DNA of 64,000 nucleotides from Stella humosa (GTDB taxonomy: Bacteria > Pseudomonadota > Alphaproteobacteria > ATCC43930 > Allostellaceae): assembly GCF_006738645.1 (NCBI RefSeq), contig NZ_AP019700.1, positions 4,570,001-4,634,000 of the forward strand, given 5' to 3'. The position numbers and the translations under genes are program-made. Below the pieces are notes generated by a model. It searched no databases. It was not told where the DNA came from and worked only from the letters and a program-made list of their open reading frames with translations. Below, one piece after another: positions 1-64,000 of the stretch (within the stretch, counting starts at the first letter, position 1; every line of letters starts with the position of its first letter).

Positions 1-60
1 CGCGATCCGGTGTGGGTGACGGAAGCCGAACTGGCCGATGCCAACCGGGCCGAGCGTTAG
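1..60 (+). CDS. C-terminal end of an unidentified protein (partial)
   Basis: An open frame enters from outside the window and ends at a TAG at 58-60. Only 19 residues are visible (ending ANRAER), too few to identify the family. It stops about 57 bases before the promoter of the ribosomal genes, so it belongs to an upstream unit. Frame choice rests only on openness and high third-position GC. Confidence 0.4.
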   Translation, partial: RDPVWVTEAELADANRAER

Positions 61-116
61 CCCCACCGCGCCAGGCGCCAACGTGCGCGCCTGGGCGAAG
101 CGCGGAAGCAGGGCGA

Positions 117-144
117 TTGACTCCCGCCGCATCCTGACTATAGT
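117..144 (+). promoter_or_regulatory. Promoter of rplU-rpmA
   Basis: A TTGACT -35 box (117-122) is followed after 16 bases by a TATAGT -10 box (139-144), close to the vegetative sigma-70-type consensus. It lies about 65 bases before the rplU start codon, leaving a 5' leader. In such a GC-rich region the AT-rich -10 stands out. Seen in sequence; the start point is inferred. Confidence 0.7.
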
Positions 145-208
145 GCCGCGCTTCCGGGCGGTCCGCAGGGGTCGCCCGCAATCATTGTCGAGACGAGCCT
201 AACTGGCC

Positions 209-520
209 ATGTACGCAGTCATCCGAACCGGCGGCAAGCAATACAAAGTCGCCAAGGACGACGTTATCGTCGTCGAGAAGCTCGAAGCCGAACCCGGCTC
301 CGCGATCACGATCGGCGACGTGCTGATGGTCGGCGGCGAGGCTGGCGTCACCGTCGGCAGCCCGCTGGTTGCCGGTGCCGCCGTCACGGCTGAGGTCGTG
401 AGCCAGGGCAAGGGCGAGAAAGTCATCATCTTCAAGAAGAAGCGGCGCCAGAATTATCGCCGCAAGCGTGGGCATCGCCAGATGCACACGGTCTTGAAGA
501 TCACCGGCATCGCCGCCTGA
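209..520 (+). CDS. rplU: 50S ribosomal protein L21
   Basis: The 103-residue product has the typical L21 start [14 protein letters not shown] and the basic RNA-binding stretch [16 protein letters not shown] near residues 72-87. Length equals the usual bacterial L21 (about 103 residues). L21 binds 23S rRNA in the large subunit, near L20. It is followed after 13 bases by rpmA, the standard L21-L27 operon, and is preceded by a strong promoter. The C terminus [10 protein letters not shown] is typical for the family. Confidence 0.98.
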
Positions 521-533
521 CGGAGTAGTCACG

Positions 534-809
534 ATGGCACACAAGAAAGCAGGCGGTAGCTCCCGCAACGGCCGCGATTCCGCCGGCCGACGCCTTGGCG
601 TGAAGCGTTTCGGCGGCCAGCATGTGCTGGCCGGCAACATCCTGGTCCGCCAGCGCGGGACGAAGTTCCACGCCGGCGAGCATGTCGGGATGGGCCGCGA
701 CCACACGCTGTTCGCCCTGACGGACGGCCATGTCGCGTTCGGCATCCATCACGGCAAGACCCTGATCTCGGTGGTCCCGGTCGCGATCGAGGCGATGCCG
801 GCCGAGTAA
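534..809 (+). CDS. rpmA: 50S ribosomal protein L27
   Basis: The 91-residue product begins [16 protein letters not shown], the conserved flexible N-terminal arm of L27 that reaches toward the peptidyl-transferase centre. The following [21 protein letters not shown] is the family core. No cleavable N-terminal extension of the Firmicutes type is present. It is the second gene of the rplU-rpmA unit, which ends at the hairpin terminator directly downstream. Confidence 0.98.
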
Positions 810-1985
<1,176 letters not shown>

Positions 1986-1999
1986 GTTCGAATGGCGTG

Positions 2000-3148
2000 A
2001 TGGCGGAGCCTGCCGCGGGCACCGGCCCCAGCCTGGCCGAGGCGCGGCGCGTCATCGTCAAGATCGGCTCTGCCCTGCTGGTCGACGATGCGACGGGGGC
2101 CATCCGCCGCGAGTGGCTGGACCGGCTGGCCGACGACGTGGCGGCCTTGCGCGCGCGCGGCCAGGAGGTGGTGATCGTCACGTCCGGCGCCATCAGCGTC
2201 GGCCGCCGCCATCTGGGCCTGACGCGCCAGCGCATCCGCCTGGAGGAGAAGCAGGCGGCCGCCGCCACCGGCCAGATCCGCCTGGCCCATGCCTATGCCG
2301 AGACCTTCGCGCGCCACGGCATCACCGTCGCCCAGATCCTGCTGACACCCGAGGACACCGAGCAGCGCCGCCGCCACCTGAACGCGCGGGCGACGCTGGA
2401 GACGCTGCTCGGCCTGGGCGCCATCCCGGTCGTCAACGAGAACGACACGGTGGCAACGGCCGAGATCCGCTTCGGCGACAACGACCGGCTGGCCGCCCGC
2501 GTCGCCCAGATGATCTCGGCCGACACACTGGTCCTGCTGTCGGACATCGACGGGCTCTACACAGCCGACCCCAAGCGCGACCCTTCGGCCCGCCACATCC
2601 CGGTGGTGCCGGCGATGACGCCCGAGATCGAGGCGATGGCGGGCGACGCCCTGCCCGGCTACAGCTCGGGCGGGATGGTGACAAAGCTGGCGGCCGCTCG
2701 CATTGCGGTGGCCGCCGGCTGCCGCATGATCATCGCCCAGGGCAAGCGCCCGAACCCGATCGCCGCCATCCTGGACGGCCAGCCCTGCACCTGGTTCCTG
2801 GCCGGCGGCGGCCCGCGCGCGGCGCGCAAGCGCTGGATCGCGGGCTCGGTCAAGCCGCGCGGCGTGCTGGTGGTCGATCCCGGTGCCGCCCGCGCCCTGC
2901 TGGGCGGCCGCAGCCTGCTGCCGGCGGGCGTGGCCGCCGTCGAGGGCCGCTTCGAGCGCGGCGATCCCGTCGTCATCCGCGACCGCGAGGGCCGCGATCT
3001 CGGCCGGGGGCTCGCCGCCTATGGCAGCGCCGACGCCATTCGCATCCGCGGCCACCAGAGCGACGAGATCGCCGGCATCCTGGGCTATCGCGGGCGCGAG
3101 GAGATGATCCACCGCGACGACCTGGCCCTGGCGGAGGAAGCCCAATGA
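2000..3148 (+). CDS. proB: Glutamate 5-kinase
   Basis: ProB phosphorylates glutamate in the first step of proline synthesis. The amino-acid kinase domain begins with [14 protein letters not shown] and holds [11 protein letters not shown] and the VNENDTVA motif. A C-terminal PUA domain (about residues 275-360, starting near [10 protein letters not shown]) matches the full-length enzyme. I chose ATG 2000, giving 382 residues. An in-frame GTG at 1982 overlaps the obgE stop (GTGA) and would add six residues, so either start is possible. The stop overlaps the proA start as ATGA, implying coupled translation. Confidence 0.96.
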
Positions 3149-4449
3149 GTGCACTGCCGGCCGATACCGAGACCTCTGATACCCAGGCCTCCGACAGCCT
3201 GGCCGACCAGATGGCGCGACTGGGCCGCGATGCCCGCGCCGCCGCCGCCCGCCTGTCGACCACGCCTGCCGCGGCCAAGAACCAGGCCCTGGCCGCCGCC
3301 GCCGATGCCATCCGCCAGGCCCGGCCGGCGATCCTGGCCGCCAACGCGGCCGACCTGGAGGACGCCCGCCGCGCCGGCCTGTCGGGCGCCATGGTCGACC
3401 GGCTGCTGCTGAACGACGCCCGCGTCGAGGCGATGGCCCGCGGCCTGGAGGAAGTGGCCGCCCTGCCCGACCCGGTCGGCGACACGCTGGCGGAATGGAC
3501 CCGGCCGAACGGCCTGCGCATCGCCCGTGTCCGCGTGCCGCTCGGCGTCATCGGCATCATCTTCGAGAGCCGGCCCAACGTGACGGCGGACGCGGCCGGC
3601 CTGTGCCTGAAATCCGGCAATGCCGCCATCCTGCGCCCGGGGTCGGAGAGCTTCCGCTCGTCGCGCGCGATCCTGGCGGCGATGCAGGCGGGGCTGGCCG
3701 CGGCCGGCCTGCCGGCCGCGGCCGTCCAGATGGTGCCGACCGCTGACCGCGCCGCCGTCGGCATCCTGCTCGGCATGTCCGGCGTGATCGACGTCATCGT
3801 GCCGCGCGGCGGCCGCGGCCTGATCGAGCGGGTGATCGCCGAGAGCCGGGTCCCGGTCATCCGCCACCTCGACGGCAACTGCCATGTCTATGTCGATGGC
3901 GCGGCCGACCTGGCGATGGCGCGCGCCATCGTCGGCAACGCCAAGCTGCGGCGCACGGGCGTGTGCGGGGCGGCCGAATCGCTCCTGGTCGATCGGCGGG
4001 CAGCCGCCACCCACCTGGCGCCCATCGTCCGCGACCTGCTGGATGGCGGGTGCGAGGTGCGCGGCTCGGCCGAGGTGGCCGCGATCGACCCGCGCGTCGT
4101 GCCGGCGACCGAGGCCGACTGGTCGACCGAGTACCTGGACGCCGTCATCTCGGCCACCCTGGTCGACGGCGTCGAGGGCGCCATCGCCCATATCGAACGC
4201 TACGGCTCGCACCACACGGATGCCATCGTCACCGACGACGAGACGGCCGCCGCCCGCTTCCTGGCCGCGGTCGACAGTGCCGTCGTGCTGCACAACGCCT
4301 CGACCCAGTTCACCGACGGCGGCGAGTTCGGCATGGGGGCCGAGATCGGCATCTCCACCGACAAGCTGCATGCGCGCGGGCCGGTCGGGGCCGAGCAGCT
4401 CACCTCGTACAAGTATGTCGTGCGCGGCAGCGGCCAGCTCCGCCCCTGA
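3145..4449 (+). CDS. proA: Gamma-glutamyl phosphate reductase
   Basis: ProA reduces gamma-glutamyl phosphate with NADPH to glutamate semialdehyde, the second step of proline synthesis. The 434-residue sequence has the ALDH-like fold signatures: [21 protein letters not shown] (first 20 residues diagnostic), VPRGG, and the catalytic-cysteine region [13 protein letters not shown]. The start ATG overlaps the proB stop by 4 bases. The first 25 residues (Thr/Asp/Ser-rich) are a non-conserved extension. The 3' end overlaps the likely nadD start. Confidence 0.97.
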
Positions 4450-5128
4450 GGCGCCCCGGCCCGGCCGCGGGCCGCCACCGGACCGCCTGGCCGCGCTGGA
4501 TCCCGGCCGCCGCCGGGTCGGGCTGCTGGGCGGGTCGTTCAACCCGGCCCATGACGGCCATCGCCACCTGTCGCTGTGGGCGCTGCGACGCCTGAGGCTC
4601 GACTGCGTGTGGTGGCTGGTGTCGCCCCAGAACCCGCTGAAAGCCACCGCCGGCATGGCACCGCTCGGCCGTCGCCTGGCCGAGGCCCGCCGCGTCGCCC
4701 GCCACCCGGCCATCCGCGTGACCGACGTCGAACGTGCGCTCGGCACCCGCTACACCGCCGACACGCTGCGCGCGCTGACGGGCCGTTTCCCGCGCGCGCG
4801 CTTCGTCTGGCTGATGGGGGCCGACAACCTGCGGCAGATTCGTCGCTGGAAACGCTGGGATTCGATCTTCATGCGGCTGCCGGTTGCGGTGTTCGACCGG
4901 CCTTCCTATGCTTTAGGTGCGCTTTCCGGTATGGCGGCGCGTCGGTTTGCCCGCAATCGCATCCCGGCATCGGCGGCACCATCGCTCGCAAACCGTTCGG
5001 CCCCGGCCTGGACATTCGTGCGAATGCCGCTCCACCCGGCGTCCGCCACCCGGATCCGCGAAGGTCGCGCGTCGTATCGACGCCCGGCGCCATCGGCGCA
5101 TAGCGCCCAACAGGAGGTTACACCATAA
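4415..5128 (+). CDS. nadD: Nicotinate-nucleotide adenylyltransferase
   Basis: NadD adenylylates nicotinate mononucleotide in NAD synthesis. The nucleotidyltransferase signature [18 protein letters not shown] (with HxGH) is followed by [26 protein letters not shown] and the C-terminal SATRIREG, which matches the SxTxIR motif. The only plausible start before the signature is ATG 4415, inside the end of proA, giving a 35-base overlap and 237 residues. The first about 30 residues are low-complexity and not conserved. Position between proA and rsfS is the usual alphaproteobacterial order. Confidence 0.93.
5112..5127 (+). promoter_or_regulatory. Strong ribosome-binding site facing an ATA codon
   Basis: A perfect AGGAGG at 5112-5117 is followed after 7 bases by ATA (5125-5127), in frame with rsfS and overlapping the nadD stop as ATAA. 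No ATG, GTG or TTG lies at the expected distance. If the third base were G, this would be the ATGA-type overlap seen at proB/proA. It is either a rare AUA start or a single-base error or mutation. Confidence 0.55.
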
Positions 5129-5166
5129 GACGCCGCACGCCCGTTGCCAGCGAACCCGACCGGGAG

Positions 5167-5616
5167 ATGCTGGAACTCGTCCGGGCATCCCTTGATGACG
5201 ACAAGGCCGAAGAGCTGATCGTCATCGAACTGGCCGGCAAGTCATCCATCGCCGACTTCATGGTCATCGCCAGCGGGCGCTCCACGCGCCAGGTGTCGTC
5301 GATGGCCGAGAACCTGCGCATGAAGCTGATCGCCGCCGGCATCCGGCGGGTGGGCGTCGAAGGGCTGACCCAGGGCGACTGGGTGCTGCTCGACGCCGGC
5401 GACATCATCGTCCACCTGTTCCGGCCCGAGGTCCGCGCCTTCTACAATCTCGAGAAGATGTGGGGCAGCGACATGCCGGGCAGCGCACCGGTGCCGCCGC
5501 CGGAAGACCCGGTGCCGGGTATCTCCGAAGCAGACATCGCCGAAGAGGACATGGACGAGGAAGACATGGCCGAAGAGGACATGTCGGAAAAGGGGGCCGC
5601 TTCGGCGACCGCCTGA
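5167..5616 (+). CDS. rsfS: Ribosomal silencing factor RsfS
   Basis: RsfS (Iojap/YbeB) binds L14 and blocks subunit joining when nutrients are scarce. The core ELVRASLDDDKAEELIVIEL, then SSIADFMVIASGRSTRQV and GDIIVHLFRPEVRAFYNLEKMW, is diagnostic. From ATG 5167 the product has 149 residues. The ribosome-binding site instead faces an ATA codon at 5125, which would add 14 residues ([13 protein letters not shown] plus start). A C-terminal tail of about 40 residues after the core is strongly acidic with a three-fold EEDM repeat. The nadD-rsfS-rlmH order is standard. Confidence 0.95.
   Translation: MLELVRASLDDDKAEELIVIELAGKSSIADFMVIASGRSTRQVSSMAENLRMKLIAAGIRRVGVEGLTQGDWVLLDAGDIIVHLFRPEVRAFYNLEKMWGSDMPGSAPVPPPEDPVPGISEADIAEEDMDEEDMAEEDMSEKGAASATA
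5539..5583 (+). repeat. Three 15-bp in-frame repeats in the rsfS tail
   Basis: Three consecutive 15-base units encode AEEDM, DEEDM and AEEDM. The first and third are identical (GCCGAAGAGGACATG) and the middle one differs at the first codon and by synonymous changes. They form the acidic tail of RsfS, outside its conserved fold, and look like an in-frame tandem duplication. Confidence 0.85.
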
Positions 5617-5644
5617 CCGTTTCCCGAGGCGGCCGGGCGGCCCA

Positions 5645-6100
5645 GTGCGCATCCATGTGATCGCGGTCGGCCGTGCCCGCGGCGGACCGACCGCGACCCT
5701 GTTCACGGACTATGCCGGCCGCCTGCCCTGGCCGGTCACCTTGCACGAGGTCGAGGCCAAGGCCGCCGCCCCGGCCGAGCGCACCCAGCGCGAGGAAGCG
5801 CTGATGGCCGCCCGCATCCCGGCGCGGGCGACCATTGTGGCACTCGATCCGCGCGGCCGGGTGCTGTCGAGCGAGGACCTGGCCCAACGCATCGGCCGCT
5901 GGCGCGACGAGGGCACCGGCGATCTCGCCTTCCTCATCGGCGGCGCCGATGGGCTGGGCGATGGCTTGCGCGCGCGGGCCCACCTGCTGCTGTCGTTCGG
6001 GCCGATGATCTGGCCCCATTTGCTGGCCCGCGCGATGCTGGCCGAGCAACTGTTTCGCGCCCACACCATCCTGACCGGCCACCCCTACCACCGGGAGTGA
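5645..6100 (+). CDS. rlmH: 23S rRNA (pseudouridine1915-N3)-methyltransferase RlmH
   Basis: RlmH methylates pseudouridine 1915 in helix 69 of 23S rRNA. The 151-residue length is close to the family's usual about 155. The SPOUT-fold motifs are present: LDPRGRVLSSEDLAQRI, then LIGGADGLGDGLR for SAM binding, and the C-terminal LAEQLFRAHTILTGHPYHRE. The start is GTG 5645, since MRIHVIAVGR is the conserved beginning. It is the last gene of the housekeeping run. The stop codon lies within the first unit of a 17-bp tandem repeat. Confidence 0.96.
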   Translation: MRIHVIAVGRARGGPTATLFTDYAGRLPWPVTLHEVEAKAAAPAERTQREEALMAARIPARATIVALDPRGRVLSSEDLAQRIGRWRDEGTGDLAFLIGGADGLGDGLRARAHLLLSFGPMIWPHLLARAMLAEQLFRAHTILTGHPYHRE

Positions 6101-6138
6101 CCGGCCACCGGGAGTGACCGGCCACCGGGAGTGACCGG
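6088..6138 (+). repeat. Three perfect 17-bp tandem repeats over the rlmH stop
   Basis: The unit CCACCGGGAGTGACCGG occurs three times head to tail (6088-6104, 6105-6121, 6122-6138) with no mismatch. The first copy contains the end of rlmH, including its TGA stop (6098-6100). The array fills nearly all of the gap to the convergent gene ending at 6150. It looks like a slippage or duplication product. Confidence 0.95.
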
Positions 6139-6149
6139 CCGATCCAGCC

Positions 6150-7304
6150 TCAGCGCAGGGTCTCGACCGCATAGTGGCGCACCCGGTCCTCGTCGACCCG
6201 GATGCCCAGGCCCGGCGTGCGCGGCACGATGACCCGCCCATTCTCCACGGGGAACGGCTCGGCCAGCAGGTCGCGCTCCAGGAAGTAGGTCGCCTGGTAG
6301 AATTCGCAGCCGAGCGAGATGTTGGGCGTGGCCGCGATCATGTGGGTTCCGGCCAGGTGGGCGATGCCGGTCTCGAACATGTCGCCGCCATAGCAGGCGA
6401 TGCCGGCCGCCGCACAGATGGCCGACACCTTGCGGCCGGCCATCATGCCGCCATGCTTCATGATCTTGACGCTGACCAGATCGGCCATACGCTGGGACGC
6501 GACCAGCAGGGCGTCGGTCGGCGTGAACACGCTCTCGTCGGCCAGGACCGGCGTGTCGAGCGCGCGGGTGATCTCGGCCAGGGCGGCGCGCTGGTGACCG
6601 GGCACCGGCTGCTCGATGAAAGTGGGCTTGAAGGCCTCGACGTCGCGCAGCTGGCGGATCGCGTCGTAGGCCGCCATCCCCTGGTTGTAGTCGATGCGCA
6701 GCTCGGCATCGGCCGGGATCTCGTTGCGGAAACGCTCCATCCGCTTCAGGTCGACGGCGTGGCCGGCAAAGCCCGTCTTCATCTTGAACAGGCGCAGGCC
6801 CTCGCCGTACAGGCGCCGGACCATGTCCATGTCGCGGTCGAAGTCCGGGTCGGCGACCGAGAAGGAGAGCGGGATCGAATCCCGGCAGCGCCCGCCCAAC
6901 AGCTCGGCCACGGGCAGGCCGCATGCCTGGCCGACGATGTCGAACAGGGCCATCTCCATCGCCGCCTTGGCCTCGGGATGGCCGACGACGGCATGGTCGG
7001 CCGCATCCAGCAGTTCCTCGATGCGGGTGGGATCGGCACCGACCAGGATCGGGCGCAGGTAGACGTTGAGGGCGGCCGCCACCGCCTCGATCGTGCCGGT
7101 GAACACCGCCCACGGCGCCGCGTCGCCCCAGCCGGTGATCCCGGCATCGGTCTCCAGCTTCAGGATGGCATTGCGCACCGACCCCTCGATGTCGCCGGAG
7201 CCGTGCCGACGCTTGATCAGGACGGGGATGTCGGTGACGTAGACGGTAAGCCCGGTGATGCGCAGGCTTGGCAGGGCGGGCCGATTGGCGCTGGTGGCGG
7301 TCAA
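6150..7304 (-). CDS. Enolase-superfamily enzyme (muconate cycloisomerase / mandelate racemase group)
   Basis: The 384-residue protein has the N-terminal capping domain and the barrel residues of the muconate-lactonizing subgroup. A K-x-K pair sits in FKMKTGF. The three metal ligands are in RIDYNQ, IEQPV and LADES, and the partner lysine is in SVKIMKHGG. Such enzymes abstract a proton next to a carboxylate (cycloisomerase, dehydratase or epimerase), and the exact substrate cannot be read here. The start is TTG 7304, preceded by GAGG at 8 bases; no ATG or GTG fits. It shares strand with the binding-protein gene upstream of it (7413-8423), so both may be one transcript. Confidence 0.88.
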   Translation of the reverse strand: MTATSANRPALPSLRITGLTVYVTDIPVLIKRRHGSGDIEGSVRNAILKLETDAGITGWGDAAPWAVFTGTIEAVAAALNVYLRPILVGADPTRIEELLDAADHAVVGHPEAKAAMEMALFDIVGQACGLPVAELLGGRCRDSIPLSFSVADPDFDRDMDMVRRLYGEGLRLFKMKTGFAGHAVDLKRMERFRNEIPADAELRIDYNQGMAAYDAIRQLRDVEAFKPTFIEQPVPGHQRAALAEITRALDTPVLADESVFTPTDALLVASQRMADLVSVKIMKHGGMMAGRKVSAICAAAGIACYGGDMFETGIAHLAGTHMIAATPNISLGCEFYQATYFLERDLLAEPFPVENGRVIVPRTPGLGIRVDEDRVRHYAVETLR

Positions 7305-7374
7305 GGGTCGAGCCTCGTCGATCGGGGGATCAGGCCGGCGATCCGGCCCCGCCCCCGATCATTCGACGATCCGC

Positions 7375-7404
7375 GGCCGGGGGCAAGCGCCGATGCCCCC
7401 GGCC
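7375..7404 (-). terminator. Hairpin between the binding-protein gene and the enolase-family gene
   Basis: A perfect 11-bp stem (GGCCGGGGGCA at 7375-7385, TGCCCCCGGCC at 7394-7404) with an 8-base loop lies 8 bases past the binding-protein stop on the minus strand. There is no T tract, so it is more likely an mRNA-stabilising or attenuating hairpin than a full terminator. Confidence 0.5.
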
Positions 7405-7412
7405 GGCGGCAA

Positions 7413-8423
7413 CTACTTCGTCTTCGGCTGGGTCATCTTGATCGACTTGTCGAGGAACTCGTTGGTGTAGACGGTCTTCACGTCGAACGCCTTGTCGAGC
7501 TTGAAGTAGGTCGCCGCCAGGTCGTAGTCGGCCGCCATGCGCGTGTCGTCGTGCCAGCCCAGCGCCACCGAGCGCGAGGTCTGGTCGCTCATCAGCACGG
7601 TGACGAGTTCCCAGTTCGTCATCTCGTTGTCGAACTTCAGCGCGCCGTTGGCCTCGACCAGCGCCTCGACGCAGGGCTTGGGGTCGGCGACGCAGTCGGC
7701 GAAGGCCTTCTGGCTGACGCCGACGAAATCGGCCACCAGCTTCTTGTTGGCGGCCAGGAACTTGGCGTTCACCAGGACCGAGTTGCCGTAGGGGTTCACG
7801 CCGACGTCGCGCCAGGCGAGGAAGCCCATGTCGTCGCCCAGCTCGCGCTGGAAGATGTGGTGGATGTTGTAGAAGGACGTGGTGGCGTCGATCGCCTTCG
7901 ACTTCAGCGCGGCCAGCTTGCCGTTGGCGTCGATGTTGACCCAGGTGACGCTGGCTGGGTCGATGCCGGCATTCTTGGCCAGGGCCGGGAACACCACGCG
8001 GGCGGCATCGCCCGGCGGGTTGCCGATCTTCTTGCCGGCCAGGTCCTTGGCCGACTTGATGCCCGAGCTCTTCAGCCAGTAGAGGCCCTGGGGCGAATTG
8101 GCATAGACGTTCATCACCGCCACCGTCTCGGCCCCCTTGCCGCGGGCGATGAGGGCGGCCCCCATGTCAGCCAGCACGAGCGGGCTGGCGCCCGCCGCGC
8201 CGCGCTGGATGGCAACGGCCGAGCCCTTGCCGGGCTGGATGTCGAGGTCGATGCCGACCGCCTCGTAGCGCTTCATCTTGCGGGCGAAATAGTAGGGGGC
8301 ATGGTCGCCGCCCGGCACCCAGTTGAGGAAGAACTCCACCTTCTCCAGCTTCTGGGCAGACGCACCGCCGGCTAGGCCGGTCATGGCGACGGCCACCGCC
8401 GCCGCGGTCGCGAGGGTCCGCAT
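7413..8423 (-). CDS. ABC transporter periplasmic substrate-binding protein (NMT1/ThiY-like)
   Basis: The 336-residue protein starts with a signal peptide (MRTLATAAAVAVAM to about residue 25, GGASAQ). It then shows the NMT1/SsuA-type opening FFLNWVPGGDHAPYYFARK. This family binds small organic ligands such as pyrimidines, sulfonates or aromatic acids for SsuBC/ThiXZ-type transporters. ATG 8423 has a GGAGG site 8 bases upstream. No permease or ATPase is adjacent; matching ones lie 3.3 kb away (11740-13286). The shared palindrome upstream of both suggests they work together. Ligand unknown. Confidence 0.92.
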   Translation of the reverse strand: MRTLATAAAVAVAMTGLAGGASAQKLEKVEFFLNWVPGGDHAPYYFARKMKRYEAVGIDLDIQPGKGSAVAIQRGAAGASPLVLADMGAALIARGKGAETVAVMNVYANSPQGLYWLKSSGIKSAKDLAGKKIGNPPGDAARVVFPALAKNAGIDPASVTWVNIDANGKLAALKSKAIDATTSFYNIHHIFQRELGDDMGFLAWRDVGVNPYGNSVLVNAKFLAANKKLVADFVGVSQKAFADCVADPKPCVEALVEANGALKFDNEMTNWELVTVLMSDQTSRSVALGWHDDTRMAADYDLAATYFKLDKAFDVKTVYTNEFLDKSIKMTQPKTK

Positions 8424-8520
8424 CTTCGATCCTCCCTGTTCACCTGTATGGGCCGGCCCGGTTCCAGCGCCGCCCTGGTTCGAGCGCCGCTCGCCAAGCC
8501 GGCATGTTTCCGGTATCGCT

Positions 8521-8536
8521 GTAACCGGTTGGTTAC
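8521..8536. promoter_or_regulatory. Palindromic operator, copy 1 (probable TetR site)
   Basis: GTAACC-GGTT-GGTTAC is a perfect 6-bp inverted repeat with a 4-base centre. It lies between the divergent binding-protein gene and tetR, 17 bases before the chosen tetR start. An identical architecture, GTAACC-N4-GGTTAC, recurs at 10914-10929. Such short palindromes next to a tetR gene are usually its autoregulatory operator. Confidence 0.78.
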
Positions 8537-8552
8537 CCAACGGTATTCGCGC

Positions 8553-9224
8553 GTGTCGATCCCTGTCAATCAAGCAGCCCGCAACGGCGCCGCCGGCCAT
8601 CGGTCCGTTCGCGCGCGCCACCCCGAGGAGACGCGCCAGCGCCTGCTGGAAGCGGCGTGGGACGAGTTCTCGGCCAAGGGGCTGGGCGGCGCCAGGGTCG
8701 ATGCCATCGCGCGCCGGGCGGCGGCCAACAAGCGCATGATCTACCACTATTTCGGCAGCAAGGCCGGGCTCTACCTGGCCGTCCTGGAACTGGCCTACGA
8801 CCGCATTCGCGGCCATGAGCGCGCGCTCGCCCTGGAGGACTGCCCGCCCGCCGAGGGCATCGCCCGCCTCGTCGCCTACAATTTCGACTTCTGCCGGGAC
8901 AATCCGGGCTTCATCCACCTGCTGGCGAACGAGAACCTGCACCATGCCCGCCACCTCGCCCGGTCGGACAAGGTGCGGCAGGTGAACCTGCCGGTGATCG
9001 ACACCATCGGCCGGCTGCTGGCCCGCGGCGCGGCCGAGGGCGTGTTCCGCCCCGGCATCGACCCGCTCGACCTCTACATCACCATAGCCGCCCTGGGGTA
9101 CTTCTACTTCTCGAATATCCATACGCTATCGGTGGTGTTCGGCCGCGACCTCGCCCTGCCCGACACGGTCGCGGTGCGATCCGACCTGCATGTCGACTTG
9201 GTGCTGCGCTACCTGCGGCCTTGA
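8553..9224 (+). CDS. TetR-family transcriptional regulator
   Basis: The DNA-binding domain is clear: EETRQRLLEAAWDEFSAKGL, then GARVDAIARRAAANKRMIYHYFGSK (about residues 28-72). The rest is an effector-binding helical domain. GTG 8553 is the preferred start (223 residues). Upstream in-frame codons would run the gene through the palindrome at 8521-8536, and those residues do not look like protein. It is divergent from the binding-protein gene and converges on the hydrolase at 9235. I infer that it represses itself, the binding-protein gene and the 10947-16451 operon through the two matching palindromes. Confidence 0.92.
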   Translation: MSIPVNQAARNGAAGHRSVRARHPEETRQRLLEAAWDEFSAKGLGGARVDAIARRAAANKRMIYHYFGSKAGLYLAVLELAYDRIRGHERALALEDCPPAEGIARLVAYNFDFCRDNPGFIHLLANENLHHARHLARSDKVRQVNLPVIDTIGRLLARGAAEGVFRPGIDPLDLYITIAALGYFYFSNIHTLSVVFGRDLALPDTVAVRSDLHVDLVLRYLRP

Positions 9225-9234
9225 GCCCGCATCG

Positions 9235-10827
9235 TCAGTCCACCCGCGCGAAGCGCAGGCCCTTGATGCGTGGGCTGGAAGCGACCAGGCCCTGTACCCG
9301 GCCCTGCTGGTCGCGCTCCACCCGGGCGACGATGGTGGAGTTCATCCAGCGGTTCGGCATCGAGATCTCGATGAGGTCCGGGCCCACCGCGGCAATCGGC
9401 CAGGGGCCGGCGGCCGCGAGGGGCCCGCGGGCGCGCACCGCCAGCCCGTCGCCGCAGGCCGCGATCGCCCAGTCGGTGGCCAGCTCGGCCGCGTGGTAAC
9501 GGCCGGCCAGCCCGGCGGGCACCGGCCCCTCCTGCACCCGGGTCAGCCGGGCCTGGCGGCCGGCCCCGGTCTCGGCCAGGACGGCGTTGCCATCCGCCTT
9601 CACCGCCAGCTCGAAGGCGCCGCGATAGGCGCGCATCCAGCCGCCGGCGGCCGGCTGGAACGAATAGCCCACCCCGTTGGAGCGGCCGGCCAGCCCATCG
9701 GCCGACGGCGAAAGGTCATAGACCGTCAGCGCCTCGGCATCGAGCCAGCGACCGGACAGGCGGTCGAGGTCGCCCGGCAGGCCAGGCTCGGGCGGAAGCC
9801 CCTCCTCGGCGAGCGCGGCCTCGGCCGCGGCGCGGGCCAGGCGATAGGGGTCGATGGCGTCGACATTGGCGATGACGACCACCGCCAGATCGCGCTCGGG
9901 GATGCGCAGGAACTCGGTCCGGTAGCCGGGCCACAGCCCGCCATGGCCGACCGTGCGCGCGCCGCGCCAGGTCCCCACCTCCAGCCCGCGGGCATAGGGG
10001 TGCCAGTGGCCACCCGCCAGCGGCAGTTCCGTCTGCATGGCCTGCACAAGCGGCGCCATGCCGGCCAGCGGCCGGTCGTAGTGGCGCGCCCAGCGCAGCA
10101 GGTCGTCGAGCGAGGACACCATGCCGCCCTCGCCCACGGTCGGATAGGCCTGGACGGCGCGGATCACCGACCCATCCGGCTGGCGCAAGTAGGGGGTGGC
10201 CAGGCGCGGCACCACCGTCATCGGGTCGCGCACGAGGCGGGTGGCGTTCATGCCGAGCGGGGCGAAGAAGCGGCGCTCGAACACCTCTTCCAGCGACCGG
10301 TCCTCGATCTTCTCGACGATCTGGCCCAGCAGCAGGAAGTTGGTGTTGCTGTAGAGGAAGCGGCTGCCGGGGGCGAAGTTGAGGCCGCCCGCGCGCGCGA
10401 TCGCCGCCGCCAGTTCCTCCTCCGAGGCCGGGCGGTCGAGCCCCATGCCGCCCCACCGCGTCAGCTCCAGATAGTCGCGCAGGCCGCTGACATTGTGCAT
10501 CAGGTGGCGCAGCGTGACGGGCGTGCCGTAGTCGGGCAGCCAGGGCAGGTGCGATTGCACCGTGTCGTCGATGCCGAGCCGCCCTTCCAGGGCCAGTGCC
10601 AGGATGGCACCTGTCGTGAACTGCTTGGTGACCGAGGCGATCCTGAAGACGGTGCCGGGCTCGATCGCCACCCCATGCTCGATGCTGGCCTGGCCATAGC
10701 CGCGACGCAGCAGCACCTCGCCCGCGCGGACGACGCCGATGACGCAGCCAGGCTGGCCGGGCCGGGTCCAGGGTTGCACGAGGCGGTCGATGCGGCCTTC
10801 GAGTGCCAGGGCAGCGGATGTCGGCAT
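9235..10827 (-). CDS. Serine hydrolase of the beta-lactamase fold, D-aminopeptidase-like (S12)
   Basis: The 530-residue protein has the penicillin-binding fold motifs S65-x-x-K68 (ASVTK), Y159-S-N161 and H295-G-G. These positions and the length closely follow Ochrobactrum D-aminopeptidase (Ser62, Lys65, Tyr153, His287; 520 residues, from memory). The last about 190 residues are beta-rich, like the extra domains of that enzyme. No signal peptide is visible, so it is probably cytoplasmic and acts on a small amide or ester rather than on beta-lactams. It is divergent from the dioxygenase operon, and the operator at 10914-10929 lies between them. Confidence 0.88.
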   Translation of the reverse strand: MPTSAALALEGRIDRLVQPWTRPGQPGCVIGVVRAGEVLLRRGYGQASIEHGVAIEPGTVFRIASVTKQFTTGAILALALEGRLGIDDTVQSHLPWLPDYGTPVTLRHLMHNVSGLRDYLELTRWGGMGLDRPASEEELAAAIARAGGLNFAPGSRFLYSNTNFLLLGQIVEKIEDRSLEEVFERRFFAPLGMNATRLVRDPMTVVPRLATPYLRQPDGSVIRAVQAYPTVGEGGMVSSLDDLLRWARHYDRPLAGMAPLVQAMQTELPLAGGHWHPYARGLEVGTWRGARTVGHGGLWPGYRTEFLRIPERDLAVVVIANVDAIDPYRLARAAAEAALAEEGLPPEPGLPGDLDRLSGRWLDAEALTVYDLSPSADGLAGRSNGVGYSFQPAAGGWMRAYRGAFELAVKADGNAVLAETGAGRQARLTRVQEGPVPAGLAGRYHAAELATDWAIAACGDGLAVRARGPLAAAGPWPIAAVGPDLIEISMPNRWMNSTIVARVERDQQGRVQGLVASSPRIKGLRFARVD

Positions 10828-10885
10828 GGAGTCCCCCGTCAGCGGTCGGCGGGGAAGCTAGCGGCCCACCGCCCGGAAGGAAAGA

Positions 10886-10915
10886 TTGACAAAAACACGG
10901 CGCGCTTTCTTAAGT
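10886..10915 (+). promoter_or_regulatory. Promoter of the 10947-16451 operon
   Basis: A perfect TTGACA (10886-10891) is followed after 18 bases by TTAAGT (10910-10915), a fair -10 box. The -10 overlaps the first bases of the palindrome at 10914-10929, so a bound repressor would block RNA polymerase. The local sequence is unusually AT-rich for this genome. Confidence 0.72.
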
Positions 10916-10929
10916 AACCAGACGGTTAC
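10914..10929. promoter_or_regulatory. Palindromic operator, copy 2
   Basis: GTAACC-AGAC-GGTTAC repeats the arms and spacing of the site at 8521-8536; here the arms extend to AGTAACC/GGTTACT (10913-10930). It overlaps the -10 box and sits 17 bases before the dioxygenase start codon. The spacer sequence differs from copy 1 while the arms are identical, as expected of a protein-binding site rather than a duplication. Confidence 0.8.
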
Positions 10930-10946
10930 TCCTGGGGAGGAGAGCA

Positions 10947-11690
10947 ATGGCTTTGGCCGATGTCGAGCGGCGCTTCTACGCCGCCGCGGGTCACCTGACG
11001 GTGCCGGTCGTGTTCCGCGCCGACGAAATGGATGCGGCGATCGCCGATGCCGAGGCGTGGGGCGAGAGCTTCCTGTCGGACCTGGCGCCCGAGCAGCGCC
11101 GCTGGTACGTCGATGGCGGGGTCAAGGCGCGCACCGTGCTGCGCAAGCTGGACAACCCCCACGCCGTGCGCCCCGCCTTCCGCAACCTCGCCACCGACCC
11201 GCGGCTGGTGGGGCTGGTGGAAGAGCTGATCGGCCCCGGCGTCTCAGTCTATTTCAGCCAGATCTTCTTCAAGCCGCCGAAAGGCGGCGGGCCCAAGCCC
11301 ATGCACCAGGACAATTTCTATTTCGGCCCGGCCGACCCCGAGGGGCTGGTGACCGCCTGGGTGGCGCTCGACACCGCCACGGTCGACAATGGCTGCCTGC
11401 ATTTCGGCGACGGCAGCCACCGCCGGCCACTGCTGGCGCACGTGGCACCCGCCAACGAGCCCTACAACCTGCAGGTGCCGCACGAGATTGCCGCCGACAT
11501 CGAGATGACGCCCGCCCCGGTGCCCAAGGGGGGCGTGTCCTTCCACCATGGCGGGACGCTGCACCAGTCGGGCGTCAACCGCTCGACCCGGTGGCGCCGG
11601 GCCGTGGCCTTCCATTATGTTGGCGCCGGCAACGCGTTCACCCACCCCGCCCTTCCCTATGACGAGGCGGCGATCGTTCGCGTGAGCTGA
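10947..11690 (+). CDS. Phytanoyl-CoA dioxygenase family 2-oxoglutarate/Fe(II) oxygenase
   Basis: The 247-residue protein carries the iron-binding HxD (H120-Q-D122 in MHQDNFYF) and the distal histidine H206 in GTLHQSGVN. The SGVNRSTRWRR stretch supplies the 2-oxoglutarate-binding arginine. Family members hydroxylate many small molecules, so the name does not imply a lipid substrate. GGGGAGGAG lies 5-6 bases before the ATG. It is the first gene of a six-gene operon behind the operator-controlled promoter, followed by transport and sugar-type catabolic genes. Substrate unknown. Confidence 0.9.
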   Translation: MALADVERRFYAAAGHLTVPVVFRADEMDAAIADAEAWGESFLSDLAPEQRRWYVDGGVKARTVLRKLDNPHAVRPAFRNLATDPRLVGLVEELIGPGVSVYFSQIFFKPPKGGGPKPMHQDNFYFGPADPEGLVTAWVALDTATVDNGCLHFGDGSHRRPLLAHVAPANEPYNLQVPHEIAADIEMTPAPVPKGGVSFHHGGTLHQSGVNRSTRWRRAVAFHYVGAGNAFTHPALPYDEAAIVRVS

Positions 11691-11739
11691 CAAGAAACGA
11701 CCGCAACGACGCAGCGTCGACGACGGGGAAAGGCAGGGG

Positions 11740-12501
11740 ATGAAGGCGGAGAGTGCGTGGCGGATCGGTGCCGCCATCCTGGCGCATGTTGCCGTGATCG
11801 CGGCCTGGCACCTGTTCGTCGTCTGGGGCGAGGTGCCGCGCTTCGTCATGCCGACGCCGGGCGACACGGTGATGGCGCTGCTCGACCCCGACTATCGCTG
11901 GTGGCCCAACATCGTGGTCACCGCGACCGAAATCTATGGCGGCTATGCGCTGGCCGTGGTGACGGGGGTGGGTGCTGCCCTGCTCTTCACCTGGTCGAAG
12001 GTGCTGGAGGCGATCGTGATGCCGGTGCTGATCACCTTCAACATGATCCCCAAGGTGGCGCTGGGCCCGCTCTTCATCGTCTGGTTCAGCTACGGCATCC
12101 TCCCGAACGCGTTGATCGCCTTTTCCATCGCCTTCTTCCCGATCGTGCTGACGACGGCGCGCGGCCTGCGCGAGGTGGAGCCGGACCTGCTCGACCTCGT
12201 GCGCTCGCTGCGTGGGTCGAAGTGGCAGATCTTCGTGAAAATCCAACTGCCGGGCGCCCTGCCCTACATCTTCTCGGGCATGAAGGTGGCGGCCATCCTG
12301 GCCGTCGCCGGTGCCATCGTCGGCGAGTTCCTGGGGTCCGACAAGGGCCTGGGCTACCTCATGCTGCAGGTCCAGGTGACGCTGGACACCGCCGCCATGT
12401 TCATGGCCGTCACCCTGATCAGCCTGCTGGGCATCCTGCTCTACGGGCTGGTGGTGGTGCTGGAGCGGGTCTTCGTCGTGCGCGACGCGCGGGTGTCGTG
12501 A
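11740..12501 (+). CDS. ABC transporter permease (SsuC/TauC/ThiX-type)
   Basis: The 253-residue protein has about six membrane segments and the inner-membrane ABC coupling loop: GLREVEPDLLDLVRSLRGSK, then the PGALPYIFSGMKVAAILA region. It belongs to the BPD_transp_1 family of nitrate/sulfonate/taurine-type importers, which pair with NMT1-type binding proteins such as the one at 7413-8423. It is the second gene of the operon, 49 bases after the dioxygenase. The stop is 2 bases before the ATPase ATG. Confidence 0.93.
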   Translation: MKAESAWRIGAAILAHVAVIAAWHLFVVWGEVPRFVMPTPGDTVMALLDPDYRWWPNIVVTATEIYGGYALAVVTGVGAALLFTWSKVLEAIVMPVLITFNMIPKVALGPLFIVWFSYGILPNALIAFSIAFFPIVLTTARGLREVEPDLLDLVRSLRGSKWQIFVKIQLPGALPYIFSGMKVAAILAVAGAIVGEFLGSDKGLGYLMLQVQVTLDTAAMFMAVTLISLLGILLYGLVVVLERVFVVRDARVS

Positions 12502-12503
12502 CC

Positions 12504-13286
12504 ATGGCCCCCACCCCGCCCGCGACCGAGCCCTTCATCCATCTGAGCGGCGTGCGCAAGGTCTACCGCTCACGCGGGGCCGAGTTCCTGGCCGTGTCGG
12601 AGGTCACCTTCGACGTCGAGGCGGGCGAGCTGGTGACCATGGTCGGCCCGTCCGGCTGCGGCAAGTCCACCCTGCTGAAGATCCTGGCCGGCCTGCACCC
12701 GCATGACGGCGGCGTCGTGCGCATCGGCAACGCCGCCCAGCCGTTCGACCCGGCGCGCGACATCGGCATGGTGTTCCAGCAGGCCCTGCTCCTGAAATGG
12801 CGGCGCATCATCGAGAACGTGCTGCTGCCGGCCGAGATCCTGGGCCTGCCGATGAAGGCCGCGCGCGAGCGCGCCCGCGACCTGCTGGCCATGGTCGGGC
12901 TGGCCGGGTTCGAGGACAAGTATCCCTACGAGCTGTCGGGCGGCATGCAGCAGCGCACGGCGATCGCCCGCGCGCTCGTCCACGACCCCAAGCTGGTATT
13001 GATGGACGAGCCCTTCGGCGCGCTCGACGCGCTGACGCGCGAGAAGATGAACCTGGAGCTGCTGCGCATCTGGCAGGAGAGCGGCAAGACCATCCTCTTC
13101 GTCACCCACGGCATCGCCGAGGCGGTTTTCCTCGGCACCCGCACCGTGGTGCTGACGGCCGGGCCGGCCCGCATGGCCGACCATATCCGTATCGACCTTC
13201 CCTATCCCCGCACGCTCGACATGAAGACCAGCGTGGCCTTCGGCGAGTATTCCCGGCGGCTCTACCGTCTCCTGGGCATGGAGTAA
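12504..13286 (+). CDS. ABC transporter ATP-binding protein (SsuB/TauB-type)
   Basis: All ABC motifs are present in the 260-residue sequence: Walker A GPSGCGKST, Q-loop MVFQQALLLKW, signature LSGGMQQRTAIARAL, Walker B LVLMDEPFGALD, and H-loop FVTHGIAEA. It energises the neighbouring permease for import. ATG 12504 follows the permease stop directly; a GTG at 12498 overlapping that stop is an alternative giving two more residues. It lies 4 bases before the dehydrogenase gene, clearly the same transcript. Confidence 0.94.
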   Translation: MAPTPPATEPFIHLSGVRKVYRSRGAEFLAVSEVTFDVEAGELVTMVGPSGCGKSTLLKILAGLHPHDGGVVRIGNAAQPFDPARDIGMVFQQALLLKWRRIIENVLLPAEILGLPMKAARERARDLLAMVGLAGFEDKYPYELSGGMQQRTAIARALVHDPKLVLMDEPFGALDALTREKMNLELLRIWQESGKTILFVTHGIAEAVFLGTRTVVLTAGPARMADHIRIDLPYPRTLDMKTSVAFGEYSRRLYRLLGME

Positions 13287-13290
13287 CGAC

Positions 13291-14436
13291 ATGGCGACCA
13301 AGCGCCTCGGCATCATCATGAACGGCGTCACCGGACGCATGGGCACCAACCAGCATCTGGTGCGATCGGTCCTGGCCATCCGCGCCCAGGGCGGCGTGAC
13401 GCTGGCCGACGGCAGCCGGGTCATGCCCGACCCGATCCTGGTCGGCCGCAACGCGGCCAAGGTGGAGGCCCTGGCCAAGGCGCATGGCGTCGAGCGGTGG
13501 ACCACCGACCTCGATGCCGCGATGGCCAACAAGGACGACACGCTCTTCTTCGACGCGGCGTCCACCAACATGCGTGCCGGCCTGATCCGCCAGGCGATCG
13601 CGGCCGGCAAGGACATCTATTGCGAGAAGCCGACCGCCGACAACCTGGAGGACGCGCTGGAGCTGCACCGCCTGGCCGAGGCGGCGGGCGTGCGCCACGG
13701 CGTGGTCCAGGACAAGCTGTGGCTGCCCGGCCTGCGCAAGCTGAAGATGCTGATCGACAGCGGCTTCTTCGGCCGCATCCTGTCGGTGCGCGGCGAGTTC
13801 GGCTACTGGGTGTTTGAGGGCGACTGGCAGCCGGCCCAGCGCCCGTCCTGGAACTATCGCGCGGTCGATGGCGGCGGCATCATCCTCGACATGCTGTGCC
13901 ACTGGCGCTACGTCGTCGACAACCTGTTCGGCGAGGTGAAGAGCGTCTCGTGCCTGGGCGCCACCCACATCCCGCGGCGCTGGGACGAGAACGGCCAGCC
14001 CTACGACTGCGACGTCGACGACGCGGCCTACGCCACCTTCGAGGCGGGCGACGGCGTCGTGGTGCAGATCAACAGCTCGTGGGCGACCCGCGTGCGGCGC
14101 GACGATCTCGTCACCTTCCATGTCGACGGGACCCACGGCTCGGCCGTCGCCGGCCTGACCCGCTGCCACGCCCAGGCGCGGATCAACACGCCCAAGCCCG
14201 TCTGGAACCCCGACGTGCCCCAGGCGATCAAGTTCTTCGACACCTGGCAGGAAGTGCCGGACAACCAGTTCTACGACAACGCCTTCAAGGTGGAGTGGGA
14301 GCTGTTCATCCGCCACCTCTATGATGGCGGCCCCTTCCCCTGGAACCTGAAGGCCGGCGCCAAGGGCGTGCAGCTCGCCATGCTGGGCCTGCAGAGCTGG
14401 CGCGAGCGGCGCTGGCTCGACGTGCCAGCACTTTAA
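13291..14436 (+). CDS. Gfo/Idh/MocA-family oxidoreductase
   Basis: The 381-residue protein has an N-terminal nucleotide-binding region (IIMNGVTGRMG, residues about 6-16), the conserved CEKP of the family near residue 112, and a C-terminal alpha/beta substrate domain. Family members oxidise a ring hydroxyl of sugars, cyclitols or glycosides with NAD(P). It lies 4 bases after the ABC ATPase and 24 bases before the DUF993 gene. The N-terminal loop is larger than usual (an insertion GGVTLADGSRVMPDPI), which is characteristic of this subfamily. Substrate unknown. Confidence 0.88.
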   Translation: MATKRLGIIMNGVTGRMGTNQHLVRSVLAIRAQGGVTLADGSRVMPDPILVGRNAAKVEALAKAHGVERWTTDLDAAMANKDDTLFFDAASTNMRAGLIRQAIAAGKDIYCEKPTADNLEDALELHRLAEAAGVRHGVVQDKLWLPGLRKLKMLIDSGFFGRILSVRGEFGYWVFEGDWQPAQRPSWNYRAVDGGGIILDMLCHWRYVVDNLFGEVKSVSCLGATHIPRRWDENGQPYDCDVDDAAYATFEAGDGVVVQINSSWATRVRRDDLVTFHVDGTHGSAVAGLTRCHAQARINTPKPVWNPDVPQAIKFFDTWQEVPDNQFYDNAFKVEWELFIRHLYDGGPFPWNLKAGAKGVQLAMLGLQSWRERRWLDVPAL

Positions 14437-14460
14437 TCCCGGAAGCAGGAGGATCATCCG

Positions 14461-15624
14461 ATGCCGACCCTCGACCTGCCCACCGCCGACGGCACGATCC
14501 AGCGCTACACGACGGGCCAGCCGCGCCATTTCCCGGACCGCAGCAACGTGCCCTTCAACCGCATCGCGCTGGCGGCCGCCCACGTCGTGGCCGACCCGCG
14601 CGCCGAGCACGACCCCTGGGTCGATACCGCCATCGACTGGGACCGCACCATCGCCTTCCGCACCCGCCTGTGGGACCTGGGACTGGGCGTGGCCGAGGCG
14701 ATGGACACCGCCCAGCGCGGCATGGGGCTCGACTGGAAGACCTCTCTGGAACTGATCCGGCGCTCGGTCGCCGCCCAATCAGAGCGGCAGGGCGCGGTCA
14801 TGTTCTGCGGCGCCGGCACCGACCACCTGCCGGCCGGGCCGTCGGTCACGGTCGACGACGTCATCGCCGCCTATGAGGAGCAGATCGGCCAGGTCGAGGC
14901 CGCCGGCGGGCGCATCATCCTGATGGCCAGCCGGGCGCTGGCGGCCGCCGCCCGCTCGCCCGACGACTACCTGAAGGTCTATGGCCGGGTGCTGCGGCAG
15001 ACGCGCGAGCCGGTGATCATCCACTGGCTGGGCGAGATGTTCGACCCGGCACTGGCCGGCTACTGGGGCAGTGCCGACCACTGGAAGGGCATGGAGACCT
15101 GCCTGGAGATGCTGCGGGAGAATGCCGCCAAGGTCGACGGCATCAAGATCTCGCTGCTCGACAAGGACAAGGAGATCGCCATGCGCCGCCGCCTGCCGGA
15201 CGGCGTGCGCATGTATACGGGCGACGACTTCAACTATGCCGAACTGATCGACGGCGACGAGGTGGGCTATTCCGACGCGCTGCTCGGCATCTTCGACGCC
15301 ATCGCGCCAGCGGCCTCGGCGGCCCTGGCAGCCCTGGCCGGCGACCGCAAGCAGGAGTTCCATGACATCCTGGCGCCGACCGTGCCGCTGTCGCGCCACA
15401 TCTTCAAGGCGCCCACCCGCTTCTACAAAACGGGCGTCGTCTTCATGGCCTACCTGAACGGCCTGCAGGACCACTTCACCATGGTTGGCGGCCAGCAGAG
15501 CGCGCGCTCTGCCGCCCACCTGGCGGAGCTGTTCCGCCTGGCCGACAAGGCGGGCCTGCTGCGCGACCCCGACGACGCCAGCCAGCGCATGCGCCGCGTC
15601 CTGGCCGTGCACGGGATCCACTGA
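14461..15624 (+). CDS. DUF993 protein, DHDPS-like aldolase fold
   Basis: The 387-residue sequence matches my memory of the DUF993 family, usually named 'dihydrodipicolinate synthase family'. A lysine at about residue 229 in DGIKISLLD sits where the Schiff-base lysine lies in that aldolase superfamily, and PVIIHWLGEMFDP precedes it. I infer a class I aldolase or dehydratase acting on a keto intermediate made by the preceding dehydrogenase. AGGAGG lies 9 bases before the ATG. The stop overlaps the next start (ATGA). No reaction has been established for the family to my knowledge. Confidence 0.8.
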   Translation: MPTLDLPTADGTIQRYTTGQPRHFPDRSNVPFNRIALAAAHVVADPRAEHDPWVDTAIDWDRTIAFRTRLWDLGLGVAEAMDTAQRGMGLDWKTSLELIRRSVAAQSERQGAVMFCGAGTDHLPAGPSVTVDDVIAAYEEQIGQVEAAGGRIILMASRALAAAARSPDDYLKVYGRVLRQTREPVIIHWLGEMFDPALAGYWGSADHWKGMETCLEMLRENAAKVDGIKISLLDKDKEIAMRRRLPDGVRMYTGDDFNYAELIDGDEVGYSDALLGIFDAIAPAASAALAALAGDRKQEFHDILAPTVPLSRHIFKAPTRFYKTGVVFMAYLNGLQDHFTMVGGQQSARSAAHLAELFRLADKAGLLRDPDDASQRMRRVLAVHGIH

Positions 15625-16451
15625 TGGCGCTCGAATCCCGCCAGCTCTCGCTGAACACGGCGACCGTCCGCGAGCGCTGGAACCTGGCCCAGGCGATCGA
15701 GGGCTGCCAGCGCCACGGCATCGGCGGCATTTCGCCCTGGCGCGACAAGGTGGCCGAGCTGGGCCTTCAGGAATCGGCCCGCCGCATCCGCGCGGCCGGC
15801 CTGACCGTCACCGGCCTGTGCCGCGGCGGGCTGTTCCCGGCCCCGGACGCGGCCGGCCGCCAGGCCGCGATCGACGACAACCTGCGCGCGGTCGAGGAAG
15901 CGGCCGAGCTGGGGGCCGCCTGCCTGGTGCTGGTGGTGGGCGGGCTGCCGGCGGGGTCGAAGGACATCGCCGCAGCGCGCGCCATGGTGCAGGACGGTAT
16001 CGCCGCCATCCTGCCCGCCGCTCGGGCGGCCGGCGTGCCGATCGCCATCGAGCCGCTGCACCCGATGTATGCGGCCGACCGCGCCTGCGTGAACACCATC
16101 GACCAGGCGCTCGACCTGTGCGACGCGCTGGGGGCCGGGGTCGGCGTCGCGGTCGACGTCTACCACACCTGGTGGGACCCGAACCTGGAGCGCGCCATCG
16201 CGCGCGCCGGGGCCGAACGGATCCTGGCCTTCCACATCTGCGACTGGCTGGTGCCGACCACCGACCTGCTGCTCGACCGCGGCATGCCGGGCGACGGCGT
16301 CATCGATATCCCGCGCATCCGCGGCATGGTCGAGCGCGCCGGCTTCAAGGGCCTGCACGAGGTCGAGATCTTCTCGGCCGGCAACTGGTGGAAGCGCGAC
16401 CCGGACGAGGTGCTGGCGATCTGCACGGAGCGCCATCGCACGGTCTGCTGA
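15624..16451 (+). CDS. Sugar phosphate isomerase/epimerase-like TIM-barrel protein
   Basis: The 275-residue protein is of the AP-endonuclease-2/xylose-isomerase-like family (IolE, IolI, DgpC relatives). Probable metal ligands are in IAIEPLHPM, VDVYHTWWD, FHICDW and LHEVEIFS. These enzymes isomerise, epimerise, dehydrate or cleave keto-sugars and keto-glycosides. It is translationally coupled to DUF993 by an ATGA overlap and is the last gene of the operon; no clear terminator follows. Confidence 0.87.
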   Translation: MALESRQLSLNTATVRERWNLAQAIEGCQRHGIGGISPWRDKVAELGLQESARRIRAAGLTVTGLCRGGLFPAPDAAGRQAAIDDNLRAVEEAAELGAACLVLVVGGLPAGSKDIAAARAMVQDGIAAILPAARAAGVPIAIEPLHPMYAADRACVNTIDQALDLCDALGAGVGVAVDVYHTWWDPNLERAIARAGAERILAFHICDWLVPTTDLLLDRGMPGDGVIDIPRIRGMVERAGFKGLHEVEIFSAGNWWKRDPDEVLAICTERHRTVC

Positions 16452-16573
16452 GGATCGCTTTCCCGAATATTGCCCCTATGGAACCCGGGCCCGGCCGTAC
16501 TACTTTTTGATTCGTACGCCGGGCCGGCAGGCTGCCCGGTCGTCGTGAACACCGGGGCCGGCGGCTTCGTGAC

Positions 16574-16592
16574 GCGGGGACAAAAGTCCCGC
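16574..16592 (+). other. Small stem-loop upstream of the amino-acid permease
   Basis: GGGAC-AAAA-GTCCC (16577-16590) forms a 5-bp stem with a tetraloop, extended past a bulge by GC/GC. It lies about 60 bases before the permease start. It may shape the mRNA leader; it has no T tract, so I do not call it a terminator. Confidence 0.3.
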
Positions 16593-16652
16593 CATGGAAC
16601 GCTTCCTGGACCCTCGCCCGCAGGCGGGGGCATGCCAAGGGGAGCTGTGTCG

Positions 16653-17987
16653 ATGGCGGCAAGAGGCGGGCCGAGACGGCGGTCCATCCTGAGCGTGGCC
16701 GACGGCGTGGCCATCATGGTCGGCATCGTCGTCGGCATCGGCATCTTCAAGACGCCGCCGCTGGTCGCGGCCAACGTCGACAGCGAACTGGCCTTCATCG
16801 GCGTCTGGGTGGCCGGCGGCTTCGTCACCCTGATCGGCGCGCTCTGCTATGCCGAGCTGGCCTCGGCCCATCCCCATGCCGGCGGCGAGTATCATTTCCT
16901 GGCCCGCGCCTACGGGCGGCCGGTCGCGATCCTGTTCGGCTGGGCGCGCGGGACCGTGATCCAGACCGGGGCGATCGCCGCCGTCGCCTTCGTCGTCGGC
17001 GACTATGCCTCGCAAGTCATGCCGCTCGGCCCCTACGGTTCGGGCCTCTATGCCGCGCTGTCCGTCGTGATCCTGACCGCGCTGAACGTGCTGGGCACGC
17101 GCCAGAGCAAGACCGCCCAGAACGCGCTGACGGCGGTGACGCTGGCGGCCGTCGTTGCCATCATCCTGGTCGGCCTGCTGGGCAGGCCCGCCCCGCCGCC
17201 GGAGATCACCCCGCCGGAGGCGACCGCGGCCCTCGGCATGGCCATGATCTTCGTGCTGCTGACCTATGGCGGCTGGAGCGAGGCGGTCTACCTGTCCTCC
17301 GAACTGCACGACGCGCCGCGCAACATGAGCCGCGTGCTGCTGATCGGCACCGCCATCCTGGTGGCGCTCTACGTCATGGTGAATGCGGCCCTGCTGTCGA
17401 TCCTGGGGCTCGAGGGGCTGCGCCGGTCCGAGGCGGTCGCGGCCGACCTGATGCGCACGACGACCAGCGAGGCGGGCGCGCTCGCCTTCAGCCTCGTCGT
17501 CGTGGCGGCTGCCCTCTCGACCCTGAATGCCACAATCTTCACCGGCGCCCGGGTCTACTACGCCATGGCGCGCGACCTGTCGCTGCTGTCCCGGGTGGGC
17601 CGCTGGAGCGACCGCGGGCAGACCCCGGCCAACGGGCTGATCCTGCAGGGTGTGGTCGCCCTGGCCCTGATTGCGCTGGGGATGGCGACCCGCAACGGCT
17701 TCCAGGCGATGGTCGACTATACCGCGCCGGTCTTCTGGGCCTTCCTGTTCCTGGTCGGCCTGTCGCTCATGATCCTGCGCCGCCGCGAGCCGCACCGCGC
17801 CTTGCCGTTCCGCGTACCCTTCTATCCGCTGACGCCCATCCTGTTCTGCCTGACCTGCCTGTTCATGCTGCATGCGAGCCTGGCCTACACCGGGGTCGGC
17901 GCGCTCATCGGGCTGGCGGTGATCGCCGCCGGCGTCCCCCTTCTCCTTTTCCGGCGCCGCGACGAAAGCGTGGCACCGGCAGAATGA
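16653..17987 (+). CDS. APC-superfamily amino-acid permease
   Basis: The 444-residue protein has about 12 membrane segments. The APC signature begins at VADGVAIMVGIVVGIGIFKTP and continues with GGEYHFLARAYG. The family moves amino acids or polyamines across the inner membrane. ATG 16653 has GGAG at 8 bases (16641-16644); the open frame extends upstream, but that part lacks protein-like sequence. It follows the sugar-type operon by 200 bases. Its stop overlaps an ATG of the next frame, but the next gene probably starts at 18020. Confidence 0.9.
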   Translation: MAARGGPRRRSILSVADGVAIMVGIVVGIGIFKTPPLVAANVDSELAFIGVWVAGGFVTLIGALCYAELASAHPHAGGEYHFLARAYGRPVAILFGWARGTVIQTGAIAAVAFVVGDYASQVMPLGPYGSGLYAALSVVILTALNVLGTRQSKTAQNALTAVTLAAVVAIILVGLLGRPAPPPEITPPEATAALGMAMIFVLLTYGGWSEAVYLSSELHDAPRNMSRVLLIGTAILVALYVMVNAALLSILGLEGLRRSEAVAADLMRTTTSEAGALAFSLVVVAAALSTLNATIFTGARVYYAMARDLSLLSRVGRWSDRGQTPANGLILQGVVALALIALGMATRNGFQAMVDYTAPVFWAFLFLVGLSLMILRRREPHRALPFRVPFYPLTPILFCLTCLFMLHASLAYTGVGALIGLAVIAAGVPLLLFRRRDESVAPAE

Positions 17988-18019
17988 CCGTTCATCCGCC
18001 AGAAAAGGGAATCCGGCCC

Positions 18020-18862
18020 ATGACCCGTCCCGTCGCACTGTCCCGCACGATCGCCGCAGCCTGCCTGGCCGCCCTGCTGTGCCAGGCGCCCGCACTGGCG
18101 CAGACCGCCCCCGCACCCGCCTACACGCCGCAGTCCGGCCAGGAGGGCAAGGACGTGGTCTGGATCCCGACCCACCAGGGCCTGGTCGACCGCATGCTCG
18201 ACATGGCCCAGGTGACGCCGGCCGACTATCTGGTCGACCTCGGCTCGGGTGACGGCCGCACGGTCATCACGGCCGCCAAGCGCGGCGTGCGGGCGCTGGG
18301 CATCGAGTACAACCCCGACCTGGTGACCCTGTCGGCCGCGACGGCGAAGGCCGAGGGCGTCGCCGACCGCGCCCGCTTCATCCAGGCTGACATCTTCGAG
18401 AGCGACTTCTCGGATGCCACGGTCGTCACCCTGTTCCTGCTGCCGACGCTGAACATGAAGCTGCGGCCGATCATCCTGGCGATGAAGCCCGGCACGCGGG
18501 TGGTGTCCAACACCTTCAACATGGGCGACTGGATCGCCGACCAGACGATCGAGGCGCCGCAGACTGACTGCACGAACTTCTGCCGCGCCTATCGCTGGGT
18601 CGTGCCGGCCAAGGCCGAGGGCACCTGGAAGCTGGGCGATGGCGAGCTGCGCCTGAAGCAGACCTTCCAAATGCTGGAAGGCACGCTGCGCCAGGGCGGG
18701 CAAGAGGTGGCGATCAGCGAGGCCCGGATGAACGGCGCCGAGATCGCCTTCACGGCCGGCGACCGCCAGTTCACCGGCAGCGTCGATGGCGGCCGCATGA
18801 CCGGGACCAGCCGCACGCCCCAGGGCAGCCAGGCCTGGTCCGCCGCCCGGTCGGCCCCCTGA
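18020..18862 (+). CDS. SAM-dependent methyltransferase with a signal peptide
   Basis: The 280-residue product begins with an apparent Sec signal (MTRPVALSRTIAAACLAALL, cleavage near PALAQ). It continues with a class I methyltransferase fold: VDLGSGDGRTVITAAKRG (motif I), GIEYNPDLV and FIQADIFESDF. The last about 80 residues (AEGTWKLGDGELRLKQ onward) look beta-rich and may be a separate domain. SAM is not known to be present in the periplasm, so export would be puzzling. An AAAAGGGA site lies 9 bases before ATG 18020; an upstream ATG at 17984 lacks such a site. Confidence 0.85.
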   Translation: MTRPVALSRTIAAACLAALLCQAPALAQTAPAPAYTPQSGQEGKDVVWIPTHQGLVDRMLDMAQVTPADYLVDLGSGDGRTVITAAKRGVRALGIEYNPDLVTLSAATAKAEGVADRARFIQADIFESDFSDATVVTLFLLPTLNMKLRPIILAMKPGTRVVSNTFNMGDWIADQTIEAPQTDCTNFCRAYRWVVPAKAEGTWKLGDGELRLKQTFQMLEGTLRQGGQEVAISEARMNGAEIAFTAGDRQFTGSVDGGRMTGTSRTPQGSQAWSAARSAP

Positions 18863-18885
18863 TCGGCCGGCCCCTGATCGGCTGG
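18856..18885 (+). repeat. Two 15-bp tandem repeats over the methyltransferase stop
   Basis: CCCCTGATCGGCCGG (18856-18870) is followed directly by CCCCTGATCGGCTGG (18871-18885), differing at one base. The first copy holds the TGA stop (18860-18862) of the methyltransferase. The array lies in the 30-base gap to a convergent gene. It resembles the repeat at the end of rlmH in placement. Confidence 0.85.
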
Positions 18886-18892
18886 CCCCGGC

Positions 18893-20374
18893 CTATGGCT
18901 GCGCGTCGGCCACCAGGGGATAGGTCGCGCGGTTCAGCTTGCGGAAGCGGAACAGCGAGTAGTCCGAGCTGGTGACGCCGACGCCGTCGCATTCCACGAC
19001 CTGGCGGGCGATCGGCTTGAAGCCCGCCCGGTAGTGGATGCGGCTCTTGAGCACCAGGTAGCGCTTCTGGGTCGGCTCGATCCCGACCGAACGGAAGGCG
19101 CCCAGGTCGAAGGGCTCGTGGTGCTGCTCGATCACCACGATCTGCACCGGCCCGGTATCGAGCACGACCGAGCGGCCCATATAGGCGCGCGAGCCGGTCG
19201 ACATCGGCCCCGTCACCGTGAACTGGCCGTCGGTGATGGCGCGGACCGTGCCCGTCACCTCCAGCGGCTGGCCGTCCTGGCCGATGGTCGGCATGTCGGT
19301 CTTGCCGCCGAGTGGCAGCGTCACCTGGGCACCGACGCCGGCCGCGACCATCGCCGCCACCGCCTCGGGGTCGACCACGGCGAAGACGGCCACGTCCTCC
19401 AGCCCCTGGCGCATCACCTCGGCGATCACGGCCATGGTGTCCTGCGTGCCGCCCGACGCGCAGTTGTCGGCATGGTCGACCAGCAGGATCGGGCCTTCCG
19501 TCATTTCCTTGGCGCGCGCGACCGAGCGTGCCAGTGGCTCGGAGTCATACACGAACGCCGCACGGTTCTCCCAGGCCTGGTCCAGCAGTTCCAGCGCGGC
19601 GCGGGCGGCCTGCTGGCCGTCGCGGTCGGCGACGGCGACGACGCTGAGGCCGGGCTGCGGAATGTCGGCCAGCGGGAAGCCGCCGAAGACGCTGACCGCC
19701 AGCAGGCCGCCCGCCTCCTGCGCCCGCGCGCGCTCCAGCAGCGGGCCCATCGGCGCCTCGTCATGGCCCATGCGCAGGGTGTGCGGGATCATCGGCCGGC
19801 TGCCCCAGGCCATCACCGGCACCGCCCGGCCGGCCACGGCATCCATCACGATGCGGCCGGCATGGGCGCCGGTCGCCGCCATGTCGATGTGCGGATAGGT
19901 CTTGTAGCCGACGAGCGCCGTGCAGTTGCGCACCATGCGGTCGGTCATGTTGGCGTGCAGGTCGAGCGCGACGGCGATCGGCAGGTCGGGTTTCAGCCGG
20001 CGGATGCGCTCCAGCAGCGTGCCTTCGCCGTCGTCGGTCGACTCGGCCACCATGGCGCCATGCAGGTCGAGGAACAGCACGTCGCAGCCGGCGTCGACCG
20101 CCTCCAGGATCGCCACCGACATGCGTTCGTAGGCCGCGGCCTCGACCAGGCCGGAAGGCGCCGCACTGGCGGCGATCGGCGTCGCCACGTCGAACCCCGC
20201 GTCCTCAGCCATGGCCAGGAAGGCGCCGAAGCCGGTGTTGGTGCCGCGGAAGGCGTCGCGGGCGGCCGACCCGTACCAGGGTTCGCCGGAGCCCCGGCCG
20301 AAGCGCGCCAGCGGCGTCGGCACGGGCGAGAAGGTGTTGGTCTCGTGCTTCATCATGGCGACGACGGCGCGCAT
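18893..20374 (-). CDS. M81-family metallopeptidase (MlrC-like)
   Basis: The 493-residue protein has the MlrC/DUF1485 features HETNTFSP near the N terminus, VALDLHANMTDRM, and DHADNCASGGTQDTM. These are thought to carry zinc ligands and active-site residues. Family members outside Sphingomonas do not degrade microcystin; their substrates are mostly unknown small peptides or amides. The gene is divergent from the branched-chain-type ABC operon at 20566, so it may act on the imported compound. Start ATG 20374 is the conserved beginning (MRAVVAMMKHE). Confidence 0.9.
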   Translation of the reverse strand: MRAVVAMMKHETNTFSPVPTPLARFGRGSGEPWYGSAARDAFRGTNTGFGAFLAMAEDAGFDVATPIAASAAPSGLVEAAAYERMSVAILEAVDAGCDVLFLDLHGAMVAESTDDGEGTLLERIRRLKPDLPIAVALDLHANMTDRMVRNCTALVGYKTYPHIDMAATGAHAGRIVMDAVAGRAVPVMAWGSRPMIPHTLRMGHDEAPMGPLLERARAQEAGGLLAVSVFGGFPLADIPQPGLSVVAVADRDGQQAARAALELLDQAWENRAAFVYDSEPLARSVARAKEMTEGPILLVDHADNCASGGTQDTMAVIAEVMRQGLEDVAVFAVVDPEAVAAMVAAGVGAQVTLPLGGKTDMPTIGQDGQPLEVTGTVRAITDGQFTVTGPMSTGSRAYMGRSVVLDTGPVQIVVIEQHHEPFDLGAFRSVGIEPTQKRYLVLKSRIHYRAGFKPIARQVVECDGVGVTSSDYSLFRFRKLNRATYPLVADAQP

Positions 20375-20565
20375 CGGCGGTCTCTCTCGCGGCAGGTTCG
20401 AGGATGATGGTCGGGGCCATCGTCGACCCTCCCGCGGCTGGCGTCAACGCAACCTAAGGTCGCTTGCGTGGCCCGCGGCGAGTCATTAGGGTCGGCCAAG
20501 GATAAAGAGCCGGAAACATATGAATCCCGGCCGCCAGGGAAGCGATCACGAGAGACGGCCGGGGC

Positions 20566-21321
20566 ATGGCGGGCGAACACATCCTGGAAACCCAGGATCT
20601 AACCAAGGAATTCACCGGTTTCGTGGCTGTCCGCAAGGTCAACCTGCGGGTTCGCCGACATACGATCCACGCGCTGATCGGGCCGAACGGGGCGGGCAAG
20701 ACGACCGTCTTCAACCTGCTGACCAAGTTCCTGCGGCCGACGGCCGGGCAGATCCTCTATAACGGCAACGACATCACCCAGAGCAAGCCCGCGGCGGTGG
20801 CCCGCAGCGGCATGGTGCGGTCGTTCCAGATCTCCGCCGTCTTCCCGCACCTCTCTGTGCGCGAGAACGTGCGCATCGCCCTGCAGCGCCCGCTCGGCAC
20901 ATCCTTTCACTTCTGGAAGCCGGAGCGGTCGCTGGAGAGCCTGCATGCGCGCGCCGAGCAACTGATCGACGATGTCGGCCTGACCCAGTTCCGCACCGCC
21001 ATCGCGGGCGAGCTGCCCTATGGCCGCAAGCGCGCGCTGGAGATCGCCACCACCCTGGCGCTCGAGCCGGAGTTGATGCTGCTGGACGAGCCGATGGCCG
21101 GCATGGGCGGCGAGGACATCACCCGCATCGCCGAGCTGATCCAGACGGTGGCCAAGAACCGCACGGTGCTGATGGTCGAGCACAATCTGAGCGTCGTCGC
21201 CTGGCTGTGCGACACCATCACCGTCCTCCAGCGCGGCGAGATCCTGGCCGAGGGCCCCTATACCGAGGTCTCCCAGAACCCCGCGGTGATCGAGGCCTAT
21301 ATCGGAACCGGTCATGGCTGA
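20566..21321 (+). CDS. Branched-chain-type ABC transporter ATPase (LivG-like)
   Basis: The 251-residue ATPase has Walker A GPNGAGKTT, a signature region degenerated to LPYGRKRALEIATTLALEP, and Walker B LMLLDEPMAGM. MAGM and the C-terminal IEAYIGTGHG are typical of LivG. It is the first gene of a seven-gene plus-strand run (20566-26789) and overlaps livF-like 21314 by 8 bases. Confidence 0.93.
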   Translation: MAGEHILETQDLTKEFTGFVAVRKVNLRVRRHTIHALIGPNGAGKTTVFNLLTKFLRPTAGQILYNGNDITQSKPAAVARSGMVRSFQISAVFPHLSVRENVRIALQRPLGTSFHFWKPERSLESLHARAEQLIDDVGLTQFRTAIAGELPYGRKRALEIATTLALEPELMLLDEPMAGMGGEDITRIAELIQTVAKNRTVLMVEHNLSVVAWLCDTITVLQRGEILAEGPYTEVSQNPAVIEAYIGTGHG

Positions 21322-22018
21322 GCCCCTGCTGTCGGTCGCCGACCTGCACGCCTTCTATGGCGAATCCCATGCCCTGCACGGGATGAATTTCGACATCGCG
21401 GCCGGCGAGGTGGTGACGCTGCTGGGCCGCAACGGCGCCGGCAAGACGACCACGCTGAAGAGCATCATGGGCGTGCTGGGCCAGCGCCGCGGCTCCATCC
21501 GCTACCAGGGGCAGGAGCTGATCGGCCTCTCCTCCAACGCCATCGCCCGGCGCGGCATCGCCTGGTGCCCCGAGGAGCGCGGCATCTTCGCCAGCCTCGA
21601 TGTCGAGGAGAACCTGATGCTGCCGCCGACGGTGCGGCCAGGGGGCATGTCGCTCGACGAGATCTTCACGCTGTTCCCCAACCTGAAGGAGCGGCTGCGC
21701 AGCCAGGGCACCAAGCTGTCCGGCGGCGAGCAGCAGATGCTGGCGATCGCGCGCATCCTGCGCACCGGCGCCACCCTGCTGCTGCTGGACGAGCCGACCG
21801 AGGGGCTGGCGCCCGTCATCATCCAGCAGATCGGCCGCGTCATCGCCGCCCTCAAGGAGCGCGGCTTCACCATCCTGCTGGTCGAGCAGAATTTTCGCTT
21901 CGCGGCCACCGTCGCCGACCGCCACTACGTGGTCGAACATGGGACCGTCGTCGACATGATCGAGAACCGGAACCTGGCGCAGCACCTCGACCGGCTGCGT
22001 GAACGCCTCGGGGTATAA
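21314..22018 (+). CDS. Branched-chain-type ABC transporter ATPase (LivF-like)
   Basis: The 234-residue ATPase has Walker A GRNGAGKTTTLKSIMG, the LivF-type CPEERGIFASLDVEENL stretch, signature KLSGGEQQMLAIARIL, and Walker B LLLLDEPTEGLAPVI. It forms the heterodimeric motor with the LivG-like protein, whose gene it overlaps. The binding-protein gene follows after 36 bases. Confidence 0.94.
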   Translation: MAEPLLSVADLHAFYGESHALHGMNFDIAAGEVVTLLGRNGAGKTTTLKSIMGVLGQRRGSIRYQGQELIGLSSNAIARRGIAWCPEERGIFASLDVEENLMLPPTVRPGGMSLDEIFTLFPNLKERLRSQGTKLSGGEQQMLAIARILRTGATLLLLDEPTEGLAPVIIQQIGRVIAALKERGFTILLVEQNFRFAATVADRHYVVEHGTVVDMIENRNLAQHLDRLRERLGV

Positions 22019-22054
22019 TCCGGCACGAACCGACTATAGGGAAGGAAACACGCC

Positions 22055-23263
22055 ATGAAGCTGAAGCAGGCATTGCTCGCGAGTGCGGCCGGCGTTCTGT
22101 TCGCCGGGGCCGCATCGGCACAAATTTCCGGGGACGTCGTGAAGATCGGCGTCCTCAACGACCAGTCCTCGCTCTATGCCGACATCTCGGGCCAGGGCTC
22201 CGTCACCGCGGCCCGCATGGCGGTCGAGGATTTCGGCGCCACGGTCAACGGCAAGAAGATCGAGATCGTCTTCGCCGACCACCAGAACAAGCCCGACGTC
22301 GGCTCGAACATCGCCCGGCAGTGGATCGACCGCGACGGCGTCGACACCATCGTCGACGTGCCGACCTCCTCGGTGGCGCTGGCCCTGGCGCCGCTGATCA
22401 AGGAAAAGAACAAGGTCTTCCTCAATTCCGGCGCGGCCAGCTCGGACCTGACCGGCAAGGCGTGCCAGACGACCACCGTGCACTGGACCTATGACACCAT
22501 CGCGCTGTCCAAGGGCACGGGCGGCGCGGTCGTGAAGGCCGGCGGCGATAGCTGGTACTTCCTGACCGCAGACTATGCCTTCGGCCACGCGCTGGAGCGC
22601 GACACGGCCGAGGTCGTGAAGGCGGCCGGCGGCAAGGTGTTGGGCCAGGTGCGCCACCCGCTCAACACGTCGGACTTCTCGTCCTTCCTGCTCCAGGCGC
22701 AGGCCTCCAAGGCCAAGGTCATCGGCCTGGCGAACGCCGGCGGCGACACCATCAACTCGATCAAGCAGGCGGCCGAGTTCGGCATCGTCACCGGCGGCCA
22801 GAAGCTGGCCGGGCTGCTGGTCTTCGTCACCGACATCCACGCGCTGGGCCTGCAGACGGCCCAGGGGCTGCAGCTGACCGAGGCCTTCTACTGGGACCAG
22901 AACGACGAGACCCGCGCCTTCACCAAGCGGTTCGAGGCGGTGATGAAGAAGAAGCCCAGCATGGTCCAGGCCGGCGTCTATGGTGCCGTCCTGCACTATC
23001 TGAAGGCGATCAAGGAAGTGAACACCGACGAGGGCGAGAAGGTCGTCGCCCAGATGAAGAAGATGCCGATCAACGACTTCATGACCAAGAACGGCTCGGT
23101 TCGCGAGGACGGCCGCGTGGCCCGCGACATGTACCTGTTCGAGGTGAAGAAGCCGTCCGAATCGAAGGGCGCGTGGGACTACTACAAGCCGATCCGGACG
23201 ATCCCCGGCGACGAGGCCTACCGTCCCCTGAAGGATGGCGGCTGCTCGTTCGTCAAGGGCTGA
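22055..23263 (+). CDS. ABC transporter substrate-binding protein (LivK-type, Peripl_BP_6)
   Basis: The 402-residue periplasmic protein has a signal peptide (MKLKQALLASAAGVLFAGAA, cleavage after SAQ). The Leu/Ile/Val-binding fold starts VVKIGVLNDQSSLYADISGQG. Within the family, members with this opening often bind aromatic acids or other carboxylates instead of leucine. The pobA gene downstream fits an aromatic ligand, but that is inference. GGAAGG lies about 9 bases before the ATG. Confidence 0.92.
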   Translation: MKLKQALLASAAGVLFAGAASAQISGDVVKIGVLNDQSSLYADISGQGSVTAARMAVEDFGATVNGKKIEIVFADHQNKPDVGSNIARQWIDRDGVDTIVDVPTSSVALALAPLIKEKNKVFLNSGAASSDLTGKACQTTTVHWTYDTIALSKGTGGAVVKAGGDSWYFLTADYAFGHALERDTAEVVKAAGGKVLGQVRHPLNTSDFSSFLLQAQASKAKVIGLANAGGDTINSIKQAAEFGIVTGGQKLAGLLVFVTDIHALGLQTAQGLQLTEAFYWDQNDETRAFTKRFEAVMKKKPSMVQAGVYGAVLHYLKAIKEVNTDEGEKVVAQMKKMPINDFMTKNGSVREDGRVARDMYLFEVKKPSESKGAWDYYKPIRTIPGDEAYRPLKDGGCSFVKG

Positions 23264-23289
23264 GCCGGACCTGAGCGAGGCCGAAGCGG

Positions 23290-24177
23290 ATGTTCGAGCT
23301 CATCGGCATACCCCCGCAGGCGCTGTTCGGACAGCTCCTGATCGGGCTCATCAACGGCGCCTTCTACGCCATGCTGAGCCTGGGGCTCGCCGTCATCTTC
23401 GGCCTCCTCAACATCATCAACTTCACCCACGGCGCCCAGTACATGATGGGCGCGTTCGTGGCCTACCTGGCGCTTACCTATCTGGGCGTCGGCTACTGGG
23501 GTGCCCTGATCCTGGCCCCGCTGCTGGTCGGCGCCTTCGGCATCCTGCTCGAGCGCACGATGCTGCACCGGCTCTACAAGCTGGACCATCTCTACGGCCT
23601 GCTGCTCACCTTCGGCATCGCGCTGATCGTCGAGGGCGTGTTCCGCAACGAGTACGGCTCGTCCGGCCTGCCCTACGCGATCCCGGCCGAGCTGCGCGGC
23701 GGCTACAACCTGGGCTTCATGTTCCTGCCGGTCTATCGGGCCTGGGTCGTGCTGGCCTCGGTCATCGTCTGCTTCGGCACCTGGTTCGTGATCGAGCGCA
23801 CGCGGCTCGGCGCCTATCTGCGCGCCGCCACCGAGAACCCGACGCTGGTGCAGGCCTTCGGCATCAACGTGCCGCGCATGATCACGCTGACCTACGGCTT
23901 CGGCGTGGCGCTGGCCGCGTTCGCCGGCGTCATGGCCGCTCCCATCTATCAGGTGAGCCCATTGATGGGGGCCAACCTCATCATCATCGTCTTTGCCGTG
24001 GTCGTCATCGGCGGCATGGGCTCGATCATGGGCGCCATCGTCACCGGCTTCTCGCTCGGCGTCATCGAGGGGCTGACCAAGGTGTTCTACCCCGAGGCAT
24101 CGAACACCGTGATCTTCGTCATCATGGCGATCGTGCTGACGATCAAGCCCGCCGGCCTCTTCGGCCGCAGCGCGTAA
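23290..24177 (+). CDS. Branched-chain-type ABC transporter permease (LivH-like)
   Basis: The 295-residue inner-membrane protein has about eight hydrophobic segments and the LivH opening LLIGLINGAFYAMLSLGLAV. FGLLNIINFTHGAQYMMGAF follows, and the VVIGGMGSIMGAIVTGFSLG coupling region is near the C terminus. It lies between the binding protein and the LivM-like permease, with which it forms the channel. Confidence 0.94.
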   Translation: MFELIGIPPQALFGQLLIGLINGAFYAMLSLGLAVIFGLLNIINFTHGAQYMMGAFVAYLALTYLGVGYWGALILAPLLVGAFGILLERTMLHRLYKLDHLYGLLLTFGIALIVEGVFRNEYGSSGLPYAIPAELRGGYNLGFMFLPVYRAWVVLASVIVCFGTWFVIERTRLGAYLRAATENPTLVQAFGINVPRMITLTYGFGVALAAFAGVMAAPIYQVSPLMGANLIIIVFAVVVIGGMGSIMGAIVTGFSLGVIEGLTKVFYPEASNTVIFVIMAIVLTIKPAGLFGRSA

Positions 24178-24186
24178 GGGACGAAG

Positions 24187-25134
24187 ATGGACCGCGCAAC
24201 CCGCATCACCTTCGCCCTGATGATCGTGGCCCTGGTGGCCGCGCCCTACATTCTCTATCCCGTCTTCCTGATGAAGGTGCTGTGCTTCGCGCTCTTCGCG
24301 TGCGCCTTCAACCTGCTCATCGGCTATGTCGGCCTGCTGTCCTTCGGGCACGCCGCCTTCTTCGGCTCGGCCGGCTACGTCACCGCCTACACCGTGAAGA
24401 TGTGGGGCCTGACGCCGGAGCTGGGGATCCTGCTGGGAGTCCTGACCGGGGCCGGCCTCGGCCTCATCATCGGCTGGCTCGCCATCCGCCGCCAGGGCAT
24501 CTATTTCGCCATGATCACGCTGGCCCTGTCGCAGATCGTCTTCTTCTATGCCGTCCAGGCCCCCTGGACCGGCGGCGAGGACGGGATCCAGTCGGTGCCG
24601 CGCGGCCGCCTCTTCGGCCTGATCGACCTGCATGATTCGATGGCGATGTACTTCACGGTCGCCACCATCTTCGTGCTGGCCTTCCTTTTCATCTATCGCG
24701 TCATCCACTCGCCCTTCGGCCAGGTGCTGAAGGCGATCCGCGAGAACGAGCCGCGTGCCATCTCGCTGGGCTATGAGACCGACCGCTACAAGCTGCTGGC
24801 CTTCGTTCTGTCATCGGGGCTGGCGGGGCTGGCCGGCGGCACCAAGTCGCTGGTGTTCCAGCTCGCCTCGCTGACCGACGTCCAGTGGCAGATGTCGGGC
24901 GAGGTCGTGCTGATGACGCTGGTCGGCGGGCTCGGCACCATCTTCGGGCCGATCGTGGGGGCGGCCGTCATCGTCACCATGCAGAACTATCTGGCGGAGT
25001 TCGGTTCCTGGGTCACGATCATCCAGGGTGCTATCTTCGTCGTCTGCGTCCTCACCTTCCGCCGCGGCATCGTCGGCGAGATCATGGGACGCTTCGGGCC
25101 GAAGGGCGCCGCCCCCACCGGCGGCGGTCACTGA
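24187..25134 (+). CDS. Branched-chain-type ABC transporter permease (LivM-like)
   Basis: The 315-residue membrane protein has the LivM motifs NLLIGYVGLLSFGHAAFFG, VLKAIRENEPRAISLGYE and LVGGLGTIFGPIVGAAV. It is 9 bases downstream of the LivH-like gene. It completes a five-part importer (two ATPases, two permeases, one binding protein). Confidence 0.94.
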   Translation: MDRATRITFALMIVALVAAPYILYPVFLMKVLCFALFACAFNLLIGYVGLLSFGHAAFFGSAGYVTAYTVKMWGLTPELGILLGVLTGAGLGLIIGWLAIRRQGIYFAMITLALSQIVFFYAVQAPWTGGEDGIQSVPRGRLFGLIDLHDSMAMYFTVATIFVLAFLFIYRVIHSPFGQVLKAIRENEPRAISLGYETDRYKLLAFVLSSGLAGLAGGTKSLVFQLASLTDVQWQMSGEVVLMTLVGGLGTIFGPIVGAAVIVTMQNYLAEFGSWVTIIQGAIFVVCVLTFRRGIVGEIMGRFGPKGAAPTGGGH

Positions 25135-25150
25135 CGGGAAGGAACTTCCC

Positions 25151-25585
25151 ATGAAGATCCAGGCGCTGGGCCATGTCGTCCTCAAGGTGCGCAACCAGCA
25201 GCGGGCGGAGGCCTTCTACAACGGCATCCTCGGCCTGCCGATCGTCGCGCGCTACGACGAGATGGGCATGACCTTCTTCAGCCTCGGCAACCACCACGAC
25301 TTCGCCGTGGCTGCGGTCGGCGACGATGCGCCGGGGCCGCTCGACAAGGGCGTCGGCCTGGCCCATGTCGCCTTCAAGATCGGCGACGAGCTGGCCGTGC
25401 TGAAAAGCGCCAAGACCGAGCTGGAGGCCGCCGGCATCGCCGCGGTCGCGGCCGATCACGGCGTCAGCAAGTCACTCTATTTCGCCGACCCCGACGGCAA
25501 CCGGGTGGAACTCTACATCGACCAGTCGGATTCCTGGCGCCGCGACCCGCAGACGGTGGCCGCCTACGCCCCGCTGGAGCTGTAG
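25151..25585 (+). CDS. VOC-family protein (glyoxalase/extradiol dioxygenase fold)
   Basis: The 144-residue protein contains paired beta-alpha-beta-beta-beta units. Likely metal ligands are the histidine in LGHVVLKV, the histidine in GLAHVAFKI and the glutamate in NRVELYI. Lyase, isomerase or dioxygenase activity is possible. It sits between the transporter and pobA, suggesting action on the same imported compound or its products. GGGAAGGAA lies just before ATG 25151. Confidence 0.85.
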   Translation: MKIQALGHVVLKVRNQQRAEAFYNGILGLPIVARYDEMGMTFFSLGNHHDFAVAAVGDDAPGPLDKGVGLAHVAFKIGDELAVLKSAKTELEAAGIAAVAADHGVSKSLYFADPDGNRVELYIDQSDSWRRDPQTVAAYAPLEL

Positions 25586-25613
25586 CCGCGGCGACAGCCG
25601 GTCGGAGCCGGCC

Positions 25614-26789
25614 ATGCGCACCCAGGTCGGAATCGTGGGTGCCGGTCCGGCCGGGCTCATCCTGGCCCACCTGCTGCGCCGGGCCGGGATCGACAGCGTC
25701 GTGCTGGAGGCGCGCTCGCGGCCCCATGTCGAGAGCCGCATCCGCGCCGGCGTGCTGGAGCAGGGCACCGTCGACCTGATCGCGGCGGCCGGGCTGGGTG
25801 CGCGCATGCAGCGCGAGGGGCTGGTCCATCACGGCATCGAGCTGCGGTTCGCCGGCAGGCGCCACCGCATCGACCTGCACGGCTTGAGTGGCGGCCGTGC
25901 CATCACCGTCTATGGCCAGCACGAGCTGGTGAAGGACCTGATCGCCGCCCGCCTGGCGGACGGCGACCCGATCCGCTTCGGCGTCGAGGATGTCCGGCCG
26001 GAGGCGATCGACAGCGCGCGCCCGCGCCTGCGCTTCCGCCAGGACGGGGCCGAGCATGTCCTGGAGTGCGACTTCATCGCCGGCTGCGACGGCTTCCACG
26101 GCGTCTGCCGGGGGGCGATCCCCGCAGGCGCCCTGACGATCCACGAGCGCCACTATCCCTTTGCCTGGCTGGGTATCCTGGCCGAGGCGCCGCCGGTGTC
26201 CGAGGAACTGATCTATGCCGGGCATGCGCGCGGCTTCGCGCTGTTCAGCATGCGCTCGCCCACGCTGTCCCGCCTCTACCTGCAATGCGCCCCGGACGAG
26301 GATCCGGACGACTGGTCGGAGGACCGGCTGTGGTCGGAACTGTCGACCCGTCTGGCGGTCGATGGCGGGGTCGCGCTGCCGCAGGGGCCGATCGTCCAAA
26401 AGGGCGTGACCGGCATGCGCAGCTTCGTCGCCGAGCCCATGCGCTTCGGCCGGCTGTTCCTGGCCGGCGATGCCGCCCACATCGTGCCGCCGACGGGCGC
26501 CAAGGGCCTCAACCTGGCCGTGGCCGACGTGCAGGTGCTGGCCCGCGCGCTGGCGGGGTTCTTCGGCGGTACCGGCACCGCCGGTCTCGACGGCTATTCG
26601 GCCACCTGCCTGGACCGGGTGTGGCGGGTGCAGCGGTTCTCGTGGTGGATGACCGCGCTGCTGCACCGCTTTCCCGACGAGGATCCGTTCGACCGCCGGC
26701 TGCGCGCGGCCGAACTGGCGCAGCTGGCGGACCTGCCGGCGGCAGCGGCGGTGCTCGCCTGCAACTATGTCGGCCTGCCGATAGCGTAG
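25614..26789 (+). CDS. pobA: 4-hydroxybenzoate 3-monooxygenase
   Basis: PobA hydroxylates 4-hydroxybenzoate to protocatechuate using FAD, NAD(P)H and O2. The 391-residue sequence has GIVGAGPAGL (FAD), CDGFHG, and AGDAAHIVPPTGAKGLNL. It keeps the substrate residues of the Pseudomonas enzyme at identical numbers: Tyr201, Ser212, Arg214 and Tyr385. It closes the aromatic transport operon, 28 bases after the VOC gene. Protocatechuate ring-cleavage genes are not in this window, so they must lie elsewhere. Confidence 0.96.
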   Translation: MRTQVGIVGAGPAGLILAHLLRRAGIDSVVLEARSRPHVESRIRAGVLEQGTVDLIAAAGLGARMQREGLVHHGIELRFAGRRHRIDLHGLSGGRAITVYGQHELVKDLIAARLADGDPIRFGVEDVRPEAIDSARPRLRFRQDGAEHVLECDFIAGCDGFHGVCRGAIPAGALTIHERHYPFAWLGILAEAPPVSEELIYAGHARGFALFSMRSPTLSRLYLQCAPDEDPDDWSEDRLWSELSTRLAVDGGVALPQGPIVQKGVTGMRSFVAEPMRFGRLFLAGDAAHIVPPTGAKGLNLAVADVQVLARALAGFFGGTGTAGLDGYSATCLDRVWRVQRFSWWMTALLHRFPDEDPFDRRLRAAELAQLADLPAAAAVLACNYVGLPIA

Positions 26790-26850
26790 CGGATCGGCCA
26801 GGGTGAGCTGGGCGCGAGCGTAACCCTGGCGCCACACTGCCTCGCCTCCG

Positions 26851-26879
26851 CGCAATTCTGTTCATGCGAATGAATTGCG
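26851..26879. promoter_or_regulatory. Palindrome upstream of hemP (possible iron-responsive site)
   Basis: CGCAATTC (26851-26858) and GAATTGCG (26872-26879) form a perfect 8-bp inverted repeat with a 13-base spacer, 68 bases before hemP. The inner part, TGCGAATGAATTGC, is AT-rich and loosely resembles Fur/Irr boxes of alphaproteobacteria. The iron link is inferred from the genes it precedes. Confidence 0.5.
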
Positions 26880-26946
26880 TTTACAGGGATCGGCTGGTAA
26901 CGATCGAACCCGAGGCCAAGCAAGCTCTACCGCACGAAAGCAGGAC

Positions 26947-27153
26947 ATGAACGGCAGGATCGCCGATCCCGGGCACCACCCGGCGGGCGGCAAGACCAGC
27001 GACACGCCACCGGAACTGGCGGACCAGACAGGCCTGCGTCGGCTCGATGCCGGCCACCTGCTGGGCGGCGGCCGCGAATGCATCATCGTCCATGGCGGCG
27101 CCGAATACCGGCTGCGCATCACGAGCAACGGCAAGCTGATCCTCACCAAGTAA
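26947..27153 (+). CDS. hemP: Hemin uptake protein HemP
   Basis: The 68-residue product ends with the HemP core: LLGGGRECIIVHGGAEYRLR, then ITSNGKLILTK. HemP is a small cytoplasmic protein linked to iron or heme uptake in many proteobacteria; in Burkholderia and rhizobia it affects expression of heme receptors. The frame is open from 26875, but ATG 26947 gives the usual size. The N-terminal half is Gly/Pro-rich and not conserved. A TonB receptor gene follows after 123 bases. Confidence 0.88.
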   Translation: MNGRIADPGHHPAGGKTSDTPPELADQTGLRRLDAGHLLGGGRECIIVHGGAEYRLRITSNGKLILTK

Positions 27154-27276
27154 CGGCCGGGGTCCCCACGGGGCCGCGGCGAGCCCGACCAAGCCAGCCA
27201 GCTCGAGGCCCAACCTCGCGAGCCAGCCAGGTCATTCGACAGACCCGATCTGCTGGATCGAACGAGGGGGAAATCC

Positions 27277-29436
27277 ATGACCAAGTCCGCCAAGGGGCCA
27301 CAGCGCCCTGCCCGCCCATCCGCGCGCGTCTCGCGCCACGTGCTGGCCCTTGCCACGGCCGGCGCCGCCATGACGCCCGCCGTCGCCATGGCGCAAACGG
27401 CCGTCCAGATTCCGGGCGTCAGCGTCACCGCACCGCAGCCGGAGCCCTACAAGGCCGACGTGGTGCAGTCGCCCAAGTTCACCGCACCGCTGCTGGACAC
27501 GCCGCGCACCGTCACGGTCATCCCCAAGGAGATGATCCAGGACCGCGGCTCGACCTCGCTGACCGACGTGCTGCGCACCACGCCCGGCATCACGCTGGGT
27601 GCGGCCGAGGGCGGCGTCGCCTTCGGCGACCGGCCATTCGTGCGCGGCTTCGATGCCCAGAACGACATCTTCATCGACGGCTTCCGCGACCAGGGCTCGC
27701 AGTTCCGCGACCCCTTCAACATCGAGCAGGTGGAAGTCGTGAAGGGCCCGAGTTCGGCCTTCACCGGCCGCGGCTCGACCGGCGGCTCGATCAACATCGT
27801 CACCAAGCGCCCGAACGAGCGCAATTCCATCGCCGGCGACCTGACGGTCGGCACCGGCTGGACCAAGCGTGCCACGGTCGACGTGAACCAGAAGGTCTAC
27901 GACACGGTGGCCGTGCGGGTCGCCGCGATGGTGCATGACGGCGAGATCGCCGGCCGCGACGAGGTCGAGCAGAAGCGCTGGGGCATCGCGCCGTCCGTCA
28001 CCTTCGGGCTCGGCCGGCCGACCCAGGTGACGCTCAGCTACTACCATGTGCAGGGCGAGGGCGTGCCGGACTACGGCCATCCGTTCGACCCGCGCACCAA
28101 CAAGCCGGTCAAAGTCGACCGCGACAATTTCTACGGCCTGCTGTCGCGCGACTTCCAGGACTACCAGGTCGATACCGCCGCAGCCGAATTCACCCACGAC
28201 TTCAGCGACGCGACGCGGTTCCGCAGCCGGGTCCAGTACAGCCGCTCGACCAACGACTACGTCGTCACCGTCCCGGCCTTCCCGGACGGCACCGACTACA
28301 CCAAGGTCCGCCGCAACGTCCGCCAGCGCGACAGCCGCAACGAGATCATCGCCAACCAGACCGACATCACCACGGAATTCCAGACCGGATTCCTGCGCCA
28401 CCGCCTGTCGACCGGCGTCGAACTGGTGCACGAGCGCAACCGCACCGTGGGCCGCGAGTTCAACGATGCCTCGACCGGCCTCTACGGCCAGACCATCCAG
28501 CAGGCCTTCACCAACGCGCCGGCAGCCGACCTCGAGAATCCCAACCCGAAGGACCCCTGGTCGGGCGCCTACCGCAGCACGACGGCCACCCGCACCAAGG
28601 CCACCACCGTCTCGGCCTTCGTCTTCGACACCGTGAAGATCGGCGAGCAGTTCGAGTTGTCGGGCGGCGCGCGTGTCGACCATTTCGAGGCCAAGAGCGG
28701 CATCAACAAGTCGGAGGACACATCCTTCAACTGGCAGATCGGCGCGGTGTGGAAGCCGCTGCGAAACGGCAGCGTCTATGCCTCCTACGGCACCTCGACC
28801 AACCCTTCGGCCGAGGGGCTGTCGGTCAGCACGGCGACCGCTTCGCTGGATCCTGAAAAGAACGCCAACTACGAGATCGGCACCAAGTGGAACTTCCTGC
28901 AGGATCGGCTGTCGCTGTCGGCCGCCGCCTTCCGCTCGGAAAAGACCAACGCCCGCGTCAACGACGCAGGCGGAGTGACGGTGCTGGACGGCGAGCGCCG
29001 GGTGGATGGGTTCGAGGTCGGCATCCAGGGCGCCATCACGGACGACTGGAAGATCTTCGGCGGCTACAGCTACATGAAGAGCAAGATCGTCGATGACGGG
29101 CCGGCGGCCTTCAACGACGGCAACGAGATGGCCAACGTCGCCCCGCACAGCTTCAGCATCTGGTCGACCTACCGGTTCCTCAAGGACTGGCAGATCGGCG
29201 GCGGCGCCTTCTACAACAGCGAGCGCTGGGCCAACGACGCCAACACCCGAAAGGTGCCCGGCTACTGGCGCTTCGACGCCATGGCCAGCTACGACGTGAC
29301 CGAGAATGTGGGCCTGCGCCTCAACGTGCAGAACCTCTTCGACAAGAAGTACTACGACGCCGGCTACACCAGCGGCGGCTTCGCCTATGTCGGGCCCGGC
29401 CGGACCATCCTGCTGACGACCGCGGTGAAGTTCTGA
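27277..29436 (+). CDS. TonB-dependent siderophore receptor (Fiu/catecholate-like)
   Basis: The 719-residue outer-membrane protein has a signal peptide (to about residue 40, VAMAQT). The plug domain includes DTPRTVTVIPKEMIQDRG, FVRGFDAQNDIFIDGFRD and VEVVKGPSSAFTGRGSTGGS. A 22-strand barrel follows, ending with the aromatic terminus TTAVKF needed for assembly. The plug most resembles Fiu-type monocatecholate receptors. Ferric ligand import would need TonB-ExbBD from elsewhere. AGGGGG lies about 8 bases before the ATG. Confidence 0.93.
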   Translation: MTKSAKGPQRPARPSARVSRHVLALATAGAAMTPAVAMAQTAVQIPGVSVTAPQPEPYKADVVQSPKFTAPLLDTPRTVTVIPKEMIQDRGSTSLTDVLRTTPGITLGAAEGGVAFGDRPFVRGFDAQNDIFIDGFRDQGSQFRDPFNIEQVEVVKGPSSAFTGRGSTGGSINIVTKRPNERNSIAGDLTVGTGWTKRATVDVNQKVYDTVAVRVAAMVHDGEIAGRDEVEQKRWGIAPSVTFGLGRPTQVTLSYYHVQGEGVPDYGHPFDPRTNKPVKVDRDNFYGLLSRDFQDYQVDTAAAEFTHDFSDATRFRSRVQYSRSTNDYVVTVPAFPDGTDYTKVRRNVRQRDSRNEIIANQTDITTEFQTGFLRHRLSTGVELVHERNRTVGREFNDASTGLYGQTIQQAFTNAPAADLENPNPKDPWSGAYRSTTATRTKATTVSAFVFDTVKIGEQFELSGGARVDHFEAKSGINKSEDTSFNWQIGAVWKPLRNGSVYASYGTSTNPSAEGLSVSTATASLDPEKNANYEIGTKWNFLQDRLSLSAAAFRSEKTNARVNDAGGVTVLDGERRVDGFEVGIQGAITDDWKIFGGYSYMKSKIVDDGPAAFNDGNEMANVAPHSFSIWSTYRFLKDWQIGGGAFYNSERWANDANTRKVPGYWRFDAMASYDVTENVGLRLNVQNLFDKKYYDAGYTSGGFAYVGPGRTILLTTAVKF

Positions 29437-29445
29437 TCCGCGACC

Positions 29446-29478
29446 GGCCCGGCCCCCGACCAGGGGCTGGGCCGGGCC
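29446..29478. terminator. Bidirectional hairpin between the receptor and Anbu genes
   Basis: GGCCCGGCCC (29446-29455) pairs perfectly with GGGCCGGGCC (29469-29478) across a 13-base loop. It fills the 43-base gap between two convergent genes. The T tract is short (TT), so termination efficiency is uncertain. Confidence 0.6.
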
Positions 29479-29479
29479 T

Positions 29480-30232
29480 TCAGGACGTGCTCTCGGGCAT
29501 CCAGTCCGGCCGCGGGATGGCGCGGTGGGCATCGCGGAGAGCCGCCGACCAGCGCTCGCGGATCATGCGGAAATAGGGGTCGTCCTCGCCGATCCGACGG
29601 TTGATCTCGGCCCGCTCGGCATTGCGCCGGAACACCATCAGGTCGATCGGCAGGCCGACCGTCAGGTTCGAGCGCAAGGTCGAATCCATCGAGATCAGGG
29701 CCAGCTTCACCCCATCGGCCATGGCGGTCCCGAACTGCACCGCGCGGTCGAGGATGGGTTTGCCGTACTTGTGCTCGCCGATCTGGAGGAAGGGCGTGTC
29801 CTCCGTCGCCTCGATGAAGTTGCCGGCCGAATAGCACAGGAACAGGCGCAACTGACGCCCGGCGATTTGCCCGCCCAGCAGCAGCGTCACCTCGAAGCCG
29901 ATGCTTTGCTGGCGCATCGCCTCGCCGTCCAGGTGCCAGACCTTGCGTACCGCCTCGCCCGTCAACTGGGCCGCGCGGAACATGCTGGGCACGGTGTAGA
30001 GGCTCTCGATCGTGCCCGTGGCCTCGCTCTCGAACCCCTCGGTCAGCAGGTTCATCACCGCCTGGGTGACGCCGAGATTGCCCGCGGACGCGATGCAGAT
30101 GGTGCGCTCCCCCGGCACCTCGAAGAAATGGAGCTTGCGGAAGGTCGAGATGTTGTCGACGCCGGCATTGGTGCGGGTGTCGGCCAGCATCACCAGGCCC
30201 TCGGAGAGGAGCAGTCCTACGCAATAGGTCAT
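29480..30232 (-). CDS. Anbu, proteasome-like peptidase
   Basis: The 250-residue protein begins MTYCVGLLLSEGLVMLADTR. Thr2 would become the N-terminal nucleophile after Met removal, as in proteasome beta subunits. The sequence LRLFLCYSAGNFIEATEDTPF and the length fit Anbu (HslV-like ancestral subunit), which assembles into open helical rings. Peptidase activity is weak or disputed in the literature. It is last in an operon with alpha-E and ATP-grasp genes, 36 bases after alpha-E. Confidence 0.93.
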   Translation of the reverse strand: MTYCVGLLLSEGLVMLADTRTNAGVDNISTFRKLHFFEVPGERTICIASAGNLGVTQAVMNLLTEGFESEATGTIESLYTVPSMFRAAQLTGEAVRKVWHLDGEAMRQQSIGFEVTLLLGGQIAGRQLRLFLCYSAGNFIEATEDTPFLQIGEHKYGKPILDRAVQFGTAMADGVKLALISMDSTLRSNLTVGLPIDLMVFRRNAERAEINRRIGEDDPYFRMIRERWSAALRDAHRAIPRPDWMPESTS

Positions 30233-30268
30233 TGGGTGCTAACGGTCATCGTTCGGGTTCTGTCCAGG

Positions 30269-31210
30269 TCAGGTCAGGTATTGCTTGGACACCTCGTGCC
30301 CGAGCCGGACGTTGCTATCGATGAATTGCGTCAGGAATTCGTGCAATCCCATCTGGAAGATGTCGTCGATGCGGGTGAAGCGCAGGTTGGCATGGATCTG
30401 CCCGGCCAGGCGGTCGGCCTCGCCCTGGCGGCCATAGGCGGCCGACAGCAGTTCCAGGGTGCGCGTGATCTCGATGAAGCAGGCGGCCAGCGACCGCGGC
30501 ATCTCCGGCTTCAGGATCAGCAACTCGGCCACCAGCCACGGCTTCACCTCGCGGCGGTAGATCCAGTGATAGGCCCGGGCAGCCGACACCGCGCGCAGGA
30601 CGGCCGTCCACTGCACATAGTCCAGCCCGCCGCCGATCGTCTCGTAGGTCGGCAGCAGCACATTGTACTTCACGTCGAGGATACGGGCCGTGCTGTCCGC
30701 CCGCTCGAGGAAGGTGCCGAGGCGCGTGAACCAGTAGGCGTCGTTGCGCATCATCGTCGAGCCGACGCAGCCGGTGAAGAGCAGCGAGCGCTCCTTCACC
30801 CAATCCAGCACCCGGCGCACCGTGTCGGGCGCGAAATCCTCGTCGCGGAAGGCGCGCGCCTGCAGCCAGGATCCGTTCACCGCATCCCACATGTCGGCCG
30901 AGAGCGCCGTGCGCACCGCCCGGCCGTTGCGCCGAGCGGTCTGGATGCAGGACAGGATCGAGGACGGGTTGTCGGGGTCGCGCGCCAGGTAGTCGATGGC
31001 GGCCTCGGCCGTCGCCTCGGCATGCTTCTCGTAGAAGCCGGTCTCGCAGCCGGCGGCGATGATGGTCGAGTGCCACTCCGTATGGCCGCCGCCGACGACG
31101 GTGCCCATCGCCGCCAGCCGGTAGCCGGCCTCCAGGATGCGGGCCATGTTCTCCGCCCGCTCCATGTAGCGGGCGAGCCAGAAAAGATTGTCTGCGGTCC
31201 GGCTCAGCAT
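30269..31210 (-). CDS. Alpha-E domain protein (DUF403)
   Basis: The 313-residue all-helical protein begins MLSRTADNLFWLARYMERAE, the hallmark of the alpha-E family. It repeats a similar helix pattern later (NDAYWFTRLGTFLERADSTA). Its job is unknown; it nearly always accompanies the circularly permuted ATP-grasp protein encoded just upstream, and both are proposed to form an amide-ligase-type modification system. ATG 31210 has GGAGGG at 8 bases; a GTG at 31213 is an alternative. Confidence 0.92.
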   Translation of the reverse strand: MLSRTADNLFWLARYMERAENMARILEAGYRLAAMGTVVGGGHTEWHSTIIAAGCETGFYEKHAEATAEAAIDYLARDPDNPSSILSCIQTARRNGRAVRTALSADMWDAVNGSWLQARAFRDEDFAPDTVRRVLDWVKERSLLFTGCVGSTMMRNDAYWFTRLGTFLERADSTARILDVKYNVLLPTYETIGGGLDYVQWTAVLRAVSAARAYHWIYRREVKPWLVAELLILKPEMPRSLAACFIEITRTLELLSAAYGRQGEADRLAGQIHANLRFTRIDDIFQMGLHEFLTQFIDSNVRLGHEVSKQYLT

Positions 31211-31214
31211 CACC

Positions 31215-32630
31215 TCAACCCTCCAGCACCCAGGTGTCCTTGGTGCCGCCCCCCTGGCTGGAATTGACCACCAGCGAGCCGTCGCGCAACGCCACCCGGG
31301 TCAGCCCGCCGGGAACGATGCGCACCTGGTCGGCCCCCACCAGCACGAACGGCCGCAGGTCGACATGGCGCGGCGCCACCCCGGCATCGACGAAGGTGGG
31401 ACAGGTCGAGAGCGCCAGGGTCGGCTGGGCGATGTAGCGCTCGGGCCCGGCCTTGATCTTCTCGGCGAAGGCCGCGCGCTCGGCCTTGCTGGCATGGGGG
31501 CCGACCAGCATGCCGTAGCCGCCCGACCCGTGCACGTCCTTCACCACCAGTTCCGCCAGGTGCTCCAGCACATAGGCCCGCTCGTCGGGCTTGGCGCAGG
31601 ACCAGGTCGGCACGTTCTTCAGGATCGGCTCCTCGCCCAGGTAGAAGCGCACCATCTCGGGCACGTGGATATAGACCGCCTTGTCGTCGGCGATGCCGGC
31701 GCCGACCGCATTCGCCAGGGTGACGGTGCCTGCGCGATAGGCACGCATCAGGCCCGGCACTCCCAGCGCCGAATCGGGACGGAAGGCGAGCGGGTCCAGA
31801 AAGTCGTCGTCGATTCGCCGGTAGATCACGTCGACGCGCTTGGGCCCCTGGGTCGTGCGCATGTAGACGATGTCGTCGTCGACGAAGAGGTCCGGCCCCT
31901 CGACCAGCTCGACCCCCATCTCGTCGGCCAGGAACGAGTGCTCGTAGTAGGCGCTGTTGTAGGGGCCGGGCGTCAGCAGGACGGCCACCGGCTCGTCCTT
32001 GCAGGCGGGTGGCGCCACCGAGCGCAACGTCTCCAGCAGCGCCTCGGGATAGCGCGACACGGGCTGCACGCGGTGGCGCGCGAAGAGGTCGGGGAAGAGG
32101 CGCATCATCACCTCGCGCCCCTCCAGCATGTAGGACACGCCGGACGGCGTGCGGCAATTGTCCTCCAGCACGTAGAACTCGTTCTCGGTGACGCGGACGA
32201 CATCGATGCCGGCGATATGGGTATAGACCCGCCCCGGCACCGAGAAGCCCTGCATCGCCTTGAGGTAGCTCTCGTTCTGCAGGACCAGCGATTCCGGCAC
32301 CTTGCCGGCGCGGATGATCGCCCGCTCGTGATAGACATCGTGGATGAAGGCGTTCAGCGCCTTTGCCCGCTGCTCCAGCCCGCGCGCCAGAAAGTCCCAT
32401 TCCGATGCGCCCAGCACCCGGGGCACGATGTCGAACGGGATCAGCCGCTCGGGGTCGCCGCCCTCGCCATAGACTGCGAAGGTGATGCCGATCCGCCGGA
32501 ACAGGATCTCCGCCTCGCGCCGCTTGTGGGCGAAGACTTCGGGCGGTGTCGAGGCCAACCACTCGCTGACCGTCCGGTAGGGCATCCGGCAGCTATCCCC
32601 ATTCCCCATCTCGTCGAATGCTGTCGCCAT
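31215..32630 (-). CDS. Circularly permuted type-2 ATP-grasp protein (DUF404/DUF407)
   Basis: The 471-residue protein contains the family motifs FIHDVYHERAIIRAG, VLEDNCRTPSGVSYMLE, VKDVHGSGGYGMLVGP and RPFVLVGADQVRIVPGG, then SSQGGGTKDTWVL at the C terminus. ATP-grasp enzymes join a carboxylate to an amine via acyl phosphate. ATG 32630 is preceded by GGAGGGGG at a good distance; an upstream ATG at 32678 would add 16 residues without a site. It is the first gene of the three-gene Anbu operon. Confidence 0.93.
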   Translation of the reverse strand: MATAFDEMGNGDSCRMPYRTVSEWLASTPPEVFAHKRREAEILFRRIGITFAVYGEGGDPERLIPFDIVPRVLGASEWDFLARGLEQRAKALNAFIHDVYHERAIIRAGKVPESLVLQNESYLKAMQGFSVPGRVYTHIAGIDVVRVTENEFYVLEDNCRTPSGVSYMLEGREVMMRLFPDLFARHRVQPVSRYPEALLETLRSVAPPACKDEPVAVLLTPGPYNSAYYEHSFLADEMGVELVEGPDLFVDDDIVYMRTTQGPKRVDVIYRRIDDDFLDPLAFRPDSALGVPGLMRAYRAGTVTLANAVGAGIADDKAVYIHVPEMVRFYLGEEPILKNVPTWSCAKPDERAYVLEHLAELVVKDVHGSGGYGMLVGPHASKAERAAFAEKIKAGPERYIAQPTLALSTCPTFVDAGVAPRHVDLRPFVLVGADQVRIVPGGLTRVALRDGSLVVNSSQGGGTKDTWVLEG

Positions 32631-32723
32631 CGGTCCCCCTCCGAATTCACGATGACCGAGGGCGAAATTGCGCGTCAAGAGAAAGACTTGCCCAATATTT
32701 CGCCAGCGCCGGCGATGGATTGA

Positions 32724-34001
32724 TCATGTTCGCGGCACCGCCGCCCCGGCCCGGGCCACCCGCCGCGCGACGACGAGGCTGAGGCCGCCGAGGCTGGCAA
32801 CACCCGCCACCACGAGGTAGGTCAGCGCGTAGCTGCCGATTGCAACGCTGACGATGCCGAACAGTGCCGGCCCGAAGATGATGCTGGAAAAGGTCAGCAT
32901 CATGCAGCCGCCGGTCGCGACGCCGATCCGGTCGGGCGGCGCCTGGCGCGCCACTTCGGCCATGAAGACGCCGTTCCAGCCGACCGCGGTAGACCCGAAC
33001 AGCGCGCCGACGCCATAGACCGCCCAGGCCGGCCAGGCGGGTGTCAGTTGCGAGGCGGCCAGGCACGCCAGCACCGCCAGCCCGGTCACCACCATCAGGG
33101 TGATGAACCCGTCGCCGATGCGATCGGCCACCAGTCCCCAGCCGACGCGGCCCAGCACGCCGGCCACCTGCATGATGGCGACGACGAAGCCCGCCTCGAC
33201 CAACCCGAAGCCGGCTTCCGACACCAGCAGCGTCGTCATGAAGGCCAGGACGCACATCTGCGTCAGCGACAAAGCCATCGACGCGAAGGACAGGTAGCGC
33301 AGCGGCCGCGAGCGCCAGACGAGCAGGACGGCGGCAAACGGGTTCTGGCGCAAGCCGTGAGTCGGGTCGCGGTCGTCGTCCCATTGACGGCGCGCCAGCG
33401 CCAGCGCCAACAGCAGCCCCAGCGCCAGCACCGCCACCAGCGCCACCGCCCAGCGCCAGCCGAAGGCCAGCGCTACCGGCGGCAGCATCAGCCCGGCCAG
33501 CATGCCGCCCCAGGGCACGCCGGTCTGCTTGATCGAGAAGATGAGGTTGAGGCGCGGCCCGCGGGCAAAGCGCATCAGCAGGTGCGAGGCGGCCGGATTG
33601 GTCAGCCCGTAGCCCAACCCCATGACGATCGAGCCCAGCGCGATCGTCCAGAGCTGGCCGCCGATCACCAGCAGGGCGCCGAGGATCGCCAGCACCAGCG
33701 CGGCCTGGCTGGCCCGGCCGGCCCCCAGCCGGCGCACGAAGGCACCGCCGATCACCGAGGTCGCCATGGCGCCGGAGTAGATGAAGGTCGTCTGGTAGCC
33801 GATCAAGGCGGGCGAGACGCCCAGCATCTCGGCCAGCCGGGGCGCGATCGTCGGCACCGACAGGGTGGTGGCCGACGCCAGCGCCTGCACGGCGGTGGTG
33901 GCGGCGACGACGGTCCAGGGATTGGTCGCGAGCGAGGCGGATGCCGGATGGGTCACGGGAACGGGGGCTGCCTGACGGGAAAGGGTAAAGCGTCCTGCCA
34001 T
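32724..34001 (-). CDS. MFS transporter
   Basis: The 425-residue protein has 12 predicted membrane segments with MFS loop features, for example GGAFVRRLGAGR between TM2 and TM3 and WGLVADRIGDG in the second half. NarK/CynX-like import or export of a small anion is possible, but the substrate is unclear. ATG 34001 is chosen because the upstream open frame is Pro/Arg-rich and not protein-like. It is divergent from the TPR gene at 34142. Confidence 0.88.
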   Translation of the reverse strand: MAGRFTLSRQAAPVPVTHPASASLATNPWTVVAATTAVQALASATTLSVPTIAPRLAEMLGVSPALIGYQTTFIYSGAMATSVIGGAFVRRLGAGRASQAALVLAILGALLVIGGQLWTIALGSIVMGLGYGLTNPAASHLLMRFARGPRLNLIFSIKQTGVPWGGMLAGLMLPPVALAFGWRWAVALVAVLALGLLLALALARRQWDDDRDPTHGLRQNPFAAVLLVWRSRPLRYLSFASMALSLTQMCVLAFMTTLLVSEAGFGLVEAGFVVAIMQVAGVLGRVGWGLVADRIGDGFITLMVVTGLAVLACLAASQLTPAWPAWAVYGVGALFGSTAVGWNGVFMAEVARQAPPDRIGVATGGCMMLTFSSIIFGPALFGIVSVAIGSYALTYLVVAGVASLGGLSLVVARRVARAGAAVPRT

Positions 34002-34141
34002 TCTGGACCCCTGGCCTGCCAAGGGGCAACGTAGTCCGCGCCGGGCTGGTGACAATGGCGGCGAACGGCCGTCGCCCCCGGGGGCGAGGCGCGCTATTGA
34101 TCGGGGTGAGCGATCGAGCGGATTCGGCGGTTGGGGGTGCG

Positions 34142-35617
34142 ATGACGGCGCAGGAAACGGCAGAGCGGCGGCAACGGGCACGGGCGGCGCTGCAGCGCCG
34201 GGACTTCGCGGCCGCCCGCCGCGAGGTCGAACGGCTGGTCGCCGACGAGCCGGGCAACCCGGACGGGCATGGCCTGCTGGGCTCCATCCGCAACGAGACC
34301 GGCGACGCGGCGGGCGCGGCCGAGTCCTTTGCCACAGCACTCCGCCTGCGGCCGGGCCACGGCCCCACCGCCCACCTGCTGGCGGCCGCCCTGCTGCGGC
34401 TGGGCGACATCGACCGGGCCTTGGCGGTACTGGCGCCGGCGGCGGCCGCCGCCCCCGACGATGCCCCGCTGCAGGCCACCCACGCCGTGGCCCTGGTCCG
34501 CGCCGAGCGCCTGGCCGAGGCGGCCGAGGCGGCCGAACGCGCGACGCGCCGCGATCCCTCCCTCGTGCCCGCCTGGATGAACCTCGGCACAGCGCGCCGG
34601 CTGCAGGGCGACAATGCCGGCGCGCTGGCGGCCACCGACGAGGCGGTGCGGCGCCAGCCCGACCTGGCCGAAGCGCACGTCAACCGGGCGCTGGCGCTGC
34701 TGTCGCTGGGCCGCATGGACGAGGGCTGGACGGAGCACGACTGGTACTGGCGCCAGGCCCACACCCCGCCGCGCCCCCTGCCCCAGCCGTGGTGGGATGG
34801 CAGCGCCGTCCAGGGCCGCATCGCCGTCTGGGGCGACCAGGGCATCGGCGACCAGCTCTGGGCCAGCGCCTATATTCCCGACATGGTCCGGGCCGGCCAC
34901 CGGCTGGTGCTGGAATGCCCGGAGCGCGCGGCCGGCCTGTTCGCCCGCAGCTTTCCCGACATCGAGGTGGTGGCGGCCACCGACCCGGTCGACGCGCGCC
35001 TGACCGCCCCCGACATCGTCGCCCAAACCCCGCTGTCACGCCTGGCCGCGATCGCCTGGCGCCGGCATGGCCGCACCAGCCGGCCGGATGCGCGCCTGAC
35101 GCCCGATCCCAACCACGTCGCTGCAATCCGCGCCCGCTACCGGAATCTGGCCGGCGATCGTCGCATCCTCGGCATCGCCTGGCGCAGCCGCAAGCCGGAC
35201 GGGCAGATCTTCGAAGTGCCGCTCGTGCGCTGGGAGCCGCTGCTGCGCGACCGCGGTCTGTTCGTCGTCAACCTCCAGTATGGCGACACCCGCGACGAGC
35301 GCATTCGCACCCAGGAATGGTTCGGCACCGCGCCCTATCATGACGAGGCGATCGACGCGGTGGCCGACATCGACGGCTTCGCGGCCCAGGTGGTCGCCCT
35401 CGATGGCGTCGCCACGGTGGTGAACGCGACGGTGGCGACCGCCCTGGCCGTCGGCACCCCCGCCATCGTCGCCGTCCGCCGCTTCCAGCCCGACTGGCGC
35501 TACCCCCCCGGCGCCGAGACCAGCCCCTGGCTGCCCGGCGCGCGCCTGGTGCGGCAGCAGGCGGGCGATCGCTGGGACGACGTGATGACGCGCATGGTCG
35601 TGCTGGCCACGGCATGA
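34142..35617 (+). CDS. TPR protein with GT9/heptosyltransferase-like C-terminal domain
   Basis: Residues about 10-190 form repeated TPR helices (for example PAWMNLGTARRLQGDNAGALAA). The rest is a glycosyltransferase-like domain with GDQGIGDQLWASAYIPDMV and a C-terminal DGVATVVNATVATALAVGTP nucleotide-site-like stretch. Proteins of this build resemble O-GlcNAc-transferase/GT9 relatives, but the catalytic histidine is not obvious. The stop overlaps the start of the phosphatase gene. A paralogue-like gene lies at 38242-39693 on the other strand. Confidence 0.8.
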   Translation: MTAQETAERRQRARAALQRRDFAAARREVERLVADEPGNPDGHGLLGSIRNETGDAAGAAESFATALRLRPGHGPTAHLLAAALLRLGDIDRALAVLAPAAAAAPDDAPLQATHAVALVRAERLAEAAEAAERATRRDPSLVPAWMNLGTARRLQGDNAGALAATDEAVRRQPDLAEAHVNRALALLSLGRMDEGWTEHDWYWRQAHTPPRPLPQPWWDGSAVQGRIAVWGDQGIGDQLWASAYIPDMVRAGHRLVLECPERAAGLFARSFPDIEVVAATDPVDARLTAPDIVAQTPLSRLAAIAWRRHGRTSRPDARLTPDPNHVAAIRARYRNLAGDRRILGIAWRSRKPDGQIFEVPLVRWEPLLRDRGLFVVNLQYGDTRDERIRTQEWFGTAPYHDEAIDAVADIDGFAAQVVALDGVATVVNATVATALAVGTPAIVAVRRFQPDWRYPPGAETSPWLPGARLVRQQAGDRWDDVMTRMVVLATA

Positions 35618-36423
35618 TCGCGGCCAGCCTGCACCGGGGCGTCGAAGATCTGCTGCGGCAAACCGCCGACGCCGTCATCCTGCCCCGCTTCCGCAGCCTG
35701 GCGGCGGGCGAGATCGTCGAGAAATCGCCGGGCGAGGTCGTGACGGTGGCCGACCGCGAGGCCGAGGCCTTGCTGTCGCGCGGCCTGCTGGCGCTGCTGC
35801 CGGGCTCGACCGTGGTGGGCGAGGAGGCGACCGCGGCCGATGACGGCCTGCGCGCGGCCATATCCGGGTCCGAGCGCGCGTGGCTGGTCGACCCGCTGGA
35901 CGGCACCGCCAATTTCGTCGCCGGCAGCCCGCATTTCGCGGTGATGGTGGCGCTGCTGGCCCGTGGCCGGACGGTGGCCGCCTGGATGCTGCAACCGGCC
36001 ACCGGCCTGCTGGCCGCAGCCGAGGCCGGGGCCGGCGCCACGATCGACGGCCAGCGGGTGCGGGTGTCGGAGGCTGCCCCCGCGGGGCCGGCAACCGGCG
36101 CGGTGTTCACCCGCTTCCTGCCGCCCGACGTGCGGGCCGGCGTCGATGCCGGCCGCCACCGGCTGGGTCCGATTCTGCCTGGCTTGCGCTGCGCCGGGTG
36201 GGAATATCCCGCCATCGTCGCCGGCCGGCAGGACTTCGCGCTCTTCTGGCGCAGCGAGCCCTGGGACCATGCGCCGGGCGCCCTCTTCCTGGCCGAGGCC
36301 GGCGGCCGCGTGGGGCGGCCGGACGGCAGCGCCTATGTGCCGGGCGACGGCCGGGCCGGCCTGCTGGTCGCGCGCTCGGCCGCGATCTGGGACGAGGTGG
36401 CAGCGGCGCTGTCGCTCGCCTGA
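35614..36423 (+). CDS. Inositol monophosphatase-family phosphatase
   Basis: The 269-residue protein has the metal-site motifs of the family: GEEATA (residue about 67), DPLDGTANFVAG, and WDHAPGALFLAEAGG. Members hydrolyse inositol phosphate, 3'-phosphoadenosine 5'-phosphate, histidinol phosphate or fructose bisphosphate; the specificity is not clear here. The ATGA overlap with the TPR gene implies coupled expression. Confidence 0.9.
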   Translation: MIAASLHRGVEDLLRQTADAVILPRFRSLAAGEIVEKSPGEVVTVADREAEALLSRGLLALLPGSTVVGEEATAADDGLRAAISGSERAWLVDPLDGTANFVAGSPHFAVMVALLARGRTVAAWMLQPATGLLAAAEAGAGATIDGQRVRVSEAAPAGPATGAVFTRFLPPDVRAGVDAGRHRLGPILPGLRCAGWEYPAIVAGRQDFALFWRSEPWDHAPGALFLAEAGGRVGRPDGSAYVPGDGRAGLLVARSAAIWDEVAAALSLA

Positions 36424-36427
36424 CCCG

Positions 36428-38161
36428 TCAGTCGCCGACCGCCACCCCTTCGCGCCGGGGATCGGCACCGCCGACCAGCCCGCCGCCCGGCAGCAGGCGG
36501 ATCGCCTGGAGGCCGCTGGGCGCGGTCATCGGCTGCACCTCGTGCCCCAGCCGGCGCAGCCCGTCGGCCAGCGGCCCTGCCCCCGGCGTCATCTCAAGCT
36601 CGGTCGGGCCGTTGCGGTTCAACAGGTTGGGCAGCGAGACCGCACGCTGCGGGTCAAGGTCCCAGTCCAGCATCGCCACCAGCGCCTTCAGGGTGTAGCC
36701 GATGATGCGGGCACCCCCGGGCGAGCCCAGCGCCATCACCAGCCGCCCGTCGCGGTCGAACACCATGGTCGGCGACATCGAGCTGCGCGGGCGCTTGCCG
36801 CCCTCGACCCGGTTGGCGACCGGGCGGCCGTCCGCCTCGGGCACGAACGAGAAGTCCGTCAGCTCGTTGTTGAGGAGGAAGCCGCGCACCATCAGCTTGG
36901 AGCCGAACGGCCCCTCGATGGTCGTCGTCATCGACACCGCGTTCCCGTCCCGATCGACGATCACCATGTGCGAGGTGGCGGGGATCTCCAGGCTGCGGTC
37001 CGGCGCGAAGTCGGCCCGCTTGCCCGGCGGCTCGCCGGCCGTGGCACGGCCAAGCGATTCCCCGGTCCGGATCAGTCCGCCGCGGTCGGCCAGGTAGCGG
37101 CGGTCGAGCAGGCCCGGGGGCAGCGGCACCCGGTCGGGGTCGGCGACGTAGCGGTCGCGGTCGGCGAAGGCCAGCCGGCTCGCCTCCAGCAGCAGGTGCC
37201 AGGCGTCGGGCGAGGCCGGGCCGGCCGCCGTCAGGTCGTGGCGCTCGACCATGCCCAGCACCTGGGCGATGGCGACCCCGCCCGAGCTGGGCGGCCCCAT
37301 GCCGCAGACCCGCCACAGGCGATAGGGCACGCAGACGGCATCGCGCACCTGCGGGCGATAGCCGACCAGGTCCGCCAGGGTCATGCTGCCCGGTCGCGCG
37401 GCACCGGCGACCGCCGCCACGATGTCCTGGGCGATCGGGCCGGTGTGCAGGGCATCGGCGCCACCCGTGGCGATCGCCTGCAATGTCGCCGCCAGTGCGG
37501 GGTTGGCGAGCAGCGTGCCCGCCGGCTTCGGGCTGCCGTCCGGCTGGTAGAAATAGGGGCCAGCCGCCGGGTCGGCGCGCAGGGCCGCGTCGTCCTGGAG
37601 GGTGGCCGCCAGGCGGGGCGAGATGGCGAAGCCGTCGCGGGCGAGCGCGATCGCGGGCTGGAACAGATCGGCCCAGGGCAGCCGGCCATGCGCGCGGTGA
37701 GCCGCCTCCAGCATGCGGACCGCCCCCGGCACGCCTACCGACAGACCACCCACGACCGCATCCATGAAGCGCAGCGGCCGGCCGTCGGCACCCAGGAACA
37801 GGTTCGGGCCGGCGGCGGCCGGCGCCGTCTCGCGCCCGTCATAGGTGCGCAGCTCGCGGCCCGCGGCCGACCAGTGCAACAGGAAGGCGCCGCCGCCGAT
37901 GCCCGACGACTGCGGCTCGACCAGCGTCAGCACCATCTGCACGGCGATCGCCGCATCGACCGCGCTGCCGCCCGCCTGGAGGATCGTGCGGCCCGCCGCC
38001 GCGGCCAGCGGGTTGGCGGCGGCCACCATGTGGCTGCGGGCATAGGCCGCCATGCGCTCTGGCGCCAGCCCCGGGGGTGGACTGCCGGCGGGCGGGCCGG
38101 CCCAGGCCGGAAGCACCAGGCAACACAGCAGGGCCGCCAGCGGCCAGCGTCGCATCGTCAT
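36428..38161 (-). CDS. Gamma-glutamyltransferase
   Basis: The 577-residue precursor begins with a signal peptide (MTMRRWPLAALLCCLVLPAW). The large subunit shows QAGGSAVDAAIAVQMVLTLVEP (first 20 residues diagnostic). Self-cleavage should occur before the threonine in PATSHMVIVD, giving a small subunit with the nucleophile and the PRSSMSPTMVF and GSPGGARI motifs. It hydrolyses or transfers the gamma-glutamyl group of glutathione in the periplasm. ATG 38161 has AAGGGG upstream. Its 3' end is 4 bases from the convergent phosphatase. Confidence 0.93.
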   Translation of the reverse strand: MTMRRWPLAALLCCLVLPAWAGPPAGSPPPGLAPERMAAYARSHMVAAANPLAAAAGRTILQAGGSAVDAAIAVQMVLTLVEPQSSGIGGGAFLLHWSAAGRELRTYDGRETAPAAAGPNLFLGADGRPLRFMDAVVGGLSVGVPGAVRMLEAAHRAHGRLPWADLFQPAIALARDGFAISPRLAATLQDDAALRADPAAGPYFYQPDGSPKPAGTLLANPALAATLQAIATGGADALHTGPIAQDIVAAVAGAARPGSMTLADLVGYRPQVRDAVCVPYRLWRVCGMGPPSSGGVAIAQVLGMVERHDLTAAGPASPDAWHLLLEASRLAFADRDRYVADPDRVPLPPGLLDRRYLADRGGLIRTGESLGRATAGEPPGKRADFAPDRSLEIPATSHMVIVDRDGNAVSMTTTIEGPFGSKLMVRGFLLNNELTDFSFVPEADGRPVANRVEGGKRPRSSMSPTMVFDRDGRLVMALGSPGGARIIGYTLKALVAMLDWDLDPQRAVSLPNLLNRNGPTELEMTPGAGPLADGLRRLGHEVQPMTAPSGLQAIRLLPGGGLVGGADPRREGVAVGD

Positions 38162-38241
38162 CGCAAGGGGCCCTTCGCGGGGTACGGCAGCGCCCAGGAT
38201 GGACGCCCAAGACCGCCGCCGCAACCGGCGGCAGCGGCAGC

Positions 38242-39693
38242 CTATGGCGTCTTCGGTGCCTCGTCGGCGGGTGCCGGTTCCGGCTCGGGCGGCGCGTCCA
38301 AAGCCTGGTCGAGGGCGGCGCGGACCCGGCGAAGGACCGGCGCCCAGTCGCCCGGCTTGCGCTGGCGGAAGAGCCAGGCCGACGGATACCAGGGGCAGTC
38401 GTCGCGCCCCAGCATCCAGCACCATTCGGGCGCGTGCGGCAGGACGATCCAGACCGGATGGCCCATGGCACCGGCCAAGTGTACGGCCGGGCCGTCGACC
38501 CCCACCACCAGGTCCATGGCGGCGATGGCGGCGGCAAATATGGCCGGGTCCTCGATCCCCTCGATCTCCTGCACCAGGGCGCCGGCGCCGGCCTGGCGGA
38601 TGTCGCGGGCAGCCCCCGCCTGGAGAGATACCAGGTCGACGTCGGGGCGTTCTGCCAGGCGCAGGAAGTGGGTCAGCGGGCAGCTCGGCGCGCGCGCGTC
38701 GCCATCGGTCGATCCGGTCGACCACATGATGCCGATGCGCAGCCGGCCGGGCACGGGCGGCGCCATCTCGCGCCGCGGCGTGCGCGGCACCCGCAAATAG
38801 GGAACGGGGGCCGGCAGCGTGTCGAGCGTGATGCCGAGGATGCGCGGCAGGTCGGGCAGGGGCGCTTCGGCCGCGACATTGGCATAGCGTCCGCCGCGGC
38901 GGACGACGCGGGCCGCGCCCTCGATCGTCTCCAGCAGCGGGATGGCGTCGTCGGGCCCCTCCAGGATCAGGGGAACGCCACGGGCGGCCGCCAGGGGGAC
39001 GAAGCGCGCGAAGAGGGCCGTCTCGGCCAGGTCGTCGCCCGCGCGCACCAGCAGGTGGCGGCCGTCGAGCGCCGATCCGTCCCAGCGCGGCCAGGTCTTG
39101 CCCCGCACCGGCACGATGGGCGACGGGTAGCGCAGCGCCAGGTCGGCGAAGCCGTCCGTGAAGTTGCCGCCCAGGAGGTGGGCCAGGCCCCGCTCGATGC
39201 GCACCTGGTGGCGCTCCGGACGCAGCGTCAGCGACCGGCCGAACGACTGGATCGCCTCGTCCAGGCGGCCGGCGTCGCGCAGCACCAGGGCCAGGTTGTA
39301 GGCGATCTCGGGCGAGCCCGGCTCGCCGGCCGCGGCTTGGCGCAGCAGGCTGACGGCGTCCTCCGTCTCACCCAGCGAGCGGAGCGCGTTGCCCAGGTTG
39401 GACAGGGTCGCGGCATGGCCCGGCCGCAGGCGGAGCGCGCGCCGGAAGCACGCGACCGAGGCCGCCGTGCGGCCCGACGCCCGCAGCGCCACGCCCAGAT
39501 TGTGATAGGCCTCGACCAGGTCCGGCCGCTCGGCGATCGCCCGGCCATAGGCGTCGATCGCCTCCTCGGCATGGCCGGCGCGCTGCAGGTCGATGCCCGC
39601 CGCCAGCAGGATCTGCGCCTTCGTGCCCGGATCGACCGTGGCCGGCATCCCGGACAGGCCGGTGCCGCCCACCTGGTCGTGATCGCCCTCCAC
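38242..39693 (-). CDS. TPR protein with GT9-like domain
   Basis: The 483-residue protein has N-terminal TPRs (DLVEAYHNLGVALRASGRTA and similar, about residues 20-160). The C-terminal domain includes LLVRAGDDLAETALFARFVP and the GT9-like ending VVGVDGPAVHLAGAMGHPVW, then the PEWCWMLGRDDCPWYPS segment. Family proteins of this type occur near surface polysaccharide or flagellar loci. GTG 39693 is chosen because GGGGAG lies 9 bases upstream; the open frame before it overlaps asd. It follows asd by 20 bases on the same strand. Confidence 0.82.
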   Translation of the reverse strand: MEGDHDQVGGTGLSGMPATVDPGTKAQILLAAGIDLQRAGHAEEAIDAYGRAIAERPDLVEAYHNLGVALRASGRTAASVACFRRALRLRPGHAATLSNLGNALRSLGETEDAVSLLRQAAAGEPGSPEIAYNLALVLRDAGRLDEAIQSFGRSLTLRPERHQVRIERGLAHLLGGNFTDGFADLALRYPSPIVPVRGKTWPRWDGSALDGRHLLVRAGDDLAETALFARFVPLAAARGVPLILEGPDDAIPLLETIEGAARVVRRGGRYANVAAEAPLPDLPRILGITLDTLPAPVPYLRVPRTPRREMAPPVPGRLRIGIMWSTGSTDGDARAPSCPLTHFLRLAERPDVDLVSLQAGAARDIRQAGAGALVQEIEGIEDPAIFAAAIAAMDLVVGVDGPAVHLAGAMGHPVWIVLPHAPEWCWMLGRDDCPWYPSAWLFRQRKPGDWAPVLRRVRAALDQALDAPPEPEPAPADEAPKTP

Positions 39694-39713
39694 CGCCGGA
39701 GGCTCCCCGCCGG

Positions 39714-40766
<1,053 letters not shown>

Positions 40767-40848
40767 GACCGACCGACCAATCTAGCGGGGAGAAGGCGGT
40801 TCACTTACGATCGGCGCACCCTGAATGCAAGCGCGAGGGGGCCGGGGC

Positions 40849-41208
40849 ATGCCGAACCCGCACCGATCGACCGTCGATGGCTATGCCGCGTTCTGGCCGA
40901 TCTATCTGGCCGCGCATAGCCGGCGGGCGACCCGCGCCTGGCATTTCGCCGGCACCAGCCTAGCGCTCGCCTGCCTGGCGGCGGGAATCCTGGCGGGCGA
41001 CTGGCGGCTGGCGGTTGCGGCACCATTCCTGGGCTACCTGCCGGCCTGGGGCTCGCACTTCCTGGTCGAGGGCAACCGCCCCGCCACGTTCGGCCACCCG
41101 TTCTGGTCGCTCTACAGCGACCTGCGGATGTACGGCCTGTGGCTGACCGGGCGACTCGGCGGTGAGCTGGCCCGGCATGGAATAGGCGACGCTGTGACGC
41201 GGGCGTGA
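40849..41208 (+). CDS. DUF962 (Mpo1-like) membrane protein
   Basis: The 119-residue protein has the DUF962 pattern: FWPIYLAAHSRRATRAWHFAG, two short hydrophobic segments, then WGSHFLVEGNRPATFGHPFWS (first 20 residues shown by motif positions 63-83). Conserved histidines suggest an iron site; yeast Mpo1 of this family is a dioxygenase of 2-hydroxy fatty acids. Whether the bacterial protein does the same is unknown. ATG 40849 fits GAGGGGG upstream; an earlier ATG at 40825 is possible. Confidence 0.85.
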   Translation: MPNPHRSTVDGYAAFWPIYLAAHSRRATRAWHFAGTSLALACLAAGILAGDWRLAVAAPFLGYLPAWGSHFLVEGNRPATFGHPFWSLYSDLRMYGLWLTGRLGGELARHGIGDAVTRA

Positions 41209-41234
41209 TTTGCGGGTGATCGACCGGGGGGTCT

Positions 41235-41999
41235 ATGCCTTGGAGCGTGCAAAGCACCCCTGAAGACACCCGCCAGCCGCCCGCCTGCCACCGCCCGCCC
41301 TGCCGGTCGCTGTGCCGGCTGCTGTGGCCGGTCGGCCTGCTGGTGGTTCTGGCGGCCGCCGTCTTCCTGCTGGGTCTCCACCGCTACCTGACCTTCGCCT
41401 CGCTGCAGGCCCATCGCGGCCAGCTCCAGGCCTTCGCCGAGGCCCATGCCCTGCTGGCGGGGCTGGCCGGCTTTGCCATCTATGCCGGCGTGGTGGCCCT
41501 GTCGATCCCGGGCGCGGTCGTGCTGACGGTGACGCTGGGCTTCCTCTTCGGGACCGTGGTCGGCGGCGCCATCGCGGCCGCGGGTGCGCTGGTCGGCGCC
41601 ACCGCCGTCTTCCTGCTGGCCCGCAGCACGGTCGGGGCGGCCCTGTCCGAACGCGCCGGCCCGTGGGTGCAGCGCATGGAAGCCGGGCTGTGCCGCGATG
41701 CCTTCTCCTACCTGCTGGCGCTGCGGCTGGCGCCCATCTTCCCCTTCTGCGTCGTCAACCTGGTGCCGGCGCTGCTGGGCGTGCCGACCCGCACCTACGT
41801 CCTGGCGACGGCGATCGGCATCCTGCCGGGCACGTTCGTCTTCGCCGCCGTCGGCGCCGGCCTCGGCAGCGTGCTGGATAGCGAGGAGGGCCTGACGGCC
41901 GCCCTGATGCTGAAGCGCGAGGTGGTCCTGGCGCTAGGCGGGCTGGCCTTGCTGACCCTGCTGTCGGTCGCCTATCGCCGCTACCGCCGCCGCTGCTAG
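41235..41999 (+). CDS. TVP38/TMEM64 (VTT-domain) membrane protein
   Basis: The 254-residue protein has about six hydrophobic segments. The VTT/DedA-like core is LSIPGAVVLTVTLGFLFG, with the downstream LRLAPIFPFCVVNLVPALLG motif. Members are thought to be proton-linked lipid scramblases or transporters. The N terminus is Cys/Pro-rich and cytoplasmic. It is followed 12 bases later by the Rieske gene. Confidence 0.88.
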   Translation: MPWSVQSTPEDTRQPPACHRPPCRSLCRLLWPVGLLVVLAAAVFLLGLHRYLTFASLQAHRGQLQAFAEAHALLAGLAGFAIYAGVVALSIPGAVVLTVTLGFLFGTVVGGAIAAAGALVGATAVFLLARSTVGAALSERAGPWVQRMEAGLCRDAFSYLLALRLAPIFPFCVVNLVPALLGVPTRTYVLATAIGILPGTFVFAAVGAGLGSVLDSEEGLTAALMLKREVVLALGGLALLTLLSVAYRRYRRRC

Positions 42000-42011
42000 G
42001 ATGGGGCATCC

Positions 42012-43079
42012 ATGATGCCCGACACCGAATCCTCCCCGGCCGCAGCCGCAGCCGACCAGCCCTTCCTGCGCGAGCTGTGGTACCTGGTGCTGCCGGGCTC
42101 GAAGCTGCCGGCCCGCCGGCTGGTGGCCAAGACGGTGCTGGGCGAACCCCTGGTGCTGGGCCGCGGCCCGGACGGGCAACCTTTCGCGCTGCGCGACATC
42201 TGCCCCCATCGCGGCATCCCGCTGTCCTGCGGCCGCTTCGACGGGCGGGAGATCGAGTGCGCCTATCACGGCTGGCGCTTCGACGCCGAGGGGCGCTGCA
42301 CCGCCATCCCGTCGCTGGTCGAGGACCAGGCGTTCGACCTCGGCCGGGTCAAGGTCGCCCGCTATCCCTGCCGCGAGGTGCAGGGCAATGTCTGGGTGTT
42401 CTTCGGCCGCGACCCCGACCAGGCGCCGCCGATCCCGGAAGTGGCCGATGTCGGCGCGGGCGACCTGAAGATCGCCGAATCGATGCTGTTCCACGGCCCG
42501 CTCGACCATGCGGTGGTGGGGCTGATGGACCCCGCGCACGGGCCCTTCGTCCACCGGGCCTGGTGGTGGCGGTCGAAGGCCTCGATCCATGCCAAGGCCA
42601 AGCAGTTCGCGCCCTCGCCGCTCGGCTTCACCATGGTGCGCCACCGCGCCTCGTCGAACTCGCGGGCCTACCGCCTGCTGGGCGGCGTGCCCGAGACGGA
42701 AATCGTCTTCCGCCTGCCGTCCATCCGCATCGAGCATGTGCGGGCCGGCCGCCATGTCCTGTGCGGGCTGACGGCGGTGACGCCGCTCGGCCCCCGCGAG
42801 ACCGAGCTGCACCACATCATCTACTGGACGATGCCGTGGCTGACCCTGCTGCGGCCGGTGCTGCGCCCCTTCGTGCGCACCTTCCTGGGGCAGGACCGCG
42901 ACATCATGGCCAAGCAGCAGGTCGGCCTCGCGCACGACCCGACGCTGCTGCTGATCGACGACGCCGACCGGCCGGCCAAATGGTACTACCGGCTGAAGAA
43001 CGAGTATGCCCGCGCGACCGCCGCCGGCCGCCCGTTCGAGAACCCGGTCAAGCCCCGGCTGCTGCGCTGGCGAAGCTGA
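42012..43079 (+). CDS. Rieske [2Fe-2S] non-heme iron oxygenase, PaO-like
   Basis: The 355-residue protein has the Rieske cluster ligands Cys64-x-His66 (ICPHRGIP) and Cys83-x-x-His86 (CAYHGW). A C-terminal catalytic domain has the mononuclear iron motif D-x-x-H-x(4)-H in MDPAHGPFVH. No beta subunit or reductase gene is adjacent, as in the pheophorbide-oxygenase-like group of single-component oxygenases. The substrate is unknown, perhaps a bulky hydrophobic ring. ATG 42012 or 42015 may start it. Confidence 0.88.
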   Translation: MMPDTESSPAAAAADQPFLRELWYLVLPGSKLPARRLVAKTVLGEPLVLGRGPDGQPFALRDICPHRGIPLSCGRFDGREIECAYHGWRFDAEGRCTAIPSLVEDQAFDLGRVKVARYPCREVQGNVWVFFGRDPDQAPPIPEVADVGAGDLKIAESMLFHGPLDHAVVGLMDPAHGPFVHRAWWWRSKASIHAKAKQFAPSPLGFTMVRHRASSNSRAYRLLGGVPETEIVFRLPSIRIEHVRAGRHVLCGLTAVTPLGPRETELHHIIYWTMPWLTLLRPVLRPFVRTFLGQDRDIMAKQQVGLAHDPTLLLIDDADRPAKWYYRLKNEYARATAAGRPFENPVKPRLLRWRS

Positions 43080-43115
43080 GTTCCCGCCCAGTTATCAATT
43101 AGGAATGGCCCGCGC

Positions 43116-44144
43116 TCAATAGGACTGCCCAGCCTTCATGTAGCGGCGGCGGTCGCCGGTGGTCAGCTTGAGCGCGCGCGGGCCGGAGGATTCGAGCAGT
43201 TCCAGCCCGACCTCGACCCCGGCATCGCCGCGCGCCCATAGGCGGCGATAGAACTCGGGAATGTTGCGGATCGGCTGGCCGGCGACGCCGACGATGATGT
43301 CGCCCAGCTTCAGCCCGCCGCGCTCGGCCGGGCTTTCGGGCTGCACGCGGGTGACGACGACGCCGACCGGGGCCTCCTGCACGTTGATGCCGAGCCAGGG
43401 CCGGCTCGGCGTAGACATGCGGCCGAGCGCCAGCAGGTCGCCCAGGATCGGCCGCAGCAGGTCGATCGGGATCATCATGTTGCCGGGCACCGGCACGCCC
43501 GGCGCCACCTGGCCCACCAGCAGCGAGCCGATCGCCACCAGCCGCCCGTCGCTGGTGAAGAGCCCGGCGCCGGCCCAGCGCGGATGGGGCGGGGACACGA
43601 ACACCGCCTCGTCCAGCATGTATTCCCAATAGCCCGCGAACTCGCGCCGCTGCACCATCAGGGCGGCCTGGCGGCCATCGTCGCCGGCGGCCACGATGGC
43701 GACGCGCTCGCCCTCGGTGAGGCGCCCGGCGCGGCCCATCGGCGCCGGCTTCACGGTCAGCGCCTCGGTCGCGCGCAGCAGGCCGAGGCCGGTATCGGCG
43801 TCGTAGCCCACGATCTCCGCCCGCATGGTGCGGCCGCGATGGTCGGTGATCTCCACCCCCATCGCCTCCAGGATGACGTAGCCGATGGTGACGATCAGGC
43901 CGTCGGCGTCGATGACGACGCCGCTGCCCTCGCGCACCGTGCCCAGCGTGCGCGCGGTGCGGGCCTCGCCCGAGACGAAGGCGCGAACCTTGACGACCGC
44001 CTGGCGCGCGGCCTCCACCGCGTCGGCGGCAGCCGGCGGAGCCGGTGCTTGGGCCGGCGCCTGGGCTTGCAGGACGGGTGCGCCCGCCAGCGCGGTCAGC
44101 AGCGCCAGCAGGATCAGAAACGGCAGCCTGGAACGTGCAACCAT
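43116..44144 (-). CDS. Trypsin-fold (DegP-like) PDZ protein lacking the catalytic residues
   Basis: The 342-residue protein has a signal peptide (MVARSRLPFLILLALLTALA), a Pro/Ala linker, an S1C trypsin-like domain (about 45-235) and one PDZ domain (about 240-330, RPWLGINVQ and VVVTRVQPESPAERGGLKLGD). The catalytic histidine is replaced by tyrosine (Tyr89 in IVTIGYVIL). The serine loop GNSGGP is degraded to RWAGAGL around 189-195. It should therefore be a periplasmic pseudoprotease, perhaps a chaperone or adaptor. It is flanked by unrelated genes. Confidence 0.85.
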   Translation of the reverse strand: MVARSRLPFLILLALLTALAGAPVLQAQAPAQAPAPPAAADAVEAARQAVVKVRAFVSGEARTARTLGTVREGSGVVIDADGLIVTIGYVILEAMGVEITDHRGRTMRAEIVGYDADTGLGLLRATEALTVKPAPMGRAGRLTEGERVAIVAAGDDGRQAALMVQRREFAGYWEYMLDEAVFVSPPHPRWAGAGLFTSDGRLVAIGSLLVGQVAPGVPVPGNMMIPIDLLRPILGDLLALGRMSTPSRPWLGINVQEAPVGVVVTRVQPESPAERGGLKLGDIIVGVAGQPIRNIPEFYRRLWARGDAGVEVGLELLESSGPRALKLTTGDRRRYMKAGQSY

Positions 44145-44253
44145 CGGAAGCTACCCCCAGCCGGATCAGAGCGCGGCAGGCAGCATCGCCCCCCGCGTCC
44201 CCTGGACGCAAGCATGCGCCGTGCCGGGCTCGCCTGTCGACGGCCGCTCGACT

Positions 44254-45402
44254 TCAGGCAGGCTGGTCCGGCTTGCGTTCCCCGGGCGAATCGATGAGGG
44301 AGCGGGTGCGCTCGCGCACCTCGGCCGCCGCATCGTCATAGAGGAACGGCAGGAAGGCATAGCGCCGGCCGCGGGTGACCGGCAGCGCCTCGTGCAGCAT
44401 CGAGCAGGAAAACACGACGGCCCCGCCGGTCGGCGCGCGATAGGTGCGGTGGCCGAATTCCGGGAAGCGCAGGTCGCCGCCGTCATACTCCTCGGCGTTG
44501 AGGTTCATGGTGACGGCGAACTTGCGATGGCGGGTGGCCGGCGTCGTGTTGTCGCGATGGGGGGCGAAGAAGCCCTGCCGCTCGGCCTCGTAGCAGGCGA
44601 CGATGTAGCGCTCGATGCGGGTGGCGCGGAACTGGGTCGCGCGCTGGATCATCGGCACCAGCCGGCGGGTGATGCGCCCGGCCAGCATCCGGCACAGGTC
44701 CTGGTCCTCGATCGAATAGTCCGACCGACGCTTGCGCGAATGGTCGTGCACGCCGACGGACCGGCCGCCGCGCGCGGTCATGAAGCCCGAATCCTCCCCG
44801 CCATGGGCATCGTAGGCGGCGATCAGGCGGCGGCAGAGGTCGAGCTCCAGGATGCGCGGCACGATCAGCACGGGCGCGGTCCCGGACGCCCACTGCTCTC
44901 CCTCGATCGGCGGCAGCGCGCGCAGCACCTTCTCAAGCGCCGCGTTGTGCGCCTCGGGGTACTCCATGCGGATGCGGGCGACCACGCGCAGGGCGGGATC
45001 GAGGACGAGCGTGTGCAGGGTTGCGGCCGAGCCGTCGACGCCCAGATGGCGGGACAGCTTCTGGTCGAAATCCTGGAACCAGCGCATCGCCGGCGCCCGG
45101 TCCATCGCCAGCCCCGCCGCCACGTCGGCCGGGTCGGTAACGACGCCGAGGAAGATGGCATTGACCGTGTCGAAATGCGACTGCGCGGCACCGAACATGA
45201 AGTTGCGGAAGGTGCGGCCGCGGTCCGAGTCGAGGGCCCCCGGGAAGGACAGGACGACATATCGCCCAGCCACCGTGTCGACCATGTAGGACGGGTTGGT
45301 CGCGGTCGTGGCCGCAAACCACGGCAGCGGTTCACCCGGACCGAGCATCGTGCCCAGCGGAAGCGCCGCGGCGAGGCGGCCTGCATCTTCGCTCATCCCC
45401 AT
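44254..45402 (-). CDS. Redoxin-like domain fused to a 2-oxoglutarate/Fe(II) oxygenase
   Basis: The 382-residue protein has an N-terminal thioredoxin-fold, AhpC-like half (about 15-165, YVVLSFPGALDSDRGRTF) without the peroxidatic cysteine. The C-terminal half is a P4Hc-type oxygenase. Iron ligands are His282 and Asp284 (PHRDNTTP) and His337 (SMLHEALPV), with RGRRYAF supplying the 2-oxoglutarate arginine. The substrate may be a protein or small molecule. The two halves being one frame is clear, with no stop between them. Confidence 0.85.
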   Translation of the reverse strand: MGMSEDAGRLAAALPLGTMLGPGEPLPWFAATTATNPSYMVDTVAGRYVVLSFPGALDSDRGRTFRNFMFGAAQSHFDTVNAIFLGVVTDPADVAAGLAMDRAPAMRWFQDFDQKLSRHLGVDGSAATLHTLVLDPALRVVARIRMEYPEAHNAALEKVLRALPPIEGEQWASGTAPVLIVPRILELDLCRRLIAAYDAHGGEDSGFMTARGGRSVGVHDHSRKRRSDYSIEDQDLCRMLAGRITRRLVPMIQRATQFRATRIERYIVACYEAERQGFFAPHRDNTTPATRHRKFAVTMNLNAEEYDGGDLRFPEFGHRTYRAPTGGAVVFSCSMLHEALPVTRGRRYAFLPFLYDDAAAEVRERTRSLIDSPGERKPDQPA

Positions 45403-45501
45403 GGCTTACACCCGGGGCCGGCACGGTCGCAACGGGCTGCCCTGCCCGATCCCTCGCCGCCAGTGTAGGGTTCCCGGCCCACCAATGCCGGAGCCCCCCG
45501 C

Positions 45502-45888
45502 ATGAAAGCCCCCTTCGACCAGCAGGTGATTTTCGTCTACACGCGCGACCTCGACGGCACCGCCGGCTGGTACGCGGATGTCCTGGGCCTGCCGCTCGTC
45601 CTCGACCAGGGGGCGTGCCGGATCTTCAGGGTCACCGAGCACTCCTTCATCGGCGTATGCAGCCGGCCCAACCGGGCAGTCGAGCCGCGCGGGGTCGTGC
45701 TGACGCTGGTTTCGTCCGATGTCGACGGCTGGCATCGCCGCCTGGCCGACCGCGGCGTCGAGATTGAGGCACCGCCCAGCCTCAGCGCCGAGTTCCAGGT
45801 CTATTCCTTCTTCATCCGCGACCCGAACGGCTACGTGCTGGAAATCCAGGAGTTCCGGTCGCCCGCATGGCCGCGCCAGATGGTGTGA
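45502..45888 (+). CDS. VOC-family protein
   Basis: The 128-residue protein has the glyoxalase/bleomycin-resistance fold: VIFVYTRDLDGTAGWYADVL at the start and SFFIRDPNGYVLEIQEF at the end, whose glutamate is a likely metal ligand. The first metal histidine is absent (Val/Phe in its place). Function is unknown. The downstream region to 46021 holds no gene. Confidence 0.85.
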   Translation: MKAPFDQQVIFVYTRDLDGTAGWYADVLGLPLVLDQGACRIFRVTEHSFIGVCSRPNRAVEPRGVVLTLVSSDVDGWHRRLADRGVEIEAPPSLSAEFQVYSFFIRDPNGYVLEIQEFRSPAWPRQMV

Positions 45889-46021
45889 CGGCCGTCACTG
45901 CGGCGAGGCCAGATTCAGGGCACCTTACGCCTGCGGCCCTCTCTGGCTTTCTTGTGCCCGCGCCGGGCAAGTCCGAGAACAGGCAAGTCGCGAGGGGGTC
46001 GCACCTCACCACATCCCGAGG

Positions 46022-48085
46022 CTATTCGACGCGCACCGTGGCGGTCGCGCCGCGACCGTCCGCGTCGAGCACGGTCAGCCGCGCGAAGCCGCGGCCGTCC
46101 GGCAGCCATTCGGCCGGGCGCCGCGGGCCGATGTCGCGGGCCGCCAGCGGGCGGCCGTCGACCAGCCAGCGCAAGGGGGGGCGCCCGCCTTCCACCACCA
46201 GCGGCACGCCGTTGCCGACCCGCCAGGGCAGCACCGCGCCATCGGGCGGGAACGAGATCACCGGCGGCGCGGGGCCGGCCGGTCCTACCCGGCCCGATCC
46301 GATGCTGCGGATGCCCGCCACCGCCGACGCCGGGTTGTCGGCGGTGGCGCTGGCCACCGCGCGAGGCGGCGCCATCGGCGGCGGCGGCAACAGGTCGAAT
46401 ATCTTCATCAGCACCGGGGCCGCGGTCGCCAGCCCCCAGCGGCCGGGCAGCGGGGTGCCGTCGGGCCGGCCGGTCCACACACCGACCGTGTAGCCGGCAT
46501 CCCAGCCGAAGGCCCAGGCATCGCGATAGCCGTAGGATGTGCCGGTCTTGATCGCCACCAGCCGGCCCTGGCCGATCGCCGCCGGCGCCACGCCGGGCGG
46601 CGGCGGCGCCTCCTCCAGGATGCGGGTCACGGACCAGGCGGCCTGGGCGCCGACGAAAGGCACCGGCGGCAACCGCTCGCCCGGGCGGACATAGGGCGGC
46701 ACGTAGCTGCCGTCCCCGGCCAGCGCGGCATAGAGCCCGGCCAGTTCGGTCAGCGTTACGCCGACCCCACCCAGCGCCAGGGGCAGCGACGGCACCGCGT
46801 GGGGGTCGCGCGTGCGCAGCCGCACGCCCAGCCCGGCCAGCCGGCCGGCGAAGCGTTCCGCCCCCAGCCGGTCGAGCACGGCCACGGCCGGCACGTTCAG
46901 CGAAAGCTGGAGCGCCTCGCGCGCGCTCACCCGGCCGCGGAAGCCATGGTCGAAGTTGCTGGGCGCATAGCCGCCGAAATTGGTCGGCCGGTCGTCGATC
47001 AGCGTCTCCGGCGTCAGCTTCAGCTCGTCGAACGCCAGGGCATAGATGAAGGGCTTCAGGGTGGAGCCGGGCGAGCGCACGCGCCGGGTCATGTCGACCG
47101 CGCCGTCGCGGGCGGGCGCGAAGAGGTCGGGCGAGCCGACATGGGCGACCACCGCGCGGGTGCGGTTGTCGACGACGATGGCCGCCATCGACTGGCTGGC
47201 ATCGAACCGGGCCGCCTCGCGCACCGCCAGCGCCTCGACCTCCCGCTGCAATCGGAGGTCGATCGTGGTGTCGATGACGCGCGGTGCCGCCGCCTCGCCG
47301 GCCAGTGCCACCGCCAGGTGCGGGGCGGCAAACGGCATGGCGAAGCGGCGGTCGGGCACCGGCTCCTCCAGCGCCTCGGCAGCGGCCGCCGCATCGAGCA
47401 CGCCGCGCTCCACCATGCGCGCCAGCACCTTGTCGCGGGCGGCGCGCGCGGCCTCCGGGAAGCGGTCGGGGCGGAGCCGCGTCGGCGATTGCGGCAGGGC
47501 CACCAGCAATGCCGCCTCGGCCGGGCGAAGCGCCGTCGGCTCCTTGCCGAGATAGATGCGGGCGGCCGCCCGCACCCCTTCGACATTGCCGCCATAGGGC
47601 GCCAGCGTCAGGTAGAGACCAAGGATGCCGTCCTTGTCGAGCCGACGCTCCAGTTGCAGCGCGCGCAGGGCCTCGGCCGCCTTGGCCCGCAGCGTGCGCG
47701 GCCGCGGCTCCAGCAGGCGGGCCGCCTGCATCGTCAGGGTGGAGGCGCCGGACACCACCTCGCCCGCCGCCACCCACTGCCAGGCGGCACGGACCACCGC
47801 CAGCGGGTCGACGCCGGGATGGCCGCGGAAGCGCTGGTCCTCATAGGCCAGCAGCATCTCGAGGAAGAGCGGATCGACGTCGGTCGGCATCGCCGGCAGC
47901 CGCCAGCTACCATCCGGCGTGGTGAAGGCGCGCAGCATCTCGCCGTCGCGCGCCAGCACCATGCGGGATACCTGGCGCTCGCGGTCGAGCGGCGGCGGCA
48001 GCAACCGGTCGGCCGCCACCAGCCCCGCCAGGCCTGCGGCCAGCGCCACCGCGGCGCCGGCCAGCCGGCGCCACCGCCGGCCCAT
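46022..48085 (-). CDS. pbpC: Penicillin-binding protein 1C
   Basis: The 687-residue protein has an N-terminal membrane anchor and a glycosyltransferase domain (AYEDQRFRGHPGVDPLA, GASTLTMQAARLLEPR). The transpeptidase domain has SPGSTLKP with the active serine, SLNVPAVA and KTGTSYG. A C-terminal PBP1C-type beta domain ends near ATVRVE. The last residues match the BiPBP_C module. It lies just downstream of the alpha-2-macroglobulin gene, the same pairing as E. coli pbpC-yfhM, suggesting a defence and repair team in the periplasm. Confidence 0.95.
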   Translation of the reverse strand: MGRRWRRLAGAAVALAAGLAGLVAADRLLPPPLDRERQVSRMVLARDGEMLRAFTTPDGSWRLPAMPTDVDPLFLEMLLAYEDQRFRGHPGVDPLAVVRAAWQWVAAGEVVSGASTLTMQAARLLEPRPRTLRAKAAEALRALQLERRLDKDGILGLYLTLAPYGGNVEGVRAAARIYLGKEPTALRPAEAALLVALPQSPTRLRPDRFPEAARAARDKVLARMVERGVLDAAAAAEALEEPVPDRRFAMPFAAPHLAVALAGEAAAPRVIDTTIDLRLQREVEALAVREAARFDASQSMAAIVVDNRTRAVVAHVGSPDLFAPARDGAVDMTRRVRSPGSTLKPFIYALAFDELKLTPETLIDDRPTNFGGYAPSNFDHGFRGRVSAREALQLSLNVPAVAVLDRLGAERFAGRLAGLGVRLRTRDPHAVPSLPLALGGVGVTLTELAGLYAALAGDGSYVPPYVRPGERLPPVPFVGAQAAWSVTRILEEAPPPPGVAPAAIGQGRLVAIKTGTSYGYRDAWAFGWDAGYTVGVWTGRPDGTPLPGRWGLATAAPVLMKIFDLLPPPPMAPPRAVASATADNPASAVAGIRSIGSGRVGPAGPAPPVISFPPDGAVLPWRVGNGVPLVVEGGRPPLRWLVDGRPLAARDIGPRRPAEWLPDGRGFARLTVLDADGRGATATVRVE

Positions 48086-48109
48086 TCCCCGCCTCCGCCC
48101 CGCGCGCGG

Positions 48110-51100
48110 CTAGCGGCGGGCGATCACCGCCGTGCCGGCCGCCGTCCGCGCCAGCCGTTCCGGCCGGTACATGTCCTCGATATAGCTGCCGGGGACGACG
48201 TAGCGGCCGGGTGTCACCGCCCGCATCAGGTAGGCCTGGGTGAAGGCGGCATCGCCCTTGGTCAGCTTCAAGCCGGCGACGAAGCGATCGTCGCGCAGCT
48301 CGGTGTGGCTGGCCTCGGTCAGTTCGGGCAACCAGGCGAAGTCCTTGGCCCCGCGCCCGCCGGCCAGGCGCGCATTCTCCAGCTCGAAGCCGGCCGGGAT
48401 CAGGTCGACCAGCAGGGCGTCGGCCCCTTCCGCCTCGGTCTCGGCCCATTCGCCGGTGACGACGACGACGATCAGGTCGTTCTGCCGCACCTTCGCCAGG
48501 TCGGCCGGCTTGCCGTCGGCCAGGTGGAACTTGCGCTCCAGGACGAAGCCGTGATTCTCGGCCGGGCGTGGGTCGCGCGGCACGCCGCTGACCGAGATCG
48601 AGCGCCACACCGGGTCCTCGCCGCGGTTGGCGACCGTCATGCGGTCGGCCGCCGCCTCGATCCGCGGCCGCAGGCTCAGCGTCCGGTTGCTGACGCGCGC
48701 CGGCCCGTCATCGACGGCCACCGTCATCGGCCCGCCCGAGCGGGCCAGCGCATGGGCCGCCAACAGCAGCCACGACTTCTCCTGCGTCGAGGTGTAGCGC
48801 CGGCGCGAGAAGCGCTGGGCGATGTCCTCGGCAAAGGCCGCCGCCCGCTGGATCGGCACGCCCGCTTCTGCGGCAAGCGCCAGGACGCCGGCCCGGTCGC
48901 GCAGCTCGCTGCCATAGTTCTGGTTGCTGACGAGCGCCACCGGCGAGGGGGCCGCGGTAGCGGCCGCAAAGGCAGCCGCCGCCCGCGGCCCGTCGCCATA
49001 GAGGGCGAGTGCGGCCCCGACCTGGGCCATGGCAAGTGCTGTCGGCAGCCGCTGGAGCTGGACGTCGTGGAAGTAGCGCACGCCGCCCAGGTCGCCGGCC
49101 CGCGCGCGGGCCAGGGCATAATAGGCATAGGCGTGGGTCGCCAGGTCGGCCGGCCCGGACGGCGACCGGCGGACGACAGCCGCCAGGTAGTCGACCGCGT
49201 TCTTCAGCGCCGGGTCCGGCACCAGGTGGCCCTGGTCGCGGGCGCGGGCGAAGAAGTCGACGACATAGGCGGTCAGCCACGGATCGGCCTCGCTGAAGGC
49301 GCCCCACAGGCCGAAGGCGCCGTCCGACTGCTGCATGTCGGCCAGCCGGCGCAGCGCGGTGTCGATCCGTTCCTTGGCATCGACCCGCTTGCCGGGCAGC
49401 TGCCACTCGCGGGCGACGTCGGCCAGGTAGAGCAGCGGCATGGCGACGCTGGTCGTCTGCTCGACGCAGCCATAGGGGTAGCGGTCGAGTTCGCGGATCA
49501 GGCCGGCCACGTCCCAGCTCGGCCGCGGGCTGAGGTTGAGGAAGACCTCGGCCGTGCCGGGCAGCAGGTCGGCCACCAAGTCGACGCCCAGCGCCAGGCT
49601 CTGGCCAGGCTCGATCCGGCCGACGATGCGCCGGGCCTCGTAGGGTTGCGACGGCCGCACCGACAGGTCCCAGGCGCGCTCGACCGCGAAGCCCTGCGGC
49701 CCCGACAGCGCCATCAGCACCCGCCCGTCGCCGATACGGGTGCCGGATAGCGGATAGCTCTGCTCGAACCGCTTGCCGGGAGCCAGCGCCACCTTGATCT
49801 CGGCCGGCGCCTCGATGCCGACCGCCCCCTCGCCCGCCAGGCGCAGGACGTACTCGCCCGCCTCGCCATCGACATTGTCGAGCGAGACGGTGACCTGGGC
49901 CGCGTCGCCGGGGGCGAGGAATCGCGGGGTCGCGACCAGGCTGGCGACCGGGTCGCGCACCGTCATCGCCCCTTCGCCGGCGCCCACCGCGGTCGCACTC
50001 CAGGCGACCGCCATCAGGCGCAGCCGGCCCTGGAAATCGGGCACGTCCAGCGCGACGGTGGCCTTGCCCTCGGCATCGAGGTCGACGATGCCCGAGAAGA
50101 GGGCGGTGATGCGGATGTTCTTCTTGGGCAAGCCGCCCAGGTTGCGCTCGGCGCTGTCGTCGCCGCCCGAGCGCAGGCGGCCGACCTCGCCCGTCCGACC
50201 GTCGAGCAGGCGGCCATAGAGGTCGCGCATATCGACGCCCAGGCGCCGCCGGCCGAAGAAGTGGCGGTCGGGCGCCGGGGTGGCGAAGTCGGTCAGGCGC
50301 AGCACGCCCTCGTCGACGGCGGCCAGGGTCACGTGCGCCTTGGCCTCGCGCGTGCCGCCGACCCGCAATTGCACCGTGGCCGGCCCGCGCGGGCGCACGA
50401 CTTCGGGCGCCTCGATCTGCACGGTGAGCGCGCTCTCGCTGCGCTCGATCGGCATCCAGGCGACACCGACGGCCCGGCCCGGCCCCATGGCGTCGGCCGC
50501 CCCGGCCGGGCGCAGGCCCGTCGCCAGGACATAGACGCCGGCCCCCCAGGATTCGTCGACCGGCAGGTCGATCGTGTTGCCGACGCCCGGCAGGTGCACG
50601 GCGCGGACCTGATGGACGCGGTTGGAGACGACCGACACGATCGCCTCGCCCGCGAAGGGCCCCTTCAGGAAGAGCCGCGCCGTGTCGCCCGGCCGGTAGC
50701 GCGGCTTGTCGAGCGTCACTTCCAGCCGGTCGGGCACCTCGGGCGATTCGGCGCCGACCCACCAGCCGACGCGGAAGCGCAGGCTGGTCTGGGCGCCCGT
50801 CTTCTCGTCCATGACGTCCAGGCGCCAGCGGCCGGCCCCGAGGTTGCGCTCGAAGGTGGCGGGCATGGTCGCGGCGACGGCCAGCGTGCCGGTCTCCTGC
50901 CGGCGGTCCTGGATGACGGCGCGATACTTCCAGTCGCCATACTGGTTGTACCACTGCCAGTTCCACTGCTCGCTCACGAGCTCGAACTTCAGGCCGGGGG
51001 CGGCGACCGGCCGGCCCTGGCGGTCGACGGCGATGATGTCGAAGGCGGCCGGCTGGCCCTCGGCCACGGCCGTTTCGCCGGCGCGCGCGCGGATGCCGAT

Positions 51101-53365
51101 GTCGAAGGTCCGCGCGGCGATCGGCAGGGTCAGCCGGCGGGTGACCGGGCGGCCACCCGGCTCGAACATCGAGCCACGGATGACGAGGTCGAGGGGCCGG
51201 GTCGTCTCGGGCAGGGTCTCCAGCTTCACCTCGAAGCGGGTCTTGCCCTGGGCGTCGGCGGCGGCGGCCTCGATCTCGATCCGCTGCGGCTCGACCTCGC
51301 CCTCGACGGGGCCGAAGCGGAAGCCCTTGTGCATCGGATAGGGGTCGGCCGCGGCCGTCACGACCACCTCGGCCTCCGCGCCGGCACCCACGGCGGGCGC
51401 CCCGTAGAAGAAGTTGCCGGTCATGGTCACCGGCAGGGGCACGCCCGGCTTGGCCTGGTCGCCGGCCGCCTCGATCGCGACCTCGATGGTGGGCGGGGCG
51501 ATGTCCTCGACCGAGAACTCCATCTGGCCGACCGCCTTGCCCTTGGGGTCGACGAAGACCTGTACCGACCACTTGCCGGTGCGCGCGCGATCGGCGATCG
51601 GCACGGCCAAGTAGTAGCCGCCGGTGGCGGTCGACTGCAGCGTCGTCTTCACCACCTCGACGCCGTCCGGCCGCGCCACCCGGAAGGTGAGCGGCAGCCC
51701 GGTCTCGGCAATGCCGCGATCGTTGCGCAGAAGCGCCATCAGGTGCGCGGTCTCGCCCGGGCGATAGACGCCGCGGTCGCCATAGAGAAAGGCATCGAGC
51801 GGGCCCGGCACCGGCCGGCCCGACACGCCGCGGTCCGACAGGTCGAAAGCCGGGCGGACGAGGCTGAGGAAATTGAAGTCCCCGTCCCTGCCATAGAGCA
51901 TGACCACGGCCGGGCTGTCGCCACCACGACCGCGCAATGCGGGGGCGGGGAAGCGCGCGATGCCCTGGTCGTCGGTCGCCACGCGGCCCAGCTCGGAATT
52001 GTTGCGCGCGAAGAGGCGCGTCTCAACGCCCGCCGCCGGCAGGGCCGAGCCCAGATGGCGGGCCACCACCGTCAGCCCGTCCTCGCCCGTCAGGCTGGTG
52101 ATGCCGATGTCGGAGACGAGCACCCACTGGGCGGCCTTCTCGACATAGTCGCCGCGCTGCGCCTCGACCGGGTCGGCCACCATCAGGTAGAGGCCGGGCT
52201 TGCGCTCGCGCACGATCTCGCCGATCGGCACCAGGGCGTTGCGCGGCCGGTTGCGCTCGGCCGCCGGCAGGTCCATCTCGCCCGACCAGACGCGGCTGCC
52301 GGTCTGCTCGGCGATCTCGTCAACCTCCGACTGGCTCAGCGAATTGGAGAAGCCGTCGCGCGCCACCTGCTCGACCAGCGCGCGGTCGTTGATGCGCAGG
52401 AGCTGGAGGCGGACGCGGGCCGAGTTGACCGCCGTCAGCGGCACGCCGCGGCTGCCTTCCTGGGGCAGGACATAGGCCGGCCCGCGGAAGGCGACCGACG
52501 GCTCGCGGTCGCGCACGATCGCGCGCACCTGCTGGCTCTCCTCCAGCCGGTCGCCGGTCTCGGCCGGCAGGCCCTGGCGGACGGTCAGCACATAGACCTG
52601 CCCATGGGCGACGCCGTCGACGCACAGATTGTTGCCGCGGCCGGACACGTCGCCGCGGATCGCGGGCTCGGTCCGCACATAGTCATTGAAGGCGAAGCCC
52701 TTGGCCTTGGTCAGCTCGTAGTTGAAGCGCACGCAGATCCGCGGCTGCTCGCTCTCGGCCGCGACGTTCACGCCGACGACACGGAAGGCGACGATCCGCT
52801 TCAACTCGTCGCGCCGCTTTACCGCCGCCTCGACGGGGGCCAGCGCAATGGCGGCGTCGAAGACGGCCAGCGCGTCGCGCTGGCGCGTGGCCCGGTCGAA
52901 CTGGCGGGCGACGATATAGAGTGCGTTGGCGCGGTCGACCGGGGTGCGCGCCTTGCCCAGCGCGACATGGGCGGCGGCCGAGGCGCGGTCGTTGCGCGTC
53001 TGCTCCAGCGCGCGCGCCAGTTCGACCCAGGTGCGATGGTCGTCGAGGCCGCGGACGATTGCGGTCTCGTACTCGGCCACCGCCTGGGCCCAGCGCTTGG
53101 CCTTGGCATGCTCGTCGCCGCGCTGGCGGGCGGCCAGGGCGGCAGCATTGTCGGGCTTGCCGGCGCCGGTGCGGGCCTGCAGCACCTTCACGTAGCGGTC
53201 GGCCGCCTGCACCAGATCTGGCGACTCGACGACGGGCGGCAGGGCCGCGACCGGGGCCGGTGCTGGCGCCGAAACCGCCTGTGCTGCGGCCGGAGTGGCG
53301 AAGCCCAGCGAAACGGACAGCGTCAGTAGCGCGAGGATGGCGAAAAGGCGCTTCGTACCGACCAT
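48110..53365 (-). CDS. Alpha-2-macroglobulin family lipoprotein-like protein
   Basis: The 1751-residue protein starts with a signal peptide (MVGTKRLFAILALLTLSVSL, ending ATPAAAQA; no lipobox cysteine). It has macroglobulin domains, a bait region, and a thioester domain with GCVEQT at Cys1300. Bacterial A2Ms trap proteases via this thioester. TPR-like helices (about 40-170) precede the MG domains. Two earlier in-frame ATGs (53380, 53383) are possible, but GGGAG lies 8 bases before ATG 53365. pbpC follows 24 bases later. Confidence 0.93.
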   Translation of the reverse strand: MVGTKRLFAILALLTLSVSLGFATPAAAQAVSAPAPAPVAALPPVVESPDLVQAADRYVKVLQARTGAGKPDNAAALAARQRGDEHAKAKRWAQAVAEYETAIVRGLDDHRTWVELARALEQTRNDRASAAAHVALGKARTPVDRANALYIVARQFDRATRQRDALAVFDAAIALAPVEAAVKRRDELKRIVAFRVVGVNVAAESEQPRICVRFNYELTKAKGFAFNDYVRTEPAIRGDVSGRGNNLCVDGVAHGQVYVLTVRQGLPAETGDRLEESQQVRAIVRDREPSVAFRGPAYVLPQEGSRGVPLTAVNSARVRLQLLRINDRALVEQVARDGFSNSLSQSEVDEIAEQTGSRVWSGEMDLPAAERNRPRNALVPIGEIVRERKPGLYLMVADPVEAQRGDYVEKAAQWVLVSDIGITSLTGEDGLTVVARHLGSALPAAGVETRLFARNNSELGRVATDDQGIARFPAPALRGRGGDSPAVVMLYGRDGDFNFLSLVRPAFDLSDRGVSGRPVPGPLDAFLYGDRGVYRPGETAHLMALLRNDRGIAETGLPLTFRVARPDGVEVVKTTLQSTATGGYYLAVPIADRARTGKWSVQVFVDPKGKAVGQMEFSVEDIAPPTIEVAIEAAGDQAKPGVPLPVTMTGNFFYGAPAVGAGAEAEVVVTAAADPYPMHKGFRFGPVEGEVEPQRIEIEAAAADAQGKTRFEVKLETLPETTRPLDLVIRGSMFEPGGRPVTRRLTLPIAARTFDIGIRARAGETAVAEGQPAAFDIIAVDRQGRPVAAPGLKFELVSEQWNWQWYNQYGDWKYRAVIQDRRQETGTLAVAATMPATFERNLGAGRWRLDVMDEKTGAQTSLRFRVGWWVGAESPEVPDRLEVTLDKPRYRPGDTARLFLKGPFAGEAIVSVVSNRVHQVRAVHLPGVGNTIDLPVDESWGAGVYVLATGLRPAGAADAMGPGRAVGVAWMPIERSESALTVQIEAPEVVRPRGPATVQLRVGGTREAKAHVTLAAVDEGVLRLTDFATPAPDRHFFGRRRLGVDMRDLYGRLLDGRTGEVGRLRSGGDDSAERNLGGLPKKNIRITALFSGIVDLDAEGKATVALDVPDFQGRLRLMAVAWSATAVGAGEGAMTVRDPVASLVATPRFLAPGDAAQVTVSLDNVDGEAGEYVLRLAGEGAVGIEAPAEIKVALAPGKRFEQSYPLSGTRIGDGRVLMALSGPQGFAVERAWDLSVRPSQPYEARRIVGRIEPGQSLALGVDLVADLLPGTAEVFLNLSPRPSWDVAGLIRELDRYPYGCVEQTTSVAMPLLYLADVAREWQLPGKRVDAKERIDTALRRLADMQQSDGAFGLWGAFSEADPWLTAYVVDFFARARDQGHLVPDPALKNAVDYLAAVVRRSPSGPADLATHAYAYYALARARAGDLGGVRYFHDVQLQRLPTALAMAQVGAALALYGDGPRAAAAFAAATAAPSPVALVSNQNYGSELRDRAGVLALAAEAGVPIQRAAAFAEDIAQRFSRRRYTSTQEKSWLLLAAHALARSGGPMTVAVDDGPARVSNRTLSLRPRIEAAADRMTVANRGEDPVWRSISVSGVPRDPRPAENHGFVLERKFHLADGKPADLAKVRQNDLIVVVVTGEWAETEAEGADALLVDLIPAGFELENARLAGGRGAKDFAWLPELTEASHTELRDDRFVAGLKLTKGDAAFTQAYLMRAVTPGRYVVPGSYIEDMYRPERLARTAAGTAVIARR

Positions 53366-53414
53366 TGCGCGAACTCCCATCATCCGGCCGTGAGAACTAC
53401 AGGCTATGCGTCGG

Positions 53415-53420
53415 ATTATA
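53415..53420 (-). promoter_or_regulatory. Possible -10 box for the alpha-2-macroglobulin gene
   Basis: On the minus strand the sequence reads TATAAT exactly, about 50 bases before the A2M start codon. No good -35 box is visible at 16-18 bases, so the call rests on the -10 alone in a GC-rich region. Confidence 0.35.
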
Positions 53421-53630
53421 ACCGGGGAACGTTCACGCGCCGTGGCGTTTTCATGGCGTTCGCCGCCGGCTTGTCCCCGCTATCCCCGTTGTCCACAGGG
53501 CGATGAACCGCCGGGAAGCCACACGCGACTACATTTCGCGGTCAATCGGCCGCCGCGACCTTACCCCTGGTCCCCTCGCGTGCTAACTCAATTCCCAAGC
53601 TCCATCCGCCCCCCGAATGCGAGACCGGTC

Positions 53631-55397
53631 ATGATCCATCGAACCTGCCACGATGCGGGGACCCGCTTCCCCCCGAAATCGCCGAGCCAAGCCCTGCGCA
53701 TGCTGGGGGCGCTGGCCCTGGCCGCCGTCCTCGCCGGCCCCGTATTCACCCATGCGGCGTCGGCGGCCCAGCCGACCGTGCCGCCGCCTTCCGTGCGCGA
53801 GCGGCCGGCGATGCCGAGCTGGCTGGCGGATTTCGTGGGCGAGCAGTCTACCGCCCTGTCGGCCTGGCCCGGCCGCCAGGTGGGCCAGCTGCGGGAATTC
53901 TACGCCGCGGCCGACTTCGAGCCGCGCTGGACGGGCGAGGGCGGGCTGACCGATCGCGGCCGCGCATTGATGGCGACCCTGGCCCAATCCGAAGAGCATG
54001 GGCTGTCGCCCGACGCGCTGGGCGTCCCGGCCCTCCAGGCGATGGTGGAGCGGGCCGATCCCGCCGCCCGGCCGCAGCTCGAGCTGGCCCTGACCGGCGC
54101 GCTGATGCGCTATGCCGGCTGGCTGCTGGGCGTCGAGCGCGAGGACGGCGCGCCGCGCCATCCCGTGTTTGTGCTGGCCCAGGACCAGCTCGACCCGCGC
54201 GAGCTGGCGCGCCTGATCGACACGGGCGACATGCGCCAGCTCGTGGCGACGCTGTCGCCCGCCCACAGCCAGTACCAGCGCCTGCTGGCCGCGCGCCGCG
54301 TCTACAAGGAGCGGGTCGCCCAGCAGGCCGCCAGCCCGAAGATCCCGGCCGGTGCCACGATCCGCGCCGGCTACAACGACCCGCGGGTGCCCGCGATCCG
54401 CGCCCGCATGGCCGCCATGGGCCACGACGTCGCCACCACCGGCGATGCCAACCACTACGACCCGAAGCTGCGCCAGGCCGTGATGCAGTTCCAGGCCGCC
54501 AACCGGCTGCAGCCCGACGGCAGCGTCGGCCGCGCCGTCCTGGCTGCCATGAATGCCGGGCCGGCCGACCGGCTGGTGCAGATCGACGCGACGCTGGAGC
54601 GGTGGCGTCGGATGCCGCGCGACCTCGGCGCCCGCCATGTCCTGGTGAACGTCCCCGCCTACACCATGTCGGTGATGGAAGGGGACCGCGCGTCGATGCA
54701 GATGAAGGTCGTGGTCGGCACCCGCGCCCGCCAGACCCCGACCTTCTCGTCGCGCCTGGCGACGGTCGAGATCAACCCGACCTGGTCGGTGCCCGCGCGC
54801 CTGGCGGCCGAGGACATCCTGCCGGCGATCCGTCGCAACCCGAACTACCTGGAGGAGCACAATATCCGCGTGCTCGCCGTGGTCGACGGGCGCGTGCGCC
54901 AGATCAATTCGGCCGAGATCGACTGGGAGCAGCATGGCGGCCGCAACATGCCGTTCCGCTTCCGCCAGGACCCGGGTGCGGGCAACTCGCTCGGCAAGGT
55001 CAAGATGATGCTGCCGAACGACGAGGCCATCTATCTGCACGACACGCCCAAGCGCAGCCTGTTCCAGCGCACGGCACGGGCCTACAGCTCTGGCTGCATC
55101 CGGCTGGAGAAGCCCGACCTGTTCGCCAACCTGCTGCTGACCGAGGGGGCCGGCTGGTCGCAGGACCAGATCGACGGCGCCTTCGCCCAGCGCGGCACGC
55201 GCGCCGTGCCGCTGCGCGACAGCATGAACGTGCACATCGCCTACCTGACCGCGTGGGTGGAGGATGACGGGAAGCTCACTTTCCACGACGATATCTACAG
55301 CCAGGACGACCGCGTGGTGCAGATGATCCAGGCCCGCCGCGCCCTGCCGGCGCCGCCCTCGCCGGAGCGGATGCGGACGGCCTCGGCCCGCGACTGA
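53631..55397 (+). CDS. L,D-transpeptidase (YcbB/LdtD-like)
   Basis: The 588-residue protein has a signal or membrane segment (MLGALALAAVLAGPVF near residues 25-40) and a scaffold domain (about 70-240). A peptidoglycan-binding repeat with MGHDVATTGDANHYDPKLRQ follows. The YkuD catalytic domain has HDTPKRSLF and the nucleophile Cys489 in SSGCIRLEKP. It forms 3-3 cross-links in peptidoglycan. It is divergent from the A2M/PbpC pair, so three neighbouring genes serve the cell wall. ATG 53631 is used; an internal ATG at 53703 could also start the signal peptide. Confidence 0.92.
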   Translation: MIHRTCHDAGTRFPPKSPSQALRMLGALALAAVLAGPVFTHAASAAQPTVPPPSVRERPAMPSWLADFVGEQSTALSAWPGRQVGQLREFYAAADFEPRWTGEGGLTDRGRALMATLAQSEEHGLSPDALGVPALQAMVERADPAARPQLELALTGALMRYAGWLLGVEREDGAPRHPVFVLAQDQLDPRELARLIDTGDMRQLVATLSPAHSQYQRLLAARRVYKERVAQQAASPKIPAGATIRAGYNDPRVPAIRARMAAMGHDVATTGDANHYDPKLRQAVMQFQAANRLQPDGSVGRAVLAAMNAGPADRLVQIDATLERWRRMPRDLGARHVLVNVPAYTMSVMEGDRASMQMKVVVGTRARQTPTFSSRLATVEINPTWSVPARLAAEDILPAIRRNPNYLEEHNIRVLAVVDGRVRQINSAEIDWEQHGGRNMPFRFRQDPGAGNSLGKVKMMLPNDEAIYLHDTPKRSLFQRTARAYSSGCIRLEKPDLFANLLLTEGAGWSQDQIDGAFAQRGTRAVPLRDSMNVHIAYLTAWVEDDGKLTFHDDIYSQDDRVVQMIQARRALPAPPSPERMRTASARD

Positions 55398-55415
55398 CCG
55401 GAAGGTTCTGCCAAG

Positions 55416-55451
55416 GGGGCCGCGCCGGGCAGCCGGCGCGGCCCCTTCTCG
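55416..55451 (+). terminator. Terminator after the L,D-transpeptidase
   Basis: GGGGCCGCGCCGG (55416-55428) pairs over 13 bp with CCGGCGCGGCCCC (55433-55445) across a 4-base loop and is followed by TTCTCG. It lies 18 bases after the stop and just before the convergent amine-oxidase gene, so it may serve both. Confidence 0.82.
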
Positions 55452-55460
55452 TTTCCGCTT

Positions 55461-56762
55461 CTACGCTGCCTTGGGCCGCTGGCGGGCGCGCCAGCCGTCG
55501 CGCAGCTTGTGGCCCCAATAGATGGTCTGGGCGGCGGGCCGGGCGAACGGGCCGCCGGTGAAGGCCAGGCCGAAGGGCTGGAACAGCCGGTACTCGTCGC
55601 CGCCGTCGGCGATCGCCCGGGCGACGACCGCGGCCCCGGCCGTCGTCGCCGACATGCCGTGCCCGCCGAACCCCATGCAGTACCAGACGCCGGGCGACAG
55701 GCTGCCGATCAGCGGCATCTTGTGCTTGGGGTAGCCCATGGTGCCACCCCAGGCGACCTCCACCTTCACGTCGGCCAGTTGCGGATAGACCGCCAGCATG
55801 TCGCGATGCAGGGCCGCCGCGATCCGTTCGGCCGGGGGGTGGAAGGTGCTGACCCGGCCGCCCCAGAGGATGCGGGTGTCGGCCAGCGGCCGGTAATAGT
55901 CGTTGCAGAAGCGCGTGTCCGAGACGCCGTGCGGCACGCCGATGACGGACGCCAGGCGGTCGCCCAGCGGCTCCGTCAGCATGACGTAGGTCGCGACCGG
56001 CACGGTCGCCATCGACAGGCGCGTGTGCAGCATGCCGACATAGCCGCCGCAGGCGAACACCACCTCGCGCGCCCGCACCCGGCCGGCCGCCGTCCGTACC
56101 TCCTTCACCGCGCCGTCCAGGCTGTGGCCGGTGGCGGGCGAGGCCTCGTGGATCACGGCCCCGGCGGCAGCGGCGGCGGCGGCGATGCCGCGGGCATAGT
56201 TCAGCGAGTGGAGATGGACCGAGCCCTTCAGCAGGACGGCGTCGCTGTAGCGGTCCGTCGCCAACGCCGCGCGCAGCCGTTCGGCCGACCAGTGCTCCAG
56301 CGTGGTGACGCCGAAGCGCTCGGCCATGAAGTCGATGTCGCGCTCCAGCCCCGGCCCCTCCTCGGCCAGACCCGCCTTCAGGATGCCGGGCACGACCGGG
56401 CCGCATTCGATCCCGAAACGGGCAATGCGCCGGTGGATCGTCTGCACCGCCTCCAGCGTCAGGCCGTAGAGCCGGCGGGCATCGGCCGGCCCGACGCGCT
56501 CGATCAGGCGCTTGGCGCCCAGCGAATAGCCGGCGCCGACGAAGCCGCCGTTGCGGCCAGACGCGCCCCAGCCGACGCGCTGGGCTTCCAGCAGCACGAC
56601 GCGGCGGCCGCGCTCGGCCAGTTCCAGCGCCAGGTTGAGGCCGGCCAGGCCGCCGCCGACGATGCAGGTGTCGGCCTCGGCATCGCCGATAAGCGCAGGC
56701 CAGCGCCGGTCGTCGGCGCGGGTCCGGGCATAGAAGCTGTCGACATATTGGGGCTCGGTCAT
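55461..56762 (-). CDS. FAD-dependent oxidoreductase (PuuB/OrdL-like, DAO family)
   Basis: The 433-residue protein has the FAD motif CIVGGGLAGLNLALELAERG, then GWGASGRNGGFVGAGYSLG and the C-terminal GFGGHGMSATTAGA. It resembles gamma-glutamylputrescine oxidase and sarcosine-oxidase-like enzymes that oxidise amines. ATG 56762 (MTEPQYVDSFYARTR) is the typical start; the frame continues open upstream, but without conservation. It is divergent from the TRAP binding protein, suggesting the imported compound could be an amine or an N-containing acid. Confidence 0.88.
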   Translation of the reverse strand: MTEPQYVDSFYARTRADDRRWPALIGDAEADTCIVGGGLAGLNLALELAERGRRVVLLEAQRVGWGASGRNGGFVGAGYSLGAKRLIERVGPADARRLYGLTLEAVQTIHRRIARFGIECGPVVPGILKAGLAEEGPGLERDIDFMAERFGVTTLEHWSAERLRAALATDRYSDAVLLKGSVHLHSLNYARGIAAAAAAAGAVIHEASPATGHSLDGAVKEVRTAAGRVRAREVVFACGGYVGMLHTRLSMATVPVATYVMLTEPLGDRLASVIGVPHGVSDTRFCNDYYRPLADTRILWGGRVSTFHPPAERIAAALHRDMLAVYPQLADVKVEVAWGGTMGYPKHKMPLIGSLSPGVWYCMGFGGHGMSATTAGAAVVARAIADGGDEYRLFQPFGLAFTGGPFARPAAQTIYWGHKLRDGWRARQRPKAA

Positions 56763-56834
56763 GCCCCATTCCTGCCAAGCCGGTCGGCGGCACGCAAGCC
56801 CGCTCGATCTCGGGAAGGGTGATGACACCTGCTC

Positions 56835-56856
56835 CACAACCAGGGTAGCTTGTGGA
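56835..56856. promoter_or_regulatory. Dyad between the amine-oxidase and TRAP genes
   Basis: CCACAA (56835-56840) and TTGTGG (56851-56856) form a perfect 6-bp inverted repeat with a 10-base spacer in the 145-base divergent region. It may be a regulator site for both directions. No regulator gene is adjacent. Confidence 0.4.
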
Positions 56857-56907
56857 TTAAGTCGGCATGAAGCCGGCGCCAATTGCTATCGGGAGTGGAA
56901 TAGGCCA

Positions 56908-58035
56908 ATGACGACCAAGCAGCAGACGGGCACCCCCGTCGGCGCGGGACGCCGCCGCGTCCTCAAAGGCATGGCGCTTGCCGGCGTGGCAGCCGGCGCC
57001 AGCCTGGCAGCCCCCAGTGTCTCGCGCGCCCAGACGGTGAGCTGGAAGTTCCAGAGCACCTGGCCGACGAAGGACATCTTCCACGAGTTCGCGGTCGACT
57101 TCGCGCGCCGCGTCAACGAGATGGCGGGCGGCCGGCTCAAGCTGGACGTGCTGGCGGCGGGCGCCGTCGTGCCGGCCTTCCAGATGCAGGACGCGGTCAA
57201 TGCCGGCATCCTCGATGGCGGGCATGGCGTCTGCGCCTACTGGTACGGCAAGCACAAGGCGTTCTCGCTGTTCGGCACGCCGCCGGCACTCGGCTGGAAC
57301 GCCACCAACTTCCTCGGCTGGTTCCACTATGGCGGCGGCGAGAAGCTCTACAACGAGCTGGTCAACGATATCCTGAAGCTGAACATCGTGGGCTTCCTGT
57401 CGGCGCCGATGCCGACCCAGCCGCTCGGCTGGTTCAAGAAGGAAATCAAGAGCGCCGACGACCTGAAGAACCTCAAGTACCGCACGGTCGGGCTGTCGGC
57501 CGACCTGTTCAAGGAGATGGGGGCGGCCGTCACCATCCTGGCCGGCGGCGAGATCGTGCCCGCCATGGACCGCGGCCTGCTCGACGCGGCCGAGTTCAAC
57601 AACCCGTCGTCCGACTTCCTGCTCGGCTTCGCCGACGTGTCGAAGTTCTACATGGTGCAGAGCTACCACCAGTCGGCGGAGAGCTTCGAGATCATCTTCA
57701 ACAAGCGCAAGTACGACGCGCTGCCGGCCGAGCTGCGGGCGATCATCAAGTACGCCTCGGAAGCGGCCTCCTCGGACATGATCTGGAAGGCGCTCGATCG
57801 CTACTCCAAGGACCTGGAGGAGCTGAAGAAGAAGGGCGTCAACGTCGTCAAGACGCCGGACTCGGTCCTCGATGCCCAGCTCAAGGCGTGGGACAAGGTG
57901 ATCGAGGCCCAGTCCAAGGAGGCCTTCTTCGCCAAGGTGATCGCCTCGCAGAAGGAGTGGGCGAAGCGGACGCTGGCCTATGAGCGGGCCAACAACGTGT
58001 CGGGCGACATGGCCTACAAGCACTTCTTCGGCTGA
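56908..58035 (+). CDS. TRAP transporter substrate-binding protein (DctP family, Tat signal)
   Basis: The 375-residue protein has a twin-arginine-type signal: GRRRVLKGMALAGVAAGASL and cleavage near SRAQ. The DctP fold starts SWKFQSTWPTKDIFHEFAVD. Conserved features include the arginine in LKYRTVGLSADLFKEMG that contacts carboxylate ligands. This branch (TakP/mannitol-type) binds organic acids. The membrane subunits follow, separated by a strong hairpin. Confidence 0.93.
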   Translation: MTTKQQTGTPVGAGRRRVLKGMALAGVAAGASLAAPSVSRAQTVSWKFQSTWPTKDIFHEFAVDFARRVNEMAGGRLKLDVLAAGAVVPAFQMQDAVNAGILDGGHGVCAYWYGKHKAFSLFGTPPALGWNATNFLGWFHYGGGEKLYNELVNDILKLNIVGFLSAPMPTQPLGWFKKEIKSADDLKNLKYRTVGLSADLFKEMGAAVTILAGGEIVPAMDRGLLDAAEFNNPSSDFLLGFADVSKFYMVQSYHQSAESFEIIFNKRKYDALPAELRAIIKYASEAASSDMIWKALDRYSKDLEELKKKGVNVVKTPDSVLDAQLKAWDKVIEAQSKEAFFAKVIASQKEWAKRTLAYERANNVSGDMAYKHFFG

Positions 58036-58045
58036 TCCGACCGCG

Positions 58046-58085
58046 ACGGCCGCCGCCCCGGAAGCCCGGGCGGCGGCCGTTTCTT
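58046..58085 (+). terminator. Hairpin between TRAP binding-protein and membrane genes
   Basis: ACGGCCGCCGCCC (58046-58058) and GGGCGGCGGCCGT (58068-58080) form a 13-bp perfect stem with a 9-base loop, then TTCTT. It lies 10 bases after the dctP stop. Such a site allows more binding protein than transporter to be made by partial termination or mRNA protection. Confidence 0.8.
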
Positions 58086-58144
58086 GCCCGGCCCGGTCGG
58101 GCACCCTGGACATTCCCCGTGACCATGGGGGCGACGCCACCCGC

Positions 58145-58726
58145 ATGAACCGCATCCTGTTCGCGATCGACGCACTCAGCACCTGGGTCGGCAAGGCGTT
58201 CGCCTGGTCCATCGTCGTCCTGACGCTGGCCATCGTCTGGGAGGTCTTCTCCCGCTACGTCCTGAAGACGCCGACCGACTGGGCTTTCGACGTCAGCTAC
58301 ATGCTGTACGGCACGCTGTTCATGATGGCGGGCGCCTACACCCTGTCGCGCAACGGCCATGTCCGCGGCGACTTCCTCTATCGACAGTGGTCGCCCCGCA
58401 CCCAGGCCGGGCTCGACCTCGTCCTCTATGTCCTCTTCTTCTTCCCCGGCATCCTGGCGCTGATCTATGCCGGCTTCGGCTTCGCGAAGATGTCGTGGAT
58501 GTTCAACGAGCACAGCTCGAACAGCCCGAACGGCCCGCCCCTCTATCATTTCAAGACGCTGATCCCGATCACCGGCGTGCTGATGCTGCTGCAGGGCCTG
58601 GCCGAGGCGGCGCGCTGCGTCATCTGCCTGCGCACCGGTCAATGGCCGCAGCGGCTCCACGACGTGGAGGAGCTGGAGAAGGTCATCCTCGAACAGAAGG
58701 CCCACGAGCGCGGGGAAGTGGCATGA
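58145..58726 (+). CDS. TRAP transporter small permease (DctQ family)
   Basis: The 193-residue protein has four membrane segments and the DctQ pattern AIVWEVFSRYVLKTPTDWAF with SRNGHVRGDFLY. The C-terminal tail is charged and cytoplasmic (LHDVEELEKVILEQKAHERG). Its stop overlaps the start of the large permease (ATGA). Confidence 0.92.
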   Translation: MNRILFAIDALSTWVGKAFAWSIVVLTLAIVWEVFSRYVLKTPTDWAFDVSYMLYGTLFMMAGAYTLSRNGHVRGDFLYRQWSPRTQAGLDLVLYVLFFFPGILALIYAGFGFAKMSWMFNEHSSNSPNGPPLYHFKTLIPITGVLMLLQGLAEAARCVICLRTGQWPQRLHDVEELEKVILEQKAHERGEVA

Positions 58727-60042
58727 CCGACCCCCAGCTCGGCGTCTTCATGCTGGCGCTGTTCGTCGTCGCCATCATGCTGGGCTTCCCCATCGCCTTC
58801 ACGCTGATGGCGCTGGGGGTGGGCTTCGGCTACATGGCCATGGGCGACACCGTCTTCCAGCTCGTGGTCCAGCGCACCTATTCGGTGATGGCCAACGACG
58901 TCCTCATCTCGGTCCCGCTCTTCGTCTTCATGGGCTACATCATCGAGCGGGCGAACATCCTCGACCGGTTGTTCAAGTCTCTGCTGCTGGCCGCCAGCGG
59001 GCTGCCGGGCGCGCTGGCCGTGGCCACGCTCGTCACCTGCGCCCTGTTCGCGACGGCAACCGGCATCGTCGGCGCGGTGGTGACGCTAATGGGCCTGCTC
59101 GCCTTCCCCGCCATGCTGCGCTACGGCTACGACGAGCGGCTGGCGGCCGGCGTGATCTGCGCGGGCGGGTGCCTCGGCATCCTGATACCGCCCAGCGTCA
59201 TGCTCATTCTCTATGGCGCCACGGCCGGCGTCTCGGTCGTGAAGCTCTATGCCGGCGCCTTCTTTCCCGGCCTGATGCTGGCCGGGCTCTATATCGCCTA
59301 CGTCATGATCCGGGCGTGGCTGAATCCATCGCTGGCACCGCCCCTGCCCAAGGCCGAGCGCAACGTACCCCTCGGGACCGTGCTGGGCGGGTTGGCCACC
59401 TCGTTCGTGCCGTTGGCATTCCTGATCGCCTCGGTGCTGGGCGCCATCCTGTTCGGCTTGGCCACGCCATCGGAGGCGGCCGCCATCGGTGCGCTGGGCA
59501 GCGTCTTCCTGGCCGCGGTCTACCGCTCGCTCGATTTCCGCAAGCTGAAGGAGTCGGTGTTCCTGACGGCGCGCACCTCGGCCATGGTGTGCTGGCTCTT
59601 CGTCGGGTCCTTCATCTTCTCGTCGATCTTCGCGTATCTCGGCGGGCAGGCGGTGATCGAGAAGTTCGTGCTCGACCTCGACCTGACGCCCCTCACCTTC
59701 CTCTTGCTGACCCAGCTCATCATCTTCGTGCTCGGCTGGCCGCTGGAGTGGACCGAGATCATCATCATCTTCGTGCCGATCTTCCTGCCGCTGCTGAAGC
59801 ATTTCGACATCGACCCGCTGTTCTTCGGCCTGCTGATCGCGCTCAACATCCAGACCTCGTTCCTGTCGCCTCCCGTAGCCATGGCGCCCTTCTACCTGAA
59901 GGGGGTGGCGCCGGCGCACGTCTCGATCAACCAGATATTCCGAGGAGTCATGCCCTTCATGGGGCTGGTCCTGGTGGCGATGGCGCTGTTCTACACCTTC
60001 CCCGGCATCGGCATGTGGCTGCCGGAATATCTCTACCGCTAG
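58723..60042 (+). CDS. TRAP transporter large permease (DctM family)
   Basis: The 439-residue protein has about 12 membrane segments and DctM motifs AGGCLGILIPPSVMLILYGA (first 20) and PLEWTEIIIIFVPIFLPLL near the C-terminal sodium site. LSPPVAMAPFYLKGVAP is another conserved segment. It imports the DctP-bound acid using a sodium gradient. It is the last gene of the three-gene TRAP operon. Confidence 0.94.
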   Translation: MTDPQLGVFMLALFVVAIMLGFPIAFTLMALGVGFGYMAMGDTVFQLVVQRTYSVMANDVLISVPLFVFMGYIIERANILDRLFKSLLLAASGLPGALAVATLVTCALFATATGIVGAVVTLMGLLAFPAMLRYGYDERLAAGVICAGGCLGILIPPSVMLILYGATAGVSVVKLYAGAFFPGLMLAGLYIAYVMIRAWLNPSLAPPLPKAERNVPLGTVLGGLATSFVPLAFLIASVLGAILFGLATPSEAAAIGALGSVFLAAVYRSLDFRKLKESVFLTARTSAMVCWLFVGSFIFSSIFAYLGGQAVIEKFVLDLDLTPLTFLLLTQLIIFVLGWPLEWTEIIIIFVPIFLPLLKHFDIDPLFFGLLIALNIQTSFLSPPVAMAPFYLKGVAPAHVSINQIFRGVMPFMGLVLVAMALFYTFPGIGMWLPEYLYR

Positions 60043-60147
60043 GGGCAAGCGCTTGCGCCGCCGTGCCTGGATTGACGGTCAGCCCCTCCGGTCTCTAGAC
60101 ATTCTGCCTGGAGGCCACGGGGCTGATCGTCGGGGAGCGTACGAGGA

Positions 60148-60876
60148 ATGACGTTGGATGAAGTGCGGTTGCTGACCGCCAAGCGCCTGGCCGCCGTCGA
60201 TCCCGTCAACCAGCCGTTCCCGCACGCCTTCATCCGCGACGTCTTTCCCGAGCCGTTCTACCGCGCCCTGCGCGCGAACCTGCCGCCGGAGGAGGCGCTG
60301 GTGCCGTCGGACCGCATACAGTCCGGCAATCCCTACGGCGCCCACCGCAAGCAGTTCCCGATCGACCCGCCGCACCTGGACGCCATGGACGCCGACCGGC
60401 AGGCCTTCTGGCGACCCGTCTACAAATGGCTGCGCAGCGGCGAGTTCGTAACGCAGGTGGTCAGCCGTTTCGCCCCCGGCATCCAGGCGCGCTTCGGGTC
60501 GCAGCCGCTCGACCTGATCAGCCGGATCGAGGTCAACATCGACGGCGAGAGCTACGCCATCCGGCCGCACACCGACAACCCGCGCAAGATGCTGACGATG
60601 CTCTTCTACCTGCCCGAGGATGATTCCCGGGCCGACCTCGGCACCTCGATCTACGCGCCGAAGAAGGCCGGCTACGTCTCCGAGCAGACCATGCAGCACG
60701 AATTCGAGGAATTCGACGAGGTCGAGCGTTTCCCCTACATTCCCAATAGCTGCCTGGCTTTCCTGAAGACCGCCAACTCGTTCCACGGGCGGCCGACCAT
60801 CACCGGCCCGGCCGTGCGCCGGCCCATGCTGTTCATCATGATCCAGCATCGCCGGGAGATGCCGCAGGTGCGCTAG
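60148..60876 (+). CDS. 2-oxoglutarate/Fe(II)-dependent oxygenase-like protein
   Basis: The 242-residue protein has a double-stranded beta-helix with iron ligands His141 and Asp143 (IRPHTDNP) and His213 (NSFHGRP). An arginine about 11-12 residues later is a candidate 2-oxoglutarate contact. The N-terminal part (NQPFPHAFIRDVFPEPFYR) is typical of a bacterial group near surface-glycan or sulfotransferase genes. The substrate is unknown. The gene stands alone between the TRAP operon and a PhnB-like gene. Confidence 0.83.
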   Translation: MTLDEVRLLTAKRLAAVDPVNQPFPHAFIRDVFPEPFYRALRANLPPEEALVPSDRIQSGNPYGAHRKQFPIDPPHLDAMDADRQAFWRPVYKWLRSGEFVTQVVSRFAPGIQARFGSQPLDLISRIEVNIDGESYAIRPHTDNPRKMLTMLFYLPEDDSRADLGTSIYAPKKAGYVSEQTMQHEFEEFDEVERFPYIPNSCLAFLKTANSFHGRPTITGPAVRRPMLFIMIQHRREMPQVR

Positions 60877-60909
60877 CGCCGCGCGGGCGGGCAACGGAGA
60901 GGACCTGCC

Positions 60910-61314
60910 ATGAAGGTGGAAGCATACCTGTTCTTCGACGGCCGCTGCGATGAGGCGATCGACTTCTACAAGGCGGCGATCGGCGCCCACTCCGTGTACA
61001 TCATGCGGTTCAAGGAGAGCCCCGAGCCGGCCATGGTACCGCCCGGAGCCGGCGACAAGGTGATGCATGCCAGCTTCCAGGTCGGCCAGACGACGATCAT
61101 GGCCTCGGACGGGCAATGCGGCGGCCAGCCGCAGTTCCAGGGCTCTGCGCTGGCGCTGACGGTGGCAGACGAGGCCGAGGCCCAGCGCCTGTTCGCGGCC
61201 CTCGGCGACGGCGGTCAGGTACAGATGCCGATGGCCCGGACCTTCTTCTCGCCGGCCTTCGGCATGGTCGCCGACCGCTTCGGCGTCTCCTGGATGGTGC
61301 TTTCGGACCCCTGA
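60910..61314 (+). CDS. PhnB-like VOC protein
   Basis: The 134-residue protein follows the PhnB/YjdN pattern: LFFDGRCDEAIDFYKAAIGA, then GDKVMHASFQVGQTTIMASD and the end MVADRFGVSWMVLS. The family has the VOC fold, usually without known activity. It lies 33 bases after the oxygenase and may be co-transcribed. Its stop is 4 bases from the convergent acetyltransferase. Confidence 0.88.
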   Translation: MKVEAYLFFDGRCDEAIDFYKAAIGAHSVYIMRFKESPEPAMVPPGAGDKVMHASFQVGQTTIMASDGQCGGQPQFQGSALALTVADEAEAQRLFAALGDGGQVQMPMARTFFSPAFGMVADRFGVSWMVLSDP

Positions 61315-61318
61315 GCGG

Positions 61319-61771
61319 CTACCGGCCGAGGTCGATGCGGAACTGGACATAGTCCGTCCGCCGGGCGACCCGCTGGTAGAGGGCGATCGCCGCGGCGTTG
61401 TCGGGCTCGCTTACCCAGTAGATCCGCCGCCAGCCCTCGGCCCGGCCGCGCGCCTCCAGGTGGCCGATCAGGACGCCGCCGATCCCCTGTCCCCGGGCGT
61501 CGGCCGCGACCCACAGGTCTTCCAGGTAGCAGACCGGCCGCAGCGTGAAGGTGTGCGGGTGCAGGATGTAGTGGGCAAGGCCCAGCGCCGCGCCGGACGC
61601 ATCGCGGGCGATGGCCGCGTGCATCGGGAAGTCCGGGTCGAGGATGCGCTGCCACAATCCGTCGATCACGGCGTCCGTCATGGCGGCCGCCCCGTGATGG
61701 GCGCAATTGGCCCGCCACATCGCCTCCCAGGCCGCCCGGTCTTCCAGTCCGGCCTCGCTCACCTGCTGCAT
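61319..61771 (-). CDS. GNAT-family N-acetyltransferase
   Basis: The 150-residue protein has the GNAT acetyl-CoA motif: CYLEDLWVAADARGQGIGGV with the Q/R-x-x-G-x-G/A pattern, followed by the C-terminal VSEPDNAAAIALYQRVA. The acceptor is unknown. It probably follows the efflux pump gene on the same strand (66-base gap). Confidence 0.88.
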   Translation of the reverse strand: MQQVSEAGLEDRAAWEAMWRANCAHHGAAAMTDAVIDGLWQRILDPDFPMHAAIARDASGAALGLAHYILHPHTFTLRPVCYLEDLWVAADARGQGIGGVLIGHLEARGRAEGWRRIYWVSEPDNAAAIALYQRVARRTDYVQFRIDLGR

Positions 61772-61836
61772 TGCCCCTCCCGGCGCGTTGCGGAGGTTGT
61801 TGCCGCGACGGGGGCAGGCTGGTCAACCCCGGCCGG

Positions 61837-63084
61837 TCACCCGGGTGGCGGACGGTAGCCCGGCAGCCCCAGGAACAACGGCAGCGCGATTGCCGTGAAG
61901 CCTGCCAGGACGATGCCGAGGCCGATCAGCGGGTCGGCGGCGAGGCCGGTGGCGAGCGTGGCGCCCAGCCCGGCGCCCGCCATCTGCAGGAAGCCCAGCA
62001 GGGCCGACGCCAGCCCGGCCTGGCTGCCGAACGGCTGCAGGGCCATCGCCGTCGACAGCGGATTCGCCAACCCCATGCCGAAGAGGAAGATGGCGATCGC
62101 CAGCACATAGGCCGGCATGGCCACCGGTCCGGCCGCCCCCAGCGCCGCCAGCAGGCTGCCGCCCAGCAGCGCGATCGCCACACCGAGTGCGGCTGCCCGG
62201 CACAGGCCGAGACGCCTGGCCACCCGCGGGGCGGCCAGGCCGGCGCCGAAGACCATGAAGACGCTGGCCGCGAAGAACAGGCCAAGCTGCGTCGCCGTCA
62301 GCCCGTAGCCTTGCATCAGGATCGCGGGCGAGGCCGCGAACATGCCGTAGAGCCCGCCGCTCACGAGGCCGACCGCCAGCGCCGGCAGCACGAAGCGGCG
62401 GTCGCCGGCGAGCCCAAAATAGCCGCGCAGGATCGCCGGCACCGCGATCGGCCGGCGGCGGGCCGGCGGGTGCGTCTCACCGACCTGGGTGGCGTAAAGC
62501 AGGCCCGCGACGATGCCGGCCAGCCCCACCAGCACGAAGGCGGCACGCCAGCCGAGCCACTGGTCGAGGGCGCTGCCCAGCAGGGGCGAGAAGCCGGGAG
62601 CGGCCGCCATCGCCACCATGGTCAACGACAGGACGCGGGCCAGCGCCTCGCCCTCGAAGAGGTCGCGGGCAATGGCGCGCGACAGCACCGAGGCCGTGCA
62701 CACGCCCAGCGCCTGCACGACCCGGCCGGCCACCAGCGTGCCGAGGTCGTCGGCCACCGCGCAGAGCAGGCTACCGGCCAGGAACACGACCATGCCGCCC
62801 AGTACGACGTTGCGCCGACCCATTCGGTCGGACAGCGGCCCGACGACGAGCTGACCCAGGGCAAAGACGAAGAAAAAGGCGCTGAGCGTCACCCCAAGCC
62901 GGGGCGTCGCCACGCCCAGCGTGGCCGCGATGCCGGGAAAGGACGGCAGGATGATGTTGGTGGACAATGCGGCCAGCGCCGCCAGGCCGCCCAGCACCGC
63001 CAGCAGGCCGGGGGTCGGCAGGCGCGCGGTGGCGACCGGAGCCGCTGCGGCGAGCGGGATGCGATCGGGGGTCGTATCGGTCAT
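61837..63084 (-). CDS. MFS drug efflux transporter (Bcr/CflA family)
   Basis: The 415-residue protein has 12 membrane segments, the TM2-3 loop GPLSDRMGRRNVVLGG, and the motif-C-like SVLSRAIARDLFEGEALARV region of Bcr/CflA. Substrates could be bicyclomycin-like drugs or sulfonamides, but family specificity is broad. ATG 63084 is used. It follows the thiolase on the same strand (85-base gap). Confidence 0.9.
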   Translation of the reverse strand: MTDTTPDRIPLAAAAPVATARLPTPGLLAVLGGLAALAALSTNIILPSFPGIAATLGVATPRLGVTLSAFFFVFALGQLVVGPLSDRMGRRNVVLGGMVVFLAGSLLCAVADDLGTLVAGRVVQALGVCTASVLSRAIARDLFEGEALARVLSLTMVAMAAAPGFSPLLGSALDQWLGWRAAFVLVGLAGIVAGLLYATQVGETHPPARRRPIAVPAILRGYFGLAGDRRFVLPALAVGLVSGGLYGMFAASPAILMQGYGLTATQLGLFFAASVFMVFGAGLAAPRVARRLGLCRAAALGVAIALLGGSLLAALGAAGPVAMPAYVLAIAIFLFGMGLANPLSTAMALQPFGSQAGLASALLGFLQMAGAGLGATLATGLAADPLIGLGIVLAGFTAIALPLFLGLPGYRPPPG

Positions 63085-63169
63085 CGGGGCGGCCCTCCTG
63101 GGCCGGTGTTCGACTGGGTTGGAAGCCGGGTCTGGACGGATGGTCCGCCCGGTCGATCAGCCCGCTAGA

Positions 63170-64000
63170 TCAGTCCGGGCGCTCGACCGCGATCGCCGTC
63201 GCCTCGCCGCCGCCGATGCAGAGTGCCGCCACCCCGCGCTTCAGCCCGCGCCGTTGCAGGGCGTGCAGCAGCGTGACGACGAGGCGCGCGCCGGTGGCCC
63301 CGATCGGGTGGCCCAGGGCGCAGGCGCCGCCATGGACGTTCAGGCGGTCGCGGGCGATGCCGAGATCGCGGGCGGCCGCCATCGGCACGACGGCGAAGGC
63401 CTCGTTGATCTCGAACAGGTCGACATCGTCCACCGTCCAGCCCGTGCGCTCCAGCAGGCGGGCGATGGCCGGAATGGGCGCGGTGGTGTACCAGGCCGGC
63501 GCCTGGGAATGGGCGGCATGGCCGCGGATTTCCGCCAGGATCGGCAGGCCGCGTGCCTGGGCGACCGAGCGACGGGTCAGGACCAGGGCGGCAGCACCAT
63601 CGGCGTTGGCCGATGCGCTGGCCGCCGTGATCGTGCCGTCGGCGCGGAAGGCTGGCTTCAGGCTGGCGATACGCTCGGGCTGGACCTTCAGCGGGTGTTC
63701 GTCGGTGTCGACGATGCGGGCGCCGCCCTTGGCCGGCACGGCGACCGGCGCGATCTCCGCCGCGAAGGCGCCCTCGGCGATGGCGGCCCGGGCCCGCATC
63801 AGCGTCTCGACGGCGTAGGCATCCTGCACGTCGCGGCCGAAGCCGTAGGCGGCAGCCGCCGCCTCGCCGAAGTCGCCCATGGGCCGGCCGGGCTCGTAGG
63901 CGTCCTCCAGCCCGTCCAGCATCATGTGGTCGAAGACGCGGTCATGGCCGACGCGATAGCCCGCGCGCGCCTTGGCCAGCAGGTAGGGGGCGTTCGACAT
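63170..64000 (-). CDS. Acetyl-CoA acyltransferase (thiolase), C-terminal part
   Basis: The 276 visible residues begin with MSNAPYLLAKARAGYRVG, an internal thiolase segment (the usual text is ...MESMSNAPY), so the true start is beyond the window edge. The catalytic motifs NEAFAVV, ALGHPIGATGARLV (active histidine) and CIGGGEATAIAVE (active cysteine) are present. The N-terminal nucleophile cysteine lies outside. It makes or cleaves beta-ketoacyl-CoA. Confidence 0.93.
   Translation of the reverse strand: MSNAPYLLAKARAGYRVGHDRVFDHMMLDGLEDAYEPGRPMGDFGEAAAAAYGFGRDVQDAYAVETLMRARAAIAEGAFAAEIAPVAVPAKGGARIVDTDEHPLKVQPERIASLKPAFRADGTITAASASANADGAAALVLTRRSVAQARGLPILAEIRGHAAHSQAPAWYTTAPIPAIARLLERTGWTVDDVDLFEINEAFAVVPMAAARDLGIARDRLNVHGGACALGHPIGATGARLVVTLLHALQRRGLKRGVAALCIGGGEATAIAVERPD

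What the first reader, a model, noticed from the sequence alone, without database searches (positions are those of the whole stretch)
44254..45402. Fusion of a cysteine-less redoxin to a prolyl-hydroxylase-like oxygenase
The N-terminal thioredoxin fold lacks the peroxidatic Cys and is joined in one frame to a complete P4Hc domain (H282, D284, H337). The redoxin half may bind a protein substrate or sense redox rather than catalyse. I do not know of a characterised enzyme of this build.
Basis: partly seen in the sequence, partly recalled or inferred. Interest (0 to 1): 0.5.

Follow-up and report, generated by a model that had tools for sequence, protein, structure and literature searches.

The report
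Dead peroxiredoxin fused to protein hydroxylase
A bacterial enzyme that probably adds a hydroxyl group to another protein carries at its front a peroxiredoxin-shaped module that has lost its reactive cysteine; the pairing is common in related bacteria, but no study of it was found and its target is unknown.

Summary
The gene is on the minus strand (45402 to 44254, 382 aa). Residues 19-166 have a thioredoxin fold of the PrxQ/BCP peroxiredoxin type (family profile against PDB, best E 1e-13; separate model pLDDT 94.6; Bcp1 Z 17.3) with no cysteine. Residues 174-357 form a complete Fe(II)/2-oxoglutarate oxygenase (H282, D284, H337, R347) closest in fold to algal prolyl hydroxylase, bacterial EF-Tu prolyl hydroxylase and PHD2.

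The fusion is old and common: 150 of 161 distinct family catalytic domains in hand carry the redoxin in frame, and 84 of 385 genomes sampled from the class have the family. The peroxidatic site is lost family-wide: 3 of 145 have Cys there, none with the PxxxTxxC motif. The catalytic half is strongly conserved (34 of 183 columns at 90% or more); the redoxin half is not (4 of 148). Best reading: a cytosolic peptidyl hydroxylase with a redox-dead peroxiredoxin as docking or scaffold domain. Thiol redox sensing by this N-half is excluded. Strict prolyl-4-hydroxylase membership is doubtful (the P4H tyrosine is Phe). A cyanobacterial member is further fused to a glycosyltransferase. Two annotated records call it only "2OG-Fe(II) oxygenase". 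New variant of a known kind; substrate unknown.

The parts
44254..45402 (-). redoxin-P4Hc fusion gene, 382 aa
44905..45348 (-). N-terminal PrxQ/BCP-like thioredoxin-fold domain (residues 19-166), without cysteine
45217..45219 (-). position of the lost peroxidatic Cys (G62 by hand alignment to the PxxxTxxC motif)
   Evidence: Cys in 3 of 145 at this column; no PxxxTxxC at the site in 145
44884..44904 (-). interdomain linker (residues 167-173), low model confidence
   Evidence: pLDDT below 50 at 170-173
44332..44883 (-). C-terminal 2OG-Fe(II) oxygenase (P4Hc-type double-stranded beta-helix) domain (residues 174-357)
44551..44559 (-). HRD: iron ligands H282 and D284
   Evidence: 145 of 145 for H282, R283 and D284
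44392..44394 (-). third iron ligand H337
   Evidence: 144 of 145
44362..44364 (-). R347, inferred 2-oxoglutarate-binding Arg
   Evidence: 145 of 145; role inferred from position, recalled
43116..44144 (-). downstream neighbour: trypsin-like/PDZ (HtrA-type) protease, same strand, about 110 bp away; not shown to belong to the system

Best explanation
A cytosolic Fe(II)/2-oxoglutarate-dependent hydroxylase of the prolyl/lysyl (P4Hc) structural type, acting most likely on a residue of a protein, in which an ancestral PrxQ/BCP peroxiredoxin domain has lost its peroxide chemistry and serves as a fused, non-catalytic docking or scaffold domain. Iron is held by H282, D284 and H337 and 2OG by R347; O2 and 2OG are used to hydroxylate the substrate, with succinate and CO2 released. 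Shown by computation: the two folds, intact catalytic residues, absent peroxidatic site, and conservation of the fusion. Inferred: catalysis itself, a protein substrate, the docking role, and cytosolic location (no signal peptide seen by eye).
For: N-half fold. C-half: Pfam 47.2 bits against 27; Foldseek top hits are PHD2 with its HIF peptide and P. putida P4H with EF-Tu; VIA 3gze Z 18.9 (rmsd 2.4, 172 aligned) and 4iw3 Z 18.2 (3.2, 184), tied. Catalytic residues 144-145 of 145; Cp site Cys in 3 of 145; no PxxxTxxC at the site in 145; these three Cys need 3 changes on the tree, so Cp loss looks ancestral. 150 of 161 distinct family catalytic domains keep the redoxin in frame. Constraint is lopsided: 34 of 183 catalytic columns at 90% or more against 4 of 148 redoxin columns. 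Precedent for non-catalytic extra domains in protein-acting 2OG oxygenases: PMC4396695 Discussion section, read in full; PMC4543633, passages.
Against: No substrate is known and no neighbour gene recurs (most frequent family 5 of 110 neighbours), so a protein substrate rests on fold kinship alone. The P4H tyrosine is Phe. At least two members lack the redoxin altogether (L184, L188), so it is not strictly needed. The low conservation of the redoxin half gives no obvious docking site.
Confidence: 0.55

Rival explanations
1. The enzyme hydroxylates a small molecule (free amino acid, siderophore or secondary metabolite) and the redoxin domain only stabilises it or binds a carrier.
For: The closest NCBIfam and PDB relatives by sequence include the PiuC/YbiX PKHD group, whose members are tied to iron uptake in the listing; the strict P4H tyrosine is absent.
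Against: Far below the NCBIfam equivalog cut-offs (40 against 143 bits). Fold ranks PHD2, EF-Tu P4H and algal P4H with peptide first. No biosynthetic cluster recurs.
Confidence: 0.27
2. The redoxin half senses redox state or is still a weak peroxidase that regulates the oxygenase.
For: Three of 145 relatives have Cys at the peroxidatic column (L030, L105, L140); in four loci an ECF sigma/putative anti-sigma pair sits upstream, a stress-type setting.
Against: No cysteine in residues 1-189 here; no PxxxTxxC at the site in any of 145. The conserved cysteines C190 (145 of 145), C333 (125) and C270 (103) are in the oxygenase half.
Confidence: 0.07
3. The redoxin half is a relic that only keeps the polypeptide folded, with no partner.
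For: Low column conservation (4 of 148 at 90% or more); stand-alone catalytic relatives exist (L184, L188).
Against: Kept in 150 of 161 distinct family members, from loci of three phyla, and still modelled as a full, confident fold.
Confidence: 0.11

Closest known systems
Pseudomonas prolyl hydroxylase PPHD (4iw3/4j25), PHD2/EGLN1, algal P4H (3gze)
   Same: P4Hc fold, HxD...H iron site, Z about 16 to 18.9
   Different: No redoxin domain; the shared P4H tyrosine is Phe279 here; sequence identity 14-20%
PKHD-type hydroxylases PiuC/YbiX (9ghl, 9qn0, 3dkq)
   Same: Nearest by sequence and NCBIfam; same spacing of distal His to Arg (ten residues, read off the alignment)
   Different: Single-domain, about 225 aa; query far below the equivalog cut-offs
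Lysyl hydroxylase LH3 (PLOD3)
   Same: Best phmmer hit of the oxygenase half (5.4e-6); a relative (L028) is likewise a hydroxylase-glycosyltransferase fusion
   Different: No redoxin; LH3 lacks the segment carrying R293 (gap in the alignment); the GT of L028 is at the other end of the chain (order in LH3 recalled)
PrxQ/BCP peroxiredoxins (Bcp1 3drn, Bcp4 3hjp, 5epf)
   Same: Fold and sequence profile of the N-half
   Different: Peroxidatic Cys and PxxxTxxC motif absent
Collagen P4H alpha2beta2 with PDI as beta subunit (PMC9676403, passages)
   Same: A thioredoxin-fold partner attached to a P4H catalytic domain, bound at its back with the active site free
   Different: Separate subunit, four thioredoxin domains, bonded through CGHC cysteines; here one fused, Cys-free PrxQ-type domain

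Membership tests
2OG-Fe(II) oxygenase superfamily, PF13640 | profile match above gathering score; HxD...H iron site and distal Arg | tested here: met
   47.2 bits against 27; H282 and D284 145/145, H337 144/145, R347 145/145
Prolyl 4-hydroxylase (strict) | conserved Tyr (Tyr310 PHD2, Tyr140 CrP4H), three residues before the first iron His (His numbers recalled) | tested here: not met
   F279; column F 132, L 11, Q 1, K 1 of 145; feature from PMC4396695
Prolyl hydroxylases (P4H and P3H) | Arg at the active-site opening (Arg322 PHD2) | tested here: inconclusive
   R293 in 143 of 145 fits, but the mapping was made by hand against a recalled sequence
Prolyl or lysyl hydroxylase | hydroxylates a protein residue | not testable with these tools
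   needs biochemistry
PKHD-type hydroxylase (PiuC/YbiX) | NCBIfam equivalog cut-off | tested here: not met
   40.1 against 143, 36.8 against 180, 31.2 against 336, 21.4 against 399 bits
Peroxiredoxin (PrxQ/BCP) | Prx-type thioredoxin fold | tested here: met
Peroxiredoxin (PrxQ/BCP) | peroxidatic Cys in PxxxTxxC (motif recalled) | tested here: not met
   no Cys in residues 1-189; motif at the site in 0 of 145
Peroxiredoxin (PrxQ/BCP) | active-site Arg | tested here: inconclusive
   hand-placed column 129: L here, R in 15 of 145
LH3-type hydroxylase-glycosyltransferase | glycosyltransferase in the same chain | tested here: not met
   382 aa with two domains only; a GT tail is seen in L028 alone

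The most novel reading that the evidence does not exclude
A widespread, unrecognised bacterial protein-hydroxylation system in which a redox-dead peroxiredoxin became the substrate-recruiting arm of a PHD-like oxygenase, with the new hydroxyl used in some lineages as the acceptor for a sugar (the cyanobacterial redoxin-hydroxylase-GT4 chain L028). That would parallel collagen lysine and Skp1 proline hydroxylation followed by glycosylation.
Probability: 0.15. Interest if true: 0.7.

Novelty: new variant of a known kind. Interest (0 to 1): 0.42.

Why it matters
[quoted passage not shown] This family breaks that pattern, is PHD2-like in the fold of its catalytic half, and sits in 84 of 385 genomes sampled from the class under the bare name '2OG-Fe(II) oxygenase' in the two annotated records seen. 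It is a ready test of how a dead redox enzyme can be reused as a binding module, and a route to unknown bacterial protein hydroxylations.

Tried and rejected
Thiol redox sensing: rejected for the N-half (no Cys in residues 1-189).

Chance or shadow frame: rejected; the frame recurs in 145 distinct full-length sequences, the window's own included. The 527-aa plus-strand ORF over the gene (43885-45468) was taken as the shadow.

Gene neighbourhood as a guide to function: 110 of the 155 neighbour ORFs listed were scanned (the others were dropped to keep under the limits, mostly from within-genus near copies, short ORFs and L092/L097). No family recurs in more than 5 of 110. It gives only minor leads (ECF sigma pairs, HtrA-type protease).

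Literature: searched the held library (open PMC papers only). None listed a study that I could recognise, by title and abstract start, as one of a peroxiredoxin/redoxin-P4H fusion; searches returned no paper. Absence in that library is not absence in print. The EF-Tu hydroxylase paper itself (PNAS 2014) was not held.

Rows dropped: A1 leaves out L037 (frame broken) and L040 (near copy of L039) from the 29 loci. In one search, 181 frames matched, 164 were full-length by my limits and 145 distinct. In one search, of the 11 catalytic domains without a redoxin hit, two are at contig ends (L192, L186), four have a broken frame (L113, L185, L037, L072), L165 has a redoxin-like N-half too divergent to hit (by eye), two are stand-alone (L184, L110/L188), and two are on viral contigs without a redoxin hit (L120, L121). 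One search used 158 of 161 rows by a quick tree with many open forks; its Cys count covers 144 rows.

Limits: the genome search scored at most five candidates per genome in the profile searches, so its counts are lower bounds. The genome-contig scan (one allowed) used peptide patterns from one sequence and finds close relatives only.

Full report
Observation. The gene reads on the minus strand, 45402 to 44254, 382 aa. Pfam finds the oxygenase clearly (PF13640, 47.2 bits against a cut-off of 27) and the redoxin only weakly (AhpC-TSA, E 0.023).

Fold of the N-half. A profile of 28 relatives (A1) hits peroxiredoxins of the PrxQ/BCP kind at 1.1e-13 to 2.3e-11 over the N-half. AlphaFold2 gave a full-length model with pLDDT 89.8 and pTM 0.81 and an N-domain model with pLDDT 94.6 and pTM 0.90. 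The N-domain aligns with Bcp1 (3drn) at Z 17.3, rmsd 2.6 A over 142 residues, and with many other peroxiredoxins within about one Z unit. Eighteen of the 28 A1 members match AhpC-TSA by themselves at E<=0.001. So the thioredoxin fold is firmly supported, and the N-half most likely descends from a peroxiredoxin.

Loss of the peroxidatic site. Among 145 distinct full-length family sequences the column of the peroxidatic Cys (query G62, placed by hand) holds Cys in three (L030, L105, L140). None has PxxxTxxC there: two matches to the pattern (L036, L038) lie elsewhere. On a tree of 158 catalytic domains those three need three separate changes, which fits a Cys-less ancestor. Thirty-six of 145 have no Cys at all in the N-half.

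Catalytic half. H282, R283, D284, Y271 and R347 are in 145 of 145 and H337 in 144. Foldseek ranks PHD2 with a HIF peptide and P. putida prolyl hydroxylase with EF-Tu first. VIA-align gives algal P4H with peptide Z 18.9 and 4iw3 Z 18.2, tied. By sequence the nearest are LH3 (5.4e-6) and PiuC (1e-5). According to PMC4396695 (Discussion section read in full) all P4Hs share a tyrosine (Tyr310 in PHD2), Leu in prolyl 3-hydroxylases, and all P4Hs and P3Hs share an Arg (Arg322). Here the Tyr position is Phe in 132 and Leu in 11 of 145, while an Arg fits the Arg322 place in 143 of 145; the mapping of both is by hand, the latter against a recalled sequence. The protein is therefore hydroxylase-like, but strict P4H membership fails one tested feature.

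The fusion in relatives. The genome-contig scan brought 29 loci from Alpha- and Gammaproteobacteria, a cyanobacterium, a Pirellulaceae and a Phycisphaerae bacterium. A class sample has the family in 84 of 385 genomes at E<=1e-20, a phylum sample in 19 of 398, all listed positives being of the same class. Of 161 distinct family catalytic domains in hand, 150 have the redoxin in the same frame. Two are stand-alone (L184; L188, seen as L110), so the redoxin can be lost. Tandem copies occur in G653 and G375, the latter with one copy interrupted by a stop. The annotated plasmid records in R. leguminosarum WSM1325 (WP_012760540.1) and Niveispirillum cyanobacteriorum (WP_102115373.1) are named only '2OG-Fe(II) oxygenase'.

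Constraint. At 90% or more identity there are 34 conserved columns of 183 in the catalytic half and 4 of 148 in the redoxin half. This fits a working enzyme with a faster-changing adaptor or scaffold.

Context. No neighbour family recurs widely. Four loci carry a sigma-70-type ECF gene followed by a putative anti-sigma gene upstream (L026, L035, L043, with Pfam for the sigma genes of L026 and L035; L183 as annotated, where an OpgC gene lies between); the putative anti-sigma ORFs tested in L026 and L035 had no Pfam match. In L035 and L043 the gap to the oxygenase gene is 5 bp. In the cyanobacterium L028 the same reading frame continues through an acidic linker into a GT4 glycosyltransferase (PF12000 2.1e-71, PF00534 1.7e-20). 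It was the only full-length family frame with such a tail among those listed.

Mechanism. Most likely a cytosolic hydroxylase that acts on a protein, with the redoxin as docking or scaffold domain. Precedents are the non-catalytic domain of OGFOD1 and the TPR domains of other protein hydroxylases, and, more loosely, PDI on collagen P4H, where the catalytic domain's active site points away from the thioredoxin-fold subunit (PMC9676403 passages). Catalysis, substrate and docking are inferred. The main rival is a small-molecule substrate, in line with the PiuC kinship.

Verdict. It is built from two well-known folds, so it is a new variant of a known kind.

Noticed in passing
L028:4760-7435: Cyanobacterial family member continues into a GT4-type glycosyltransferase through an acidic linker: redoxin-hydroxylase-glycosyltransferase in one chain.
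   Followed up: partly
L026:4402-5716, L035:4612-5965, L043:4642-5962, L183:3390-4728: ECF sigma factor and putative anti-sigma gene upstream of the family gene in two Niveispirillum and two Thalassobaculum-type loci; 5-bp gap to the oxygenase gene in L035 and L043.
   Followed up: partly
L182:7520-10102: In R. leguminosarum a DoxX / DNA-binding-domain / DUF692 / DUF2282 gene set (resembling bufferin-type peptide clusters, recalled) lies next to the family gene on the opposite strand.
   Followed up: no
window 46022-48085 (-) and 48110-53383 (-): Penicillin-binding protein 1C-like gene next to a bacterial alpha-2-macroglobulin gene (Pfam), an ordinary pairing (recalled).
   Followed up: yes
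window 43885-45468 (+): A 527-aa ORF runs antisense over the whole gene; taken as a GC-rich shadow frame.
   Followed up: no
L140 and L030: Rare family members with Cys at the peroxidatic column (L140 reads DPGC, L030 NGQC); possible regained redox function.
   Followed up: partly
L190 and L191: Tandem copies of the fusion gene in two genomes; in L191 one copy is interrupted by a stop.
   Followed up: partly
window 38242-40128 (-): TPR protein with an unassigned C-terminal half (Pfam shows TPRs only) about 4 kb from the gene.
   Followed up: no
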